Assembly (NCBI GenBank): GCA_020848455.1
Contig: JADLAB010000008.1
Span: 1 to 54,493, forward strand
Source of the DNA: Polyangiaceae bacterium
Lineage (GTDB): Bacteria; Myxococcota_A; Polyangia; Polyangiales; Polyangiaceae
Length of the DNA: 54,493 nucleotides
Direction: 5' to 3'
Part shown: piece after piece, positions 1 through 54,493 of the stretch
Layout of the letters: every line of letters begins with the position of its first letter
Numbering within the stretch: position 1 is the stretch's first letter
Notes under the pieces: generated by a model
Told to the model about the DNA's origin: nothing
Database searches by the model: none
The model's input: the letters and a program-made list of their open reading frames with translations, nothing else
Position numbers and translations under genes: made by a program

Positions 1-2589
1 GCTTGCCGAGGAGCTCGATCATCTGCGGCACGGCGTCGGGCGCCATCGGGTAGAAGCCGCCCGTCACGTTCGAGATGATGGGCACGCGCGGCGGCTCGAG
101 ACCGAGCCCCGCGAGCACGCGCTCGAGCGGCTCGCTCGCCTGCGCGACGAGCTTCGTGTGGAAGGCGTGGCTCACCGAGAGCGGCACGCTGCGCAGGCCC
201 GCGCGCTCGAAGGCCGCGACCGCGCGCTCGATGCCGGCCACCGTGCCACCGACCACCGCCTGCTTCGGACCGTTGAGGTTCGCGACGCCGGCGTAGCCGT
301 CGACCGACGCGAGCACGCGCTCGATCTCGCCGATCGGTCCGAAGACCGCGGCCATCGCGCCCTGCTCGCCCACGGCCACGCGCGCCATCTCGGCGCTGCG
401 CGCGCTCACGGCGACGAGGGCGGCGCCGAAGCCGAGGGCGCCCGAGGCGACGAGCGCGCCGTACTCGCCGAGGCTGTGGCCCATGACCATGTCGGGTCGC
501 AGGCCGTAGGCCGAGCGCACCCGGTGGAGCGCGACGTCGACGGCGAGCACCGCGGGCTGCGTGATGGTCGTGTCGCGCAGGGCCTCCTCGGCCTTCTTGA
601 GCTCCGAGGGGTCCTTGGCGTCGACGAACACGAGCGAGGTGAGCGAGCGCCCACCGAGCAGCGGCGTCATCACGCGGTCGGCCTCCGCGAAGGTCTCCCC
701 CACGATCGGCTCGTGGAGCGAGAGCGCGCGCAGCATGTTGGCGTACTGCGAGCCCTGACCCGTGAAGAGGAAGGCGAGCTTGCCCGGCCGACCGCGGCCG
801 AGGAAGATGCCCTGCGCGCGCAGGGCGCGCCACATGCCGGCGTTGCCGCTGTCGAAGGCGCGCAGGGCCTTGCCGGTCTTGACCGCGAGCTCGGCCGCGT
901 CGCCGTGGTCGATGGCGAGGCGCACCGGGGAACGGAGGAGCTCCGGGCACGGCGCCACGCGTGGGGGCGCCGCGCCGGCCTGCGCCCGCGCCGCGACCGC
1001 CCGGAGCTGCTCGACCACCTCGTCGACGTTCGCCCCGGCGAGCAGAGCCACCCCGCGAAGGGGCGCGCGCCCCAGCGGCGCCGCGCTCGCGACCGCGCCC
1101 GACCCCGACGCCCCGACGTCCGCGGGCACGACGCCCTGCACCGTGCGCTCCCCGGCGATGCGCCCGGGCACGTGCTCCTCCATCACCACGTGGAAGTTCG
1201 TGCCGCCGAAGCCGAAGGCGCTCACCCCGGCGCGTCGCACGCCGTCGGCCGTGTCGTTCCACGGACGGAGGGCCGTGTTCACGCCGAAGGGCGTGCGCGA
1301 GAAATCGACGGCAGGGTTCGGCCGGTCGTAGCCGAGGCTCGGCGGCAGGAGCTTGTCGCGGAGCGCGAAGGCGGTCTTCAGCACGCCCGCCGCGCCCGCG
1401 GCGCCCTTCAGGTGACCGATGTTCGACTTGACCGAGCCGAGCGCGATGCGCCCCGGCGGCAGCCCGAGCCCCCCGAACACCGCGCCCAGGGTCTCGACCT
1501 CGACGGCGTCTCCGACGCGCGTCGAGGTGCCGTGCCCCTCGATGAGGGTCGCCGTCGCGGGCGCGAGGCCTGCGCGCGCCCAGGCGCGCTCGACCGCGAG
1601 CTTCTGGCCGGCCGGGTTGGGCGCCGTGATGCCGCGGCCCTTGCCGTCGCTCGAGCCCGCGATGCCGCGGATGACGGCGTAGATGCGATCGCCGTCGCGC
1701 TCGGCGTCGGCCAGGCGCTTGAGGAGCAGGATCGCGGCGCCCTCGCCCATGACGAAGCCGTCCGCGCCCTCGGCGTAGGGGCGGGTGCCCGTCGCCGACA
1801 GGGCGCCGATCTTGCAGAACTTCGTGTACGTCGAGGCGCTCATGTTGGCGTCGACCCCGCCCGTGACGACGGCATCGAAGTCTCCCTCGGCGAGCCCCTC
1901 GACGGCGGCATTCATGGCCGCCATCGCCGACGCGCAGGCCGCGTCGCACACGTAGTTCGGACCGTGCAGATCGAACACCGCGGCGACGCGCCCCGCGATG
2001 ACGTTGGCGAGCTCGCCCGGCATCGTGTCCTCGGTCACCTCCGGCAGGCGCCGGCGCATGCCCGCGCGCGCCTGCGCCACGATGGCCTCGCGCACCTCGC
2101 GCGCGAGGCTCGCGAAGTCGTCGGCGCGCTCGAGCTCGTCGACGAGCTCGGGAAAGAGCACGCGGAGCGCGGTGAAGTAGTGCTTGTCGCCCGCCATGGC
2201 GTTGCCGAGGATGACGGCCGTGCGCGTGCGGTCGAGCTTGCGCTCCGGGTAGCCGTAGTCGGCGAAGGCCTCGCGCGTGCCGGCGAGGGCCCAGCGCTGC
2301 GTGCGGTCCATCGCCTCGATGACCCGCGGCGGGATCGGCATCCGCCAGCCGATGGGGTCCCAGGGGAACTGCCGCACCCAGCCGCCGATCTTCGAGTAGG
2401 TCTTGTCGGGCGCCTTCGGATCGGGGTCGAAGTAGAGGCGCGGGTCCCAGCGCTCGGGGGGCACCTCGGAGATGCTGTAGATCCCGCGCTGGACGTTGTC
2501 CCAGAAGGTCGGGGCGTCCGGGGCGTCCGGCAGGATGGCGCCCACGCCCACGATCGCGACGGCCCGTTCGGCGGCCCTTCGGCTCGACA

Positions 2590-2590
<1 letters not shown>
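1..2590 (-). CDS. Type I polyketide synthase, PfaA-like ketosynthase-acyltransferase (3' end outside window)
   Basis: The first 863 residues are present; the C-terminus lies beyond the left edge. A beta-ketoacyl synthase fills about residues 8-430: the N-terminal block with VPPERWDP and DPKAPDKTYS is typical of polyunsaturated-fatty-acid-type (PfaA) synthases. The active-site Cys sits in DAACASAMAA (about residue 219), and the catalytic His residues in EGHGTSTRVGD and SNIGHLKGAAG. A malonyl/acyl transferase follows (about 575-860) with GQGSQY and the nucleophile motif GHSLGEY (Ser near 704). The enzyme should condense malonyl-type units on an acyl carrier protein, which would be expected beyond the edge. 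The ATG overlaps the stop of the upstream acyl-CoA dehydrogenase as TGATG, so the two are translationally coupled. The product (long-chain lipid or polyketide) cannot be told from this part. Confidence 0.9.
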
Positions 2591-4272
<1,682 letters not shown>

Positions 4273-4308
4273 GGCGGTCCTTGCCGCGGGTAGTCCATCG
4301 GGTCGCGG

Positions 4309-4320
4309 GGGCCTAGGCCC
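4309..4320. promoter_or_regulatory. Palindrome in the divergent promoter region
   Basis: The 187-bp gap 4273-4459 separates two divergent transcription units. It holds a perfect 12-bp palindrome GGGCCTAGGCCC. It could be an operator for a dimeric regulator of the acyl-CoA dehydrogenase/PKS unit or the VWA gene. CTAG-containing palindromes are uncommon, but chance cannot be excluded. No convincing -35/-10 pair was found here. Confidence 0.2.
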
Positions 4321-4459
4321 AACACCGAGGCGCTGCCCGACCGGCCGCGTGTCGCAGTGCGTCAAGTGACGTTGCGTTCGGCGAGTGCGGCGAGGGTGCC
4401 CTGTAAGCGCACGCGTCGCGCGCCGTTTGCTCCGCCAGAACCACGCTCTCGGAGGCCCC

Positions 4460-6079
4460 ATGAGAACCGCCACCTCGTTCGTCGCCCGCGCCCTCTTGCC
4501 CTGGCTCGTCGTCGGAGCCGCGGGCTGCATGGCGCCGCGCTTCGGGGCGTCGCCCGCCGCGCAGCTCGAGGCGTACGCGGCGCCCACGATGATGGCCGCG
4601 GGCTACCCCGCGCCGACCCCGGGCGAGCCCGAGATGAACACCGAGGCCTACAGCCACATCGTCGAGAACGACATGCTGCGGGTCGCCGACAGTCCGCTCT
4701 CCACGTTCTCGATCGACGTCGACACGGCCTCGTACTCGAACGTGCGCCGCTTCCTCGACGAGGGCTCGCTGCCGCCCCCCGACGCCGTCCGCATCGAGGA
4801 GCTCGTCAACTACTTCGACTACGACTACCCGCAGCCGCAAGGCAAGGAGCCCTTCTCGGTCTCGACGGAGGTCGGTCCGTCCCCGTGGCACGCCGGCAAC
4901 CGGCTCGTGCACATCGGCCTGCAGGGGCGCGCGATCGCGCCCGCCGCGGTGCCGCCGCGCAACCTCGTGTTCCTGCTCGACGTGTCGGGCTCGATGGACG
5001 ACCCGCGCAAGCTGCCGCTCGTCACGAGCTCGCTCGACATGCTCGTCGCCGAGCTCCGGCCCGAGGACCACGTGAGCCTCGTCGTGTACGCGGGCGCCTC
5101 GGGCGTGGTGCTCGAGCCGACGGCCGGCGACCACAAGGAGCAGATCCGGAGCGCGCTCGCGCGCCTGCACGCGGGCGGCTCCACGAACGGGGGCGCGGGC
5201 ATCGAGCTCGCCTACGCGCTCGCCTCGAAGCACTTCGATCCGAAGGCGATCAACCGCGTCATCCTCGCGACCGACGGCGACTTCAACGTCGGCGTCTCGG
5301 ACGAGGGCTCGCTCGTGCGCCTCATCGAGGCCGAGCGCCAGAAGGGCATCTTCCTGACGGTGCTCGGCTTCGGCACCGGCAACGTGAAGGACTCCACGAT
5401 GGAGAAGCTCGCCGACCACGGCAACGGCAACTACGCCTACATCGACAGCCTCGCCGAGGCGAAGAAGGTGCTCGTGACCCAGGCGGGCGGCACGCTCGTC
5501 ACGATCGCGAAGGACGTGAAGATCCAGGTCGAGTTCAATCCCGCGACGGTGCGCGCCTACCGGCTCATCGGCTACGAGAACCGCGTGCTCGCGGCGCGCG
5601 ACTTCAACGACGACAAGAAGGACGCCGGGGAGATCGGCGCGGGCCACAGCGTGACGGCGCTCTACGAGCTCGAGCCCGCCGGCGCGGCGGGCGGCGCGCC
5701 GGGCGAGGTCGATCCGTTGAAGTACCAGGCGGACCGCGCGCTCACGACCGCCGCCGCGGGGGGCGCGCTCCTCACCGTCAAGCTCCGCTACAAGGAGCCC
5801 GACGCCGACCAGAGCGTGGGCCCGCTCGCCTTCGAGGTGAAGGACTCCGATCACGCGCTCGCCGCGACCTCGGCCGACTTCCGCTTCTCGGCGGCCGTGG
5901 CGAGCTACGGCATGCTGCTGCGCAAGTCGAAGCACCTCGGGGCCGTGGGCTGGGCCGACGCCGCGACGCTCGCGGACGGCGCGCTCGGCGCCGATGCCCA
6001 GGGCTACCGCCGGGACTTCGTGCGCCTGCTCGCCAAGGCGCAGAAGCTCGCGGGCGGCACGGCCACCCTCGCCAACTGA
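4460..6079 (+). CDS. YfbK-type von Willebrand factor A lipoprotein
   Basis: 539 residues. A signal peptide ends in the lipobox VGAAGC (Cys23), so an outer- or inner-membrane lipoprotein is predicted. The region [20 protein letters not shown] through NYFDYDY matches the N-terminal YfbK-type domain that precedes such VWA domains. The VWA domain has a complete MIDAS start, DVSGSMD (Asp174), plus the later ATDGDFNVG motif, so metal-dependent ligand binding is expected. The C-terminal third (from about residue 370, ending [13 protein letters not shown]) fits the YfbK C-terminal domain (DUF3520-like). ATG at 4460 was chosen because GGAGG lies 4 nt upstream and the signal peptide starts there. The protein ends 12 bp from the convergent mobA. 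Its ligand is unknown. Confidence 0.88.
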
Positions 6080-6091
6080 GGGCTCGGGCGA

Positions 6092-6796
6092 CTAGTCCGG
6101 AGCGCGCGGTCGGTGCAGCCGCTCGAGCGCCGCGCGGTACGCCTCCGGCGTGTCGAGATCGACGAGGCACGCGAGCTCGGGATCTTCGGCGCGGAGCGCC
6201 GGATCGAGGAGCAGCTCGGACGGCGACACGCGCCGGACGCGGGGGCCGAAGGCGAGCGCCCGGGCGCGCCGCTCACCCCCGGCGAGGAGCGCGGCGGCGC
6301 GCGTCGCGAGGCGCGTCGCGTAGAGCGCCAGGGTCGCGTGGAGCTCGCCCTCGGCCTCGGGGACGACCGCATCGAAGGGACCGTCCGCGTCGCCTGCGAG
6401 CCCGAGCGCGTGCAGGCGCCGGACGAGCGCGCTCGACACGAACGGCGCGTCGGTGGCGCACACGAACGCGTAGGCCACCTCGGGCGCGAGGGCCTCGAGC
6501 CCGACGGCGATGCCTTGCAGAGGGCCGCGCCCCTCGACGGGGTCGCGGGCGAGGCGCACGCCCTCGGGCAGGGCAGGGAGGTCCTGGCCGGGCGCCGCGA
6601 CCACGACCGCGCACCTCACGGCGGGCAGGATGCGACCGAGCACGCGCACGAGCAGCGGCTCGCCGCCGAAGTCGAGGCCGGCCTTGGCCTGGCCCATGCG
6701 GCGCGAGCCCCCGCCCACGAGCACGACGGCGCCGGGCGCGGCGTCGTCGGTCCCGCCCGCGCGGCGGTCGGACGAGGGCTCGGCGCGGCGCGGCAC
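6092..6796 (-). CDS. mobA: Molybdenum cofactor guanylyltransferase MobA
   Basis: 234 residues, close to the usual ~200. MobA transfers GMP from GTP to molybdopterin-Mo to make the guanine dinucleotide form of the cofactor. The nucleotidyltransferase signature VLVGGGSRRMGQAKAGLDF is intact, with the later RDPVEGRGPLQGI and FVCATDAPFV (metal-binding Asp) motifs. A GTG at 6796 starts the frame; the first 20 residues are unconserved, so a later start is possible. It lies 21 bp after an unknown lipoprotein gene and is probably co-transcribed. No molybdoenzyme is in the window, so its client enzymes lie elsewhere. Confidence 0.88.
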   Translation of the reverse strand: MPRRAEPSSDRRAGGTDDAAPGAVVLVGGGSRRMGQAKAGLDFGGEPLLVRVLGRILPAVRCAVVVAAPGQDLPALPEGVRLARDPVEGRGPLQGIAVGLEALAPEVAYAFVCATDAPFVSSALVRRLHALGLAGDADGPFDAVVPEAEGELHATLALYATRLATRAAALLAGGERRARALAFGPRVRRVSPSELLLDPALRAEDPELACLVDLDTPEAYRAALERLHRPRAPD

Positions 6797-6817
6797 GCGT
6801 GAGGCCGATCGGCCGGG

Positions 6818-7564
6818 CTACTTCTTCATGCCGGGCAACATGGCCCGCTCGGTCGGCTTCTCGACGTACTCGATGCTCTGGTACGTCATGATGCCCATGA
6901 ACGGGTCGCTCTGGCGCGCGGCCGTGGAGCGGCTGTAGTTGAAGCCGTAGCTCCCGGTGACCTTCACCTTCACGCCCTTGATGGGCAGCGGCACCGGGAT
7001 CTTCACGCTGAAGAACTTGTCCATCACCTCGACGGCGTCCTTCTTGGCGTCGTCGGTCTCCTTGTCGATCGCCTTGACGACGTCGTAGAGCGCCGCGAAG
7101 TTCGAGGCCCAGCCCATCACGCGCATGGCGCTCTTGACGTCGCCCGCCTTGTCGTCGGCGATCCAGAACGTCGGCACGGGTGCCTTGCAGCCGTCCGGGT
7201 CGGCCTTGCCGCCCTCGTGCACGGCGCACTCCGGCACGCAGATCTCGCCCGGGGCGGGCTTCATCTTGTCGGCGCAGAGCGCCTCGTAGTTCGTCGCCAC
7301 GATGTAGCCCGTGATCTTGACGTCCTGCTTGTCCTTGAAGTCGTCGCCGTGGACCACGCTGTTCAGGTCGTGGCTCGCGCCCCAGATGGTGTAGGCGTCG
7401 CCGTCCTTCTTCGGCTTGTTCGGCAGCGCCGGCACGGGAGGCATCGTCGGGCGCTTGTCGCCGCTGTACGCCGGCTTCGGCTCGTAGGGCTTTTCGGATT
7501 GGCCACAGCCGACCACCGCGGGTGCGACGAGGGCCAGGGCGAGGAGAGCGATGCCGTTGTTCAT
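6818..7564 (-). CDS. Predicted lipoprotein of unknown function
   Basis: 248 residues with a clear lipoprotein signal peptide (lipobox AVVGC, Cys20). The mature part has a Pro-rich start, then a stretch DKQDVKITGYIVATNY that looks like a beta-barrel (OB-like) segment. A small Cys-containing region follows (about residues 95-125: CADKM, CVPECAVH, DGCKAP), and the C-terminus is basic. No family was recognised. The ATG at 7564 is preceded by AAAGAGG on the minus strand. Lys/Asp content is higher than in neighbouring proteins. It heads a two-gene unit with mobA, but a shared role is not evident. Confidence 0.75.
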   Translation of the reverse strand: MNNGIALLALALVAPAVVGCGQSEKPYEPKPAYSGDKRPTMPPVPALPNKPKKDGDAYTIWGASHDLNSVVHGDDFKDKQDVKITGYIVATNYEALCADKMKPAPGEICVPECAVHEGGKADPDGCKAPVPTFWIADDKAGDVKSAMRVMGWASNFAALYDVVKAIDKETDDAKKDAVEVMDKFFSVKIPVPLPIKGVKVKVTGSYGFNYSRSTAARQSDPFMGIMTYQSIEYVEKPTERAMLPGMKK

Positions 7565-7623
7565 CCGACCTCTTTCGGGCTCGAGCGCGCCCCTGCCGGG
7601 CGGGCGTCGAGCTCCCGGGGAAT

Positions 7624-7652
7624 CGCTAACATGGCCGCGGTGCCCCCGTAAA
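7624..7652 (-). promoter_or_regulatory. Possible promoter of the lipoprotein-mobA unit
   Basis: On the minus strand TTTACG (7652-7647) and TTAGCG (7629-7624) are separated by 17 nt, giving a leader of about 55 nt before the ATG at 7564. The -35 matches consensus at four positions; the -10 is weak. Confidence 0.25.
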
Positions 7653-7698
7653 GGGATCGGCGCGGCCGAGCGGTCGTTCGGGGGCCTGCCCTGGACCG

Positions 7699-7750
7699 AA
7701 AAAAAACGAAGCGGCCGCCCCGCGCCGCCGGAATATCGCTCGGGGCGGCC
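7699..7750 (-). terminator. Rho-independent terminator, minus strand
   Basis: The arms GGCCGCCCCG (7713-7722) and CGGGGCGGCC (7741-7750) pair perfectly over 10 bp with an 18-nt loop. On the minus strand they are followed, after 6 nt, by eight T (A8 at 7699-7706 on the plus strand). This would end the minus-strand transcript of the FG-GAP/kinase genes about 280 nt past the stop at 8031 and isolate the next unit. The 6-nt spacer before the T run is longer than ideal. The gap 7565-8030 has no gene that can be supported. Confidence 0.6.
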
Positions 7751-7935
7751 TGTTGATGTCTTCGAAGAGCGGGGACGGTAAAGAGAACGACCCGCTCGAC
7801 GGAGCCATCAGCTTGCCAGCGCGGCGGCGCCCAACTGCCGCGGGCAAGCGCTCGGGAAGCCACCCGCGCTACCCCGACCCTCTCGTCGCATCCCAAGCCA
7901 CCGAAACGCACACCACCACCACCACCGAGTGTCGG

Positions 7936-7998
7936 GCCCCCGACCCCATGTTCGCCGCGCACACGCTCGGCCCATGGGGTCGGGGGCGCGATTTTTTT
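7936..7998 (+). terminator. Strong Rho-independent terminator, plus strand, with no gene upstream
   Basis: A perfect 15-bp inverted repeat, GCCCCCGACCCCATG (7936-7950) and its complement (7973-7987), encloses a 22-nt loop. It is followed at 7992-7998 by seven T on the plus strand. This is a textbook intrinsic terminator, but the nearest plus-strand gene upstream ends at 6079, with two minus-strand genes in between. It may end a small RNA that starts in 7565-7900. On the minus strand the T run would come before the hairpin, so it does not serve the gene ending at 8031. Confidence 0.7.
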
Positions 7999-8030
7999 GT
8001 GGCCCGGACCGAGGCGCGCCGCGCGGCGCG

Positions 8031-9353
8031 CTACCGGTTCGCGACGAGCACGTGGACGCCCGGGCCGGTGTGGTTGAGGACGATGTCGGGGGCCCCGTCT
8101 CCGTTCAGGTCGCCGACCGCGACCCCGGGGCGGAGCGCCGCCCTCAGGCTCGGGCTCGTGACGAGCTCGATCGGGGCGCCGAAGGGGGGTGTGAACGCGC
8201 CGTTCCGTTCGGCGTAGAGCGGGCTGTGACCGCCGGGCACGACCGCGGACACGACGAGATCCAGGGGATTGTCGCCGTTCATGTCGACGAGCCACGGCGT
8301 CGAGGTGAGGTAGCTGCTGCCGAGGTTGCCCGAGCCGGCGCCGTTGCCGACGATCTGGACGCCGCCCGCGCCCGTCACGAAGACGTCGTCCGGCGGGACA
8401 CCCTCGAGGTTGCCGAGCACCACGCCGCTCGGCGTGGTCAGCGGCGACAGGCTGGTCGTCGGGCCCTGGGGCGGGCCAAACCGGGCCGGATCCGCCGTGG
8501 AAGGCCAGAGCTCGAGGAATCCCCCGTCGTAGGCGAGCACGAGGTCCGTGCGGCCCTCGCCGTCGTCGAGGTGGCCGAGCACGCCGGCGCGGACGCCGCC
8601 GGGCACCGAGAGGTCGCTCGGCAGGGCCGAGAAGGTCCCGTCGCCGTTGGACGCCAGGAACCTGACCGCCGTGGCCACACCCGCCGCGCAGGTCGTGGCG
8701 CAGTAGAGGACGCCGAGGTCGCGGCGCGCGTCGCCGTCGAGATCGCCGGCGAAGAGCGCGACCGGGCCCGACACGCTGGCGGTGGTGAGCGAGGGCGTGC
8801 CGATGCCGTTGCCGCCGTTGCCGCTCGCGAAGCCGATGCTGCCGTCCTCGAACAGCATCACGACGTCGGTCCCGGGGGTGTCGTCGAAGGCGCCGGCGAG
8901 CAGCTGCATCACCAGCGATGAGGTCGGGGAGGAGAGCGTGGCCTCGGTGGCCGTCAGCGTGTGCGACCCGGCGTCCCACGCGAGCGCGAGATCGACGAAG
9001 GTGCCGAGCGTCGCTGCGGCGGCGACGATGTGGGGCAGGCCCGTCGGGCCCGAGACGAGGACCGGCATCCCGCGGGCGGCGGTCGTCCCGAGCGCCACGT
9101 CGGCGAAGCATTCCGGAGCCATGTAGCCGGCCGTGCACGGCTGGCCGCCGGAGCCGCCCGTGCCGCCGCCGCCGGTCGCGACCATGCCGCCGCTGCCGCC
9201 TCCGCCGGTCGGGCTCGCGCCGCCCGCACCGCTGCCCGTGCCGCCCGTGGCGAGGGCGTGGGGCTCCGGCCCCGGACAGCCCAGCGTGCCCGCGAGGAGC
9301 TCCGCCCCGAGTAAAGCCGCTGCCGCCGCTCGGGTCGCTGCGCGCACCGTCAT
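8031..9353 (-). CDS. FG-GAP/VCBS-repeat lipoprotein, paralogue A
   Basis: 440 residues. A signal peptide ends in LAGTLGC (Cys26), followed by a Gly/Thr-rich linker of about 45 residues. The rest is a series of FG-GAP-like blades with calcium-loop motifs such as GDLDGDARRDLG, SNGDGTFS, DMNGDNPLDLV and GDLNGDGAPDIV, so a surface beta-propeller is predicted. The ATG at 9353 was preferred to the ATG at 9359 because GGAG (9363-9360) then sits 6 nt away instead of abutting it. The protein is a paralogue of the next gene upstream: both share CPGPEPHA after the lipid Cys and a nearly identical C-terminus (DIVLNHTGPGVHVLVA). The function is unknown; such propellers usually bind ligands or other surface proteins. 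Confidence 0.85.
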   Translation of the reverse strand: MTVRAATRAAAAALLGAELLAGTLGCPGPEPHALATGGTGSGAGGASPTGGGGSGGMVATGGGGTGGSGGQPCTAGYMAPECFADVALGTTAARGMPVLVSGPTGLPHIVAAAATLGTFVDLALAWDAGSHTLTATEATLSSPTSSLVMQLLAGAFDDTPGTDVVMLFEDGSIGFASGNGGNGIGTPSLTTASVSGPVALFAGDLDGDARRDLGVLYCATTCAAGVATAVRFLASNGDGTFSALPSDLSVPGGVRAGVLGHLDDGEGRTDLVLAYDGGFLELWPSTADPARFGPPQGPTTSLSPLTTPSGVVLGNLEGVPPDDVFVTGAGGVQIVGNGAGSGNLGSSYLTSTPWLVDMNGDNPLDLVVSAVVPGGHSPLYAERNGAFTPPFGAPIELVTSPSLRAALRPGVAVGDLNGDGAPDIVLNHTGPGVHVLVANR

Positions 9354-9381
9354 GCTCATCTCCGACTCGGCTCGTCGCCGG

Positions 9382-10698
9382 CTACGGGACCCACGGCTTC
9401 GCGACGAGCACGTGGGCACCGGGCCCGGGGTGATTCAGGATGATGTCCGGATAGGAGTCGCCGTTCAAGTAGGCGACCGCGATCCCGTCGTCGAGCTCGT
9501 ACGCGAGTACCGAGCCCGCGAGCAGATCCACGGGCGCCTCGAACGGCGGGCCGAGCGAGGGGTTCCCGCGCGCGAAGAGCACGCCGTGGGTCCCGTTCGC
9601 CCATTCGACCGACGCCACGAGGTCCCGGTAGCCGTCGCCGTCGAGGTCGACGATCGTCGGCGTGTAGGTCTTGCCGCCGACGGCGATCTCGCCGGCCGGG
9701 AGCGCCGTGCCCTGGGCCCTGTCCACGCCCTGGAGGTACAGGATGGAGCCGTTCGGACCGTCCCCGGTCACGACGAAGTCCGGCAGCCCGCCATCGAGCT
9801 CGTTGACGAGCACCGCGGTCGCCCGGACGCCGGCCGGCAGCTGCTGGCTCGTCGGGCTCGGGTCGAACTGGCCCCCCCCGCTCGAGTAGTCGAACAGGAG
9901 GTAGTCCTGGCCCGACGGCCCCCCGCCCGCCCCGGCCCCCGTCGTGACGAGATCCGAGTAGCTGTCGGCGCCGTCGAACCCGGCGAGGGTGGCGCCCGTG
10001 GCGCGCTCCGCGGCCGGCGCCGACGGGCTGACCGCCGTGAAGTACGTGGGGGCGGGGACCGACCGGAGAAACGTGACGTTGCACGTCGTCTCGGTCGGAC
10101 AGAGCAGGACGCCGAGGTCGGGCCGACCGTCGCCGTCCCAGTGGCCGACGAAGGTGTCGACCATCCCGGGGAAGCTCTGGGCGGTCTCGACCGGCGCGCC
10201 GAGCCCGGCCGTCGTTCCCTGGGCGAAGGAAATGACTCCGTTCGTCCCCACGATGGCGAGGTCCGTCCCGGCGAGCGCGTCGAAGTCGCCCGCGAGCACC
10301 TTGGCGACGTCGCTCGAGGCCACGACGAAGGGGTCCGTGGTCGATACGGTCGTCCCGTCCGTCCAGGTCAGGCGGTAGTCGTGCACCTTGCGGGTGCCCG
10401 CGGTGACCTCCGGGACGGCGAGGTCCGGGTGGTTGTCCGGGCGCACCACGACGACCGGCATGCCGAGCCCGGTGGCCGTGCCGATCGCGACGTCGACGTA
10501 GCACTCCGGTCCGACGTGGTAGCTCTGGAAGCAGGCGGGGGGCGCCCCCGCGCCTCCGCCCGTCGCGCCGCCGCCGGTGCCGCCGGTGCCGCCCGCGCCG
10601 ACCGCGTGGGGCTCCGGTCCCGGGCAACCGAGCGCTCCGGCGAGCAGCGCCCCCGCGAGCGTGGCCTGCAAGGTGTGCGTGGCAGCTCGTGAGCCCAT
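9382..10698 (-). CDS. FG-GAP/VCBS-repeat lipoprotein, paralogue B
   Basis: 438 residues with lipobox GALGC (Cys25) and a Gly-rich linker (GGTGGTGGGATGGGAG). Repeats with Asp-rich loops follow: GDFDALAGTDLA, GHWDGDGRPDLGVL, VDLDGDGYRDLV and YLNGDSYPDIIL. Three Cys (in PACFQS, ECYVD, LLCPTE) could form disulfides. It lies 28 bp upstream of paralogue A in the same direction, so a local duplication is likely. The C-terminal segment DIILNHPGPGAHVLVAKPW is the best-conserved block between the copies and may be a sorting or capping element. It starts 21 bp after the end of the PEGA/TPR-type gene, suggesting one operon from the kinase onward. Confidence 0.85.
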   Translation of the reverse strand: MGSRAATHTLQATLAGALLAGALGCPGPEPHAVGAGGTGGTGGGATGGGAGAPPACFQSYHVGPECYVDVAIGTATGLGMPVVVVRPDNHPDLAVPEVTAGTRKVHDYRLTWTDGTTVSTTDPFVVASSDVAKVLAGDFDALAGTDLAIVGTNGVISFAQGTTAGLGAPVETAQSFPGMVDTFVGHWDGDGRPDLGVLLCPTETTCNVTFLRSVPAPTYFTAVSPSAPAAERATGATLAGFDGADSYSDLVTTGAGAGGGPSGQDYLLFDYSSGGGQFDPSPTSQQLPAGVRATAVLVNELDGGLPDFVVTGDGPNGSILYLQGVDRAQGTALPAGEIAVGGKTYTPTIVDLDGDGYRDLVASVEWANGTHGVLFARGNPSLGPPFEAPVDLLAGSVLAYELDDGIAVAYLNGDSYPDIILNHPGPGAHVLVAKPWVP

Positions 10699-10719
10699 GG
10701 CCAGCCCGGATCAGCCGCC

Positions 10720-11799
10720 CTAGAAGCGCCCGCCGAGCCCCACGACGCCCCCGTCCGGTCCGAGCGACACGACCGGTGCAAGCGCCGTGCTCTCGGCCGG
10801 CTCGCCGCCCGAGCTCGTGGCGCCGACGACGATGCCCGCGATGCCGGCGGTGAGCGCCACGACGCCGGGAATGCCGAGGCCGAGGAAGACCGCGAAGGAC
10901 GTCCTCTCGCTCCGGTAGTCGCCGTCGAAATTGTAGTCCGGCGGGCAGCTCTGTCGGTCGGCGCCGCAGTTCTCCTCGATGGTGCTCGCCGCCTTGCCTT
11001 GGCCGACGCGCGCGATGACCGCGACCGTCGTCATCGCGAGCCCGGTCACGCCGACGACCCACGGCCAGACGCCGATGCCCCCGCCGGAGCTGTCGTCGTC
11101 CGGGCCCGCGCCGGGGCCGGCACCGGGCGTCGGGGTCGGCGCGATCACCTTGCCGCCTGCGGGCTCGGGCGCCGGCTTCGCGGCCGCGTCCACCGCGAGC
11201 GCAGGAATCGCGACGGTCTGCTGGTCGCCCTCCTTGCCGACGGTCACGCTCTTGGTCCACGCGACTCGCCCCGGCGCGCTCGCGGCGAGCGCGTGGTCGC
11301 CGGGATCGACGGCGAAGGGGATGCCGAACGTGAAGACGGGTCGGCCGTCGAGGGTCACCGCGAGGACGACGCCCGCCTCCGGCGGCGGCGGGTCGAGACG
11401 CAGGTGCGATAGCTTCGGGGCGAGCGCCGCCGCGAGGTCGCGCCCCTTCTGTGCGTTGTCCTTGCGGTTCTCGCTGTCGGCCAGCTTGAAGGCGTCCTTG
11501 TACTCGGTCCACGCGGTCGCGGTGAGGCCCTGCTGCTCGTGACAGCTCGCGAGCAAGAGCAGCGTGCCGGAGCGCGCCTCGGCCTTCTGGCTCGCCTCGA
11601 GCAGGGGGCATGCTGCCTTGAAATCACCCTTCTGCATCGCGTCGAGGCCCGCCTGGAAGGCGGACTCGGCCTCCGGATTGCCGGCGAGGACGACCGGCGC
11701 GAAGCCGAGCACCGAGAGGCCGAGAGCGGAGGCGGCGAGGCGAGCGGCGAGGCGAGCGGCGAGGCGAGCGCGAATCGTTCGTTTCATGCTGGGGCTCAT
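10720..11799 (-). CDS. Exported TPR/PEGA-type protein coupled to a kinase
   Basis: 359 residues. An Ala/Leu signal peptide ends near VVLAGNPEAE. TPR-like helices follow (ESAFQAGLDAMQKGDFKAACPLLEASQ), then a PEGA-like beta domain (VVLAVTLDGRPVF to HALAASAPGRVAWTKSVTV) and a Pro/Ala linker. Two hydrophobic segments (WPWVVGVTGLAMTTVAVIA and FLGLGIPGVVALTAGIAGIV) probably cross the membrane. This layout recurs in myxobacteria next to Ser/Thr kinases. The ATG at 11799 overlaps the kinase stop as ATGA; a second in-frame ATG at 11787 is possible. The coupling suggests fixed stoichiometry with the kinase, perhaps as its envelope partner or substrate (inference). Confidence 0.78.
   Translation of the reverse strand: MSPSMKRTIRARLAARLAARLAASALGLSVLGFAPVVLAGNPEAESAFQAGLDAMQKGDFKAACPLLEASQKAEARSGTLLLLASCHEQQGLTATAWTEYKDAFKLADSENRKDNAQKGRDLAAALAPKLSHLRLDPPPPEAGVVLAVTLDGRPVFTFGIPFAVDPGDHALAASAPGRVAWTKSVTVGKEGDQQTVAIPALAVDAAAKPAPEPAGGKVIAPTPTPGAGPGAGPDDDSSGGGIGVWPWVVGVTGLAMTTVAVIARVGQGKAASTIEENCGADRQSCPPDYNFDGDYRSERTSFAVFLGLGIPGVVALTAGIAGIVVGATSSGGEPAESTALAPVVSLGPDGGVVGLGGRF
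11735..11770. repeat. Three perfect 12-bp tandem repeats inside a signal peptide
   Basis: The unit GCGAGGCGAGCG occurs three times without change and encodes Leu-Ala-Ala-Arg units in the n-region of the exported TPR/PEGA-type protein. Copy-number change would lengthen or shorten the signal peptide by four residues in frame. Confidence 0.85.
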
Positions 11800-13388
11800 C
11801 GGTCGCAGACGATCAGGGTGCACGCGGGTGCGGCGGTCTTCACGGGCGGGGACGAGGTGGTCTTGGACGCGGTGACCGGTGGTCGGGCCGTGGTCGTCAC
11901 GAACCCGGTCGGCGGGCTCTTGGCCGCGGCCGAGCTCGACGCGGACGCGGGCGCGGACGCCGCGTCGCTTGCGCTCGCGGTGGCGGAAATCGCAGGCGCG
12001 GCCGACGTCGCGGACGTGGCCGTCGGGGCGCTCGTCGCGGTGCCCGTCGGCGCCGCGGTGCCCGTCGCAGCGGCCGCGGGGTCGGAGCCGGCCGCGCTCG
12101 AGCCGCCCGAGACGACGACGTAGGCCGCGACGGCGCCCCCGCCGAGCAGCCCCAGCGCGAGGACTCCGAACAGGAGCCCGTGCCGGCTGCGCCCTGCGGG
12201 CGTGGCGGGCGCCGCGACCGCCGCATGGGTGCCGGCGCCGACCGAGAGCGCGGGCCCGAGCACCGTGGCGCCCTTGTCGGTCTCCGGCGGCGGCAGCGAC
12301 GAGGTGCGGCCGGTGACGAGACCACTCGCACCCGCCTGCCCCGCGAGCCACTCGGTCGTGTCGGGGGTGCTGCGCGCGACCCCGCGGCCGGTCGGCGTCC
12401 GGGCGCCGGGGCCCGTCAGCGAGCCCGACGTCGCGCCGCCACCCGCGAGCTGGGCCGCTATGGCGGCCGCCCCGTGGGCCGGCACCGGCACGCCGAGGGC
12501 CTCGGCGAGCGCGGCCACGGTGGCGAGGACGCCGGGGTAACGGTCCGCGGGCTTGTCGGCGGTCGCGCGCGCGAACCACGCGTCGAAGCTGGGTGGCAGT
12601 GCGATGTTCCGGCGCGCGCGGGCGCGCTCGGACGGCGGCTCGGGGATGGCGGTCGCGATGGCCATGAGCAGCTGGATGACCGTCTCGGCCGCCGCCTCCT
12701 CGACCGCCCAGTAGGGCTCGCCGACGAGCAGCGTGTAGGCGATCTGCGCGAGCGCGTAGGCGTCGGTCGCCGGGCCGATCGCCTGCGGCGCGGAGATCTG
12801 CTCGGGCGAGATGTAGAGCGGCGTGCCGAGCACGCCGCGCGTGGCCTTCACGTCCTTGTCGCCCTCGAGCACCTTGGCGATGCCGAAGTCGAGCAGCTTC
12901 ACGCGGGGCGCGCCGTCGTCGCGATAGGTGACGAACAGGTTCTCGGGCTTGAGGTCGCGGTGGATGACGCCGGCGGCGTGCGCCTTGTCGAGCGCGAGCG
13001 CCGCGTGCCAGAGGTAGACCACCGCCTCGGCCGGCTGGCGCGGCCCGTGCTTCGCGATGAGCGCCGCGAGCTCCTGGCCCTTCAGGAGCTCCATGACGAT
13101 GAACGGCGCACCCGTCGCCTCGTCGATCCCGGCGTCGAGCACCTCGGCGATGTGCTCGCTCTCGATGTCGGCGGCCACGGTGGCCTCGCGCCGGAAGCGC
13201 GCGCGCATGTCGGGGTCCGCCACGACGCTCGGCAGCATGACCTTGAGGGCGCGGCGCCGCCGCGTCTCGAGATGCTGGACCTCGTAGACGGCGCCCATGC
13301 CGCCCGCAGCGATGCAGCGCTCCACCCGGTAGCGTCCGCGATCGAAGGTTCCACCAATGGGTAGATAGGAGGGGTTCTGAGGATCCAT
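11796..13388 (-). CDS. Transmembrane Ser/Thr protein kinase
   Basis: 530 residues. The kinase domain spans about residues 20-300: glycine loop AAGGMGAVYE, catalytic Lys49 (ALKVML), HRDLKPEN (143-150, Asp145), DFG (167-169) and YISPEQ in the APE position. A Pro/Ser/Thr linker leads to one membrane helix (LLFGVLALGLLGGGAVAAYVVV). A Ser/Ala/Thr-rich external tail follows and ends with two Cys (ACTLIVCDR). This is a Hanks-type (PknB-like) membrane kinase with no recognisable external sensor fold. The ATG at 13388 has AGAAGG 4 nt upstream and is preferred to the adjoining GTG at 13391. Its stop overlaps the start of the TPR/PEGA-type gene. It is divergent from the SGNH hydrolase. Confidence 0.92.
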   Translation of the reverse strand: MDPQNPSYLPIGGTFDRGRYRVERCIAAGGMGAVYEVQHLETRRRRALKVMLPSVVADPDMRARFRREATVAADIESEHIAEVLDAGIDEATGAPFIVMELLKGQELAALIAKHGPRQPAEAVVYLWHAALALDKAHAAGVIHRDLKPENLFVTYRDDGAPRVKLLDFGIAKVLEGDKDVKATRGVLGTPLYISPEQISAPQAIGPATDAYALAQIAYTLLVGEPYWAVEEAAAETVIQLLMAIATAIPEPPSERARARRNIALPPSFDAWFARATADKPADRYPGVLATVAALAEALGVPVPAHGAAAIAAQLAGGGATSGSLTGPGARTPTGRGVARSTPDTTEWLAGQAGASGLVTGRTSSLPPPETDKGATVLGPALSVGAGTHAAVAAPATPAGRSRHGLLFGVLALGLLGGGAVAAYVVVSGGSSAAGSDPAAAATGTAAPTGTATSAPTATSATSAAPAISATASASDAASAPASASSSAAAKSPPTGFVTTTARPPVTASKTTSSPPVKTAAPACTLIVCDR

Positions 13389-13412
13389 CACACCTTCTCG
13401 CGCATCGGGCCG

Positions 13413-13441
13413 AGTCTACGCCACTCGCGCCGCGCTGTCGC
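13413..13441 (-). promoter_or_regulatory. Possible promoter of the kinase operon
   Basis: On the minus strand GCGACA (13441-13436) and TAGACT (13418-13413) are 17 nt apart. Transcription would begin about 18 nt before the ATG at 13388, enough to include its AGAAGG ribosome site. The rest of the divergent gap 13389-13606 shows nothing else clear. Confidence 0.3.
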
Positions 13442-13606
13442 CATTCGGTGCGTCGATCGAGGTGCCGTCGCGTGAGGGCACGAGATCGTCGCCAGCTGCG
13501 CCGCTTTCGGCTGTTGGTGGAGGGCCCGAGGCGATAAGGTCGTCCCCGTCCGGGGACGTGCACGCGAGGTGCGCCCGCGGGCGAGGAGCATGGGAGAGGA
13601 CGTGGC

Positions 13607-14473
13607 GTGGCAGCGATGAGCGGCGAGTTGCGGGCGGCCGTGCTGGCGCTCTTCGGGGCCGCCATCGTGGGCAGCGCGAGCGCCGACGACGGGCCCAAGA
13701 AGCCCCCCGCGGCCGAGCCACCCCCCGCCTCGACCGCGTCCGCGACGGAGGTCGCGCCGGTCGCGCCGAGCGCGGCACCCGCCGCGGCGCGGCGCCGCTA
13801 CGCCGTCGCAGCCATGGGCGACTCCTTGACCGACCCGAAGTCGCACGGCGGCAAGTACCTCGAGCTCCTGCGCCAGCGCTGCCCGCTGTCGCGCTTCGAC
13901 TCGTACGGCAAGGGCGGCAACATGGTGAACCAGATGCGCGCCCGCTTCGCCCGCGACGTCTTCGGCGACCCGCTCCCCGTGGCCGCGAGCGCCGGCCCGC
14001 CGGTCGTGGCGGTGCCGGTCGACCCGCTGGCCCCGCCGGGGGTCGCGGAGGGCGGCCCGAGGCCGGCCTACACCCACGCCCTCGTGCTCGGCGGCATCAA
14101 CGACATCTGCAGCGACGAGACCGCGCTGCGCACCAACGACCAGATCGAGACCGACCTCGGCGCCATGTACGACCTGGCCCACGCGCGGGGCCTCTCGGTC
14201 GTCGCGCTCACGCTGCCGCCCTGGGGCGGCTTCAAGAAGTTCTACAACGCGCGCCGGGGCCGCTCGACGCGCGAGATCAACCAGTGGATCCGGGACCAGA
14301 AGGCCCTCGGCAAGGTGGACGCCGTGCTCGACGTCTACCCGCTCCTGTCGTGCGGCAAGCCCACCGAGCTCTGCGAGAGCTACGGCCTCAAGGACCACGT
14401 GCACTGGAGCGCGAAGGGCCACGCGGTCGTGGGCGAGGCGCTCCACCGCCAGGTGTTCTCCGACTGCGAGTGA
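13607..14473 (+). CDS. Exported SGNH/GDSL-family hydrolase
   Basis: 288 residues with a signal peptide (cleavage near SASADDG) and a Pro/Ala-rich linker to about residue 60. The four SGNH blocks are in order: MGDSLTD (nucleophile Ser), GKGGNMVNQM (Gly), LGGINDIC (Asn) and DHVHWSAKGH (Asp and His). The protein is therefore a predicted esterase, lipase or carbohydrate deacetylase of the periplasm or surface. The substrate cannot be told. GTG at 13607 was chosen because GGAGAGG (13593-13599) lies 7 nt upstream, while the in-frame ATG at 13616 would be 16 nt away. The next gene starts 10 bp after its stop. Confidence 0.85.
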   Translation: MAAMSGELRAAVLALFGAAIVGSASADDGPKKPPAAEPPPASTASATEVAPVAPSAAPAAARRRYAVAAMGDSLTDPKSHGGKYLELLRQRCPLSRFDSYGKGGNMVNQMRARFARDVFGDPLPVAASAGPPVVAVPVDPLAPPGVAEGGPRPAYTHALVLGGINDICSDETALRTNDQIETDLGAMYDLAHARGLSVVALTLPPWGGFKKFYNARRGRSTREINQWIRDQKALGKVDAVLDVYPLLSCGKPTELCESYGLKDHVHWSAKGHAVVGEALHRQVFSDCE

Positions 14474-14483
14474 GCCGTCCTTC

Positions 14484-15119
14484 ATGAGCGACCCCCATCG
14501 AGCCGCCATCCTGCGGCGCCGCGCGCTGTTCGTGACCTCCGCCCTCGGCGCGCTCGGGTGCGCGGGGCCGCGGCCGACCCATGCCGAGGGCGGCAGCGCC
14601 CCGAGCGGTGCCGTCGTGAGCGTCCCGACCGCGAGCGGGGAGTCGCCTCTCGTCGCCGCGACCGCGAGCCCGAGCACGAGCCCGAGCTCGCCCGCTCCGG
14701 CGCCGGTCGGCAAGCTGCCGCCGCTCGACGTGCCCGCGGACGTGAGCGACGCGGCCCGCCCGTACTTCGAGCACCTCGCTACGGCCGTGCCGGAGGTCCA
14801 CGCGGCGCTCGATGCGCTCCCCGTGCCGCGCGACTGCCCGATCGACAAGCCCGCGTGCGAGGCGGCGTGGAAGGAGCTCGCCGCGGGGCTCGTCGAGCTC
14901 GACGAGCGGATCGGCAGGCTCGAGCCGCGTTGCCCGGGCAGCTCGACCGACGCGCAGCGCTTCGCGCAACGGCTCGCCGCGCACCGCGCGCACATCGCCG
15001 AGCGCCGGGCCGCGCTCGTGGCGGCCGTGGCGACGACCGCGCGCTGGGTCGCGATGTTCGAGGCGGCCGAGCAGGCCGTGCCGCGCGTCTGCTTGAAGTA
15101 CGCCTGCCGGGACTGGTGA
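14484..15119 (+). CDS. Small predicted lipoprotein, unknown
   Basis: 211 residues. The N-terminus RRRALFVTSALGALGC is a lipoprotein signal with lipobox ALGC. A Ser/Ala/Pro linker of about 45 residues leads to a helical domain rich in Ala, Glu and Arg (AWKELAAGLVELDERIGRLE to AAHRAHIAERRAALVAAVA). Six or so Cys in the mature part (RDCPIDKPAC, EPRCPG, RVCLKYACRDW) suggest disulfides. No family was recognised. It lies 10 bp after the SGNH hydrolase and is probably co-transcribed. No ribosome site stands out at the ATG, so the start is moderately certain. Confidence 0.7.
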   Translation: MSDPHRAAILRRRALFVTSALGALGCAGPRPTHAEGGSAPSGAVVSVPTASGESPLVAATASPSTSPSSPAPAPVGKLPPLDVPADVSDAARPYFEHLATAVPEVHAALDALPVPRDCPIDKPACEAAWKELAAGLVELDERIGRLEPRCPGSSTDAQRFAQRLAAHRAHIAERRAALVAAVATTARWVAMFEAAEQAVPRVCLKYACRDW

Positions 15120-15188
15120 CCGGCGCGCCTACCCGAAGCCCCGGCCCCGTGAGGCGCGCCTCGCCGAGGTGTGCGGGTGCCGAGCACT

Positions 15189-15217
15189 TTGGGGCGGCGG
15201 GCGCTTTGCGCTAATCT
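15189..15217 (+). promoter_or_regulatory. Promoter of glgC, leaderless type
   Basis: TTGGGG (15189-15194), a 17-nt spacer and TAATCT (15212-15217) are followed after 8 nt by the ATG of glgC. Transcription would start at or next to the start codon. No Shine-Dalgarno sequence is present. Confidence 0.45.
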
Positions 15218-15225
15218 CCGGCCCG

Positions 15226-16482
15226 ATGCGCCTCGAAGAACCCGCCATCGAGCTCTCGAGCGTCCTCGTGATGATCCTGGCCGGCGGGGAGGGCCGTCGG
15301 CTGGGGCCCCTCACGAGCGATCGCGCCAAGCCCGCGGTGCCCTTCGGCGGCCGCTACCGCATCATCGACATCGTCCTGTCGAACTTCGTCAACTCCGGGC
15401 TCACGCGCATCAAGATCCTCACGCAGTACAAGAGCGCCTCGCTCGAGGAGCACGTGGCGCGCGCCTGGCGTCTGTCACCGATGCTCGACAGCTACATCGA
15501 GACCATCCCGGCGCAGCAGCGCACCGGCAAGAGCTGGTTCCGCGGCTCGGCCGACGCCGTGTACCAGTGCAAGCACGTCATCGAGGACGAGAAGCCGGCG
15601 CTCGTGTGCATCTTCGGCGGCGACCACATCTACAAGATGGATGTGCGCCCGATGGTGGCCGAGCACGTGGCGCGGGCGGCGGACCTCACGATCGCCACCA
15701 TCCCGGTGCCGCTCGCCGAGGCGCGCGCCTTCGGCGTCATCGACGTCGACGCCGACTTCCGGGTGCGCGGCTTCCTCGAGAAGCCCGCCGACCCGCCGCC
15801 CATGCCCGGGCGCCCCGACATGGCGCTCGCCTCGATGGGCAACTACGTCTTCAACACCGACGTGCTCCTGCGCGTGCTCGAGGAGGACGAGACCCTCGAG
15901 ACCAGCATGCACGACTTCGGTCGCGACATCCTGCCGGCGATGGTGGCGCACGGCGACAAGGTCTTCGCCTACGACTTCCAGCAAAACAAGGTCCCGGGCG
16001 AGGAGAACGCTCCCTACTGGCGCGACATTGGGACGGTCGACGCCTTCTGGGCCGCGCAGATGGATCTCGTGGCCATCCGCCCGCAGTTCAGCCTCTACAA
16101 CCACCGCTGGCCGATCCGCACCGGGCTCAACCACGACCCTCCGGCGAAGTTCGTGTTCCGCGACGAGGCCGAGGGCCGCGTGGGCACCGCGACCGAGAGC
16201 CTGGTGTCGCTCGGCTGCATCATCTCCGGCGGCCGCATCCACCAGTCGGTGCTGTCCAATCGCTGCCGCGTGAACTCGTTCAGCGAGATCGAGAAGAGCG
16301 TGCTCTTCGAGAACGTCGTCATCGGGCGGCACGCGAAGATCCGCCGCGCGATCGTCGACAAGGACGTCGAGATCCCGGCCAACATGGTCATCGGCTACGA
16401 TCTCGCGAAGGACCGCGAGCGCTTCTACGTGAGCGAGGGCGGGATTGTGGTCATCCCGAAGCGCGCCAAGATCGCCGGTTGA
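15226..16482 (+). CDS. glgC: Glucose-1-phosphate adenylyltransferase GlgC
   Basis: 418 residues, normal for the family. It makes ADP-glucose from glucose-1-phosphate and ATP, the committed step of bacterial glycogen synthesis. Motifs: LAGGEGRRLGPLTSDRAKPA (nucleotide loop), GGRYRIIDIVLSNFVNSG, RGSADAVYQ, IFGGDHIYKMD (metal Asp), GFLEKP (glucose-phosphate Lys), YWRDIGTVDAFW and the C-terminal left-handed beta-helix repeats. The allosteric N-terminal region is present. The start at 15226 follows from the leaderless-type promoter and from conservation; the frame is open further upstream but without support. No other glycogen gene is nearby. Confidence 0.95.
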   Translation: MRLEEPAIELSSVLVMILAGGEGRRLGPLTSDRAKPAVPFGGRYRIIDIVLSNFVNSGLTRIKILTQYKSASLEEHVARAWRLSPMLDSYIETIPAQQRTGKSWFRGSADAVYQCKHVIEDEKPALVCIFGGDHIYKMDVRPMVAEHVARAADLTIATIPVPLAEARAFGVIDVDADFRVRGFLEKPADPPPMPGRPDMALASMGNYVFNTDVLLRVLEEDETLETSMHDFGRDILPAMVAHGDKVFAYDFQQNKVPGEENAPYWRDIGTVDAFWAAQMDLVAIRPQFSLYNHRWPIRTGLNHDPPAKFVFRDEAEGRVGTATESLVSLGCIISGGRIHQSVLSNRCRVNSFSEIEKSVLFENVVIGRHAKIRRAIVDKDVEIPANMVIGYDLAKDRERFYVSEGGIVVIPKRAKIAG

Positions 16483-16507
16483 CGGCGCCGGCGGGCGGGC
16501 TTAGCTC
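16479..16507 (+). promoter_or_regulatory. Promoter of the TerB-like gene, leaderless type
   Basis: TTGACG (16479-16484, overlapping the glgC stop codon), a 17-nt spacer and TAGCTC (16502-16507) lie 6 nt before the ATG at 16514. The -35 matches five of six consensus bases. No ribosome site is present. Confidence 0.5.
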
Positions 16508-16513
16508 TCGGGC

Positions 16514-16906
16514 ATGCAGGAGCAAGAGATGGCGATCCTGCGCTCGCTCGTCAGCGTGGCGTGGGCGGACGGCACCTTCGAGGAGCGCGAGACCAAGATG
16601 CTCGACGCGCTGCTCGAGTCCTTCGGCGCGAGCCCCGACGAGGCGCGCGAGGTCCGCGAGTACGCGGCCACGAAGCGCGGGCTCGACGACATCCCCATCA
16701 CCGATCTGTCCGCCGACGACCGGCGCACGCTCCTCAATCACGCCGTCCTCTTGAGCTGGGTCGACGGGGCGCAGCACGACGACGAGAAGGCGTTCCTCGG
16801 CAAGCTCTCCGACAAGCTGCACATCCCCGCGGACGAGGCGAGCGCCATCATCGCGGCGGCGAACGCGCGCTCGCAGCGCCTGATCGGGCTGCTCGCCGCG
16901 GAGTGA
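16514..16906 (+). CDS. TerB-like (tellurite-resistance/DjlA-type) small protein
   Basis: 130 residues, all helical. Two repeats, VSVAWADGTFEERETKML and VLLSWVDGAQHDDEKAFL, carry the Trp-x-Asp-Gly and downstream Glu/Asp pattern of TerB-like domains, which bind divalent metal. Such stand-alone proteins are common; their role is mostly unknown, with proposed links to membrane-associated stress sensing. The ATG at 16514 sits 6 nt after the -10 of its own promoter. It converges on the DUF4846 gene with a 27-bp gap. A role in tellurite resistance should not be assumed. Confidence 0.75.
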   Translation: MQEQEMAILRSLVSVAWADGTFEERETKMLDALLESFGASPDEAREVREYAATKRGLDDIPITDLSADDRRTLLNHAVLLSWVDGAQHDDEKAFLGKLSDKLHIPADEASAIIAAANARSQRLIGLLAAE

Positions 16907-16933
16907 GCGCCGCCTGCCGCGCGAGCGCCGAGG

Positions 16934-18001
16934 TCAGTCGAGGCGTCGCAGCGCGCTCCACGCGAAGGTCGGCCAGAACGGCGTCGTGAGGCCGGGCCCG
17001 TCGGGGTCGACGGCAAACCACGCGCTGTCGCGCAGAGCCGCGTGCGCGGGCGCGGGCCGCAGCACCTGGAAGCTCTGCGCCGGCATGTAGCTCTGCCCGA
17101 GCAGCACGGCGCGCCGCCCGTCCGCGGCGCGCGCGAGGTCGAGGACGAGCACGGCGTGCCCCGGCGCCCCCGGCTGGATCACGAAGTCGCCCGGACGCAG
17201 CGCGTCCACGCCCACCGGGCGCGCCTGCTTCGCGAGCGAGCCGGTGTTGGCGAACATGAACACCTGATCGAGGTAGGCGCGGAAGGCCCGGTGGTCGTCG
17301 GGGGCCGTGGCCTTCGCCCGCGCTTCCCAGCGGATCGAGCGCCCCTCGGACACCACGCGCTCGCCGCGCTGGTAGCGCTGGTAGGGTAGCTCCTGGCCGT
17401 TCGCCAGCCGGTAGCGGAGATCGCGCACGCCGCGTGCCCACGACCACTCGCCCCAGAGCCGCATGATGGCGTCGGCGCACTGCTGCAGATCGGCCTTGCC
17501 GACGTCGAGTGCGGCGACGGCGGCGATGCGCGGGTCGCTCGCCTCGTGCAGCGTCGTCCCGTCGAAGCTCACGACCGGCGTCCCCGCGGCGGCGAGGGGC
17601 AGAGCGCGGAGCCACGCACCGAAGGAATCGGCCTCGAGCGGGAGCCGCTCGAAGCCGGGCGGCGGTGCGAAGCGGCCGGCGACCGTGTCCACGGCGGGCG
17701 GCACGGCGAGGGTCGCGTCGGCGAGCCACGGGTAGGCCTCGACGGACGGGCGAGCTCGGTCGGGCGCCCCGGCGCTCGCGGTCGGCCGTGGCGCGGCGGC
17801 CGTGGCCGAGCCGCTCGCGGCGCCCTCCGGGGCCCGAGCCGCCTCGCCGGTGCGGCGCGCGCTCGCCGTGGTCACCGGCGCACCGGCGCCGGCGGTCGCG
17901 TGGGCCGTCCCGGGCGCGGGGTCTCCGGCCGCGCCGGGCACGCACCCGGCCGCGACGAGAGCGAGCGCGAGGTGGACGCCGCGGCGGCCGAAGGGGCCCA
18001 T
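16934..18001 (-). CDS. DUF4846-type lipoprotein
   Basis: 355 residues. The signal peptide ends in LVAAGC. After an Ala/Thr-rich linker (to about residue 85), the conserved domain starts at YPWLADA. It shows the family's landmarks in order: SFGAWLRALPL, VSFDGT, DVGKADLQQCADAIMRLWGE, FRAYLDQVFMFANTGSL, PGDFVIQPGAPGHAVLVLDL and LLGQSYMPAQSFQVL. DUF4846 proteins are exported and of unknown function; the GHA and SYMPAQ motifs resemble an enzyme core (Cys/His candidates QQCAD and GHAV). TATGCG on the minus strand ends 6 nt before the ATG (18013-18008), like the leaderless promoters found elsewhere here, but no -35 is visible. Confidence 0.85.
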   Translation of the reverse strand: MGPFGRRGVHLALALVAAGCVPGAAGDPAPGTAHATAGAGAPVTTASARRTGEAARAPEGAASGSATAAAPRPTASAGAPDRARPSVEAYPWLADATLAVPPAVDTVAGRFAPPPGFERLPLEADSFGAWLRALPLAAAGTPVVSFDGTTLHEASDPRIAAVAALDVGKADLQQCADAIMRLWGEWSWARGVRDLRYRLANGQELPYQRYQRGERVVSEGRSIRWEARAKATAPDDHRAFRAYLDQVFMFANTGSLAKQARPVGVDALRPGDFVIQPGAPGHAVLVLDLARAADGRRAVLLGQSYMPAQSFQVLRPAPAHAALRDSAWFAVDPDGPGLTTPFWPTFAWSALRRLD

Positions 18002-18060
18002 GCGAAGCGCATAGCGCGTCCGCGCGGCGCGCGCGCGGGCGCGAGCACGAAACGGCCGGC

Positions 18061-20334
18061 TCAAGGGCCGAGGTCGACGTCGGCCGGTCCCGCGGTCGCC
18101 GCAGCGCGCAGCAGGTCGGCGTCGAGGGTCACCGTACGCGCGGACGTCGGGCTCACGGGCTTGCTCGGGTCGGCCACGAAGAGGCGCGCCGGCACGCCGC
18201 AGGGCAGCTCCACCTCCGCGTCGCCACCCGTCCCTGCGGCCACGACGAGCCACAGCTCGGCGCCCTCGGGGCGGGCGCTCCAGCGCAGGGTCCCCGCGGG
18301 ACCGACACCGCCCGACGCGCCCGCGTCGGGCGGCGCGGGCCAGGCCGCGCCGTCCTCGCGAACGAGCTCGGTGGCGACGTCGAGCACGCGCCTGCCCGCG
18401 TCCTCGCGCCACGGCGCGTCGGCCGGCACCACGATCCGCGCCGGAGCGTGGCGCGGCGCCATGGCCACGAGCTCGAGGCGTACGCCGCGCGGCACGGGGC
18501 CGGTCTCGAGCGGCGCCTCGCCGAGCGCGAGCAGAACCTCGTGGGGGGAGGGCAGTCCGTGCAGGCGGGCGCGCGCGCGGCACTGCTCGGCGCCCGGGTC
18601 GGCGGCTGCCTCGTCGGGCGCGAAGCGGTCGGCGAGCTCGCGCACGACGTCCGGGCGCACCAGCAAGGTCAAGCCGAGCGAGGCGACGCCCGCGAGCGCG
18701 AACAGGGCCGGCCCGTAGCGACGGCGACTCTTGCGGTAGCGCGCCACCGGCGCGAAGGCCGGTGGGTCCGAGCGGTAGGTGGGGGCGGGGCTCTGCTCCT
18801 CGAGCTCGAGGGCGTCGAGCTCGTCGAGCACGCTCGCGGCCGGCGGTGGCGTGGGCGTCATGCCCGCCGACTCGCGCAGCCCGCGCGCCGCGGCCGCGAG
18901 GGCGTCGGGACTCTCGGCGAACCGGTCGAGCAACGACTCGACGCTGCGGGGACCCTCGAGCGGTGGGCGCGTCCGGCGCGCGCTCGCGCCGGCGGGCTCC
19001 GGCACGGGCTGTCCGTCCGGCGCGGGGGTGGCGGCGCGGACGGCGGGCGGCGACTCGGAGCCGAGCGCCACGTCGATCTCGTCGTCGCGATCGAGCTCGA
19101 CGTCCGCGGGCGACGGCGCCACGCGGGCGGCTTCCGGCGGCGCGGCGGGGGGCTCGTCGTGCGCGAGCGGCGCCGCGGCGGGCGGCAGGCTCACCGCGCC
19201 GCGCTCGGGCGCGGGGTCGTCCGCGACCGCTTCGAAGGCCTCCGCGACCGGGCCCGGCCCGTCGGCGTGCACCGGCTCGTCGTGCTCCGCTTCGACCGGA
19301 TCGGCCGCCGGACGCGAGAGCGTGCCGAGTGGGTGTGCGGCCAGGGTATCGACGACGGTCGGGGTCTGGTCGACGGCCGACGGACGCGGCGTCGGAAACC
19401 CGCGGGTGTCGAGATCGTCGCCGCCCGATGCGGGGGTCGCGGCGAGCGGGGCGGCCTCGACGGTGAGGCTCGGCAAGGGCGCCGCGAGGGGCTCGCCCGG
19501 GGGCTCGGCCGAGGGCGTCGCCTCGGCGGCCGCTTTCGCCGTCGCGGCCGCCAGCGGCGGGTCGACGACCGCGGCGACGGCGTCGGTCCCGTCGGTCGGG
19601 CCGCAGTCGGCGGCGGCCGGCGGTGCCGTCGCGGCGGGCGCCTCGGGCGCCTCGGGCTCCACCGGGGCGGTCGGGGCCTCGACGATCGGGGCCGTCGGCG
19701 CGGGCGCCGCAGGGCCGGTGACCGCGGCGAGCGGCTCCGCTGCGCTCGGCGCCATCTCGGGCGCAGGGGGCACCGGTGCCGGTGCAGCCGGCTCGCCGCC
19801 CACGGGGGCCGCGACCACGGCCTCGGGGCCGCCGGTCGCGTCGGTCTGCGCGGGTGGGGTGGCGGCCGGAGCCGCCTCGGGTGCGCGGGGTGGGGGTGCG
19901 AGCTGACCGCGGTCGCGCGCTCGGAGCGTCTCGCGCGCCATGCGGGCGAGCGCGCGCCGCGCCGCCCCGTGATTGATCGGGATGAGCGCGGTCGCCACCT
20001 CTTGAACGAGGCGCGCCACGTCGCGCTCGGGGCGCGGTTGCGCGGCGGCGGCGAGCGCGGGCATGTTCCCCTTGGCGTGCTCGAGCAGCTCCCGGAAGAC
20101 CTGCCGCAGCTCGGCGGCTGCAGCAGGCGGGTCGCAGGTCCGGCGGGGCCCGGCGAGCGCCACGCTCCCCTCGGTGCTCAGCCACACCTCGTCGGCGTCG
20201 AGCCTGCGCGCTGCTCCGCCCATGGCCTTGGCCATGGCGAGCACGAGGTAGCCCGACGACTCTGGGACGAGCGAGGTCGCGCGCGCCTGCGCCGCGCGAA
20301 TCACCTCGGTCAACGACACGTGCTCGATGGTCAA
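18061..20334 (-). CDS. Large membrane-anchored scaffold-like protein
   Basis: 757 residues in three parts. The N-terminal domain (1-150) begins TIEHVSLTEVIRAAQARA. It is globular and looks conserved (ALIPINHGAARRALARMARE) but matches no family I can name. Residues about 150-535 are a Pro/Ala/Glu low-complexity linker. One membrane helix follows (about 538-558, ALFALAGVASLGLTLLV), then an external domain whose LLALGEAPLETGPVPRGVRL and VELPCGVPARLFVAD segments resemble PEGA-type beta folds. TTG at 20334 was chosen because GGAGG lies 5 nt upstream (20344-20340); no ATG is available near. It is divergent from a receptor kinase gene (289-bp gap), so a partner role is plausible but unproven. Confidence 0.7.
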   Translation of the reverse strand: MTIEHVSLTEVIRAAQARATSLVPESSGYLVLAMAKAMGGAARRLDADEVWLSTEGSVALAGPRRTCDPPAAAAELRQVFRELLEHAKGNMPALAAAAQPRPERDVARLVQEVATALIPINHGAARRALARMARETLRARDRGQLAPPPRAPEAAPAATPPAQTDATGGPEAVVAAPVGGEPAAPAPVPPAPEMAPSAAEPLAAVTGPAAPAPTAPIVEAPTAPVEPEAPEAPAATAPPAAADCGPTDGTDAVAAVVDPPLAAATAKAAAEATPSAEPPGEPLAAPLPSLTVEAAPLAATPASGGDDLDTRGFPTPRPSAVDQTPTVVDTLAAHPLGTLSRPAADPVEAEHDEPVHADGPGPVAEAFEAVADDPAPERGAVSLPPAAAPLAHDEPPAAPPEAARVAPSPADVELDRDDEIDVALGSESPPAVRAATPAPDGQPVPEPAGASARRTRPPLEGPRSVESLLDRFAESPDALAAAARGLRESAGMTPTPPPAASVLDELDALELEEQSPAPTYRSDPPAFAPVARYRKSRRRYGPALFALAGVASLGLTLLVRPDVVRELADRFAPDEAAADPGAEQCRARARLHGLPSPHEVLLALGEAPLETGPVPRGVRLELVAMAPRHAPARIVVPADAPWREDAGRRVLDVATELVREDGAAWPAPPDAGASGGVGPAGTLRWSARPEGAELWLVVAAGTGGDAEVELPCGVPARLFVADPSKPVSPTSARTVTLDADLLRAAATAGPADVDLGP

Positions 20335-20623
20335 GCTGGCCTCCGCGCTCCGCGCATATCCCAGGCGCGCCGGACCGGCCAAGAACGCCGCGGTCGCGGC
20401 GGGAGCCGCTGCAGCGGGCGAGTTGCGCCGCCCGGGCCGGGCGCCTCGTGTATGCTCGTGGGGGGCGCGGACGAACGACCTCGTCCCGCGAGCCCGCAGG
20501 CATGCGAGCAAGGCTTCCGAGGCAGAGGGCGCGAGGCGCGACGGGCGCACGCGGCCGCTCGCGCGGCCCGCTCGTCGGTCGGTGCGCTCGCCGCCCGGGG
20601 CCCGGTGCCGGGATGGGACGACC
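20335..20623. other. Divergent intergenic region between scaffold and kinase genes
   Basis: 289 bp containing the promoters of both genes. A TATGCT (20451-20456) could be a plus-strand -10 and would give the kinase mRNA a leader of roughly 160 nt. No -35 at a normal distance, operator or hairpin was convincing. Confidence 0.3.
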
Positions 20624-23173
20624 GTGAGCGACCGCCCGCCCGAGTCGCAGCCGGCGGCCCCCGAGCGCCCCGAGGCACCCGGGCTCCGCGCGAGCGCGTC
20701 GGGGCCCGCGTCGGAGCCTCTACCGCCGCCGAGCGAGCCCCTCCCGCACTCCGGCGACGAGGACGATCGCTCGAGCAGGCCGCTCGCGCTCGCCGACGAC
20801 CCGTCCGGGGAGAGCTCGCTCGCCGAGCCCGGGCGCGAGGAGCTGCCCCCCGAGGCGCCGCCGAGCCATCTCGTGCGGCGCCGCATCCGCCGGCGCGGGG
20901 CGCGCGCCGCGGTCGCACGCCAGGCGGCCGCGGCCGAGCTCGCGTCCGACGAGGGGGCGCCTTCCGACGAGCAGCTCGAGGCGCGCCTGTCGGAGCCCCG
21001 CTCCGCCGACGGGTCCGCGCCCGAGGCGCTTGCCGGAGCGCAGCGCGACACCGCGCTCGCCGCCACCGAGCCCGGCGTCGCGGCGCCCCGTGCGCGGCGC
21101 TCCCTCGGCGACAGCCAGAAGGGCCCGCGCGCCGACCCGCTCATCGGCATGGTCGTCGCCGACCGCTACCGGATCGTGAACCTGCTCGGCCGTGGCGGCA
21201 TGGGCATCGTGTACCGGGTCGAGCACGTGCGCATCGGCAAGCTGCTCGCGATGAAGCTGCTCGCCGGCGAGCTCAGCGCCAACAAGGAGATCGTGCGGCG
21301 CTTCAAGCAGGAGGCGCTCACGGTCTCGAAGCTGTCGAGCGCGCACACCGTCCAGGTGTTCGACTACGGCGTCTGGCAGCACATGACCTACCTCGTCATG
21401 GAGCTCGTCGAGGGGCGCGATCTCGGGCGCCTGGCGCGCCGCGACGGTCCGCTGCCCTTCGAGCGGCTCGGGCGGCTAATGGTGCAGGTCTGCTCCTCGC
21501 TGTCGGAGGCGCACCGCAAGGGCATCGTGCACCGCGACATCAAGCCGGAGAACATCATGGTGCTCGACGCCCCCGGGGGGACCGAGCTCGCCAAGGTGCT
21601 CGACTTCGGGCTCGCGAAGCTGCGCGAGGGGCACGAGCTCAACGAGGTGACGACCCAGGGCGCCGTGATCGGCACCCCGTACTACATGTCGCCCGAACAG
21701 GTGCTCGGCGAGCAGGTCGACGGGCGCAGCGACATCTACTCCCTCGGCGGCGTCATGTTTCGCGCGCTCACCGGGACCTACCCGTTCACGGCCGGCAGCC
21801 CGATGGGCATGTTCACGAAGCACCTCACCGAGCCGCCGCCGCTCGCGGCCGAGCGGGTGCCCGAGCTCCACATTCCGCTCGGCGTCAGCGCCCTCGTGCA
21901 CCGCTGCATGCAGAAGTCGCCCGCCGACCGCTTCCAGACGGTCGACGACGTGCGCGTCGAGCTCATGAAGGAGCTCGATGCGCTCGGCCTCGGCAGCAGC
22001 GACCGGCTGCTGCTCGGCGACAGCCAGCGCCGCGAAGCGCGCGGCTGGAACGAGGACGCGGCGGCCGTCGCCCTCACGCCCTTGCCGGTCCGCCCGGACC
22101 GCATGTTGAAGAGCCAGATCGCCACGCGCGACGAGGTCGCAGCCTACGAGCGCAAGCTGCGCCGCAAGCGCTACGGGCTGTGGCTCGGGCTGGCGACGCT
22201 GCCGCTCGCGGGCGGGGCGGCCGGGACCTACTTCGCGGTCGTGCACGGCCAGCGCGCGGTGTTCACCGGGGTCGAGGCCGAGCCCAACGACCAGGCCGCG
22301 CAGGCCACCCGGGTTCCGCTCGGCGCGACCGTCCGGGGCAACCTGGGCCGGCGCATCGACGCCGACACCGGCGATCGCGATTTCTTCGTCCTCGACCTGC
22401 CGCCGTCCGAGGCGCCGCCGGGCGAGCGTCGCGCAGCGGCGCTCCTGTCGCTGCGCCTCGGCGCCCTGCCGAACATCCCGACCTGCCTGCTGCTGTACGG
22501 CTCGAGCTCGTCCGACCCGCTGGCGCAGTTCTGCACCGGCAAGCCCGGCCAGGATCTCGCCGTCGGCGCGTGGCCCGCCGAGCCGGGGCGCTACTTCGTC
22601 GCCGTCATGCAGGACCGCGACCCGTACGGCTCCGGCCATCGCCCCTTCGTCTACGAGAACGTCTCGGACAGCTACCGGCTCACCGTCGACCGCGTCGAGC
22701 CGGACGCCGCGACCGAGATCGAGCCGAACGACCTGCCGGCCGCGGCGCTGCGTCTCGCCCCGGGCGCGCACGTCGACGCGGCGCTCGGCTGGGCGGGCGA
22801 CGAGGACGTGTTCTGCTCCGAGCCGGGCGCGGAGCGGGCGCTCCGCTGGCGCGTCGAGGACCCGAGCAGGCGACCGGGCACGACGCTCGAGGCGACGCCG
22901 CTCGCGTCGGACGCACCCGCGGGCCACAACGGCGGGCCTGCCCTCGAGACGGGGCCGCTCGTCCGGGTCCACGGCGCGGGCGCGGCGCCCATGGGCCGCC
23001 CGCGGCTCGAGGCCGACGTCACGAGCCCGTGGCGCAGCCCCACCTTCGGGGCGGCGGGCGAGCATTGCCTGCGCGTGCGGCTCGCCGCCGACCCCTGGGT
23101 CGATCCGCGCGAGCCGCCGCTCGTCGATCCCACCCCGTACCGGGTGATCCTCGAGCCGAGCGCCGAGCCGTGA
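20624..23173 (+). CDS. Receptor-type Ser/Thr kinase with external PPC-like domains
   Basis: 849 residues. Residues 1-175 are a disordered acidic Pro/Ser-rich leader with a basic patch (RRRIRRRGARAA). The kinase domain covers about 180-445: LLGRGGMGIVYR, AMKLL (catalytic Lys), HRDIKPEN, DFG and YMSPEQ. A membrane helix lies near 515 (LWLGLATLPLAGGAAGTYFAV). The external part has two units starting VEAEPNDQAAQA and TEIEPNDLPAAA, typical of bacterial pre-peptidase C-terminal (PPC) domains, which bind polymers or proteins. GTG at 20624 has GGGA 5 nt upstream, and sequence before it is unconserved. The stop codon is followed directly by a heptamer repeat array. A role in sensing envelope polymers is inference. 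Confidence 0.9.
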   Translation: MSDRPPESQPAAPERPEAPGLRASASGPASEPLPPPSEPLPHSGDEDDRSSRPLALADDPSGESSLAEPGREELPPEAPPSHLVRRRIRRRGARAAVARQAAAAELASDEGAPSDEQLEARLSEPRSADGSAPEALAGAQRDTALAATEPGVAAPRARRSLGDSQKGPRADPLIGMVVADRYRIVNLLGRGGMGIVYRVEHVRIGKLLAMKLLAGELSANKEIVRRFKQEALTVSKLSSAHTVQVFDYGVWQHMTYLVMELVEGRDLGRLARRDGPLPFERLGRLMVQVCSSLSEAHRKGIVHRDIKPENIMVLDAPGGTELAKVLDFGLAKLREGHELNEVTTQGAVIGTPYYMSPEQVLGEQVDGRSDIYSLGGVMFRALTGTYPFTAGSPMGMFTKHLTEPPPLAAERVPELHIPLGVSALVHRCMQKSPADRFQTVDDVRVELMKELDALGLGSSDRLLLGDSQRREARGWNEDAAAVALTPLPVRPDRMLKSQIATRDEVAAYERKLRRKRYGLWLGLATLPLAGGAAGTYFAVVHGQRAVFTGVEAEPNDQAAQATRVPLGATVRGNLGRRIDADTGDRDFFVLDLPPSEAPPGERRAAALLSLRLGALPNIPTCLLLYGSSSSDPLAQFCTGKPGQDLAVGAWPAEPGRYFVAVMQDRDPYGSGHRPFVYENVSDSYRLTVDRVEPDAATEIEPNDLPAAALRLAPGAHVDAALGWAGDEDVFCSEPGAERALRWRVEDPSRRPGTTLEATPLASDAPAGHNGGPALETGPLVRVHGAGAAPMGRPRLEADVTSPWRSPTFGAAGEHCLRVRLAADPWVDPREPPLVDPTPYRVILEPSAEP

Positions 23174-23224
23174 AGTTGTCAGTTGTCAGTTGTCAGGTGT
23201 CAGTCGGCGGCCGCGGAGTCGGAA

Positions 23225-23431
23225 AGGGCCGAGCACCACGACGCACGTGACCTTCGCGATGCCTCGCACGCGCACCTGGGCCATGCCGTGGTGGCACTTC
23301 AAGGGAGCGTTCGGCAGCTCGCACAGCCCGGGTCGGGCGCGGTACTTGCGCTTGGCCTCTTCGGTCGCCATGCGCTCGTGCCAGGCGGCAATGGCACGGT
23401 CTTGCTGCGCGTCGCGACGCCGGTGGTACAG
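23225..23431 (-). pseudogene. Relic of an IS1182-like transposase C-terminus
   Basis: On the minus strand a frame opened by a TAG at 23434 reads YHRRRDAQQDRAIAAWHERM, then ATEEAKRKYRARPGLCELPN, and further on MAQVRVRGIAKVTCVVVLG. The AAW-RM-T-EAK-YR-R and QV-VRG-AKV pattern is the C-terminal end of DDE transposases of the IS1182 type. Nothing of the catalytic core is present, the frame runs on into the repeat arm, and there is no start or ribosome site of its own. It is a decayed fragment. The family call rests on motif memory only. Confidence 0.5.
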
Positions 23432-23462
23432 CTAGCTACCCGGCAGTCGGGGAGCAACGTCG

Positions 23463-23500
23463 CGACCGTCCCGCACTCCCGGCGGCGGTCGGTGTTTTTT
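23463..23500 (+). terminator. Weak terminator-like hairpin
   Basis: CGACCG (23463-23468) can pair with CGGTCG (23486-23491), followed by six T at 23495-23500. The stem is only 6 bp. If functional it would end kinase transcription before the GMC operon. Confidence 0.3.
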
Positions 23501-23628
23501 CTGGGCGGCTCCTGACGACTTCGGCCGGAGAAGAGCCGTCTGCTCGGCGCCGAGGGGGCTTCTCGGGTCGAGAACCGACGACTGACGACTGACAACTTGC
23601 GCCGCGCGGATTGCGCTATGAAGAGTCC

Positions 23629-24906
23629 GTGGCTCCCCCCCGACGCCGCGCTACCGATGGCGCGCGCCCGCGCGCGTGGCGTCCGCCCCGCTGGCTGCAG
23701 GCCGCGGGGCTGGGGGCGCTCGCGAGCGTGGCCTGCCTGGGTGTCGCGGCGGCGTTCGACCCGCAGGCTCCGGTGGTGCTCGTGGTCGGCACCGCGGGCA
23801 GCGGTCCCTGTGACCGGCTCACGCCGGAGCGCAGCGGCCGCTCCGCCACGAGCCTGCCGCACGCGCCGACGGCGCTGTGGCGCATCGAGCTCGACGCCGG
23901 TCTCGAGGCGGCGCCGGTCGTGGATGCCCAGGGCGCCGTCGTGGTCGCCCTCACGAGCTCGGAGGTCCTGAAGCTCGCACCCGACGGCCGCGAGCTGTGG
24001 CGGCAGAAGCTCGGCAACGCCTCGGCCGTGGTCCCGCCCGTGCAGGCGAGCGACGGGTCGGTCTTCGTGCTCGCCACCGACAACCGCCTGTGGTCGCTGT
24101 CCCCGGCCGGCAACGTGCGGTTCGCGCTCGAGCTCGGCCCGGGCGCACGCCGGGCCGACGCCGCGCCGCTCGCGCGCGACGACGGCGGCGTGGTGCTCGC
24201 CACCGAGGACGAGCTCGTGCACGTGGACGGCGAGGGGCGGGTGGTCGCGCGCGCCAAGCTCCCGGAGCGCCCGAGCGGCGGGCTGCTCGCGTGGAACGGC
24301 GGCACGCTCGTCACGGCGGTGGGCGGTGCGGTGCTCGCCTGGCGCTCACCCGGCGCCCCGCGTGTGGTCGGCAACTTCGGCGCCAACCTGTCGGGCGGAG
24401 CGCTGCTCGCCACCCCGCGCACGCTGGTCGGCGTGGCCGACGGCGTGCTCCTCGCGCTCGACCTGCCGAGCGGGCTCGTCGAGATCCTGGGCGGCAGTGG
24501 CGACGTGCTCCGGCACTTCGAGGGGCCGCCCGCGCTCGCGCCCGGCGGCGAGCTCGTCGTGACGACGCTCGGCGGCGAGCTGTTCGCGCTCGATCTCCAC
24601 GGCGCACCCGTGCGGCGCCTGGCGCTCGACCCGGGCATCGTCGGTTTCGACGTCGACGGCGGTGCGCCGTTCTTCCTGCGCGGCGAGCTGCGCGAGAGCC
24701 CGCCCCTGGTGGTCGATCCCGCCGGGCGCGTCGCGTTCGTGCGCGGCTCCGGCCGCGTGGCCGTGGTGGACGAGCACGGCGCCGTCCACGACGCGAGCAC
24801 GCGCTTCTGCTCGCGCCCGCTGGCGGTCGTGCCGGCAGGTCCGGGGCGCTTCGTGGTCGCGTGCCGCAGCGGCACGCTCGGGATGTTCGGCGATGGCGAA
24901 GGTTGA
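23629..24906 (+). CDS. Exported PQQ-like beta-propeller protein
   Basis: 425 residues. A basic N-terminus and hydrophobic stretch (AAGLGALASVACLGVAA) give a signal peptide or anchor. The rest is a run of about eight blades of the kind VVDAQGAVVVALTSSEVLKL, LAPDGRELWRQKL, SDGSVFVLATDNRLWSLSPAG and VVVDEHGAVHD, characteristic of PQQ-like (BamB-type) propellers. No PQQ ligand set is clear, so a structural propeller is as likely as an enzyme. GTG at 23629 was preferred to TTG at 23611: TATGAA (23617-23622) ends 6 nt before it, as in the leaderless promoters of this window. It heads a five-gene operon and overlaps the next gene by 14 bp. Confidence 0.78.
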   Translation: MAPPRRRATDGARPRAWRPPRWLQAAGLGALASVACLGVAAAFDPQAPVVLVVGTAGSGPCDRLTPERSGRSATSLPHAPTALWRIELDAGLEAAPVVDAQGAVVVALTSSEVLKLAPDGRELWRQKLGNASAVVPPVQASDGSVFVLATDNRLWSLSPAGNVRFALELGPGARRADAAPLARDDGGVVLATEDELVHVDGEGRVVARAKLPERPSGGLLAWNGGTLVTAVGGAVLAWRSPGAPRVVGNFGANLSGGALLATPRTLVGVADGVLLALDLPSGLVEILGGSGDVLRHFEGPPALAPGGELVVTTLGGELFALDLHGAPVRRLALDPGIVGFDVDGGAPFFLRGELRESPPLVVDPAGRVAFVRGSGRVAVVDEHGAVHDASTRFCSRPLAVVPAGPGRFVVACRSGTLGMFGDGEG

Positions 24907-25480
24907 AGAGTACAAGCACAGGGAGCTCTGCGAGGGCGTCGCGTCGGCGCCGGACTGGGAGCGGCCGGGCCTCTCGGAGCGCGGGCGGCGCGTCGCGCGC
25001 GCCGTGGCGGAGGCCTTGCTCTGCGACGACCGAGGGGACGGCCTCGTCGCGCCCGCCGAGATGTGCGAGCGCTCGGTCGACGGGCTCGATCGATCGCTCG
25101 GCGCATGCAGCTCCACGGTGCGCGTCGGGCTGCGCGCGCTCTTGTGGCTCGTCGAGTGGCTGCCGCTCGTGGTCGAGGGGCGCGCCGCGCGGGCGAGCCA
25201 CCTGCCGCTCCGGGCGCGGGCGGCCTACCTCGAGGCGCTCGAGACCTCGAGCTTCCCGCTCTTCAACATGCTCCTCGTGGCGGTGAAGATCCCGCTCACG
25301 ATCGCGGCGTACGAAGAGGGCGAGGCGCTGCGCCAAACGGGCTTCGACCGCGCGAGCCTGGCGGAGCGCCGCGGCAAGCTGCCGATCCTGCAGCGCCTCG
25401 ACACGGCGGCCGGCCGCGCGCCGGCCGCGACGGGTGGGGCCGGAGCCGGCGCGCCGCTCGCCACCGGAGGGCGCTCGTGA
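24893..25480 (+). CDS. Putative small subunit of the GMC oxidoreductase
   Basis: 195 residues, helical, without a signal peptide. Features are LSERGRRVARAVAEALLCDD near the N-terminus, a middle helix LLWLVEWLPLVVEG, and LPLRARAAYLEALETSSFPL leading into a hydrophobic segment (about 118-140). GMC dehydrogenases often carry a small helical subunit or fused N-terminal domain with this layout (gluconate 2-dehydrogenase subunit 3-like). Placement directly before a GMC gene with a 4-bp GTGA overlap supports that role, but sequence similarity was not tested. It may mediate membrane contact or electron exit. The ATG overlaps the end of the propeller gene. Confidence 0.6.
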   Translation: MAKVEEYKHRELCEGVASAPDWERPGLSERGRRVARAVAEALLCDDRGDGLVAPAEMCERSVDGLDRSLGACSSTVRVGLRALLWLVEWLPLVVEGRAARASHLPLRARAAYLEALETSSFPLFNMLLVAVKIPLTIAAYEEGEALRQTGFDRASLAERRGKLPILQRLDTAAGRAPAATGGAGAGAPLATGGRS

Positions 25481-27041
25481 GCCGGCGCGGGGACGACCTC
25501 GGCGCGAGCGAGCCCGTCGTCCACGGACGCGGGCTCCGGCGCGGCTTCGACGTCGCGTGCGACGTCGTCGTCGTGGGCTCCGGCGCGGGCGGCGCCACGG
25601 CGGCGCTGCACCTCACCGAGGCCGGGCACCGGGTGATCGTCCTCGAGGAGGGGCCCTACATCCGGCGCGAGGACTACCAGCGCTTCCAGCCGACCGAGTC
25701 GGTGCGACGCATGCTGCGCGAGGCCGGCATGCTCACGGCCCTCGGCCTTGGTCAGACGCCGCTCATCGCGCTCACCGTGGGGCGCGTCGTCGGCGGCTCG
25801 TCGGTGCTCACGGGCGGCGTGTGCTTCCGCGTGCCGAGCGAGGTGCACGCCCACTGGGAGCAGGAGCTCGGCCTGCCGGGGCTCGGCGAGCGCGCGCTCG
25901 AGCGCGCCTACGAGGACGTCGAGCGCCGCATCGAGGTGCGCCCGGTGCCGGTCGAGATGCGCTCGGCCTCGACCCAGGCGTTCGTGCGCGGTGCCGAGCG
26001 GCTCGACATCCCGATCCACGCGACGCGGCGCAACACCGGCGACGACTGCGAGGGCAACGGGCGCTGCAACTTCGGCTGCCCCGCGGGCGCCAAGCGCGGG
26101 GTCGACGTGGCCTACCTCCCGGACGCGCTCGCGGCCGGGGCGCGCCTCGTGTCCGACGCGCTCGTCGAGGGGCTCATCGTCCGCGACGGGCGGGCCGTCG
26201 GGGTCGAGGGCCGCCTGCTCGGAGGCCGCTTCGGCGACCCCTCGCACCGCTTCCGCGTCCACGCCAAGGTGGTCGTCCTTGCGTGCGGCACCATCCACAC
26301 GCCCGGGCTGCTCGCCCGCGCCGGCGTGCGCTCGCCCCACCTCGGCCGCGGCATCACCCTGCACCCGTCGGTGCGGGTCGTGGGGCGCTTCCCCGAGGTC
26401 CTGAACGGCTGGGACGGCGCGCTGCAGGCGGTCTACGCTGACCGCTTCGACGCCGACGGCATCAAGCTCGTCGGCGTGTACACGGCGGTGAACATCCTGG
26501 CGGCCGGGCTGCCGGGCGTGGGACCCGAGCTCGCGCGGCGCGTGCGAGAGCTGCCGCGTACGGGCGTCTTCGGCGGCATGGTCCACGACGAGGGCGGTGG
26601 CTCCGTCCACAACACGCCGGGGCGCGAGCCGGCCCTCACCTATCGCATGGCCCCGCGGGACCTCGTGCGCCTGCGCCGCACCATGCGCATCCTGTGCGAG
26701 ATGGCGCTCGAGGGTGGCGCCGAGGAGGTCTATCCGCCGATCTTCGGGCTCGAGCCCGTGCGCACCCTCGCCGACGCCCGCGCGCTCGAGACCGACCCCA
26801 TCGACGCGCGGCGCATCGAGTGCCTCGCCTTCCACCCGCTCGGCAGCGCGCGCATGGCGAACGACGCGCGCCGCGGCGTGGTCGACGAGAACGCCGAGGT
26901 GTTCGAGCTCCCGGGCGCGTTCGTGCTCGACGGCTCGGTGCTGCCGACGAGCATCGGTGTGAACTCGCAGGTCCCCATCATGAGCGTCGCGACCGAGAGC
27001 GCCTGGCGCCTGCGCGAGCGGCTCGCCACGGTGGGACGGGC

Positions 27042-27045
<4 letters not shown>
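25477..27045 (+). CDS. GMC-family FAD-dependent oxidoreductase
   Basis: 522 residues. An ADP-binding Rossmann motif ([14 protein letters not shown], about 28-45) is followed by the flavin-binding [13 protein letters not shown]. The substrate-domain core carries a compact Cys-rich motif, [16 protein letters not shown], near residues 191-206. The catalytic pair is at the C-terminus: HPLGSARM (His453) and VNSQVPIMS (Asn496). GMC enzymes oxidise alcohols, sterols or sugars; this one resembles the long-chain alcohol/cholesterol-type dehydrogenases more than the glucose oxidases. GTG at 25477 overlaps the small-subunit stop and has GGAGG 6 nt upstream. No secretion signal was seen, so it probably acts on the cytoplasmic side or needs its partner. 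Confidence 0.88.
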
Positions 27046-28094
<1,049 letters not shown>

Positions 28095-28110
28095 GCGCCG
28101 AGGCAGAAGG

Positions 28111-29247
28111 ATGAGCCGCGGCCACGGTTGGGCGCGTGGGGCCTTCGTCGCGGCCGCGCTCCTCGCGCTCGCGGTCCCGGCGCTGCCGGCGTGCGGTCCG
28201 GCGTACGGGCCGGACTTCCTGCTCGCGTTCCGCGCCGGCGAGCGCGCCTACGAGGCGGGCCGCTGGGACGAGGCCGGCGGCGAGTTCGAGCGCGCCGCAC
28301 GCCTCGCCACGCGCGTGAAGGACCGCGACGAGGCGCGATTCATGCAGGCGCGCAGCGCGCTGAAGCTCGGGCGCCACGAGCAGGCGCGCGCCGCCTACGT
28401 GGCGCTCGCGAACGCCACGCCGACCGGGCCGCGCGCGGCGCGGGCCCGCTTCGACATCGCCGAGCTCGACATCGACCACGGCGACGCGACCCTCGGCTGG
28501 CGCGAGCTCGAGGAGGCGCTCGTCGCCCATCCGAGCCACGGCTCGGCGCGCGTGGCGCTCACGCGGATCTGCGACCACCTCGCCGAGACCGAGGGCGAGG
28601 TCGCCGTCCGCGCCTGGCTCGAGGCGCGGCTGCCGGGCTTTGCCGGGAGCGAGGCCGAGGAGCAGGCCAAGTACGGGCTCGCGCGCTCCTTCGAGCGGGG
28701 CGGGTCGCTCGAGGAGGCGCACGCGGCCTACCTGCGCGTGGCGCGGGAGCACCCGTACCCGCACGGCTCGCTCCACGACGACGCGCTCTACCGCGCGAGC
28801 GAGCTCGCGGAGCGCATGGGGCGCTACGAGCTTGCCGTCGCGGACCTCCGCGCGCTGCTCGCCGTGCGCGAGGTCGCGCTCGGGGGGCAGAGCTACGAGC
28901 GACCCCGCATGCCCATGGCGCAGCTGCGCATCGCCGAGCTCCACCGCGACCGGCTGAACGATCCGGAGGGCGCGCGGCGCGAGTACCGGCGCATGTACGA
29001 GACCCACCCGAGCTCGCTGCTCGCGGACGACGCCATCTGGCAGGAGGCCCTGCTCGCCCGGGCGGCGGGCGACGGCGCGCGCGCCTGCGAGATCGCGGCG
29101 ACGATCCAGAAGGACTTCGCGCGCTCGCGCTACGCGCGCTGCGTGGCGGTCGTCTGCCCGAGCGCCGTGCCGCCCGAGGGCGAGCGCCCGTGTCCGCGCT
29201 ACATCGCCGCGCCCGGCGAGCCCGCGGACGGCGCCGCGGACGAGTGA
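28111..29247 (+). CDS. TPR-repeat lipoprotein
   Basis: 378 residues. The signal peptide ends in VPALPACG, a lipobox-like site. At least six tetratricopeptide-like helical pairs follow, e.g. [60 protein letters not shown] and [20 protein letters not shown], a layout similar to YbgF/BamD-type envelope scaffolds. The C-terminal tail has Cys pairs (RCVAVVC, RPCPRY). The ATG at 28111 lies 16 bp after the aldolase stop with GAGG 7 nt upstream. It is the last gene of the GMC operon and probably supports an envelope complex. Confidence 0.8.
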
Positions 29248-29364
29248 CCGCCCGGCGTCGCTTATTTGCTCGCGGACGGGCGACTTGCACCGGTAGCATC
29301 AAAGTGCGGGCTGGCTGTAGCCCGGGGATGTGTACTGCGGCCGGGCCGCAGCTCGGAGGCGTGG

Positions 29365-31524
29365 ATGCGTACTGCTTATCGACGGAGTCTCGTTTGGGCC
29401 GTGCCCCTGGTCTTGGTCTTCGCTCAGTCGCAGGCCTGCAAGAGCGGGACCGACGACGGAGGCGGTGGCATCGGCGCGGCCGGGGGTGGGGGCGGCAACG
29501 CGCAGCAACCCGACGCCGACGGCGACGGCATCTCGGACGTCGACGAGGGCAGTGGCGCCGTGGACAGCGACGGCGACACCACGCCCGACTCCCTCGACGC
29601 CGACAGCGACGGCGACGGGATCCCGGATGCCGTCGAAGGGGGCGACGCCGACACCAACACGCCTCCGGTGGACAGCGACGCGGACGGCACGCCGGACTTT
29701 CGTGACCTCGACTCCGACGACAACGGCATCGCCGACGCGGTCGAGGGCGGCGACGACCTGGATGGCGACGGCACCGGCAGCTACGCCGACCTCGACAACG
29801 ACGGGGACCTCGTCCCGGACGTGGACGAGATCGCGGGCGCCGGCTCGGACAGCGACGGCAACGGCAGCGCCGACCCGCTCGGCAGCCCCGACCAGCCGGC
29901 CGACGGCGACGGCGACGGCACGCCGAACTACCTCGACCTCGACTCCGACGGCGACACCATCGCCGACGGCCAGGAGGGCGGCGTCGACACCGACCAGGAC
30001 GCCTTCCTCGATCGCTACGATCTCGACTCGGACAACGACGGCTTCACCGATGCAGAGGAGGCGGGCGACGCCGACCTCCTCACCCCGCCCATCGACTCCG
30101 ACCAGGACGGCACGCCGAACTACCTCGACCCCGACTCCGACAACGACGGCGTGAGCGATCTGCTCGAGCACGGCGCGGGCTCGGACCCGACCCAGGGCGA
30201 CAGCGACAACGACGGCGTGAGCGATCTCGTCGAGGTCGCGGCGGGCACGGACCCCAACGACCCGGCCGACAACCCCCAGGCGCACGGCAACTTCGTCTTC
30301 ATCGTGCCCTACCAGCAGCCCACGACCCCGCCGAAGGACACGCTGCACTTCCGCACCAGCGTGCAGTACGCCGACATCTACTTCAGCTTCGACACGACGG
30401 GCTCGATGAGCGCCGAGCTCACCGCCATGTCGAACGCGGCGACCGGTGTGCCGGCCATCATCGATGCGCTGCAGTGCAAGCCCGATCCCGCGAGCACGAC
30501 GTGCTCCATCGACTCGGACTGCCCGACCAACTACGTGTGCTTCACGGGCGCCTGCGTCGACGATCCGCTGGTGGCGAACGGGGGCGACGGCTGCATTCCC
30601 GACATGTGGACGGGCGCGGGGCGCTTCGACAACTGCAACACGTACCGCAACCTGCAGCACGTGCAGGCCAATCCGGCGCTCACCGCGGCCGCGATTCCGA
30701 CGACCACCGGCGGCGGCAGCGCCGAGGCGGTCGTGCAGGCCGCGGCCTGCGTGGCGAACGAGGCCATCTGCACCAACGCCAACCAGTGCAGCGCCGACCC
30801 GACCGTCGTCGGGCCGATCGGCTGCCCGGGCTACCGGCCCGAGGCGGTGCGCATGCTCGTGCAGATCACCGACGCCGACAACCAGGGCGGCACCTGTTCG
30901 GGCAGCGTGTCGAGCGTCCAGACGAGCGGCGACGCCCTCCAGGGCGCCGACATCAAGTTCATCAGCCTCTACGGCACGGGCGACGACTGCAACAACGCCT
31001 CGAGCCCGACCTGCTCGACGCTGTGCACGACGACGCAGTCCTGCGCCAGCCAGATCGGCGTCGCCTCCGGCACCGTCGATCAGAACAACAACCCGTTCGT
31101 CTACCCGGCGCTCGACGCTGCGGTCGTCGGCGCGACCGTCCAGGCGGTGCTCGACATCGCGCGCGGCGTGCCGCTCGACGTCACCATCGACGCGACCGAC
31201 GACCCGGCCGACGCCGTCGACGCCCTGCAGTTCATCGCCTTTCTCGAGGTGAACCTGAGCGGCGGCAGCTGCACCAACGTGAGCCCGGTCGCGGACAGCA
31301 ACGCCGACGGGCACGACGACGAGTTCCCGGCGCTGCTCGGCGGCACGCCCGTCTGCTGGGACGTGAACCCGGTGCCGCAGAACACCACGGTCCAGCCCAC
31401 GGACGCGCCGCAGCTCTACCGGGCGATCCTCACCGTGCGGGGCGACGGCTCGCCGCTCGACTCGCGCTCGGTGTACTTCCTCATCCCGCCGAAGCCGGCC
31501 GAGATCCCGCCGCCCCCGGCCTGA
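29365..31524 (+). CDS. Thrombospondin type 3 / VWA surface lipoprotein (CglD-like)
   Basis: 719 residues. The signal peptide ends in a non-canonical lipobox (QSQAC). A Gly-rich linker leads to about 270 residues of Asp-rich calcium repeats (DADGDGISDVDEG, DSDGDTTPDSLDADSDGDGI and so on), typical of thrombospondin type 3. A VWA domain starts near residue 330 with the MIDAS motif DTTGSM and contains many Cys that suggest disulfides (CKPDPASTTCSIDSDC). In Myxococcus xanthus the gliding lipoprotein CglD combines TSP3 and VWA parts, so an adhesion or motility role is reasonable but unproven. The ATG at 29365 has GGAGG 5 nt upstream. The gap 29248-29364 holds no clear promoter. Confidence 0.85.
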   Translation: MRTAYRRSLVWAVPLVLVFAQSQACKSGTDDGGGGIGAAGGGGGNAQQPDADGDGISDVDEGSGAVDSDGDTTPDSLDADSDGDGIPDAVEGGDADTNTPPVDSDADGTPDFRDLDSDDNGIADAVEGGDDLDGDGTGSYADLDNDGDLVPDVDEIAGAGSDSDGNGSADPLGSPDQPADGDGDGTPNYLDLDSDGDTIADGQEGGVDTDQDAFLDRYDLDSDNDGFTDAEEAGDADLLTPPIDSDQDGTPNYLDPDSDNDGVSDLLEHGAGSDPTQGDSDNDGVSDLVEVAAGTDPNDPADNPQAHGNFVFIVPYQQPTTPPKDTLHFRTSVQYADIYFSFDTTGSMSAELTAMSNAATGVPAIIDALQCKPDPASTTCSIDSDCPTNYVCFTGACVDDPLVANGGDGCIPDMWTGAGRFDNCNTYRNLQHVQANPALTAAAIPTTTGGGSAEAVVQAAACVANEAICTNANQCSADPTVVGPIGCPGYRPEAVRMLVQITDADNQGGTCSGSVSSVQTSGDALQGADIKFISLYGTGDDCNNASSPTCSTLCTTTQSCASQIGVASGTVDQNNNPFVYPALDAAVVGATVQAVLDIARGVPLDVTIDATDDPADAVDALQFIAFLEVNLSGGSCTNVSPVADSNADGHDDEFPALLGGTPVCWDVNPVPQNTTVQPTDAPQLYRAILTVRGDGSPLDSRSVYFLIPPKPAEIPPPPA

Positions 31525-31537
31525 GGAGCGTCCGGGC

Positions 31538-34066
31538 TCACGGAGGCGTGCAGCGCGCCGCCGCGGCGAGCGCCGCCTTCGTGAGCTCGAGCACGCTGCG
31601 CGGCACGCGGTGATCCTCGAGCAGCGGGGCGAGGCGTTCCTCGAGATCGGGGGGGTGCACGAGGGCGAGCGCCCGCAGGGCCGCCAGGCCGAGCGGCTGG
31701 TCGTAGGCGAGCTGCGGCACGCCGGAGCGCAGCGCGAGCTTGGTCATGAGGTCGGCGGCGCCGGCGTCGCAGAGCTCACCGAGCGCCTCGAGCGCGGCGA
31801 CCCGCGCCTCGGTGGCCTGGCGCGCGTCACCGGCGAAGTCGCGCACGGCCTCGATCGTCGTCGCGCTGCGGCGCCGTCCGAGCGCCCGCAGCGCCCCGCG
31901 CTTCACGAGCGGCGACTCGTCCCCTAGGGCGGCGAGCAGGGCCTCGTCCGAGTCGGGGCTCGGCGCCTGGGCCCCGAGGGCCTGCGCGGCGGCGGCGCGC
32001 ACGAAGGTCCAGGGGTCGTTCGCGAGCAGCCCGAGCACCTTCGGGCCCGCGGCCGGGCTCGTGGCGTCGACGAGCGCGCCGAGCGCGGCCTCGCGCACGC
32101 GGGGGCTCGGGTCGTCGAGCGCCCCGACGAGGGCGGGCTCGAGCGCCGGGATGTGGGCCGCGAGGCGCGCGGCCTCGGCGCGCAGGTGGGGCCGCTCCGC
32201 GTCCGTGAGCGCCGCGGCGACGAGCTCGCGGGCGGCGGTGTCGCCGTGGCGGCCGAGCGCGGCGGCGGGCGCGAGCGCGAGGTAGCGGGTCCGGAAGGAG
32301 CCGTCGGCGGCGAGCAGGGCGGCGAGGGCCCGAGGTGCCGCCGCGTACTCGGTGAGCCGCTCGCCGAGCGAGCGCAGCACGTCGATCTGCGTCACGACGG
32401 GCCGGGCGGCGAACGCGTCCGGCTCGAGCAGGCGCTCGAAGGCCGGGCGGGCGCGGCGCATCTCGGCCGCCTTCGAGAGGGCCGCGCGCAGCGTGCGGCG
32501 GTCGGCCTCGTCGGCGCTGCCGAAGGCATCCGTGATGGCGCGCACGGCCGGCACCGGGTCGGCGACGGCGAGCTCGCGGGCCGCGACCGCGCGCAGCGGG
32601 CCCGCGAGCGCGCCGATGGCGGTCGCGAGCGAGCCGTCGCCCGCCTTGACGCAGGCGCGCAACGCCGCGAGCTCGTGCTCGGCGACGTCGTCCGGATCGA
32701 GGGCGCCCGGCTCGGTCTTGACCGTGCCGTCGCGGGCGCGCGCGATGCGCCCGAGGCGAAACTCGGTGGCGGTCGGGCAGTCGAGCGCCGCGACCACGTC
32801 GAGCGCGCGCTTCTGCGCGCTGCCCGGCAGGGCGTCGAAGGCCGTGCCCAGCGCCGGGATGGCGCTCGCGCCGGCGGTCTCGAGCGCGGTGGCCGCGAGC
32901 GTCGCGAGCGGCTCGTCGAGGGCGAGCGCCGCCACGAGCGTGGGCGCGTCGCTCGCCACGGCGTCGAGCGCGCTCGTCGGCCGCACCTCGGCGAGCGCGA
33001 CCGCCGCCGCCGCGCCTTCGACCACAGGCTTGCCGAGCACCACGGCCACGCAGTCGGTCGTGACGGGGGTGGCGAGCTCGAGCACCCAGCGCGTGCCGCC
33101 GGGTCGCCCACCCGGATCGTCCCGCAGCCAAGCCTCGTGGTGCTCGCCGCCGACGACGACGGTGAGGCTCGCCGGCACGGTGGATGCGCCCGGGACCTCC
33201 GCCGTCGCACGCGGCACGATCTCGATGCCCGTCACGAGCACCGGCCGCGGGGCGCGCAGCACCGCGAGCTCGCCCGTCCCGGGGCCCGGTGCGCCCTCGA
33301 CCCACGCGCCGTCGAGCGCGCCATCGGTGAGCGCGAGGGCCGCCTGCTTGGCTCGCGCCGGGTCGCCCGCCGCGCTCGACACCGAGCGCGCGCGGAACAG
33401 GCGCGGTCCGAGCGCGTCGCCCGACGCCGGCTTCGGGAACAGCGTGACCGTGCGGGTGACCGTGGGCCGCGCGAGGCCCTGCGCGCCGAGCTCCTCCCAG
33501 CCGAGGGTCGAGGGGTCGAGGCGCCGCCGCGACACTATCGAGGGCTCGCCGCACGCGACCCCCTCCTGCCAGGTGCCGACGGTGACGCGCGTGCCGCCCG
33601 GGGCGTCGTCGCGCGCGAGCACGCCGCTGCGCTCGTGCCCCGGCTCGCCGCGCGGCCGGCCGATCCAGCTCGACAGGAGCAGGCGCGCCTCGGCCTTCTC
33701 GCTCTGCGGGGCGGCCGCGACGAGGAGCGCGAAGTAGGCCGCGCCCTCGCCGAAGCGCACCTCGACCACGCGCCGGCCACCCTCGAGGAGCAGCACCTCG
33801 AGCTTCGGCGGCACCTTCGGCGCCGTCGCATCCACCGCGAAGCGCTGCTCGTCCTCGGGCTTGCAGGGCGCGTCCGAGGCGCACGCCCGGACGGCGCCGT
33901 CCTCGGCGAGGCGCACCGCGAGCGGGTGCTGGTCGCGCGAGCCGGGCGCCTTGATCTGCGGGGGAGCCGCCGCCGCGTCCGCCGCCCCGAGGCCGAGCGC
34001 CGCGAGCCAGGCGAGCGCCGTCCACCTCGACCGAGGCACCGACCTCGCCGCACCGATCCTTGCCAT
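31538..34066 (-). CDS. Exported HEAT-repeat protein
   Basis: 842 residues with a signal peptide (LAWLAALGLGAADAAAA). The first ~330 residues are beta-rich with a Cys pair (RACASDAPCKPED), including a segment around VVVGGEHHEAWLRDDPGGRP that could be a carbohydrate-binding-like sandwich. From about 520 onward, HEAT-type helices are visible: LVGALDDPSPRVREAALGAL, LLANDPWTFVRAAAAQALG and LLAALGDESPLVKRGALRAL. A periplasmic scaffold is likely. TAGGGT on the minus strand (34079-34074) ends 7 nt before the ATG, so an internal leaderless start is possible, although the gene lies only 34 bp after the SH3-like gene. It converges on the TSP3 gene with a 13-bp gap. Confidence 0.8.
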   Translation of the reverse strand: MARIGAARSVPRSRWTALAWLAALGLGAADAAAAPPQIKAPGSRDQHPLAVRLAEDGAVRACASDAPCKPEDEQRFAVDATAPKVPPKLEVLLLEGGRRVVEVRFGEGAAYFALLVAAAPQSEKAEARLLLSSWIGRPRGEPGHERSGVLARDDAPGGTRVTVGTWQEGVACGEPSIVSRRRLDPSTLGWEELGAQGLARPTVTRTVTLFPKPASGDALGPRLFRARSVSSAAGDPARAKQAALALTDGALDGAWVEGAPGPGTGELAVLRAPRPVLVTGIEIVPRATAEVPGASTVPASLTVVVGGEHHEAWLRDDPGGRPGGTRWVLELATPVTTDCVAVVLGKPVVEGAAAAVALAEVRPTSALDAVASDAPTLVAALALDEPLATLAATALETAGASAIPALGTAFDALPGSAQKRALDVVAALDCPTATEFRLGRIARARDGTVKTEPGALDPDDVAEHELAALRACVKAGDGSLATAIGALAGPLRAVAARELAVADPVPAVRAITDAFGSADEADRRTLRAALSKAAEMRRARPAFERLLEPDAFAARPVVTQIDVLRSLGERLTEYAAAPRALAALLAADGSFRTRYLALAPAAALGRHGDTAARELVAAALTDAERPHLRAEAARLAAHIPALEPALVGALDDPSPRVREAALGALVDATSPAAGPKVLGLLANDPWTFVRAAAAQALGAQAPSPDSDEALLAALGDESPLVKRGALRALGRRRSATTIEAVRDFAGDARQATEARVAALEALGELCDAGAADLMTKLALRSGVPQLAYDQPLGLAALRALALVHPPDLEERLAPLLEDHRVPRSVLELTKAALAAAARCTPP

Positions 34067-34100
34067 GGCCGCTACCCTAGCGCAGACGCCGGGTGCCGGC

Positions 34101-35126
34101 TCACGGCTGCGGCAGGCTGCTCGCGCGGATCCAGAACCCGCCGCCGCCATCGGGCGGCATGACGCCGAGGCCCTCGGGGTACACGTTGAGCCACGCCCCG
34201 CCGCGATCCATCGGGAACACGCGCGCGCCGGCCTCCACGTAGCCGATGGGCTCGCCGTTCTCGGGCCGAGCGTACACGGGCACCTCGGTCGGCACCGTGA
34301 TGGCGGCGGGCGCGCCCTCGAGGGCGAGCGACTTCGCCACGAGCTGGCGCGGCTCGGGCAGGCTCGTGTCGAAGAGCTCGCCGGGCTTGAGCGGGTTGAG
34401 GTCGCTCGCGCGCGCCCACGCGTCGATGGTGATGTCGCCGCGGCCCTGCACGCGGACGAAGCCCGAGCGCCCCTCGCTCGCGTAGAAGAGCTTGCGCGCG
34501 TCCTCTTCGAGCTCGAGCGCGAACACCACGGCGCCGCTCGGGCCGTCGAAGAGCTCGAGCTTGTTCGTGCGCATCTCCCAGCCGCGGGCGTTCGCCGCGG
34601 GGCTCGCCTCGTCGGCGTGCGGCGGCACGAGCACGACCGCGTCGCAGCCCACGGTGGTGCGCAGCGCCTGCCCGCGCGAGCCCATGATGGCGTGCTCGAC
34701 GGTGAGGCTCGCGCCCTTCGCCTCCACGATGCGCAGCCGCTGGCCCATCGTGATCCACAGCGCTTGGCCCCGCACCGGCAGATCGCGCGCCGCGAAGGTC
34801 TCGACGGCGGACAGCGGCGCGTAGCCCTCGATGCGCACGTGGCCGCCTCCCGCGCCACCCGCCGTCGTCAAGCGCACGCGCCCCTGCTGCGGGTCGACGG
34901 GCAGCTCGCTCACGCGCAGAGGCACGAGGGCGCCGGTGAGCTTGGCTACGACCTTGCCGCCGCTCGCGCGGTCGTGGACCTCGCTGTCCGGTCGGGCGGG
35001 CGCGCGCCCCTCGAGGACGCAGGTCGAGGGGGCGGGCGGCGGGTCGTCGGCACGCGTCGTGCCGCTGCCGAGGAGCGCGCACGCCGCGGCCGCGAGACCG
35101 GCGATGAGGGCGATTCGTGTCGTCAT
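34101..35126 (-). CDS. Exported SH3-like (bacterial SH3) repeat protein
   Basis: 341 residues. A signal peptide with cleavage near GTTRADDP precedes a mature protein of short beta segments. Several have the look of SH3b units: SEVHDRASGGKVVAKLTG, LELFDGPSGAVVFALELEED, and EVPVYARPENGEPIGYVEAG followed by GGAWLNVYPEG. SH3b domains often bind cell-wall or protein ligands. The family call is by pattern only. GGGA lies 5 nt before the ATG at 35126. The gene is first of a probable two-gene operon with the HEAT protein and is divergent from the DHH-like gene (151-bp gap without a clear promoter). Confidence 0.7.
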   Translation of the reverse strand: MTTRIALIAGLAAAACALLGSGTTRADDPPPAPSTCVLEGRAPARPDSEVHDRASGGKVVAKLTGALVPLRVSELPVDPQQGRVRLTTAGGAGGGHVRIEGYAPLSAVETFAARDLPVRGQALWITMGQRLRIVEAKGASLTVEHAIMGSRGQALRTTVGCDAVVLVPPHADEASPAANARGWEMRTNKLELFDGPSGAVVFALELEEDARKLFYASEGRSGFVRVQGRGDITIDAWARASDLNPLKPGELFDTSLPEPRQLVAKSLALEGAPAAITVPTEVPVYARPENGEPIGYVEAGARVFPMDRGGAWLNVYPEGLGVMPPDGGGGFWIRASSLPQP

Positions 35127-35277
35127 CCGTTCCCTGAGATGTAGGGGCCCCGCGCGTCGTTCATGCCGGGCGGGCGCGGTGGGCAGCGGTCGAGCGAGAA
35201 CGCGGCGCTCGCCCGAGGTCGAGACTACACTAGCGCGCTGCCCGGCGTGCCGCGGGCGCAGGATTGCGACCCCACCC

Positions 35278-36225
35278 ATGACGAGCCGCCGCGTCGCCGA
35301 CACCGCCCTCTGCTTCACGACGCCCCGCAAGCTGCCCCGGGCGAGCGATCTCCACGGTCGCGTGGTGGTGCTCGACATCGCCTTCGCGGCAGAGGCCGGC
35401 GGCAGCCGGCACGGCTTCGAGCAGGGGACCTTGCGGTTCATCGAGGCGCTCGGCGAGCGGCTCGTGTGCTGGGTGGATCACCACGACAGCTCCCATCACG
35501 CTCGCTTCGCGTCGGACCCCCGCTTCCACCTCGCGCGCAAGGCCGAGCACGGCGCGTGCCCCGAGATGGTCACGCCCGAGCTCGTGGCACGCACGCCGCG
35601 CGCCGACACCCTCGTGTGCCACGGTGACTTCGACGGCCTGTGCGCGGCGGCGAAGTGGCTGCGCGGCGGCCGCGAGCCGTACCCGGGCTGCGACGACGAC
35701 GCCCGGGCGGTCGACACCTGCATCGGCGAGCCGAGCCCGCTCGGACGGCGCCTCGAGCGCGCGCTGCGCGCCCGGCCCCGCGACCACGGGCTCTGCGCCG
35801 AGCTCGTGGCGTTCCTCGCCGACGGGGCGCGCGATGAACACGCGCTCCGGCACTTCGACGCCGTCGCGGGCGCGCTCGAGCCGCTCGAGCGCGAGGCCGA
35901 GCGGCTCGCGGCGGGCTACCGGATGCTCGGGCCGGAGCTCTGCCTCGTCGAGGTTCCGCCCGGCACGCCGAGCTACGACAAGACCTACCTGCTGCTGCTC
36001 GGGCAGCGCCTGCGCCTCATGGCCGCCGTGTTGGACGGCGACACCGCGACCTTCGCGGCGCCCTTCGACAGCGGCGTCGACTTCCTCGCGCGCTTCGGCC
36101 TCTCGGGCGGCATGCCGACGCGCGTGTCGGTGCGTCGCGCCGACCTGCCCGGTGCGCTGGCGGCCCTCGGCGTGGCGGGCGCGCTCGCAGCGCGGGCCGC
36201 CGCGCCCGCACCGAATGACCCTTGA
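35278..36225 (+). CDS. DHH phosphoesterase-like protein with permuted motif order
   Basis: 315 residues, cytoplasmic. Three motifs of the DHH superfamily (RecJ, NrnA, NrnB) are recognisable but in a different order. A strand ending in Asp, RVVVLDIAF (Asp33), resembles motif II. The DHH itself, LVCWVDHHDSSHH (67-69), comes 34 residues later, the normal motif II-III spacing. The metal-binding HGDFDGLCAAAKWL (115-128), which resembles motif I and is normally first, comes last. A helical region (LCAELVAFLADG) and a C-terminal half with SGVDFLARFGLSGGMP follow. If active it would be a Mn-dependent phosphodiesterase or exonuclease. The ATG at 35278 is the first available; no ribosome site is obvious. 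Confidence 0.6.
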   Translation: MTSRRVADTALCFTTPRKLPRASDLHGRVVVLDIAFAAEAGGSRHGFEQGTLRFIEALGERLVCWVDHHDSSHHARFASDPRFHLARKAEHGACPEMVTPELVARTPRADTLVCHGDFDGLCAAAKWLRGGREPYPGCDDDARAVDTCIGEPSPLGRRLERALRARPRDHGLCAELVAFLADGARDEHALRHFDAVAGALEPLEREAERLAAGYRMLGPELCLVEVPPGTPSYDKTYLLLLGQRLRLMAAVLDGDTATFAAPFDSGVDFLARFGLSGGMPTRVSVRRADLPGALAALGVAGALAARAAAPAPNDP

Positions 36226-36323
36226 CGGGACGGGCGCCGTCTGATCCTCTCGGATCGCGTGCCGCACGGGCAGAGCGGCGCGCGCGGAGCAGCGTCACGC
36301 GCCGCAACGCTCGGGGAGTCGAC

Positions 36324-37571
36324 GTGGCAAGGTTCCTTACGGCAGTGTTCTTGGGCAGCGCGCTCTGTGCGGTCGGCGCCATCGGGGCCGGCGCCTCGTG
36401 CAAGGCGAACGGCAGCTCGACCTTCGGCAATGGCCACGGCGCCGACGGCACGGGCGCGAGCGGCACCGGAGGCGGCTTCAACACCGGCGGCTGGAACTTC
36501 GGCACCGGCGGTGGCGCGGGCCACACGGGGCAGGGCGGCGGCTGCGCCGGCTCCAGCATCCAGGCCCAGAAGATCCCGCTCGACATGTACGTCATGCTCG
36601 ACCAGTCGGGGTCGATGGACAGCACGGTCAGCGGCGGCGGCACCGCCTGGGCGGCCGTGACCGGCGCGCTCGGTGCCTTCGTGCAGCAGCCGGAAGCGAT
36701 CGGCATGGGCGTCGGCCTGCAGTACTTCCCGCTCAGCACCGGCGGCAGCTGCCCCGCGTTCTGCACGGCCGATCCCGACTGCGGCCCGTGCGGCCCCTGC
36801 TTCTTCGGGATCTGCCTCGGCGCCGGCAGCAACGACTCGTGCAACGCGGCCGACTACGCCACGCCCGAGGTGCCGATCCAGACCTTGCCGGGGCCGAACG
36901 ACTCGGTCGTGAGCGCCATCCTCGGCTCGCTGCAGCAGCACGCCCCGACCACCAACACGCCGACGTCGGCCGCGCTCGAGGGCGCGATCGACTACGCGCA
37001 GGCCTGGGGGCAGCAGCACGCCGACCACGTGACGATCGTCGTCCTGGCCACCGACGGCGATCCGACCGAGTGCGACACGGACCTCGCCCACATCAACGCC
37101 ATCGCTGCTGCGGGCGCGGCCGGCACGCCGAAGATCCTCACCTTCGTCATCGGGGTCGGCACCTCGCTCACGGCCCTGAACGGCATCGCGGCCGCGGGCG
37201 GCACGGGCGCCGCGTTCCTCGTCGACACCGGCCAGAACGTGAACCAGCAGTTCCTCGACGCGCTCAACGTCATCCAGGGCCAGGCGCTCGGCTGCAACTA
37301 CACCATCCCGCAGCCGCAGCAGGGCGAGCTCGACTACGGCAAGGTCAACGTGCGCTACACGCCCGACCCGCTGAACGCGCCGGGCGTGTTCGAGGACTTC
37401 CTGAAGGTGAACGGCGCGGCCGAGTGCCCGCCGAGCGGCGGCGCCTGGTACTACGACGACAACCAGAATCCGCAGCAGATCATCCTGTGCGCCGCGACCT
37501 GCGCGATGGTGGCCCCGAACGCGAACGGCAAGATCGACATCGTGCTCGGTTGCGAGTCGATCATCCAGTAG
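36324..37571 (+). CDS. VWA-domain lipoprotein
   Basis: 415 residues. The signal peptide ends in GAGASC, followed by a Gly/Thr/Asn-rich linker of about 45 residues. The VWA domain starts with YVMLDQSGSMDST (MIDAS, near residue 92) and has the later ATDGDPTECD motif, so metal-dependent binding is expected. A Cys-rich stretch (CPAFCTADPDCGPCGPCFFG) looks like a small disulfide knot inserted in the domain, and the C-terminus has further Cys pairs. GTG at 36324 was chosen because GGGGAG (36313-36318) lies 5 nt upstream and the signal peptide starts there. The gene ends one base before a heptamer repeat array that fills the gap to purC. It is probably a surface adhesin-like protein. Confidence 0.85.
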   Translation: MARFLTAVFLGSALCAVGAIGAGASCKANGSSTFGNGHGADGTGASGTGGGFNTGGWNFGTGGGAGHTGQGGGCAGSSIQAQKIPLDMYVMLDQSGSMDSTVSGGGTAWAAVTGALGAFVQQPEAIGMGVGLQYFPLSTGGSCPAFCTADPDCGPCGPCFFGICLGAGSNDSCNAADYATPEVPIQTLPGPNDSVVSAILGSLQQHAPTTNTPTSAALEGAIDYAQAWGQQHADHVTIVVLATDGDPTECDTDLAHINAIAAAGAAGTPKILTFVIGVGTSLTALNGIAAAGGTGAAFLVDTGQNVNQQFLDALNVIQGQALGCNYTIPQPQQGELDYGKVNVRYTPDPLNAPGVFEDFLKVNGAAECPPSGGAWYYDDNQNPQQIILCAATCAMVAPNANGKIDIVLGCESIIQ

Positions 37572-37572
37572 C

Positions 37573-37893
37573 TTTCAGTTTTCAGTTTTCAGTTTTCAGT
37601 TTTCAGTTCAGCCAGAGCGGCCCTGCGGGCCGAGCAGACGCCTCTCCGTATCCGACTCCGGGGCTGACGGCTGAGAACTGACGACTTCTTCTCTGTTCCG
37701 ACTCCGGGGCTGACGACTGACGGCTGAGAACTGACGACTTCTTCTCTGTTCCGACTCCGGGGCTGACGACTGACCACTGAGAACCGACGACTTCTTCTCT
37801 GTTTCCGACTCCGGGGCTGACGGCTGAGAACCGACGACTTCTTCTCTGTTTCCGACTCCGGGGCTGACGACTGACAACTGACAACTGACAACT
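37573..37893. repeat. Inverted heptamer arrays enclosing a five-copy ~50-bp tandem repeat
   Basis: TTTCAGT occurs five times in a row at 37573-37607. At the other end GACGACT and three GACAACT occupy 37866-37893. The two arrays are inverted complements with one mismatch per heptamer. Between them, a unit beginning TCCGACTCCGGGGCTGACG recurs at 37651, 37697, 37750, 37804 and 37851; the four complete periods are 46, 53, 54 and 47 bp, differing mainly by one heptamer. The block starts one base after the VWA stop and ends two bases before the purC stop, so it occupies the whole 324-bp gap. It codes for nothing supportable. Confidence 0.9.
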
Positions 37894-37895
37894 TC

Positions 37896-38861
37896 TCAGC
37901 CGAGCCCGAGGTTGCGGCGCATGCGCGCGATGGGCTCCTCGAGGTTCGGCACGAAGGCCTCGCCCGTGACGGCCTCGCACGCCTCGATGTAGCGGCGGCT
38001 CGACTCGATCTTCACCGCGTCCGGGATGTCGGGGATGGGGCCGTCGCCCGTGAAGCCGCGCTCGGCGAGGAAGCGGCGCAGGTACTCCTTGTCGAAGCTC
38101 TCGGGCTCGAGGCCCTGGGCCGCGCGCTCGGCGTAGCTCGTCGCGAACCAGTAGCGCGACGAGTCCGGCGTGTGGATCTCGTCGATCACGCGGATCGCGC
38201 CGTCGCGGTCGCGGCCGAACTCGTACTTGGTGTCCACGAGGATGAGCCCGCGGCTCGCGCAGTGCGCCTGGCCGAAGCGGAACAGGCTCATCGCCATCGC
38301 GGCGGCGGCGTCGAAGTCGGCGCTCGTCACGGCGCCCGACCGGATGAGCTCCGCGCGCGACAGGGACACGTCGTGGCCGCCCTGCGGTGCCTTCGTGCTC
38401 GGCGTGAGCAGCGGCTCGGGCAGCCGGTCGTTCTTCTTCAGCCCCTCGGGCAGCGTGTGGCCGCAGAACACGCGCGCGCCGGCGGCGTAGTGCGTCCAGA
38501 TGCTCGTCTTCGTCACGCCGGTGAGGTAGCCGCGCACCACGAACTCCGCCCCGAGCGGCGTGCACTCGCGCGCCTCGATGACGTTCGGGTCGGGCACCGA
38601 CAGGACGTGGTTCGGCGCGATGTCGGCCGTGCGCCGGAACCAGAAGTCCGCCACCCACTGCAGCAGCTGGCCCTTGAGCGGCAGCGTGCCGAGCACGCGG
38701 TCGAAGGCGCTCACGCGGTCCGTCGTCACGAGGTAGCGACGGCCGTCCGCGGTCGTGTAGTTGTCGCGCACCTTGCCTTCGTAGCGGCGCCCGAGAGCGT
38801 CGAAGTGTGTCGCGCGGACGGGCTTGTCGAGGGCTTGGCGGATGACGGAGGGGTCGACCAT
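37896..38861 (-). CDS. purC: Phosphoribosylaminoimidazole-succinocarboxamide synthase PurC
   Basis: 321 residues. It joins CAIR and aspartate using ATP in purine synthesis. Motifs: GRRYEGKVRDNYTTADGRRY at the N-terminus, TTDRVSAFD, VVRGYLTG, GLILVDTKYEFG and IHTPDSSRYW. It is longer than the ~240-residue E. coli type and fits the class that includes yeast Ade1. The ATG at 38861 has GGGA 5 nt upstream and a good promoter directly before it. It is divergent from mdh. Its stop codon adjoins the heptamer repeat array. Confidence 0.95.
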   Translation of the reverse strand: MVDPSVIRQALDKPVRATHFDALGRRYEGKVRDNYTTADGRRYLVTTDRVSAFDRVLGTLPLKGQLLQWVADFWFRRTADIAPNHVLSVPDPNVIEARECTPLGAEFVVRGYLTGVTKTSIWTHYAAGARVFCGHTLPEGLKKNDRLPEPLLTPSTKAPQGGHDVSLSRAELIRSGAVTSADFDAAAAMAMSLFRFGQAHCASRGLILVDTKYEFGRDRDGAIRVIDEIHTPDSSRYWFATSYAERAAQGLEPESFDKEYLRRFLAERGFTGDGPIPDIPDAVKIESSRRYIEACEAVTGEAFVPNLEEPIARMRRNLGLG

Positions 38862-38871
38862 GGCGGTCCCG

Positions 38872-38900
38872 AAGCTAGATGACGCCCGCGGCCCGGGCAA
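38872..38900 (-). promoter_or_regulatory. Promoter of purC
   Basis: On the minus strand TTGCCC (38900-38895), a 17-nt spacer and TAGCTT (38877-38872) precede the ATG by 10 nt. The leader would be only a few bases long, too short to keep the GGGA site fully exposed. Confidence 0.45.
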
Positions 38901-38981
38901 CGGTCGCGAGCGGGTGGCCGGCGCCGCGGCCAAGTACTCGAAAAGACATGCCCGATGCCCTCGCCGTGTTGACGCCCGTCG

Positions 38982-39010
38982 TTGGAGCGCCGGCGGCGCG
39001 GTGGTACACG
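38982..39010 (+). promoter_or_regulatory. Promoter of mdh, leaderless type
   Basis: TTGGAG (38982-38987), 17 nt, TACACG (39005-39010), then 7 nt to the ATG at 39018. No ribosome site is present. Confidence 0.4.
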
Positions 39011-39017
39011 CCGGCCC

Positions 39018-39959
39018 ATGAGCACCCGCAAAAAGATCGCACTCATTGGCGCAGGCAACATCGGTGGCGAGCTCGCTGCAGCCCTCGCTCGACGCGAGCT
39101 CGGCGACATCGTCCTGTTCGACATCCCGCAGAAGGAGGACTTCGCCAAAGGCAAGGCACTCGACCTCGAGCAGAACGCGTCGATCGAGGGCTACGACGCC
39201 TCGATCAAGGGCACGGCCAGCTGGGCCGACTGCGCCGGCGCCGACGTGCTGATCGTCACCGCCGGCATCCCGCGTAAACCGGGCCAGAGCCGCAACGACC
39301 TCGTCGCCACCAACCTGCCCATCATCCGCAACGTGGCGGACAACGCCAAGGAGCACTGCCCGGGCGCGTTCGTCATCGTGATCTCGAACCCGCTCGACGC
39401 CATGGTCTACGAGTTCAAGCGCCGCACGGGCTTCCCGCGCGAGCGCGTGGTGGGCATGGCCGGCGTGCTCGACAGCGCGCGCTTCACGCTCTTCCTCGCG
39501 CGCGAGATGGGCGTCTCCGTGAAGGACGTGCGCGCCATGGTGCTCGGCGGCCACGGCGACGACATGGTGCCGGTGCTCTCGGCGTGCACCATCAACGGCG
39601 TCCGGGTCAGCGAGATGGTGGCCAAGGACCGGCTCGACGCGATCATCGCGCGCACGCGCGGCGGCGGCGGCGAGATCGTCAAGCTCATGGGCACGAGCGC
39701 CTACTACGCGCCCGCCCTCAGCGCCGTCGCGATGGCCGAGGCGTACCTGCTCAACCAGAAACGCCTGCTGCCCTGCGCGGCGTTCCTGCAGGGCGAGTAC
39801 GGCTACAGCGACCTCTACATGGGCGTGCCCGTCATCATCGGCGGCGGCGGCCTCGAGCGCGTGGTCGAGATCGCGCTCAGCGACGACGAGAAGCAGATGC
39901 TCGCCAAGAGCGCCAAGAGCGTGCGCGAGATCGTCGACATCGTCCGCGCGCAGACCTGA
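39018..39959 (+). CDS. mdh: Malate dehydrogenase (LDH-like type)
   Basis: 313 residues. NAD-dependent malate to oxaloacetate, TCA cycle. Motifs: IALIGAGNIGGELA (NAD loop), FDIPQKEDFAKGKALDL (Asp at the strand end specifying NAD), AGIPRKPGQSRNDL (mobile loop with substrate Arg), ISNPLDAM, MAGVLDSARF (Asp-Arg pair) and LGGHGDDMVP (catalytic His). This is the lactate-dehydrogenase-like MDH class common in myxobacteria and alphaproteobacteria. The shorter start at 39018 is supported by the promoter, which places the transcript start at the ATG. Confidence 0.95.
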   Translation: MSTRKKIALIGAGNIGGELAAALARRELGDIVLFDIPQKEDFAKGKALDLEQNASIEGYDASIKGTASWADCAGADVLIVTAGIPRKPGQSRNDLVATNLPIIRNVADNAKEHCPGAFVIVISNPLDAMVYEFKRRTGFPRERVVGMAGVLDSARFTLFLAREMGVSVKDVRAMVLGGHGDDMVPVLSACTINGVRVSEMVAKDRLDAIIARTRGGGGEIVKLMGTSAYYAPALSAVAMAEAYLLNQKRLLPCAAFLQGEYGYSDLYMGVPVIIGGGGLERVVEIALSDDEKQMLAKSAKSVREIVDIVRAQT

Positions 39960-39967
39960 GCGGGGCC

Positions 39968-40042
39968 CGGGCCGGTGCCGCCGGCCCGCGTGGGGGGGCG
40001 AAATGAGCGACGGGCGCGTCCCTTCCGGGATCGCGCCCGTCG
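39968..40042. terminator. Two GC-rich hairpins between convergent genes
   Basis: CGGGCCGG/CCGGCCCG (39968-39975 and 39981-39988) forms an 8-bp stem just after mdh. An 11-bp perfect stem follows at 40008-40018 and 40032-40042. Neither has a T run, so they are not classical intrinsic terminators, but they could end or stabilise the transcripts from both sides. The 158-bp gap 39960-40117 holds nothing else. Confidence 0.4.
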
Positions 40043-40117
40043 ACCCTTCGGGCGCGGCTCGTGGCGCCGAGCCGCCCCGTGCCGATGGCAGGCGAGGGAC
40101 CGAGGCGAGCGGGACGG

Positions 40118-40555
40118 TCAGCGGTCGACTTCTTCTTCCGCGTCGCCCTCTTCCTCGTCGTCGTCCTCTTCCTCGTCGTCGCCCTCGAGCTCGTCGGCGT
40201 CGTAGACGGGATCGGCCTCTTCGACCTCGTCCTCTTCGCGGTCGAGAAGATCGTCCTCGACCTCCTCGTCCTCTTCCTGGGTGCGGTACTTGAGGTCCAC
40301 GCCCTGGTCGGCGAGCTGCGTCTCGAGCAGCTCGAAGAGCTCGTCCACGTCGTCGCCGCCCCACTCGTCGAGCACGTCGGTCAAGAGCTCGAGGAAGTCA
40401 CCCGAGCCGATCTGCTGCTCGATCTCTTCGACCTGCTCCTCGCTGAAGGCCTCGTAGATGTCTTCACGCAGGGCTTCGGTGTCGCCCTCCTCGATCGCGT
40501 CGGCCGCGGACTGGCGGATCGCCCGGACCGCGCGCTTGTCGATGTGGACCTCCAT
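40118..40555 (-). CDS. Highly acidic small protein, unknown
   Basis: 145 residues. The first ~85 residues are helical and look folded (EVHIDKRAVRAIRQSAADAI to GDFLELLTDVLDEWGGDDVD). The last ~50 are almost entirely Asp and Glu with a few Tyr/Leu (DEVEEADPVYDADELEGD and onward). Such tails can mimic nucleic acid or bind basic proteins. No family was recognised. On the minus strand GAGGAG and AAGG precede the ATG at 40555. The Asp/Glu run is encoded by short TCC/TCG repeats prone to slippage. Confidence 0.75.
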   Translation of the reverse strand: MEVHIDKRAVRAIRQSAADAIEEGDTEALREDIYEAFSEEQVEEIEQQIGSGDFLELLTDVLDEWGGDDVDELFELLETQLADQGVDLKYRTQEEDEEVEDDLLDREEDEVEEADPVYDADELEGDDEEEDDDEEEGDAEEEVDR

Positions 40556-40670
40556 AGACCTTGCTCCTCGTTCGCAACCCCCCACCTGTCGTCGTCGGCA
40601 ACGAGCGACGTGGGTCCATAAGCAAGCGTGGCGGTTGCCGTCAACCCAGAACCGAAGCCCGGGCGCCCCG

Positions 40671-40699
40671 TTGCGCGGTGGCCGCCATGTGCGTATGGG
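40671..40699 (+). promoter_or_regulatory. Promoter of the envelope-protein gene, leaderless type
   Basis: TTGCGC (40671-40676), 17 nt, TATGGG (40694-40699), then 6 nt to the GTG at 40706. It fixes that GTG as the start rather than the GTG at 40628. Confidence 0.45.
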
Positions 40700-40705
40700 T
40701 GGGGC

Positions 40706-41395
40706 GTGCCCGGCCGTGCGCGCCTGCCCGTCACGCTCCTCGCCGCGGCGACTGCCGTCGCGGTGCCGGGGCTCGGCAGCTCGGGGTGGGCCTGGGCCGA
40801 CGACCCCGCGCCGGAGGTCGACACGGCGCCGGATCACCCGAAGCCGCCACCGCTGCACGTGGACTACGCGAGCTGGGGCGTGGGCATCGTCGTCGACGGG
40901 CTCCTCGCCGCCGGACCGGTGTGCCGCTCGGACGAAGGGCAGAGCCCGCCGTGCATCGTCGGCTCCGGCGGGGGGCTCTCGCTGCGCGGTGGCTACCGCT
41001 CGCCGGGCCCCTGGTACGTCGGCGGCGCCTATCAGTTCACGAAGACGGACTCGTCCAACCTGTACCGGCTCGGCATCATGCAGCAGCTCCGCGCCGAGAT
41101 GCGCTACATGCTCGACATGGGCTACCGGGTGGCTCCGTACGCCACCTGGGGGCTCGGGGGCGTCGTGTACGGCAACGAGTTCGGCGTCGAGACCGGCGGG
41201 GGCGCGCTCTTCGGCGGCATCGGCGCCGAGCTGCAGCTCACCCGTCTCGCCATGCTGGGCATCGTGCTCTGCTACCAGCCGACGGTGTTCGCGGGCTGGA
41301 CGGACACCGCGGGCTACCGGCGCGACCCCGGAATGTCGCACTACCTGCGCTTCGAGCTGCAGTTCGAGCTTCGCTCGGAGCTGAGTCGCCGCTAG
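40706..41395 (+). CDS. Exported beta-rich envelope protein, possible outer-membrane barrel
   Basis: 229 residues. A signal peptide (PVTLLAAATAVAVPGLG, cleavage near AWADDP) is followed by a short Pro-rich linker. Alternating strands follow, with aromatic ends and Gly-rich turns (GGGLSLRGGYRSPGPWYVGG, APYATWGLGGVVYGNEFGV and GGIGAELQLTRLAMLGIVLC). The last segment, HYLRFELQFELRSELSRR, resembles an outer-membrane barrel closing strand, although it does not end in Phe. A single Cys pair (PVCRSDEGQSPPC) may form a loop. The family is not identified. GTG at 40706 was chosen from the promoter position and the signal peptide. Confidence 0.7.
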   Translation: MPGRARLPVTLLAAATAVAVPGLGSSGWAWADDPAPEVDTAPDHPKPPPLHVDYASWGVGIVVDGLLAAGPVCRSDEGQSPPCIVGSGGGLSLRGGYRSPGPWYVGGAYQFTKTDSSNLYRLGIMQQLRAEMRYMLDMGYRVAPYATWGLGGVVYGNEFGVETGGGALFGGIGAELQLTRLAMLGIVLCYQPTVFAGWTDTAGYRRDPGMSHYLRFELQFELRSELSRR

Positions 41396-41457
41396 CGCGC
41401 CGCGCTGGGTGCGGCCGGGTCGGCGTCGACTTTCCGCGTGCCTGGGGAACTCTCGAC

Positions 41458-41486
41458 TTGACTTGCAACCGCCGGGTTGGTCAGCT
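41458..41486 (+). promoter_or_regulatory. Promoter of the FHA gene, leaderless type
   Basis: TTGACT (41458-41463, five of six consensus bases), 17 nt, TCAGCT (41481-41486), then 8 nt to the GTG at 41495. The -10 is poor, so this is the weakest member of the set, but it agrees with the absence of any ribosome site. Confidence 0.35.
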
Positions 41487-41494
41487 CCACCTCC

Positions 41495-43075
41495 GTGGTT
41501 TGCGACGTTTGCGGGACCCAGAACGACGAGCGGCTGACCTTCTGCCGCAACTGCGGTCACCGGCTTGCCCAGCGCACGGGTCGTCCCCTCGCTCCGACCC
41601 CTCTGAGCCCGCCCGCGCGTCCCCCGGTCCCGGACCCTGGTACCGCCGGCCCGGGAGCCCCCGCCGCGGCGTCCGAGGGCGCGGGTGATGCGCAGCTCCC
41701 GCCCCAGGCGCGCCCGAGCGCGCCGCAGCTGTTCCTCTCGAAGCGCCCCAAAGACAGGCCCGTGACCACCCCACCGCCGCCGGAGCCGGCACCCGCGCGC
41801 AGGAGCTCGGAGGGCGGCATCATCTGCCGCGAGTGCGGTGCGCACAGCCCGAGCGGCTATCGCTTCTGCCTCGGTTGCGGGGCCGTCCTCAACCGCGAGG
41901 GCGCCAAGGCCGCGCCCCCACCCGCGACGGTGAGCGGGACCGGCCCGGGGCAGGCGGCGCCCGTGGCGGGGTCCGCGGCGCTCGGGCAGGCGCGCCCGGA
42001 CAGGCTCGGCGTGGTGGCCGCGGTGGTCGCCACGCCCGCTCCGGCGGCGGCGGCGGCGGAGCGCGTCCAGTGCGGCCGCTGCAACGGCTTCTGCGACCGT
42101 GGCGAGGTCTTCTGCAAGCACTGCGGCTCGCCGCTCGACGCCGGCGCGCCCGTCGTCGCGGCGGCTCCGGGCAGCCTGCCCCCACCGGGCCCGTCGCCGG
42201 CGGAGTTGCCGCGGCGCTCGCGCGCGCCGACGCAAAACGCCGTCTCGAGCCCACCGCCCGCCGGGGTGGAGCGCCCCATCGAGCTCGTGCAGCGCGCCCG
42301 GCGCGACGAGGCGCCGCCGCAGGCTGAGGGCGACGCTGCGGTGCTCGATGCCTCCGATCGCCCGCCCTTCGTGCAGGTCGACACCGGGACCGAGCGGGCC
42401 GTAGGGCGCCTCGTCGTCATCGTCGAGGACGGCTCCGAGGGCAAGTCGCTGCGGCTCACCGGCCGGCAGATCGACATCGGGCGCGTCGAGGGCGACATCG
42501 TCCTCGCCGAGGACAGCTACCTGTCGCCGCGGCACGCCCGGCTCTACCGGGAGGGGGACGAGTGGTTCGTGCGCAACCTCGACTCCCTGAACGGCGTGTA
42601 CCGCCGGCTGCGGAAGCCGCACATGCTGCGGGATAGGGACTTGGTACTCCTCGGGCTGGAGGTGTTACAGTTCGAGTTGGTGCAGCACGGTGAGCGGGGG
42701 CTGGGCCACGCAACCCAGCACGGGACACTCCTGTTCGGGTCGCCCGCGGCGACACGCCGTGCGCGGCTTTGTCAGCGCACCGTCGAGGGCGTCGTGCGGG
42801 ACGTGTACCACCTGGTGAGCGACGAGACGACGATCGGTCGCGAGATCGGCGACCTGGTGTTCACCTCGGACCCGTTCATGTCGCGGCGCCACGCCGTCGT
42901 GCGGTGGCAGGAGTCGACGCAGCAGTACGTGCTCGCCGACCTCAACTCGTCGAACGGCACCTACTGTGCGATTCGCGAGGACGTGAAGCTCCAGAACGGG
43001 GACTTCATCCGCCTCGGTCAGCATCTGTTCCGCGTCGACTTGCCGCAGAAGGGCGCCGCCCCCCCGAAGGGCTGA
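41495..43075 (+). CDS. Zinc-ribbon and double-FHA-domain protein
   Basis: 526 residues. Three zinc ribbons come first: CDVCG...CRNCG (Cys 3, 6, 17, 20), CRECG...CLGCG (from 111) and CGRCN...CKHCG (from 193), separated by Pro/Ala linkers. Two FHA domains follow. The first (about 304-395) has IDIGRVEGDIVL, LSPRHARLYR and LDSLNGVY; the second (about 437-520) has TTIGREIGDLVF, MSRRHAVVRW and LNSSNGTY. The Arg, Ser-Arg-Arg-His and Asn residues that read phosphothreonine are all present. It should dock proteins phosphorylated by Ser/Thr kinases. GTG at 41495 was preferred to TTG at 41477 because of the promoter spacing. The PP2C gene follows after 119 bp. Confidence 0.88.
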   Translation: MVCDVCGTQNDERLTFCRNCGHRLAQRTGRPLAPTPLSPPARPPVPDPGTAGPGAPAAASEGAGDAQLPPQARPSAPQLFLSKRPKDRPVTTPPPPEPAPARRSSEGGIICRECGAHSPSGYRFCLGCGAVLNREGAKAAPPPATVSGTGPGQAAPVAGSAALGQARPDRLGVVAAVVATPAPAAAAAERVQCGRCNGFCDRGEVFCKHCGSPLDAGAPVVAAAPGSLPPPGPSPAELPRRSRAPTQNAVSSPPPAGVERPIELVQRARRDEAPPQAEGDAAVLDASDRPPFVQVDTGTERAVGRLVVIVEDGSEGKSLRLTGRQIDIGRVEGDIVLAEDSYLSPRHARLYREGDEWFVRNLDSLNGVYRRLRKPHMLRDRDLVLLGLEVLQFELVQHGERGLGHATQHGTLLFGSPAATRRARLCQRTVEGVVRDVYHLVSDETTIGREIGDLVFTSDPFMSRRHAVVRWQESTQQYVLADLNSSNGTYCAIREDVKLQNGDFIRLGQHLFRVDLPQKGAAPPKG

Positions 43076-43194
43076 GGCCCGCCGCCGCCGTCCACCCCCC
43101 GCCGCAACGCCACCGCCACCGCAACGCCCTCCGTCCCCATGCGAGCCGCGCTCCACACCAGCCCGTCGCCGGCGCCCCTCGGAGGCAAGCCCCG

Positions 43195-44601
43195 ATGAGC
43201 GGCGACTCGCGCAAGCGGCGCTCGAGCCCGCACGCCGACGCCCCGGCGCCTGGCGCCCACCCGCCCGAGGCGAGCGCCGCGCCCGACCCGCCGAAGAGCC
43301 CGGCCGCCGCCGATGCGACCACGTCTGCCGCCGCCGCGCCGGCGCCCGAGGCGCAGAGCCCCGCGCCCGCGGCCGGCGAGGCCGAGGCGAGCGCCGATCC
43401 CGCCGCCGCGGCGCCGGTCGGCGAGGGCGAGGAGGGCGAGGGGCGTGGGGCCGCGCAGACCACCGAGGCCGTGGAGCCGAGCTCGAGCCCGCGGCCCAAG
43501 CGCCCGCAGATCCGGCTGCGCCTGTTCGGCCGCACCGACGTCGGCCAGATCCGCGAGCACAACGAGGACAACTTCCTCATCGCCGATCTCACACGCCGGA
43601 CGCGCGGCGTCGTCGACCCGCAGCGCCCCATGGAGGTCGGTCCGAACGGCCTGCTGATGGCCGTGTGCGACGGCATGGGCGGTGCGGCTGCCGGTGAGAT
43701 CGCCAGCCAGCTCGCGGTCGACATCGTCTTCGAGCGCATGGCTGCCAACGACCGCGACGGCCGCGACGGCCTGGCCGGAGACATCGTGCGCGCCCTCGAG
43801 GTCGCCGGGCTGCGGATCTTGCAGGAGTCGAACGACAACCGCGCCTGCCGCGGCATGGGCACGACCGCCACCGTGGCGGCGCTCCTCGACGACCACCTGC
43901 TCATCGGCCAGGTGGGCGACAGCCGCGCCTACCTGATGCGCGGCGAGCGTCTCGTGCAGGTGACGCGCGACCAGTCGCTCGTGAACCAGCTCATCGAGGC
44001 CGGCCAGCTCACCGAGGAGGAGGCGGAGAACTTCGAGCACTCCAACATCATCCTGCAGGCGCTCGGCACCGCCGACGCGGTCCAGGTCGATCTCACGTAC
44101 GCGGAGCTGCGCGACGGCGACGTGCTCATCATGTGCTCCGACGGCCTCAGCGGCATGATCCGCGACGACGAGATCCGCCACATCGTCCGGCGGCACGCCG
44201 CCGACCCGGTGGAGGTGTGCGGCGCGCTCATCGACGCCGCGAACCAGGCGGGCGGTCACGACAACATCACCGTCATCGCGGGCGTCTTCGAGGGCGAGGG
44301 ACTCGAGCCGCCGACGGCCGCCGACGTGGCGGCCCTGCGCTACGCGAAGTACGCCGGGCTCGAGGCTGCGTCCGGGGCCGGGGCCGGGGCGTCCGACGGG
44401 GCCGGGCCGGGCGGCGCGGGGGCCGAGGAGGATCCGCGCATCGAGGTGCACGGCGAGATCGAGGTCGCGCCCGACAGCAGCTGGCTGACCGGCGACGAGC
44501 CGGCCGACATCCCGACCGAGGGCGTGCCGAGCGTGTCGACCCTGCTGCTCGTGGGAGTCGCGGTCGTGTGCCTCGTCATCGTGTTCCTGGTGCTCCTGTG
44601 A
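43195..44601 (+). CDS. Tail-anchored PP2C-type protein phosphatase
   Basis: 468 residues. The first ~105 residues are a Pro/Ala/Glu-rich disordered leader. The PP2C domain (about 110-380) has IREHNEDNFL, VCDGMGGAAAGE (metal Asp), RGMGTTATVAAL, VGDSRAYL, CSDGLSGM and GGHDNITVI. A linker then leads to a single C-terminal membrane helix (STLLLVGVAVVCLVIVFLVL) at the very end, so the catalytic part faces the cytoplasm as a tail-anchored protein. It should remove phosphate from Ser/Thr-kinase targets. The ATG at 43195 has GGAGG 9 nt upstream. Neighbouring the double-FHA gene suggests a shared phospho-signalling unit. Confidence 0.92.
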   Translation: MSGDSRKRRSSPHADAPAPGAHPPEASAAPDPPKSPAAADATTSAAAAPAPEAQSPAPAAGEAEASADPAAAAPVGEGEEGEGRGAAQTTEAVEPSSSPRPKRPQIRLRLFGRTDVGQIREHNEDNFLIADLTRRTRGVVDPQRPMEVGPNGLLMAVCDGMGGAAAGEIASQLAVDIVFERMAANDRDGRDGLAGDIVRALEVAGLRILQESNDNRACRGMGTTATVAALLDDHLLIGQVGDSRAYLMRGERLVQVTRDQSLVNQLIEAGQLTEEEAENFEHSNIILQALGTADAVQVDLTYAELRDGDVLIMCSDGLSGMIRDDEIRHIVRRHAADPVEVCGALIDAANQAGGHDNITVIAGVFEGEGLEPPTAADVAALRYAKYAGLEAASGAGAGASDGAGPGGAGAEEDPRIEVHGEIEVAPDSSWLTGDEPADIPTEGVPSVSTLLLVGVAVVCLVIVFLVLL

Positions 44602-44621
44602 CCTGCTGACCGCGCCACGTC

Positions 44622-46148
44622 ATGCTGCGCTTCGCGCTGCGCCGGCTCTTGTGGGTGTTTCCGAGCGTGCTGGGCGTCTCGCTCGTGGCGTTCTACATCC
44701 TGTCGCTCTTGCCGGCGCCGGCGGAGCTCGAGCAGGCAGAGCCGGCGGTGCGCGCGGCCGAGCGGCGCGAACGCTTCCTCGATCTCCCGCTGTTCCTCAA
44801 CACCGACCCGCACGATCTGCGCACGCTCGTCGAGCGCGCCCTCGACGACCTCGCGCGGGGAGGGCAGGACGACGCGGAGCGCGGCCGGCGCGAGCTCGCC
44901 CGGCTCGGCAGCGCGGCCCTGCCCGTGCTCCTGCCCGGCCTCGACGCCCTCGCGCCGGAGGTGCGCACGCGCGTGGCGCTCGCCCTCGAGCCCGTGGCGC
45001 GCCGCATGGGCGAGCGCGGCGACGAGCCCGGCCGCGCGGACGCCGTGGTCGTGTTCTGGCAGCGCTTCTGGGAGACGCACAGCATCGAGTTCCGCGAGGG
45101 CACGGTGCGCAGCGCCGTGCGGCGCTACGCCGAGCACGGCTCGCGCACCCGCGTCGCGGAGATGCGCGCGCTCGACACCTATGCCTTGCCGGCGCTGTTC
45201 GAGGCGCTGCCGACGCCCGAGGGACCCGACGAGCTCGAGCGGGCGCGGCGCATCGTGGAGGTGCTCGGGCACGTGACCGGGCGGGTCGATCGCATCGAGG
45301 AAGGGGCGAGCCGCGACAGCGCCGGCGCGACCGTGGAGCGCTGGCGGCGCTGGTGGATGGTGTACGGGGGCGACTTCGTGGCACTCGGTGGGGCCGCGCG
45401 CGTGGGCGCCATGTTCCTCGAGACCCGCTACGGCAAGTGGGCGCTCGAGGCGGTGTCGATGCGCCTCGGGCGCGACGCCGCGGGCGTGCCCGTGCTCGAC
45501 AAGCTCCTCGAGCGCCTGCGGCTGACGCTCGCCATCATGTTCGGTGCGCTGGCGCTCGCGTACCTGTGGGCGCTGCCGCTCGGCGTGGCGAGCGCGCTGT
45601 GGCACGGCAAGGTCGTCGACCGACTGCTGTGGGCCTCGGCGCTCTTGCCCTACGCGCTCAGTCCGGCAGTGCTCGGCGTCGCTGCGCTCGGGCTCGGCGC
45701 CCCCGTCGGGGGCGCGCTCGTGTGGCCGACGCTGCTGCTCGCGCTCGCCCTCACGGCCGACCCGGCGCGCCAGGTCCGCTCGGCCCTGCTGGTGACGCTG
45801 TGCCGCGACCACGTCCTCGCCGCCCGGGCCCGCGGCGCGGGGCGGGTGCGCATCCTCTGGGCCCACGGCGTGCGCAATGCGCTCTGGCCGCTGGCGACGC
45901 GCGCCACGCTCGAGCTGCCGACCGCGCTCACCGGGGCCTTCGTGCTCGAGCGCGCCTTCAAGCTGCCCGGCCTGTGCGACGCCACGGTCGAGGCCGTGGC
46001 CCAGCGGGACGCGGGCTTCCTCATGGCCCTCGCGGTCGGTGCGGCCGCCTGGAGCGTGCTCGTCCTCGTGGCGACGGATCTCGCCTACGCCGCCCTCGAC
46101 CCGCGCGTCCGCAGCGCCATCGGTCCAGTGCGCGGGAGGGACGCGTGA
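44622..46148 (+). CDS. ABC transporter permease, DppB/YejB-like, with a large insertion
   Basis: 508 residues; the family is usually 310-360. The first membrane helix (RRLLWVFPSVLGVSLVAFYI) is normal. The usual continuation, FLETRYGKWALE to LLERLRLTLAIMFGALALAY, resumes only at about residue 265. Between lie about 220 extra residues, hydrophilic and helical, with HEAT-like parts (RELARLGSAALPVLLPGLDA, TYALPALFEALPTPEG). The EAA loop that contacts the ATPase is intact (ARARGAGRVRILWAHGVRNAL). The insertion would sit on the outer side of the membrane. The paired YejE-like permease overlaps as GTGA. No binding protein or ATPase gene is in the window. Confidence 0.85.
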   Translation: MLRFALRRLLWVFPSVLGVSLVAFYILSLLPAPAELEQAEPAVRAAERRERFLDLPLFLNTDPHDLRTLVERALDDLARGGQDDAERGRRELARLGSAALPVLLPGLDALAPEVRTRVALALEPVARRMGERGDEPGRADAVVVFWQRFWETHSIEFREGTVRSAVRRYAEHGSRTRVAEMRALDTYALPALFEALPTPEGPDELERARRIVEVLGHVTGRVDRIEEGASRDSAGATVERWRRWWMVYGGDFVALGGAARVGAMFLETRYGKWALEAVSMRLGRDAAGVPVLDKLLERLRLTLAIMFGALALAYLWALPLGVASALWHGKVVDRLLWASALLPYALSPAVLGVAALGLGAPVGGALVWPTLLLALALTADPARQVRSALLVTLCRDHVLAARARGAGRVRILWAHGVRNALWPLATRATLELPTALTGAFVLERAFKLPGLCDATVEAVAQRDAGFLMALAVGAAAWSVLVLVATDLAYAALDPRVRSAIGPVRGRDA

Positions 46149-47182
46149 GGCACGGCAAGCTCGTGCTGCGCCGCCTGGGCCGGAGCGTGCGGCTGCGCCT
46201 CGGCCTGCTCATGTGCGCCATCGTGGCGCTGCCGGCGCTGTTCGCCGACCTGCTCGCCGCGGACGGGCCGCTCTGGGTGGTCGGCGGGAGCGGCTTCCGG
46301 CCCTTCGCGGCCGTGGTGGACGCCGAGCGCTACGGCCAGGCGAGCCCGGAGTCCATCGCCGCCGAGCACGCCGACGACTTCGCGATCTGGCCCCTGCGCC
46401 GCTTCGGCCCCGAGCGCGTGACGGCGGCGGGACCGCGCGCCGCGCCCTCCGCCGAGCACTGGCTCGGCACCGACGGCGAGGGACGCGACGTCATGGCGCG
46501 GCTGGTGCACGGGATCCGGCGCACGCTCGGCGTGACGCTGCTCGCCCTCCTCGCGGCCCTCTGCCTCGGCGTGCCCGTGGGGGCGCTCGCCGGCCACTCG
46601 GGCGGCTTCTGGGACGAGCTCTTGTCGCGTCCGGTCGAGCTCATCCAGGCCTTCCCCGCGCTCGTCGCCATCGCCGTCGCGCGCGCCGTCGATCCGAGCG
46701 GCTCGCCCTGGGTGTTCGGCGCGGCGGTCGCGGCCGTGCGCTGGGCCGAGGTCGCGCGCCTGGTGCGCGGCGAGGTCGTGCGCCTCGGGAGCGAGGACTT
46801 CGTGCTCGGCGCGCGGGCCATCGGCTGCTCGGCCTGGCGCACGTTCTGGCGGCACGTGCTGCCGCAGGCGCTGCGTCCGGTCGGCGTGAGCGTCATGTTC
46901 GGCGCCGTCTCGCTCGTGCTGCTCGAGGTGGCCGCGTCCTTCATCGGCATCGGCGTCGACGCCTCGTGGGGCGCGCTCATCGCCGATGGGCTCCACGGCG
47001 GCGGGACGCTGCTCTCGGTCCTCGCGGGGGTGGGGGCGCTCGCGGTGTTCGCGACCGGCGCCTACCTCGTGGCGGACGCCGCCGACGAGGCCTGCGACGC
47101 GCGCCTCGCCTCGCGGCGGCGCCTCGTCGATCGACGGGTCCGCTCCTTCGTGTGGCGCCTGCTGTCCTCGCGCGACGGTTGA
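46145..47182 (+). CDS. ABC transporter permease, YejE/DppC-like
   Basis: 345 residues. After the first membrane helix an extended external loop (ADGPLWVVGGSGFRPFAAVV to HWLGTDGEGRDVMARLVHGI) matches the YejE/OppC arrangement, where ENWLGTD-GRDV is the family mark. Five further helices and an EAA loop (GARAIGCSAWRTFWRHVLPQ) follow. It forms the inner-membrane channel with the preceding permease for import of a peptide-like solute (inference from family). GTG at 46145 overlaps the previous stop, with GGGAGGG 4 nt upstream. Confidence 0.88.
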   Translation: MRHGKLVLRRLGRSVRLRLGLLMCAIVALPALFADLLAADGPLWVVGGSGFRPFAAVVDAERYGQASPESIAAEHADDFAIWPLRRFGPERVTAAGPRAAPSAEHWLGTDGEGRDVMARLVHGIRRTLGVTLLALLAALCLGVPVGALAGHSGGFWDELLSRPVELIQAFPALVAIAVARAVDPSGSPWVFGAAVAAVRWAEVARLVRGEVVRLGSEDFVLGARAIGCSAWRTFWRHVLPQALRPVGVSVMFGAVSLVLLEVAASFIGIGVDASWGALIADGLHGGGTLLSVLAGVGALAVFATGAYLVADAADEACDARLASRRRLVDRRVRSFVWRLLSSRDG

Positions 47183-47244
47183 GCGGCCTCGCGTCTGTTC
47201 GAGGCCCGTCGCGCGTGGTAGTGCTGCGTCGCGTGGAGCGGAGC

Positions 47245-48066
47245 GTGGGAACGGACGGCGGCGCCAAGCCCTTCTTGAAGTGGGTCGGCGGCAAGCGAAG
47301 CCTCTTGCCGCAGCTCCTGCCCCACGTGCCCGAGCGCTTCGGCACCTACCACGAGCCTTTCCTGGGCGGCGCCGCGCTCTTCTTCCACCTCGCGCGCACG
47401 CGCCCACCCTTCCGGGCGCGCCTCTCGGACACGAACGAGCGGCTGGTGCGCACCTACCTCGCCGTCCGCGATCGGGTTGAGGAGGTCATCGTTCTGCTCG
47501 CGAGCTATCCGCACGATCCGGAGTTTTTCGCCGAGCTACGCGCCCGCGACATCGACGACCGCAGCGACGTCGAGGTGGCGGCCTGGCTCGTCTACCTGAA
47601 CCACACCGGCTACAACGGGCTCTACCGGGTCAACAGCCGCAACCGCTTCAACGTGCCCTTCGGCGCCTACGCGCGGCCGCGCTACTGCAACCCGGCGCTC
47701 CTGCGCGCCGCGTCGCGGGCCCTTGCGTCCGCGCACATCGAGGCGGGTGGCTTCGAGCGCGTCGCGGCCCGGGCGCGCCGCGGGGACTTCGTCTACTTCG
47801 ACCCGCCCTACGTGCCCCTCACCGCCACGAGCGCGTTCACCGCCTACACGCGCGACGGCTTCGGGCACGATGCGCAGCAGCGGCTGCGCGACGTGGCCCG
47901 CGCCCTCAAGGGCCGTGGCGTGCGCGTGCTCTTGTCGAACTCCTCGGCGCCCGCGGTGCACGAGCTCTACCGCGACGGCTTCGAGCTCGTCACCATCGGG
48001 GCGCGCCGTGCGGTGAGCTGCCGGGCCGACGGGCGCGGACCGATCGCCGAGCTGATCATCCGCTGA
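47245..48066 (+). CDS. dam: DNA adenine N6-methyltransferase, Dam type
   Basis: 273 residues, usual for Dam/M.DpnII-type enzymes. It should methylate adenine in a short palindrome, classically GATC. Motifs: FLKWVGGKRSLLPQL at the N-terminus, HEPFLGGAALFFHL (SAM-binding motif I), SDTNERLV, NHTGYNGLYRVN and YFDPPYVPL (catalytic DPPY, Asp186). No cognate restriction enzyme is adjacent, so it looks like an orphan methylase. The start is one of several GTGs: 47245 has GGAG 6 nt upstream, while 47233 and 47221 are alternatives. Confidence 0.9.
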   Translation: MGTDGGAKPFLKWVGGKRSLLPQLLPHVPERFGTYHEPFLGGAALFFHLARTRPPFRARLSDTNERLVRTYLAVRDRVEEVIVLLASYPHDPEFFAELRARDIDDRSDVEVAAWLVYLNHTGYNGLYRVNSRNRFNVPFGAYARPRYCNPALLRAASRALASAHIEAGGFERVAARARRGDFVYFDPPYVPLTATSAFTAYTRDGFGHDAQQRLRDVARALKGRGVRVLLSNSSAPAVHELYRDGFELVTIGARRAVSCRADGRGPIAELIIR

Positions 48067-48147
48067 ACGTCCGGGCGCCGCCGGCGCGATCCGCCGAACT
48101 TGTGTAGCCTCGCGCCCGCGGCCCGGTGTAGATGAGCGCGAGCTCCC

Positions 48148-48843
48148 ATGGCCATGTACGGCTGGTCCTTCCACGCGCCGACGCCGGACGACGTCGGGCG
48201 CCTGCTCCGGGCCCTCAGCAAGCACCGCTACGTGGTCGAGGTCGAGCTCCGCCTGCACTGGGCGGTCGACGCCGCGCTCGCCGACGCGGAGCCCTGGAGC
48301 GAGCGTGCCCGCGCGTTCGCACGCATCCGCTCCGAGCTCGACCTCGGGTCGCGCGACGAGCGGCTCTGGCAGCCCGCCAGCCTGAGCGAGGTCACGGGGG
48401 CGCTCGCGCGGCTCTGGGGCGCCGACCGCGCGGCCGAGTCGACCCGCCAGCGCCTGTCCGCGCTCTTGCGCGCGGCCGGGATCGCCCGACCACCGCACCT
48501 CGCCTTCCTGTCCGAGCCCGACGACCCGCCGCACCCCGAGCTCGTGCTGTGCGACTGGGAGCTCCTGCCGGTGGACGAGCTCGACATGGAGCGCCACGCC
48601 GGGGCCCTGCTGGCGATGGAGCGCGCCGAGGAGGCGGTGAGCGCGTCCGAGCCGCTCTACCAGGAGGGGCCGGTGCTCGCCGAGCCCGAGCTGTGCGACG
48701 GGGCCCCGGACGGCGTGCTCTGCGAGGACCTCGTCGTCTGGGCCGACGGTCCGTACAGCTACTCCGACTACGTGTTTCGCGGCGTCGCGCGCGCGGCGAA
48801 GCTCGAGCCGCCCGTGGGCTGGCACGACCTCGACGAGCCGTAG
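48148..48843 (+). CDS. Hypothetical cytoplasmic protein
   Basis: 231 residues, no signal peptide or membrane segment. The N-terminus (YGWSFHAPTPDDVGRLLRAL) looks globular, with many Trp and acidic residues throughout. No family was recognised. It lies between dam and the thioredoxin-rhodanese gene in the same direction. The ATG at 48148 lacks a ribosome site and a second ATG lies 6 nt on, so the start is uncertain. Confidence 0.65.
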   Translation: MAMYGWSFHAPTPDDVGRLLRALSKHRYVVEVELRLHWAVDAALADAEPWSERARAFARIRSELDLGSRDERLWQPASLSEVTGALARLWGADRAAESTRQRLSALLRAAGIARPPHLAFLSEPDDPPHPELVLCDWELLPVDELDMERHAGALLAMERAEEAVSASEPLYQEGPVLAEPELCDGAPDGVLCEDLVVWADGPYSYSDYVFRGVARAAKLEPPVGWHDLDEP

Positions 48844-48923
48844 CCTCGTGCCTCGCCCCTGGCCCCTGGCTCCGCGCCCCTTCTGGTGTGGCGCACGGGC
48901 CGCGACGTGGTTATGAGGGGACC

Positions 48924-49562
48924 ATGTCGCTTCCCGTCGTGTCCGAGCAGGATTTCGAGCGCGAGGTCCTGCAGAGCGAGGTGCCGGTCCTGGTCGACTT
49001 TTTCGCCGACTGGTGCCAGCCGTGCAAGACCGTCGCGCCCGAGGTCGAGGCGCTCGCCGCCGAGCTCGCGGGGCGCGCCAAGTTCGTCAAGGTCGACATC
49101 GACCGCTCCAAGCGGCTCGCGGCCGCGCTCCGCATCCAGGCGGTGCCGACCTTCATGGCCTTCTTCCAGGGGCGGCCGGTCGCCATGGAGCAGGGCGTGG
49201 TCAAGCGCAAGCGCCTGCGCGAGCTCATCGAGCCCTTCCTGCCGCGGGCCGAGGGGGCGGTGCGGGTCCCCGAGCTCGTGGAGCTCCTGAAGCAGGGCGC
49301 GGTCGTGCCGGTCGACACGCGCGACGCCGCGTCCTACGGGCGCGCGCGCATCCCCGGCGCCGCGCACATCCCGCTCGAGGAGCTCGAGTCGCGCCTCGCC
49401 GAGCTGCACATGCTCGGGGCGCCGGTCCTCTACTGCCGCTCCGGCGACAAGACGAAGGCCCTGTGCGAGAAGCTCGCGCAGGACGGCGTGCCGGTCGCGT
49501 TCCTCGAGGGCGGGCTGCTCGCCTGGGAGGCCGAGCGGCAGCGGATCGAGCGGCCCGACTGA
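48924..49562 (+). CDS. Thioredoxin-rhodanese fusion protein
   Basis: 212 residues. The N-terminal thioredoxin (1-108) has LVDFFADWCQPCKTVAPEVE with the active-site pair Cys31/Cys34 and the cis-Pro motif AVPTFMAF. The C-terminal rhodanese (about 112-212) has VPVDTRDAASYGRARIPGA and the sulfur-carrying loop LYCRSGDKTKALCEKL (Cys171). The CRSGDKT loop is of the length used for sulfur rather than phosphate chemistry. The fusion suggests the thioredoxin part reduces a persulfide carried by the rhodanese part, or passes sulfur to a client. GAGGGG precedes the ATG. It converges on larC with a gap of 8 bp. Confidence 0.88.
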   Translation: MSLPVVSEQDFEREVLQSEVPVLVDFFADWCQPCKTVAPEVEALAAELAGRAKFVKVDIDRSKRLAAALRIQAVPTFMAFFQGRPVAMEQGVVKRKRLRELIEPFLPRAEGAVRVPELVELLKQGAVVPVDTRDAASYGRARIPGAAHIPLEELESRLAELHMLGAPVLYCRSGDKTKALCEKLAQDGVPVAFLEGGLLAWEAERQRIERPD

Positions 49563-49570
49563 GGGCGCGC

Positions 49571-51019
49571 TCAGCGCGCCGTCGACGCCTCGTAGGCGGC
49601 GAGCGCGGCCGCGAGCACCACGCGCACGGGGACGCCGTGCTCGCGCGCGGCGGCGGCGCACGCCGCGAACTCGGGCTTGGCGCTCGGCGCGTGCCCCGCG
49701 CCGTCGGGCCCCTCGGTCACCTTGAGCGGCAGGCTCCCGAAGCGCGTCGGCACCTCGATCATGCGGCGGGCGAGCTCGGTGCGGGTCACGGTCGAGCGCC
49801 GCAGGCCGATGGTCGTCGTCTCGGTGAGCAGGCAGCCGGCGACGGCGTCGGCGCGCTCGTGCGTCGCCAGCGCGGCGATGGTGAGCCCTGGGCGCCCCTT
49901 CTTCATCACGATGGGCACGGCCCAGGCGTCGAGCGCCCCGGCGTCGAAGAGCGCGCCGATGGCGTGCGCGGCGAGCTCGCCGGTCATGTCGTCGACGTTC
50001 GCCTCGCACACGACGTGCGTGCCGAGGTCGCGCGCGTGGGCCGAGGGCTCGCCGAGCACGGCGCGGAGCACGTTCGGTCGATCGGGCAGCTCGCGCGTGC
50101 CGGCCCCGTGACCCACGCGCTCGGGCCGGAAGCGCGGCCACGGCACGAAATGCCGTGCCGCCGTCGCCACGATCGCGGCGCCGGTAGGCGTCACGAGCTC
50201 GACCTCGAGCTCGACGCCGTAGGTCGGCACGTGGCGCAGGCACAGCACCGTCGCGGGGGCCGGCAAGGGCAGCACGCCGTGGCGCGCCGTGACGAAGCCA
50301 CGGCCGAGCGGCAGCGGCGAGCACGCCACGTCGGCGCCGAGGTAGTCGAGCGCCGCCGCCGCGCCCACGATGTCGACGATCGCGTCGACCCCGCCGACCT
50401 CGTGGAAGTGGACGTCGTCGAGCGGGGTCGCGTGCACGGTCGCCTCGGCCTCGCCGAGCCGGCGGAAGATGCGGCGCGCCAGGCTGCGGACGCCCGGCTC
50501 GAGCGGGGCGTCGGCGAGGAGCCGATCGATCGTCGCGTAGCTGCGCTCCGGGTGGGGCTCGGTGAGCTCGACCTGGAACGTCGTCGCCACGATGCCGCTG
50601 CGATGGGCGTGCCCGAGCACCAGGCGGTAGCCGCCGAGGGGCAGGGCGGCGAGCGCGCGCTCGACCGCGGCGAGCGGCACGCCGAGGTCGAGCAGGGCCG
50701 CGAGGGTCATGTCCCCCGCGACGCCGCTAGGACAGTCGAGGAAGAGCAGCTTGCCCCGCCCCGCCCCGGCGGCGAGCGGCTCGGGGCCGGGGCCGTGCGC
50801 GTGGTCGGCGGGGTGGGCCACCGCGCGCTCGTGCGGATGCTCGTGCCCGTGGGGATGCACGTGGTGGTCGTGGGGATGCACGTGGTGGTCGTGCGGGTGC
50901 GCGTGGCCGTGCTCGTGCTCGTGCGCCGCGCCGGGCGGCTGCGGCCGCACCGAAGCGGGCGCGTGCTCGTCCGTCTCGGCCGGCGCGTCGGCACCGGGAT
51001 CGTCGCGCCGGTCGCTCAC
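49571..51019 (-). CDS. larC: Nickel insertion protein LarC with His-rich extension
   Basis: 482 residues. LarC inserts nickel into the pincer nucleotide cofactor of lactate racemase-type enzymes, using CTP. The core starts near residue 90 with LLFLDCPSGVAGDMTLAALL and continues through FHEVGGVDAIVDIVGAAAAL, LVTPTGAAIVATA and VVCEANVDDMTGELAAHAIG, all characteristic of the DUF111 family. Before it, residues 33-76 hold 20 His in 44 positions (HPHDHHVHPH repeats), a likely nickel store. In Lactobacillus plantarum larC is split by a programmed frameshift; here it is one uninterrupted frame. GTG at 51019 overlaps the larB stop, with AGGAG 7 nt upstream. Confidence 0.9.
   Translation of the reverse strand: MSDRRDDPGADAPAETDEHAPASVRPQPPGAAHEHEHGHAHPHDHHVHPHDHHVHPHGHEHPHERAVAHPADHAHGPGPEPLAAGAGRGKLLFLDCPSGVAGDMTLAALLDLGVPLAAVERALAALPLGGYRLVLGHAHRSGIVATTFQVELTEPHPERSYATIDRLLADAPLEPGVRSLARRIFRRLGEAEATVHATPLDDVHFHEVGGVDAIVDIVGAAAALDYLGADVACSPLPLGRGFVTARHGVLPLPAPATVLCLRHVPTYGVELEVELVTPTGAAIVATAARHFVPWPRFRPERVGHGAGTRELPDRPNVLRAVLGEPSAHARDLGTHVVCEANVDDMTGELAAHAIGALFDAGALDAWAVPIVMKKGRPGLTIAALATHERADAVAGCLLTETTTIGLRRSTVTRTELARRMIEVPTRFGSLPLKVTEGPDGAGHAPSAKPEFAACAAAAREHGVPVRVVLAAALAAYEASTAR
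50849..50890. repeat. Two perfect 21-bp tandem repeats in larC
   Basis: The units 50849-50869 and 50870-50890 are identical and encode the repeated His block (DHHVHPH) of the LarC extension. They allow in-frame expansion or contraction of the metal-binding stretch. Confidence 0.9.
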
Positions 51020-51795
51020 GGGGGGTCTCCTTGGCGGGGGGGCTCGGCGCGCGGCAGCATGCGGTGGACCGCCATCGCGGCGCCGAAGCCGTTGTCGATG
51101 TTGACCACGGTGACCCCCGACGCGCACGAGGTGAGCATGCCGAAGAGCGCCGTGAGCCCTCCGAAGGCCGCACCGTACCCGATCGAGGTCGGGACCGCGA
51201 CCACCGGGCAACCGAGCAGCCCGCCGACGACGCTCGGCAGCGCACCCTCCATGCCGGCGAGCACGATGGCGGCGCTCGCGGTGCGCAGATCCGGCACGCG
51301 GTCGAGCAGCCGGTGCAGGCCCGCGACGCCCACGTCGTAGGTGCGCCGCGGCTCGAGGCCGAGCGCCTCGAGCGTCTCGACGGCCTCCTCGGCGCAGGGG
51401 ATGTCGCTCGTGCCGGCACACACGACGGCGACGTGCCGGCAGGGGCGGGCCCGCGGCGGGGTCGGCTCGAGGCGCGCGACCCGCGCGGCGGCGGCGTAGC
51501 GCAGGCCCGGCTGCGCCGCCGCGAGGATGGCGGCCTTGTCGGCGTCGAGGCGCGTGACGAGCAGGTTGTGGCCGCCGCGCAGCACCTCGGCGGCGATGTG
51601 CACGATCTGCTCGGCGGTCTTGCCGGCCCCGAACACGACCTCGGGCGCCCCGTGGCGCAGCGCGCGATGGTGGTCCACCGAGGCGAAGCCGAGATCGCGA
51701 TAGGGAAGGTCGCCGAGCTCGCCGAGGGCGGCGTCGACGTCGAGCGCGCCCGTCTGCACGCGCGCCAGGAGCTCCCGCAAGCGGCTCGGATCCAC
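51016..51795 (-). CDS. larB: Pincer cofactor biosynthesis protein LarB
   Basis: 259 residues. LarB carboxylates and hydrolyses nicotinic acid adenine dinucleotide to start synthesis of the nickel-pincer nucleotide. The N-terminus RLRELLARVQTGALDVDAAL and LGFASVDHHRALRHGAPEVVFGAGKT are typical. The C-terminal half is AIR-carboxylase-like (VVCAGTSDIPCAEEAVETLE, YDVGVAGLHRLL, VLAGMEGALPSVVGGL, VPTSIGYGAAFGG). GTG at 51795 is supported by a promoter ending 8 nt before it. It is coupled to larC. larE and larA are not in the window. Confidence 0.92.
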   Translation of the reverse strand: MDPSRLRELLARVQTGALDVDAALGELGDLPYRDLGFASVDHHRALRHGAPEVVFGAGKTAEQIVHIAAEVLRGGHNLLVTRLDADKAAILAAAQPGLRYAAAARVARLEPTPPRARPCRHVAVVCAGTSDIPCAEEAVETLEALGLEPRRTYDVGVAGLHRLLDRVPDLRTASAAIVLAGMEGALPSVVGGLLGCPVVAVPTSIGYGAAFGGLTALFGMLTSCASGVTVVNIDNGFGAAMAVHRMLPRAEPPRQGDPP

Positions 51796-51803
51796 CGCTC
51801 GCG

Positions 51804-51832
51804 GCTGTACGCCTTCGGAGGGGTCCGTGCAA
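51804..51832 (-). promoter_or_regulatory. Promoter of larB-larC, leaderless type
   Basis: On the minus strand TTGCAC (51832-51827), 17 nt, TACAGC (51809-51804), then 8 nt to the GTG at 51795. It is divergent from the pmbA promoter in a 117-bp gap. Confidence 0.45.
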
Positions 51833-51876
51833 GCCGCGCGGCCCGGCGCGGCCCCTCGCCCGAGCGGACGCGCGGC

Positions 51877-51905
51877 TTGTCACGGCCGGCGCGAGAACGT
51901 AGCTT
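51877..51905 (+). promoter_or_regulatory. Promoter of pmbA, leaderless type
   Basis: TTGTCA (51877-51882, five of six consensus bases), 17 nt, TAGCTT (51900-51905), then 7 nt to the GTG at 51913. No ribosome site is present. Confidence 0.5.
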
Positions 51906-51912
51906 GCCCCGC

Positions 51913-53289
51913 GTGAAGACGGACATCGAGGCAGAGTTGAGCCGGCTCGGCGATCTCGCGCGCGATCTCGTCGCCCGGGCGCGGGCGCGGGGCGCCGACG
52001 TGGCGGAGGCCATCGCGCGCAGCGGCTCGGAGCTCTCGGCCAAGGTGCGCCTCGGCGAGCCCGAGCTGGTCGAGGAGGCCGGCCACCGCGGCGTCGGCAT
52101 GCGCATCATGAAGGACCAGCGCGTGGCGCTCACCTCGACCTCCGACATGACGCCGCGTGGCCTCGAGCGCTTCCTCGACGACGCCATCGAGCTCGTCTCG
52201 GTGAGCCAGGAGGATCCGTTCGCGGGCCCGGCCGATCCCGCCCTCGTCGCGAAGGAAGTACCCGTGCCGACCGATCTCTACGATCCGGCCGTGGGCGCGA
52301 TCGACGCCGACGCGGCCATCCAGTGGGCGACGCGCGGCGAGGCGGCCGCGCGCGCCGCCGACCCGCGCATCACGAACAGCGACGGGGCGACCTTCTCGCG
52401 CGCCACCGGCGCCTTCGCCATCGCGCTCTCGGGCGGCTTCTCGGGCGGCTACGCCTCGACCTACGCGTCGCTCGTCGTGACCCCCGTGGCCGAGGACGAG
52501 GGCCACAAGAAGCGCCGCGGCTTTCACTGGACGGCGCGGCGTTTCGCGGCGGATCTCGAGGACGCCGAGGCCGTCGGCCGCGAGGCCGCGCGCCGCACGC
52601 TGCGCAAGCTCGGCGCGCGCAAGGTGCCGAGCACCGAGGCGCCCGTCGTGTTCGATCCCGACGCCGCGCGCTCCATCCTCGGCATGCTGGCGGGGGCCGT
52701 CGTCGGCTCGAGCGTGTGGCGCAAGCAGAGCTACCTCGCCGGTCGCGAGGGCACGCGCGTGGCGAGCGACCTCGTCACCGTCGTCGACGACCCCTTGTTG
52801 CCGCGCGCGCCGGGCTCGCGCCCCTTCGACGGCGAGGGCCTACTCAGCCGCCGCAACCTCGTCGTCGAGCGCGGCGTGCTCAAGACCTACCTCTGCGACA
52901 GCTACAGCGCCCGCAAGCTCGGCCGCGCGCCGACGGCGAGCGCGGCGCGTGGCTCGGGTGGCGGCGTCGGGGCCTCGACGACGAACTTCGTGCTCCAGCC
53001 CGGCACCCAGAAGGCCGAGGACATCGTGCGCTCGACCGAGCGCGGGCTCTACGTGACCGAGATGATGGGCTTCGGCTTCAACCCCGTGACCGGCGACTTC
53101 TCGCGCGGCGCCTCGGGCTTCTGGATCGAGAAGGGCGAGCTCGCCTTCCCGGTGAGCGAGGTCACGATCTCGCTCAACGCCGACGCGTTGTTTCAGGCCA
53201 TCGACGCGGTCGGTGACGACCTCGACCTCCGCACGGCCACGGCCGCGCCGACCCTGCGCGTCGCGGCCATGACCATCGCGGGGAGCTAG
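51913..53289 (+). CDS. pmbA: TldD/PmbA family metallopeptidase subunit, PmbA (TldE) type
   Basis: 458 residues. PmbA/TldE partners TldD in a complex that trims peptides such as microcin B17 and degrades CcdA. The sequence shows RGVGMRIMKDQRVALTSTSD, ITNSDGATFSRATG, VVFDPDAARSILGMLAGAVV, RPFDGEGLLSRRNLVVERGV and GFGFNPVTGDFSRGASGFWI, all family marks. The HExxxH zinc motif of TldD is missing, so this is the non-catalytic PmbA side. No tldD is in the window. GTG at 51913 is fixed by the promoter. It converges on the next gene with 8 bp between stops. Confidence 0.9.
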   Translation: MKTDIEAELSRLGDLARDLVARARARGADVAEAIARSGSELSAKVRLGEPELVEEAGHRGVGMRIMKDQRVALTSTSDMTPRGLERFLDDAIELVSVSQEDPFAGPADPALVAKEVPVPTDLYDPAVGAIDADAAIQWATRGEAAARAADPRITNSDGATFSRATGAFAIALSGGFSGGYASTYASLVVTPVAEDEGHKKRRGFHWTARRFAADLEDAEAVGREAARRTLRKLGARKVPSTEAPVVFDPDAARSILGMLAGAVVGSSVWRKQSYLAGREGTRVASDLVTVVDDPLLPRAPGSRPFDGEGLLSRRNLVVERGVLKTYLCDSYSARKLGRAPTASAARGSGGGVGASTTNFVLQPGTQKAEDIVRSTERGLYVTEMMGFGFNPVTGDFSRGASGFWIEKGELAFPVSEVTISLNADALFQAIDAVGDDLDLRTATAAPTLRVAAMTIAGS

Positions 53290-53297
53290 GAGCACCG

Positions 53298-54493
53298 TCA
53301 CGGCGGCGCGTTCGGCGCGCCGGGCGTCGGGGTGTCGGCGAGCGCAAACGAGGCGGGCCAGCCGTCGGGCGCCGCGGGCGCGACGCGCATCACGCTGCGA
53401 CCGGACTTCGGCTTCACGGCGGCGTCGAAGCGCGTGAGCTCGACGCCGTTCGCGTCCTCGAGCAGGAGCGGATCGCCCTGGTTGGTCAGGGTGAGGCCGC
53501 TGACGCGCACGAGCGTCGTCCCGGCCGCGGGCGGCACGTCGAAGGGCGGCGTGGCGTCGAAGGCCTGGTTGACGACGAGCGCGAAGCCGCCCGGCGGCAG
53601 CACCGCGTCCGGGAGGATCACGGTGTCGCCGGGATCGACGAGCGCGAGCCCGCCGAGCGCCGCCGGGGCGAGGCCGTCGTTGTAGAGCTCGACCCACTCC
53701 TGGGCCGGCTCGGCACCGACGGGGTTCGCGAGCACCTCGTTGACGACGAGGTGGGCCGCCGGCGTGGCCGTCGTGCACGCCACGTCCGCGCGCGTCGTGC
53801 GGCCCGCCACGTCGAGGGTCTGCACCACGAGCGCCATCTCGGTCGCGGGCGCGAGCGGCGCGAGCACGAAGGGCTCGAGCGCCGCGGTCGGCCGCACCCA
53901 GTCGCGCCCGCCCGTGTGCAGGCTCCAGAGCAGCGGCGCCCCGGGCGCGCGCACGAGCAGCCTGTCGTCGGCGACCCGTGCGCAGCCCGGCCCGAACGGG
54001 ACCTCGGCGGCGTGGCACGCGAGCGGTGCGACCGGCTCCGGCACGGGCACCGCGGCGGCGAGCTCGCCGGGCTCGAGCAGGGCGAGCGGCGCGTCGAGGT
54101 CGGGCCCGAGCCGGAGCGGCGCGGCGAAGGGTCCGTCGCCGGAGGCGCCGCTCTCGGCGCCGTCGTCTGGGTCCGCGACGAAGCGGGCGCACGCCGGCCC
54201 GCCCTCGGCCGACACGGCCCCGCGCTCGAGCGTTCCCGTGGGGCCGCCCGGCTCGAGCACCGCCGGGCCCGCGAGCGGTGGCAAGGGGCTCGCGCCGCAC
54301 CATACGGCGAGCGTCGCGTCGGCGCCCGCGCCGCGCGGCGGCCACGCCCGGAGGAGCAGCGGCCACGCGGAGCTCGCGGTCGCCACGAGGGCCGTGGCGA
54401 AGCGCGGCGCGCCGCTCGCCACGGTGTAGCGAGCGCCGGGCTCGAGCGCCACGCTCGGGGCGAGCACCACGTGGCCCGGCTCGCCGGGCGCGA
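53298..54493 (-). CDS. Lamin-tail-domain protein, partial (5' end outside window)
   Basis: The frame is open to the right edge, so the N-terminus is missing; about 398 residues are visible. The upstream half is a Pro/Ala-rich series of beta segments (ATALVATASSAWPLLLRAWP, HTGGRDWVRPTAALEPFVL) that may be Ig-like or fibronectin-like. A lamin tail domain occupies the C-terminal part: LVVNEVLANPVGAEPAQEWV, ELYNDGLAPAALGGLALVDP and VLPPGGFALVVN, ending SFALADTPTPGAPN. Bacterial LTD proteins are usually exported and bind surfaces or nucleic acids. The inferred localisation is envelope, but the signal peptide is not visible. Confidence 0.8.
   Translation of the reverse strand, partial: APGEPGHVVLAPSVALEPGARYTVASGAPRFATALVATASSAWPLLLRAWPPRGAGADATLAVWCGASPLPPLAGPAVLEPGGPTGTLERGAVSAEGGPACARFVADPDDGAESGASGDGPFAAPLRLGPDLDAPLALLEPGELAAAVPVPEPVAPLACHAAEVPFGPGCARVADDRLLVRAPGAPLLWSLHTGGRDWVRPTAALEPFVLAPLAPATEMALVVQTLDVAGRTTRADVACTTATPAAHLVVNEVLANPVGAEPAQEWVELYNDGLAPAALGGLALVDPGDTVILPDAVLPPGGFALVVNQAFDATPPFDVPPAAGTTLVRVSGLTLTNQGDPLLLEDANGVELTRFDAAVKPKSGRSVMRVAPAAPDGWPASFALADTPTPGAPNAPP

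Follow-up and report, generated by a model that had tools for sequence, protein, structure and literature searches.

Locus and gene

The window analyzed here, the whole stretch of 54,493 nucleotides from a Polyangiaceae bacterium, carries on its forward strand a gene at 35278..36225, stop codon included, whose coding part (35278-36222) translates into 315 amino acids. Its G+C content by codon position is 0.78/0.55/0.94, and this pattern together with its homologues makes it a real coding gene. Along the chain come Asp33 (within VVVLDIAF), then Asp67-His68-His69 (within CWVDHHDSSHH), and then His115-x-Asp117-x-Asp119-Gly120 (H115-G-D117-F-D119-G120, within HGDFDGLCAAAKWL), residue numbers that the original prediction had read correctly from the translation. 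RecJ, NrnA, GdpP, Cdc45, and the type II pyrophosphatases have a common motif order, I-II-III-IV, on which family searches depend. The canonical catalytic domain runs from beta1 (motif I) through alpha1, beta2, beta3 (motif II), beta4 (motif III), and beta5 to motif IV, and is followed by the DHHA1 domain.

The window protein does not follow this order. The elements described here all lie on the forward strand, with secondary structure taken from a DSSP assignment of the predicted model. Residues 9-20 (35302..35337) hold a strand (9-13) read as canonical beta2 and the segment TPRKLP, in which P16, R17, L19, and P20 are invariant in an alignment of 80 sequences (R17 and P20 also in one of 95). 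They are followed by residues 29-33, VVVLD (35362..35376), read as beta3, where D33 of motif II follows the modeled strand 29-32, and by residues 62-70, LVCWVDHHD (35461..35487), read as beta4, where D67-H68-H69 of motif III stand at the end of the modeled strand 62-67. Residues 83-97 (35524..35568) comprise a strand read as beta5 (83-85) and an HGACPEM segment that resembles canonical GAT(S/A) in a by-eye comparison with the “GATSTI” of canonical members L153-L160. Next comes what would be a transposed beta1-alpha1 unit, residues 106-134 (35593..35679). It has the layout of motif I, with HxDxDG (H115 to G120, 35620-35637; invariant in 95 sequences) set between a strand (111-114) and a helix (118-128). 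Residues 139-147, DDDARAVDT (35692..35718), belong to a helix (138-147) ending in D146-T147, a pair similar to the “(T/S/A)DT” found in canonical members L152-L163. We assign it to motif IV, which the original prediction had not named, with D146 as a candidate metal ligand. Linker helices (154-165, 170-181, 187-197, and 200-211; residues 154-211, 35737..35910) then lead into a predicted DHHA1-like substrate-binding domain at residues about 217-300 (35926..36177), placed by a fold match to Staphylococcus aureus NrnA and containing an invariant GMPT (residues 278-281, 36109-36120).

The neighborhood was compared in 79 loci and the window. A GNAT-like gene (e.g., L102:3510-4481; TIGR03827 match with an E-value of 1.4e-8, below cut-off) immediately follows the gene, in the same orientation, in 34 loci and is absent beside the window gene. 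Likewise in 34 loci, a conserved ORF with a signal-peptide-like start lies upstream on the opposite strand, in divergent orientation; in the window it occupies 34101-35082 (minus strand). SAICAR synthase (PurC) is found near the gene in 36 loci and a HisI/HisE fusion in 12. The window's purC lies at 37899-38823 on the minus strand (by homology to L072), and a malate/lactate dehydrogenase gene follows at 38982-39956 on the plus strand. Two repeat-rich stretches were also seen in the window: a 53-base tandem repeat of 4.5 copies between a VWA-domain gene and purC (37664-37896), and a long plus-strand ORF (29266-31524) that contains a 108-base tandem repeat along with numerous repeats of the DxDGD/DSDxDG type.

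Distribution and conservation

Homologues of the 315-residue protein were found in 57 of the 59 nearest genomes and in 243 of the 289 genomes of the class, with one match per genome in most; it is a single-copy gene in most genomes of class Polyangia. Across the phylum, 48 of 235 genomes had a homologue; almost all of these belong to the same class, and the rest to a single family outside it. Each genome in this phylum scan gave either a match with E < 1e-94 or none, so the family is sharply bounded. A scan of contigs from 84,980 species returned 233 loci; the best 80 of these belong, by title, to Polyangiaceae, Sorangium, Polyangium, Labilithrix, Sandaracinaceae, and other myxobacteria, as well as to deltaproteobacterial or loosely labeled MAGs. 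These titles are also the source of the class name Polyangia for the genomes counted above. No homologue was found among the plasmids, phages, and viral contigs searched.

To describe conservation, we used an alignment of 95 sequences that takes in the most divergent members, drawn from the class's other families and from the one family outside it. All of the motif residues named above (D33, D67, H68, H69, H115, D117, D119, and G120), along with D70, are invariant in 95 of 95. The same is true of R17, P20, K126, W127, D139, D141, D146, R164, T236, Q243, and the GMPT at 278-281, and T147 is kept in 94. Every homologue aligned has the order II-III-I-IV. The order II-III-I noticed in the original prediction is consequently a conserved feature of the family and not a chance arrangement in one protein, since its residues are invariant in 95 homologues. 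An assembly artifact or frameshift as the cause of the motif order was likewise ruled out by the identical order in all homologues.

Sequence searches

Searches of the window protein against Pfam, NCBIfam, and the PDB sequences gave no significant match. Among 80 members in natural order, eight touched the Pfam DHH family (PF01368) with a best E-value of 0.011, and neither the window protein nor any other member reached its curated cut-off of 28.1 bits. There was no Pfam match to DHHA1 (PF02272) for the window protein, nor one at its locus in the genome scan; a DHHA1 match elsewhere in the genome (G000:C217) is, by sequence, an alanyl-tRNA-editing-like ORF rather than an additional DHH enzyme. 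Scanning every member against NCBIfam and PHROGs yielded just weak matches with no relevant name. Because neither the motif order nor the Pfam score is that of the canonical families, the protein is set apart from those described, even though its predicted working is DHH-DHHA1-like.

If the motif-I unit has been transposed, moving it back to the front should bring the protein closer to DHH profiles, as the original prediction proposed. With residues 106/107-134 moved to the front, Pfam DHH matches among 24 members rose from 2/24 (best E-value 0.15) to 10/24 (best E-value 0.0014), in a comparison of rotated sequences trimmed to 166 residues with full-length natural ones. A length-matched set gave 2/5 rotated versus 0/5 natural, and the rotated matches spanned the artificial joint. 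Where bits were shown, rotated queries scored 13-14 against the cut-off of 28.1, and these matches remain far from secure. This gain was seen with Pfam but not with other methods. In hhalign comparisons with narrow canonical alignments, we obtained weak single-motif matches and no gain from rotation. When successive segments along the chain were transposed and scored with an HMM of about 30 canonical sequences, the predicted segment was unremarkable and moving 128-156 scored higher. Profile searches of the PDB sequences found no DHH chain in natural order and likewise none after rotation. When the parts were aligned separately, the motif-I segment alone fell in register with motif I of the RecJ, NrnA, and L165-type groups, and the segment with motifs II and III fell in register with their DHH.

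Structural comparison

An AlphaFold2 model of the full protein, built with 80 homologues, has a pLDDT of 94.2 and a pTM of 0.90. Its strands lie at 9-13, 29-32, 62-67, 83-85, and 111-114; beyond them come helices and the second domain. The fold comparison with NrnA and RecJ that had been suggested came out as expected for a DHH phosphoesterase-like protein: this confident model matched NrnA and RecJ/Cdc45 structures, and its matches were overwhelmingly DHH-DHHA1 proteins. Foldseek gave nine matches with E < 0.001, all to DHH proteins, and the 50 VIA-align matches listed were, so far as titles tell, all DHH proteins too, including RecJ, Cdc45, NrnA, PggH, GdpP, and DhhP. The best VIA-align match was 8a8k (Z 14.5, rmsd 3.5, 243 residues aligned, model 5-300 against chain 23-315). 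For the C-terminal domain, model residues 199-300 aligned with residues 195-311 of S. aureus NrnA (8iu7_B; Z 9.1, rmsd 2.9, 98 aligned), and in the model this domain has the DHHA1 fold. A Foldseek search of viral models also found DHH proteins, for example, NrnB of Bacillus phage AR9 (E-value 1.2e-4).

Where these alignments begin is informative for the two targets whose motif-I position is known, 8a8k and 5ipp. That with 8a8k starts at residue 23 and that with Bacillus subtilis NrnA (5ipp) at residue 42, while motif I is H6/D8/D10 in the former (PMC10322725) and H20/D24/D26 in the latter (PMC5593865). Since both alignments begin past motif I, the N-terminus of the window protein would be the part that canonically comes just after it. 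The parallel sheet of the DHH domain consists of five strands in the order 2-1-3-4-5, as shown for Cdc45 (PMC4873980). In the model, strands 9-13, 29-32, 62-67, and 83-85 correspond to beta2-beta5, and because this sheet order leaves no other strand for the interior beta1 slot, the motif-I strand 111-114 would fill it, most likely lying between beta2 (9-13) and beta3 (29-32).

The DHH domain modeled alone (pLDDT 94.4) was far less conspicuous. Its best VIA-align match was again 8a8k (Z 6.7, 5-185 against 23-183), the further DHH match was a weak one to 5cet, and none of the Foldseek matches with a useful E-value was a DHH protein. A permutation would explain this near-invisibility to order-dependent aligners, but a different Rossmann-like fold would explain it equally, so it is not proof. 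The isolated domain also recurrently drew weak matches to Mur-ligase C-terminal domains (3mvn, 4qdi, 6h5e, 8v8y, 7d27, and others; Z about 3-5). In MurT, the strand order of this domain is beta14-15-19-16-17-18, so that the final strand lies between strands two and three of the domain (PMC6085368). This is the order predicted for the permuted DHH domain, which is supporting but not decisive, as Z-scores of 3-5 may reflect a mere common arrangement.

Interpretation

Taken together, the 315-residue protein is probably a DHH-DHHA1 phosphoesterase that uses two metals and whose catalytic domain is permuted to the order II-III-I-IV. The circular permutation of the core proposed in the original prediction is supported in a refined form: the transposed part would strictly be the beta1-alpha1 unit, with motif IV and DHHA1 staying in place. 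The unit (about 106-134) would have shifted behind beta5, giving a chain of beta2-II-III-beta5-I-IV-DHHA1. This arrangement could have arisen if the initial part of the domain was duplicated in tandem and opposite ends were then lost. In the folded protein, the metal ligands would be gathered at the C-terminal edge of neighboring parallel strands. Homology with B. subtilis NrnA would assign H68, D119, D33, and D146 to metal 1 and D117 and H115 to metal 2, with H69 touching the substrate. The enzyme would bind a small nucleotide through its DHHA1-like domain and hydrolyze a phosphoester by means of a metal-activated water.

The same residues can be arranged into a different story, in which a DHH-like domain lost its canonical motif I and HGDFDG stands at the place of motif IV, having converged on the look of motif I. 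We keep this reading because D117 and D119 sit, uncorrected, at close to the canonical distance from motif III to motif IV. HGDFDG follows His69 by 46-50 residues, and the second His of DHH is 50 residues from motif IV in MtPAPP, the protein of 8a8k (H77-D127; PMC10322725), and 52 in B. subtilis NrnA (H104-D156; PMC5593865). The sequential structural alignments, moreover, proceed without interruption from model residue 5 onward. However, the canonical motif IV Asp follows a helix, whereas the HxDxDG loop sits between strand 111-114 and helix 118-128 in the manner of motif I, and motif I of three canonical groups aligns with the segment in register. Motif IV has its own candidate in the invariant D146-T147, which closes a helix, and H69 and D146 are 48 residues apart once the 29-residue unit 106-134 is removed. 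A lost motif I would also leave the interior beta1 position of the 2-1-3-4-5 sheet empty. We consider such convergence unlikely. Equally improbable, in our judgment, is that the fold is a permuted DHH fold but serves a noncatalytic protein, either a pseudoenzyme or a regulator that binds nucleotides, like Cdc45. Cdc45 proteins are indeed among the structural matches, and neither the GGGH motif of DHHA1 nor the RxRxR arginines are kept, but every candidate metal ligand is invariant in 95 sequences, unlike what is seen in a decaying active site.

For the permuted phosphoesterase, the substrate can be named only tentatively. The likeliest candidates are 3'-phosphoadenosine-5'-phosphate (pAp) and dinucleotides, for example pApA, given that the protein with the best fold match is a phosphatase of pAp. 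The DHHA1 motif GGGH reads GGMP in the permuted family and the RxRxR motif is absent from the alignment; with these changes, including the missing NrnA arginines, the substrate may be held differently. A somewhat weaker possibility is that the chemistry is the same and the main substrate is c-di-AMP/pApA or nanoRNA instead of pAp. A diadenylate cyclase family was matched in 20 of 20 relatives tested (19 above cut-off), and the protein's own genome has a PgpH-type family match beside its diadenylate cyclase match. PgpH-type enzymes make pApA, for which a second enzyme is needed, and the only canonical DHH (PF01368) match in this genome is a RecJ-like ORF (L149). On the other hand, Orn-type nanoRNases can clear both pApA and nanoRNA, and an Orn-type match is present in this genome and above cut-off in 12 of the 20 relatives. 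The specificity of the best fold match for pAp also speaks against this alternative. CysQ-like relatives occur in all 20 genomes tested, mostly below cut-off, so that no substrate is obviously orphaned. A role as replacement for a missing nanoRNase was ruled out by the Orn of the protein's own genome. The nucleotide enzymes of that genome point to nucleotide turnover without picking a substrate.

Viewed across the class, the permuted DHH domain is probably a single-copy core enzyme of Polyangia in which the metal ligands are reassembled in space, and it is undescribed within our searches. The original prediction knew of no described family with this order, and none was found in the parts of the literature covered; no text searched there brought circularly permuted proteins together with both DHH and RecJ. 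In one jumbo-phage paper that mentions DHH, phosphoesterase, and “circular permutation,” the permutation concerns methylases. A class-wide enzyme of order II-III-I-IV escapes both Pfam and NCBIfam. If the interpretation is true, transposing the beta1-alpha1 unit is compatible with the DHH fold and its two-metal site. Transposed units are known in other Rossmann-like folds. Unannotated proteins may then include further DHH enzymes of permuted order, and Polyangia would have a likely nucleotide phosphoesterase.

Comparison with known systems

The closest structural counterpart is MtPAPP, the DHH-family PAP phosphatase of the archaeon Methanothermococcus thermolithotrophicus (PDB 8a8k; PMC10322725). 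Both proteins combine a DHH domain, a linker, and DHHA1, both have the same types of metal ligand (assigned by homology in ours), and both can hardly be aligned by sequence to DHH proteins. MtPAPP differs in having an N-terminal motif I (H6, D8, D10) and the order I-II-III-IV, and the two are 12-14% identical. NrnA/DhhP proteins (B. subtilis NrnA, PDB 5j21/5ipp; PMC5593865) have a motif I of the H-x3-D-x-D type and share with the permuted protein such a motif, the Asp of motif II, the DHH, the Asp-Thr of motif IV, and the DHHA1 domain. They keep the canonical order, however, and carry the GGGH and RxRxR that the permuted protein lacks. With RecJ/Cdc45 (Methanothermobacter RecJ-Cdc45, PDB 7bih), the DHH-DHHA1 fold is common (Z 12.6 over 244 residues), whereas the order is canonical, there are extra domains or insertions, and the role is in single-strand DNA.

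Some Myxococcota also have a canonical-order DHH protein (FNGDADGICAL ... VDHHFAG; L161, L165-L172), which is patchy, in 7 of 140 Myxococcota genomes, and has no more than weak NCBIfam matches. By eye, this L161/L165 type offers the closest local sequences to the permuted protein: GDADGICALTQLRNAEP resembles GDFDGLCAAAKWLRGGREP, and its GVKRDIALV..LTVLDVSF resembles TTPRKLPRA..VVVLDIAF of the permuted protein. It differs in its order, I-II-III, and in having GGGR where the permuted protein has GGMP.
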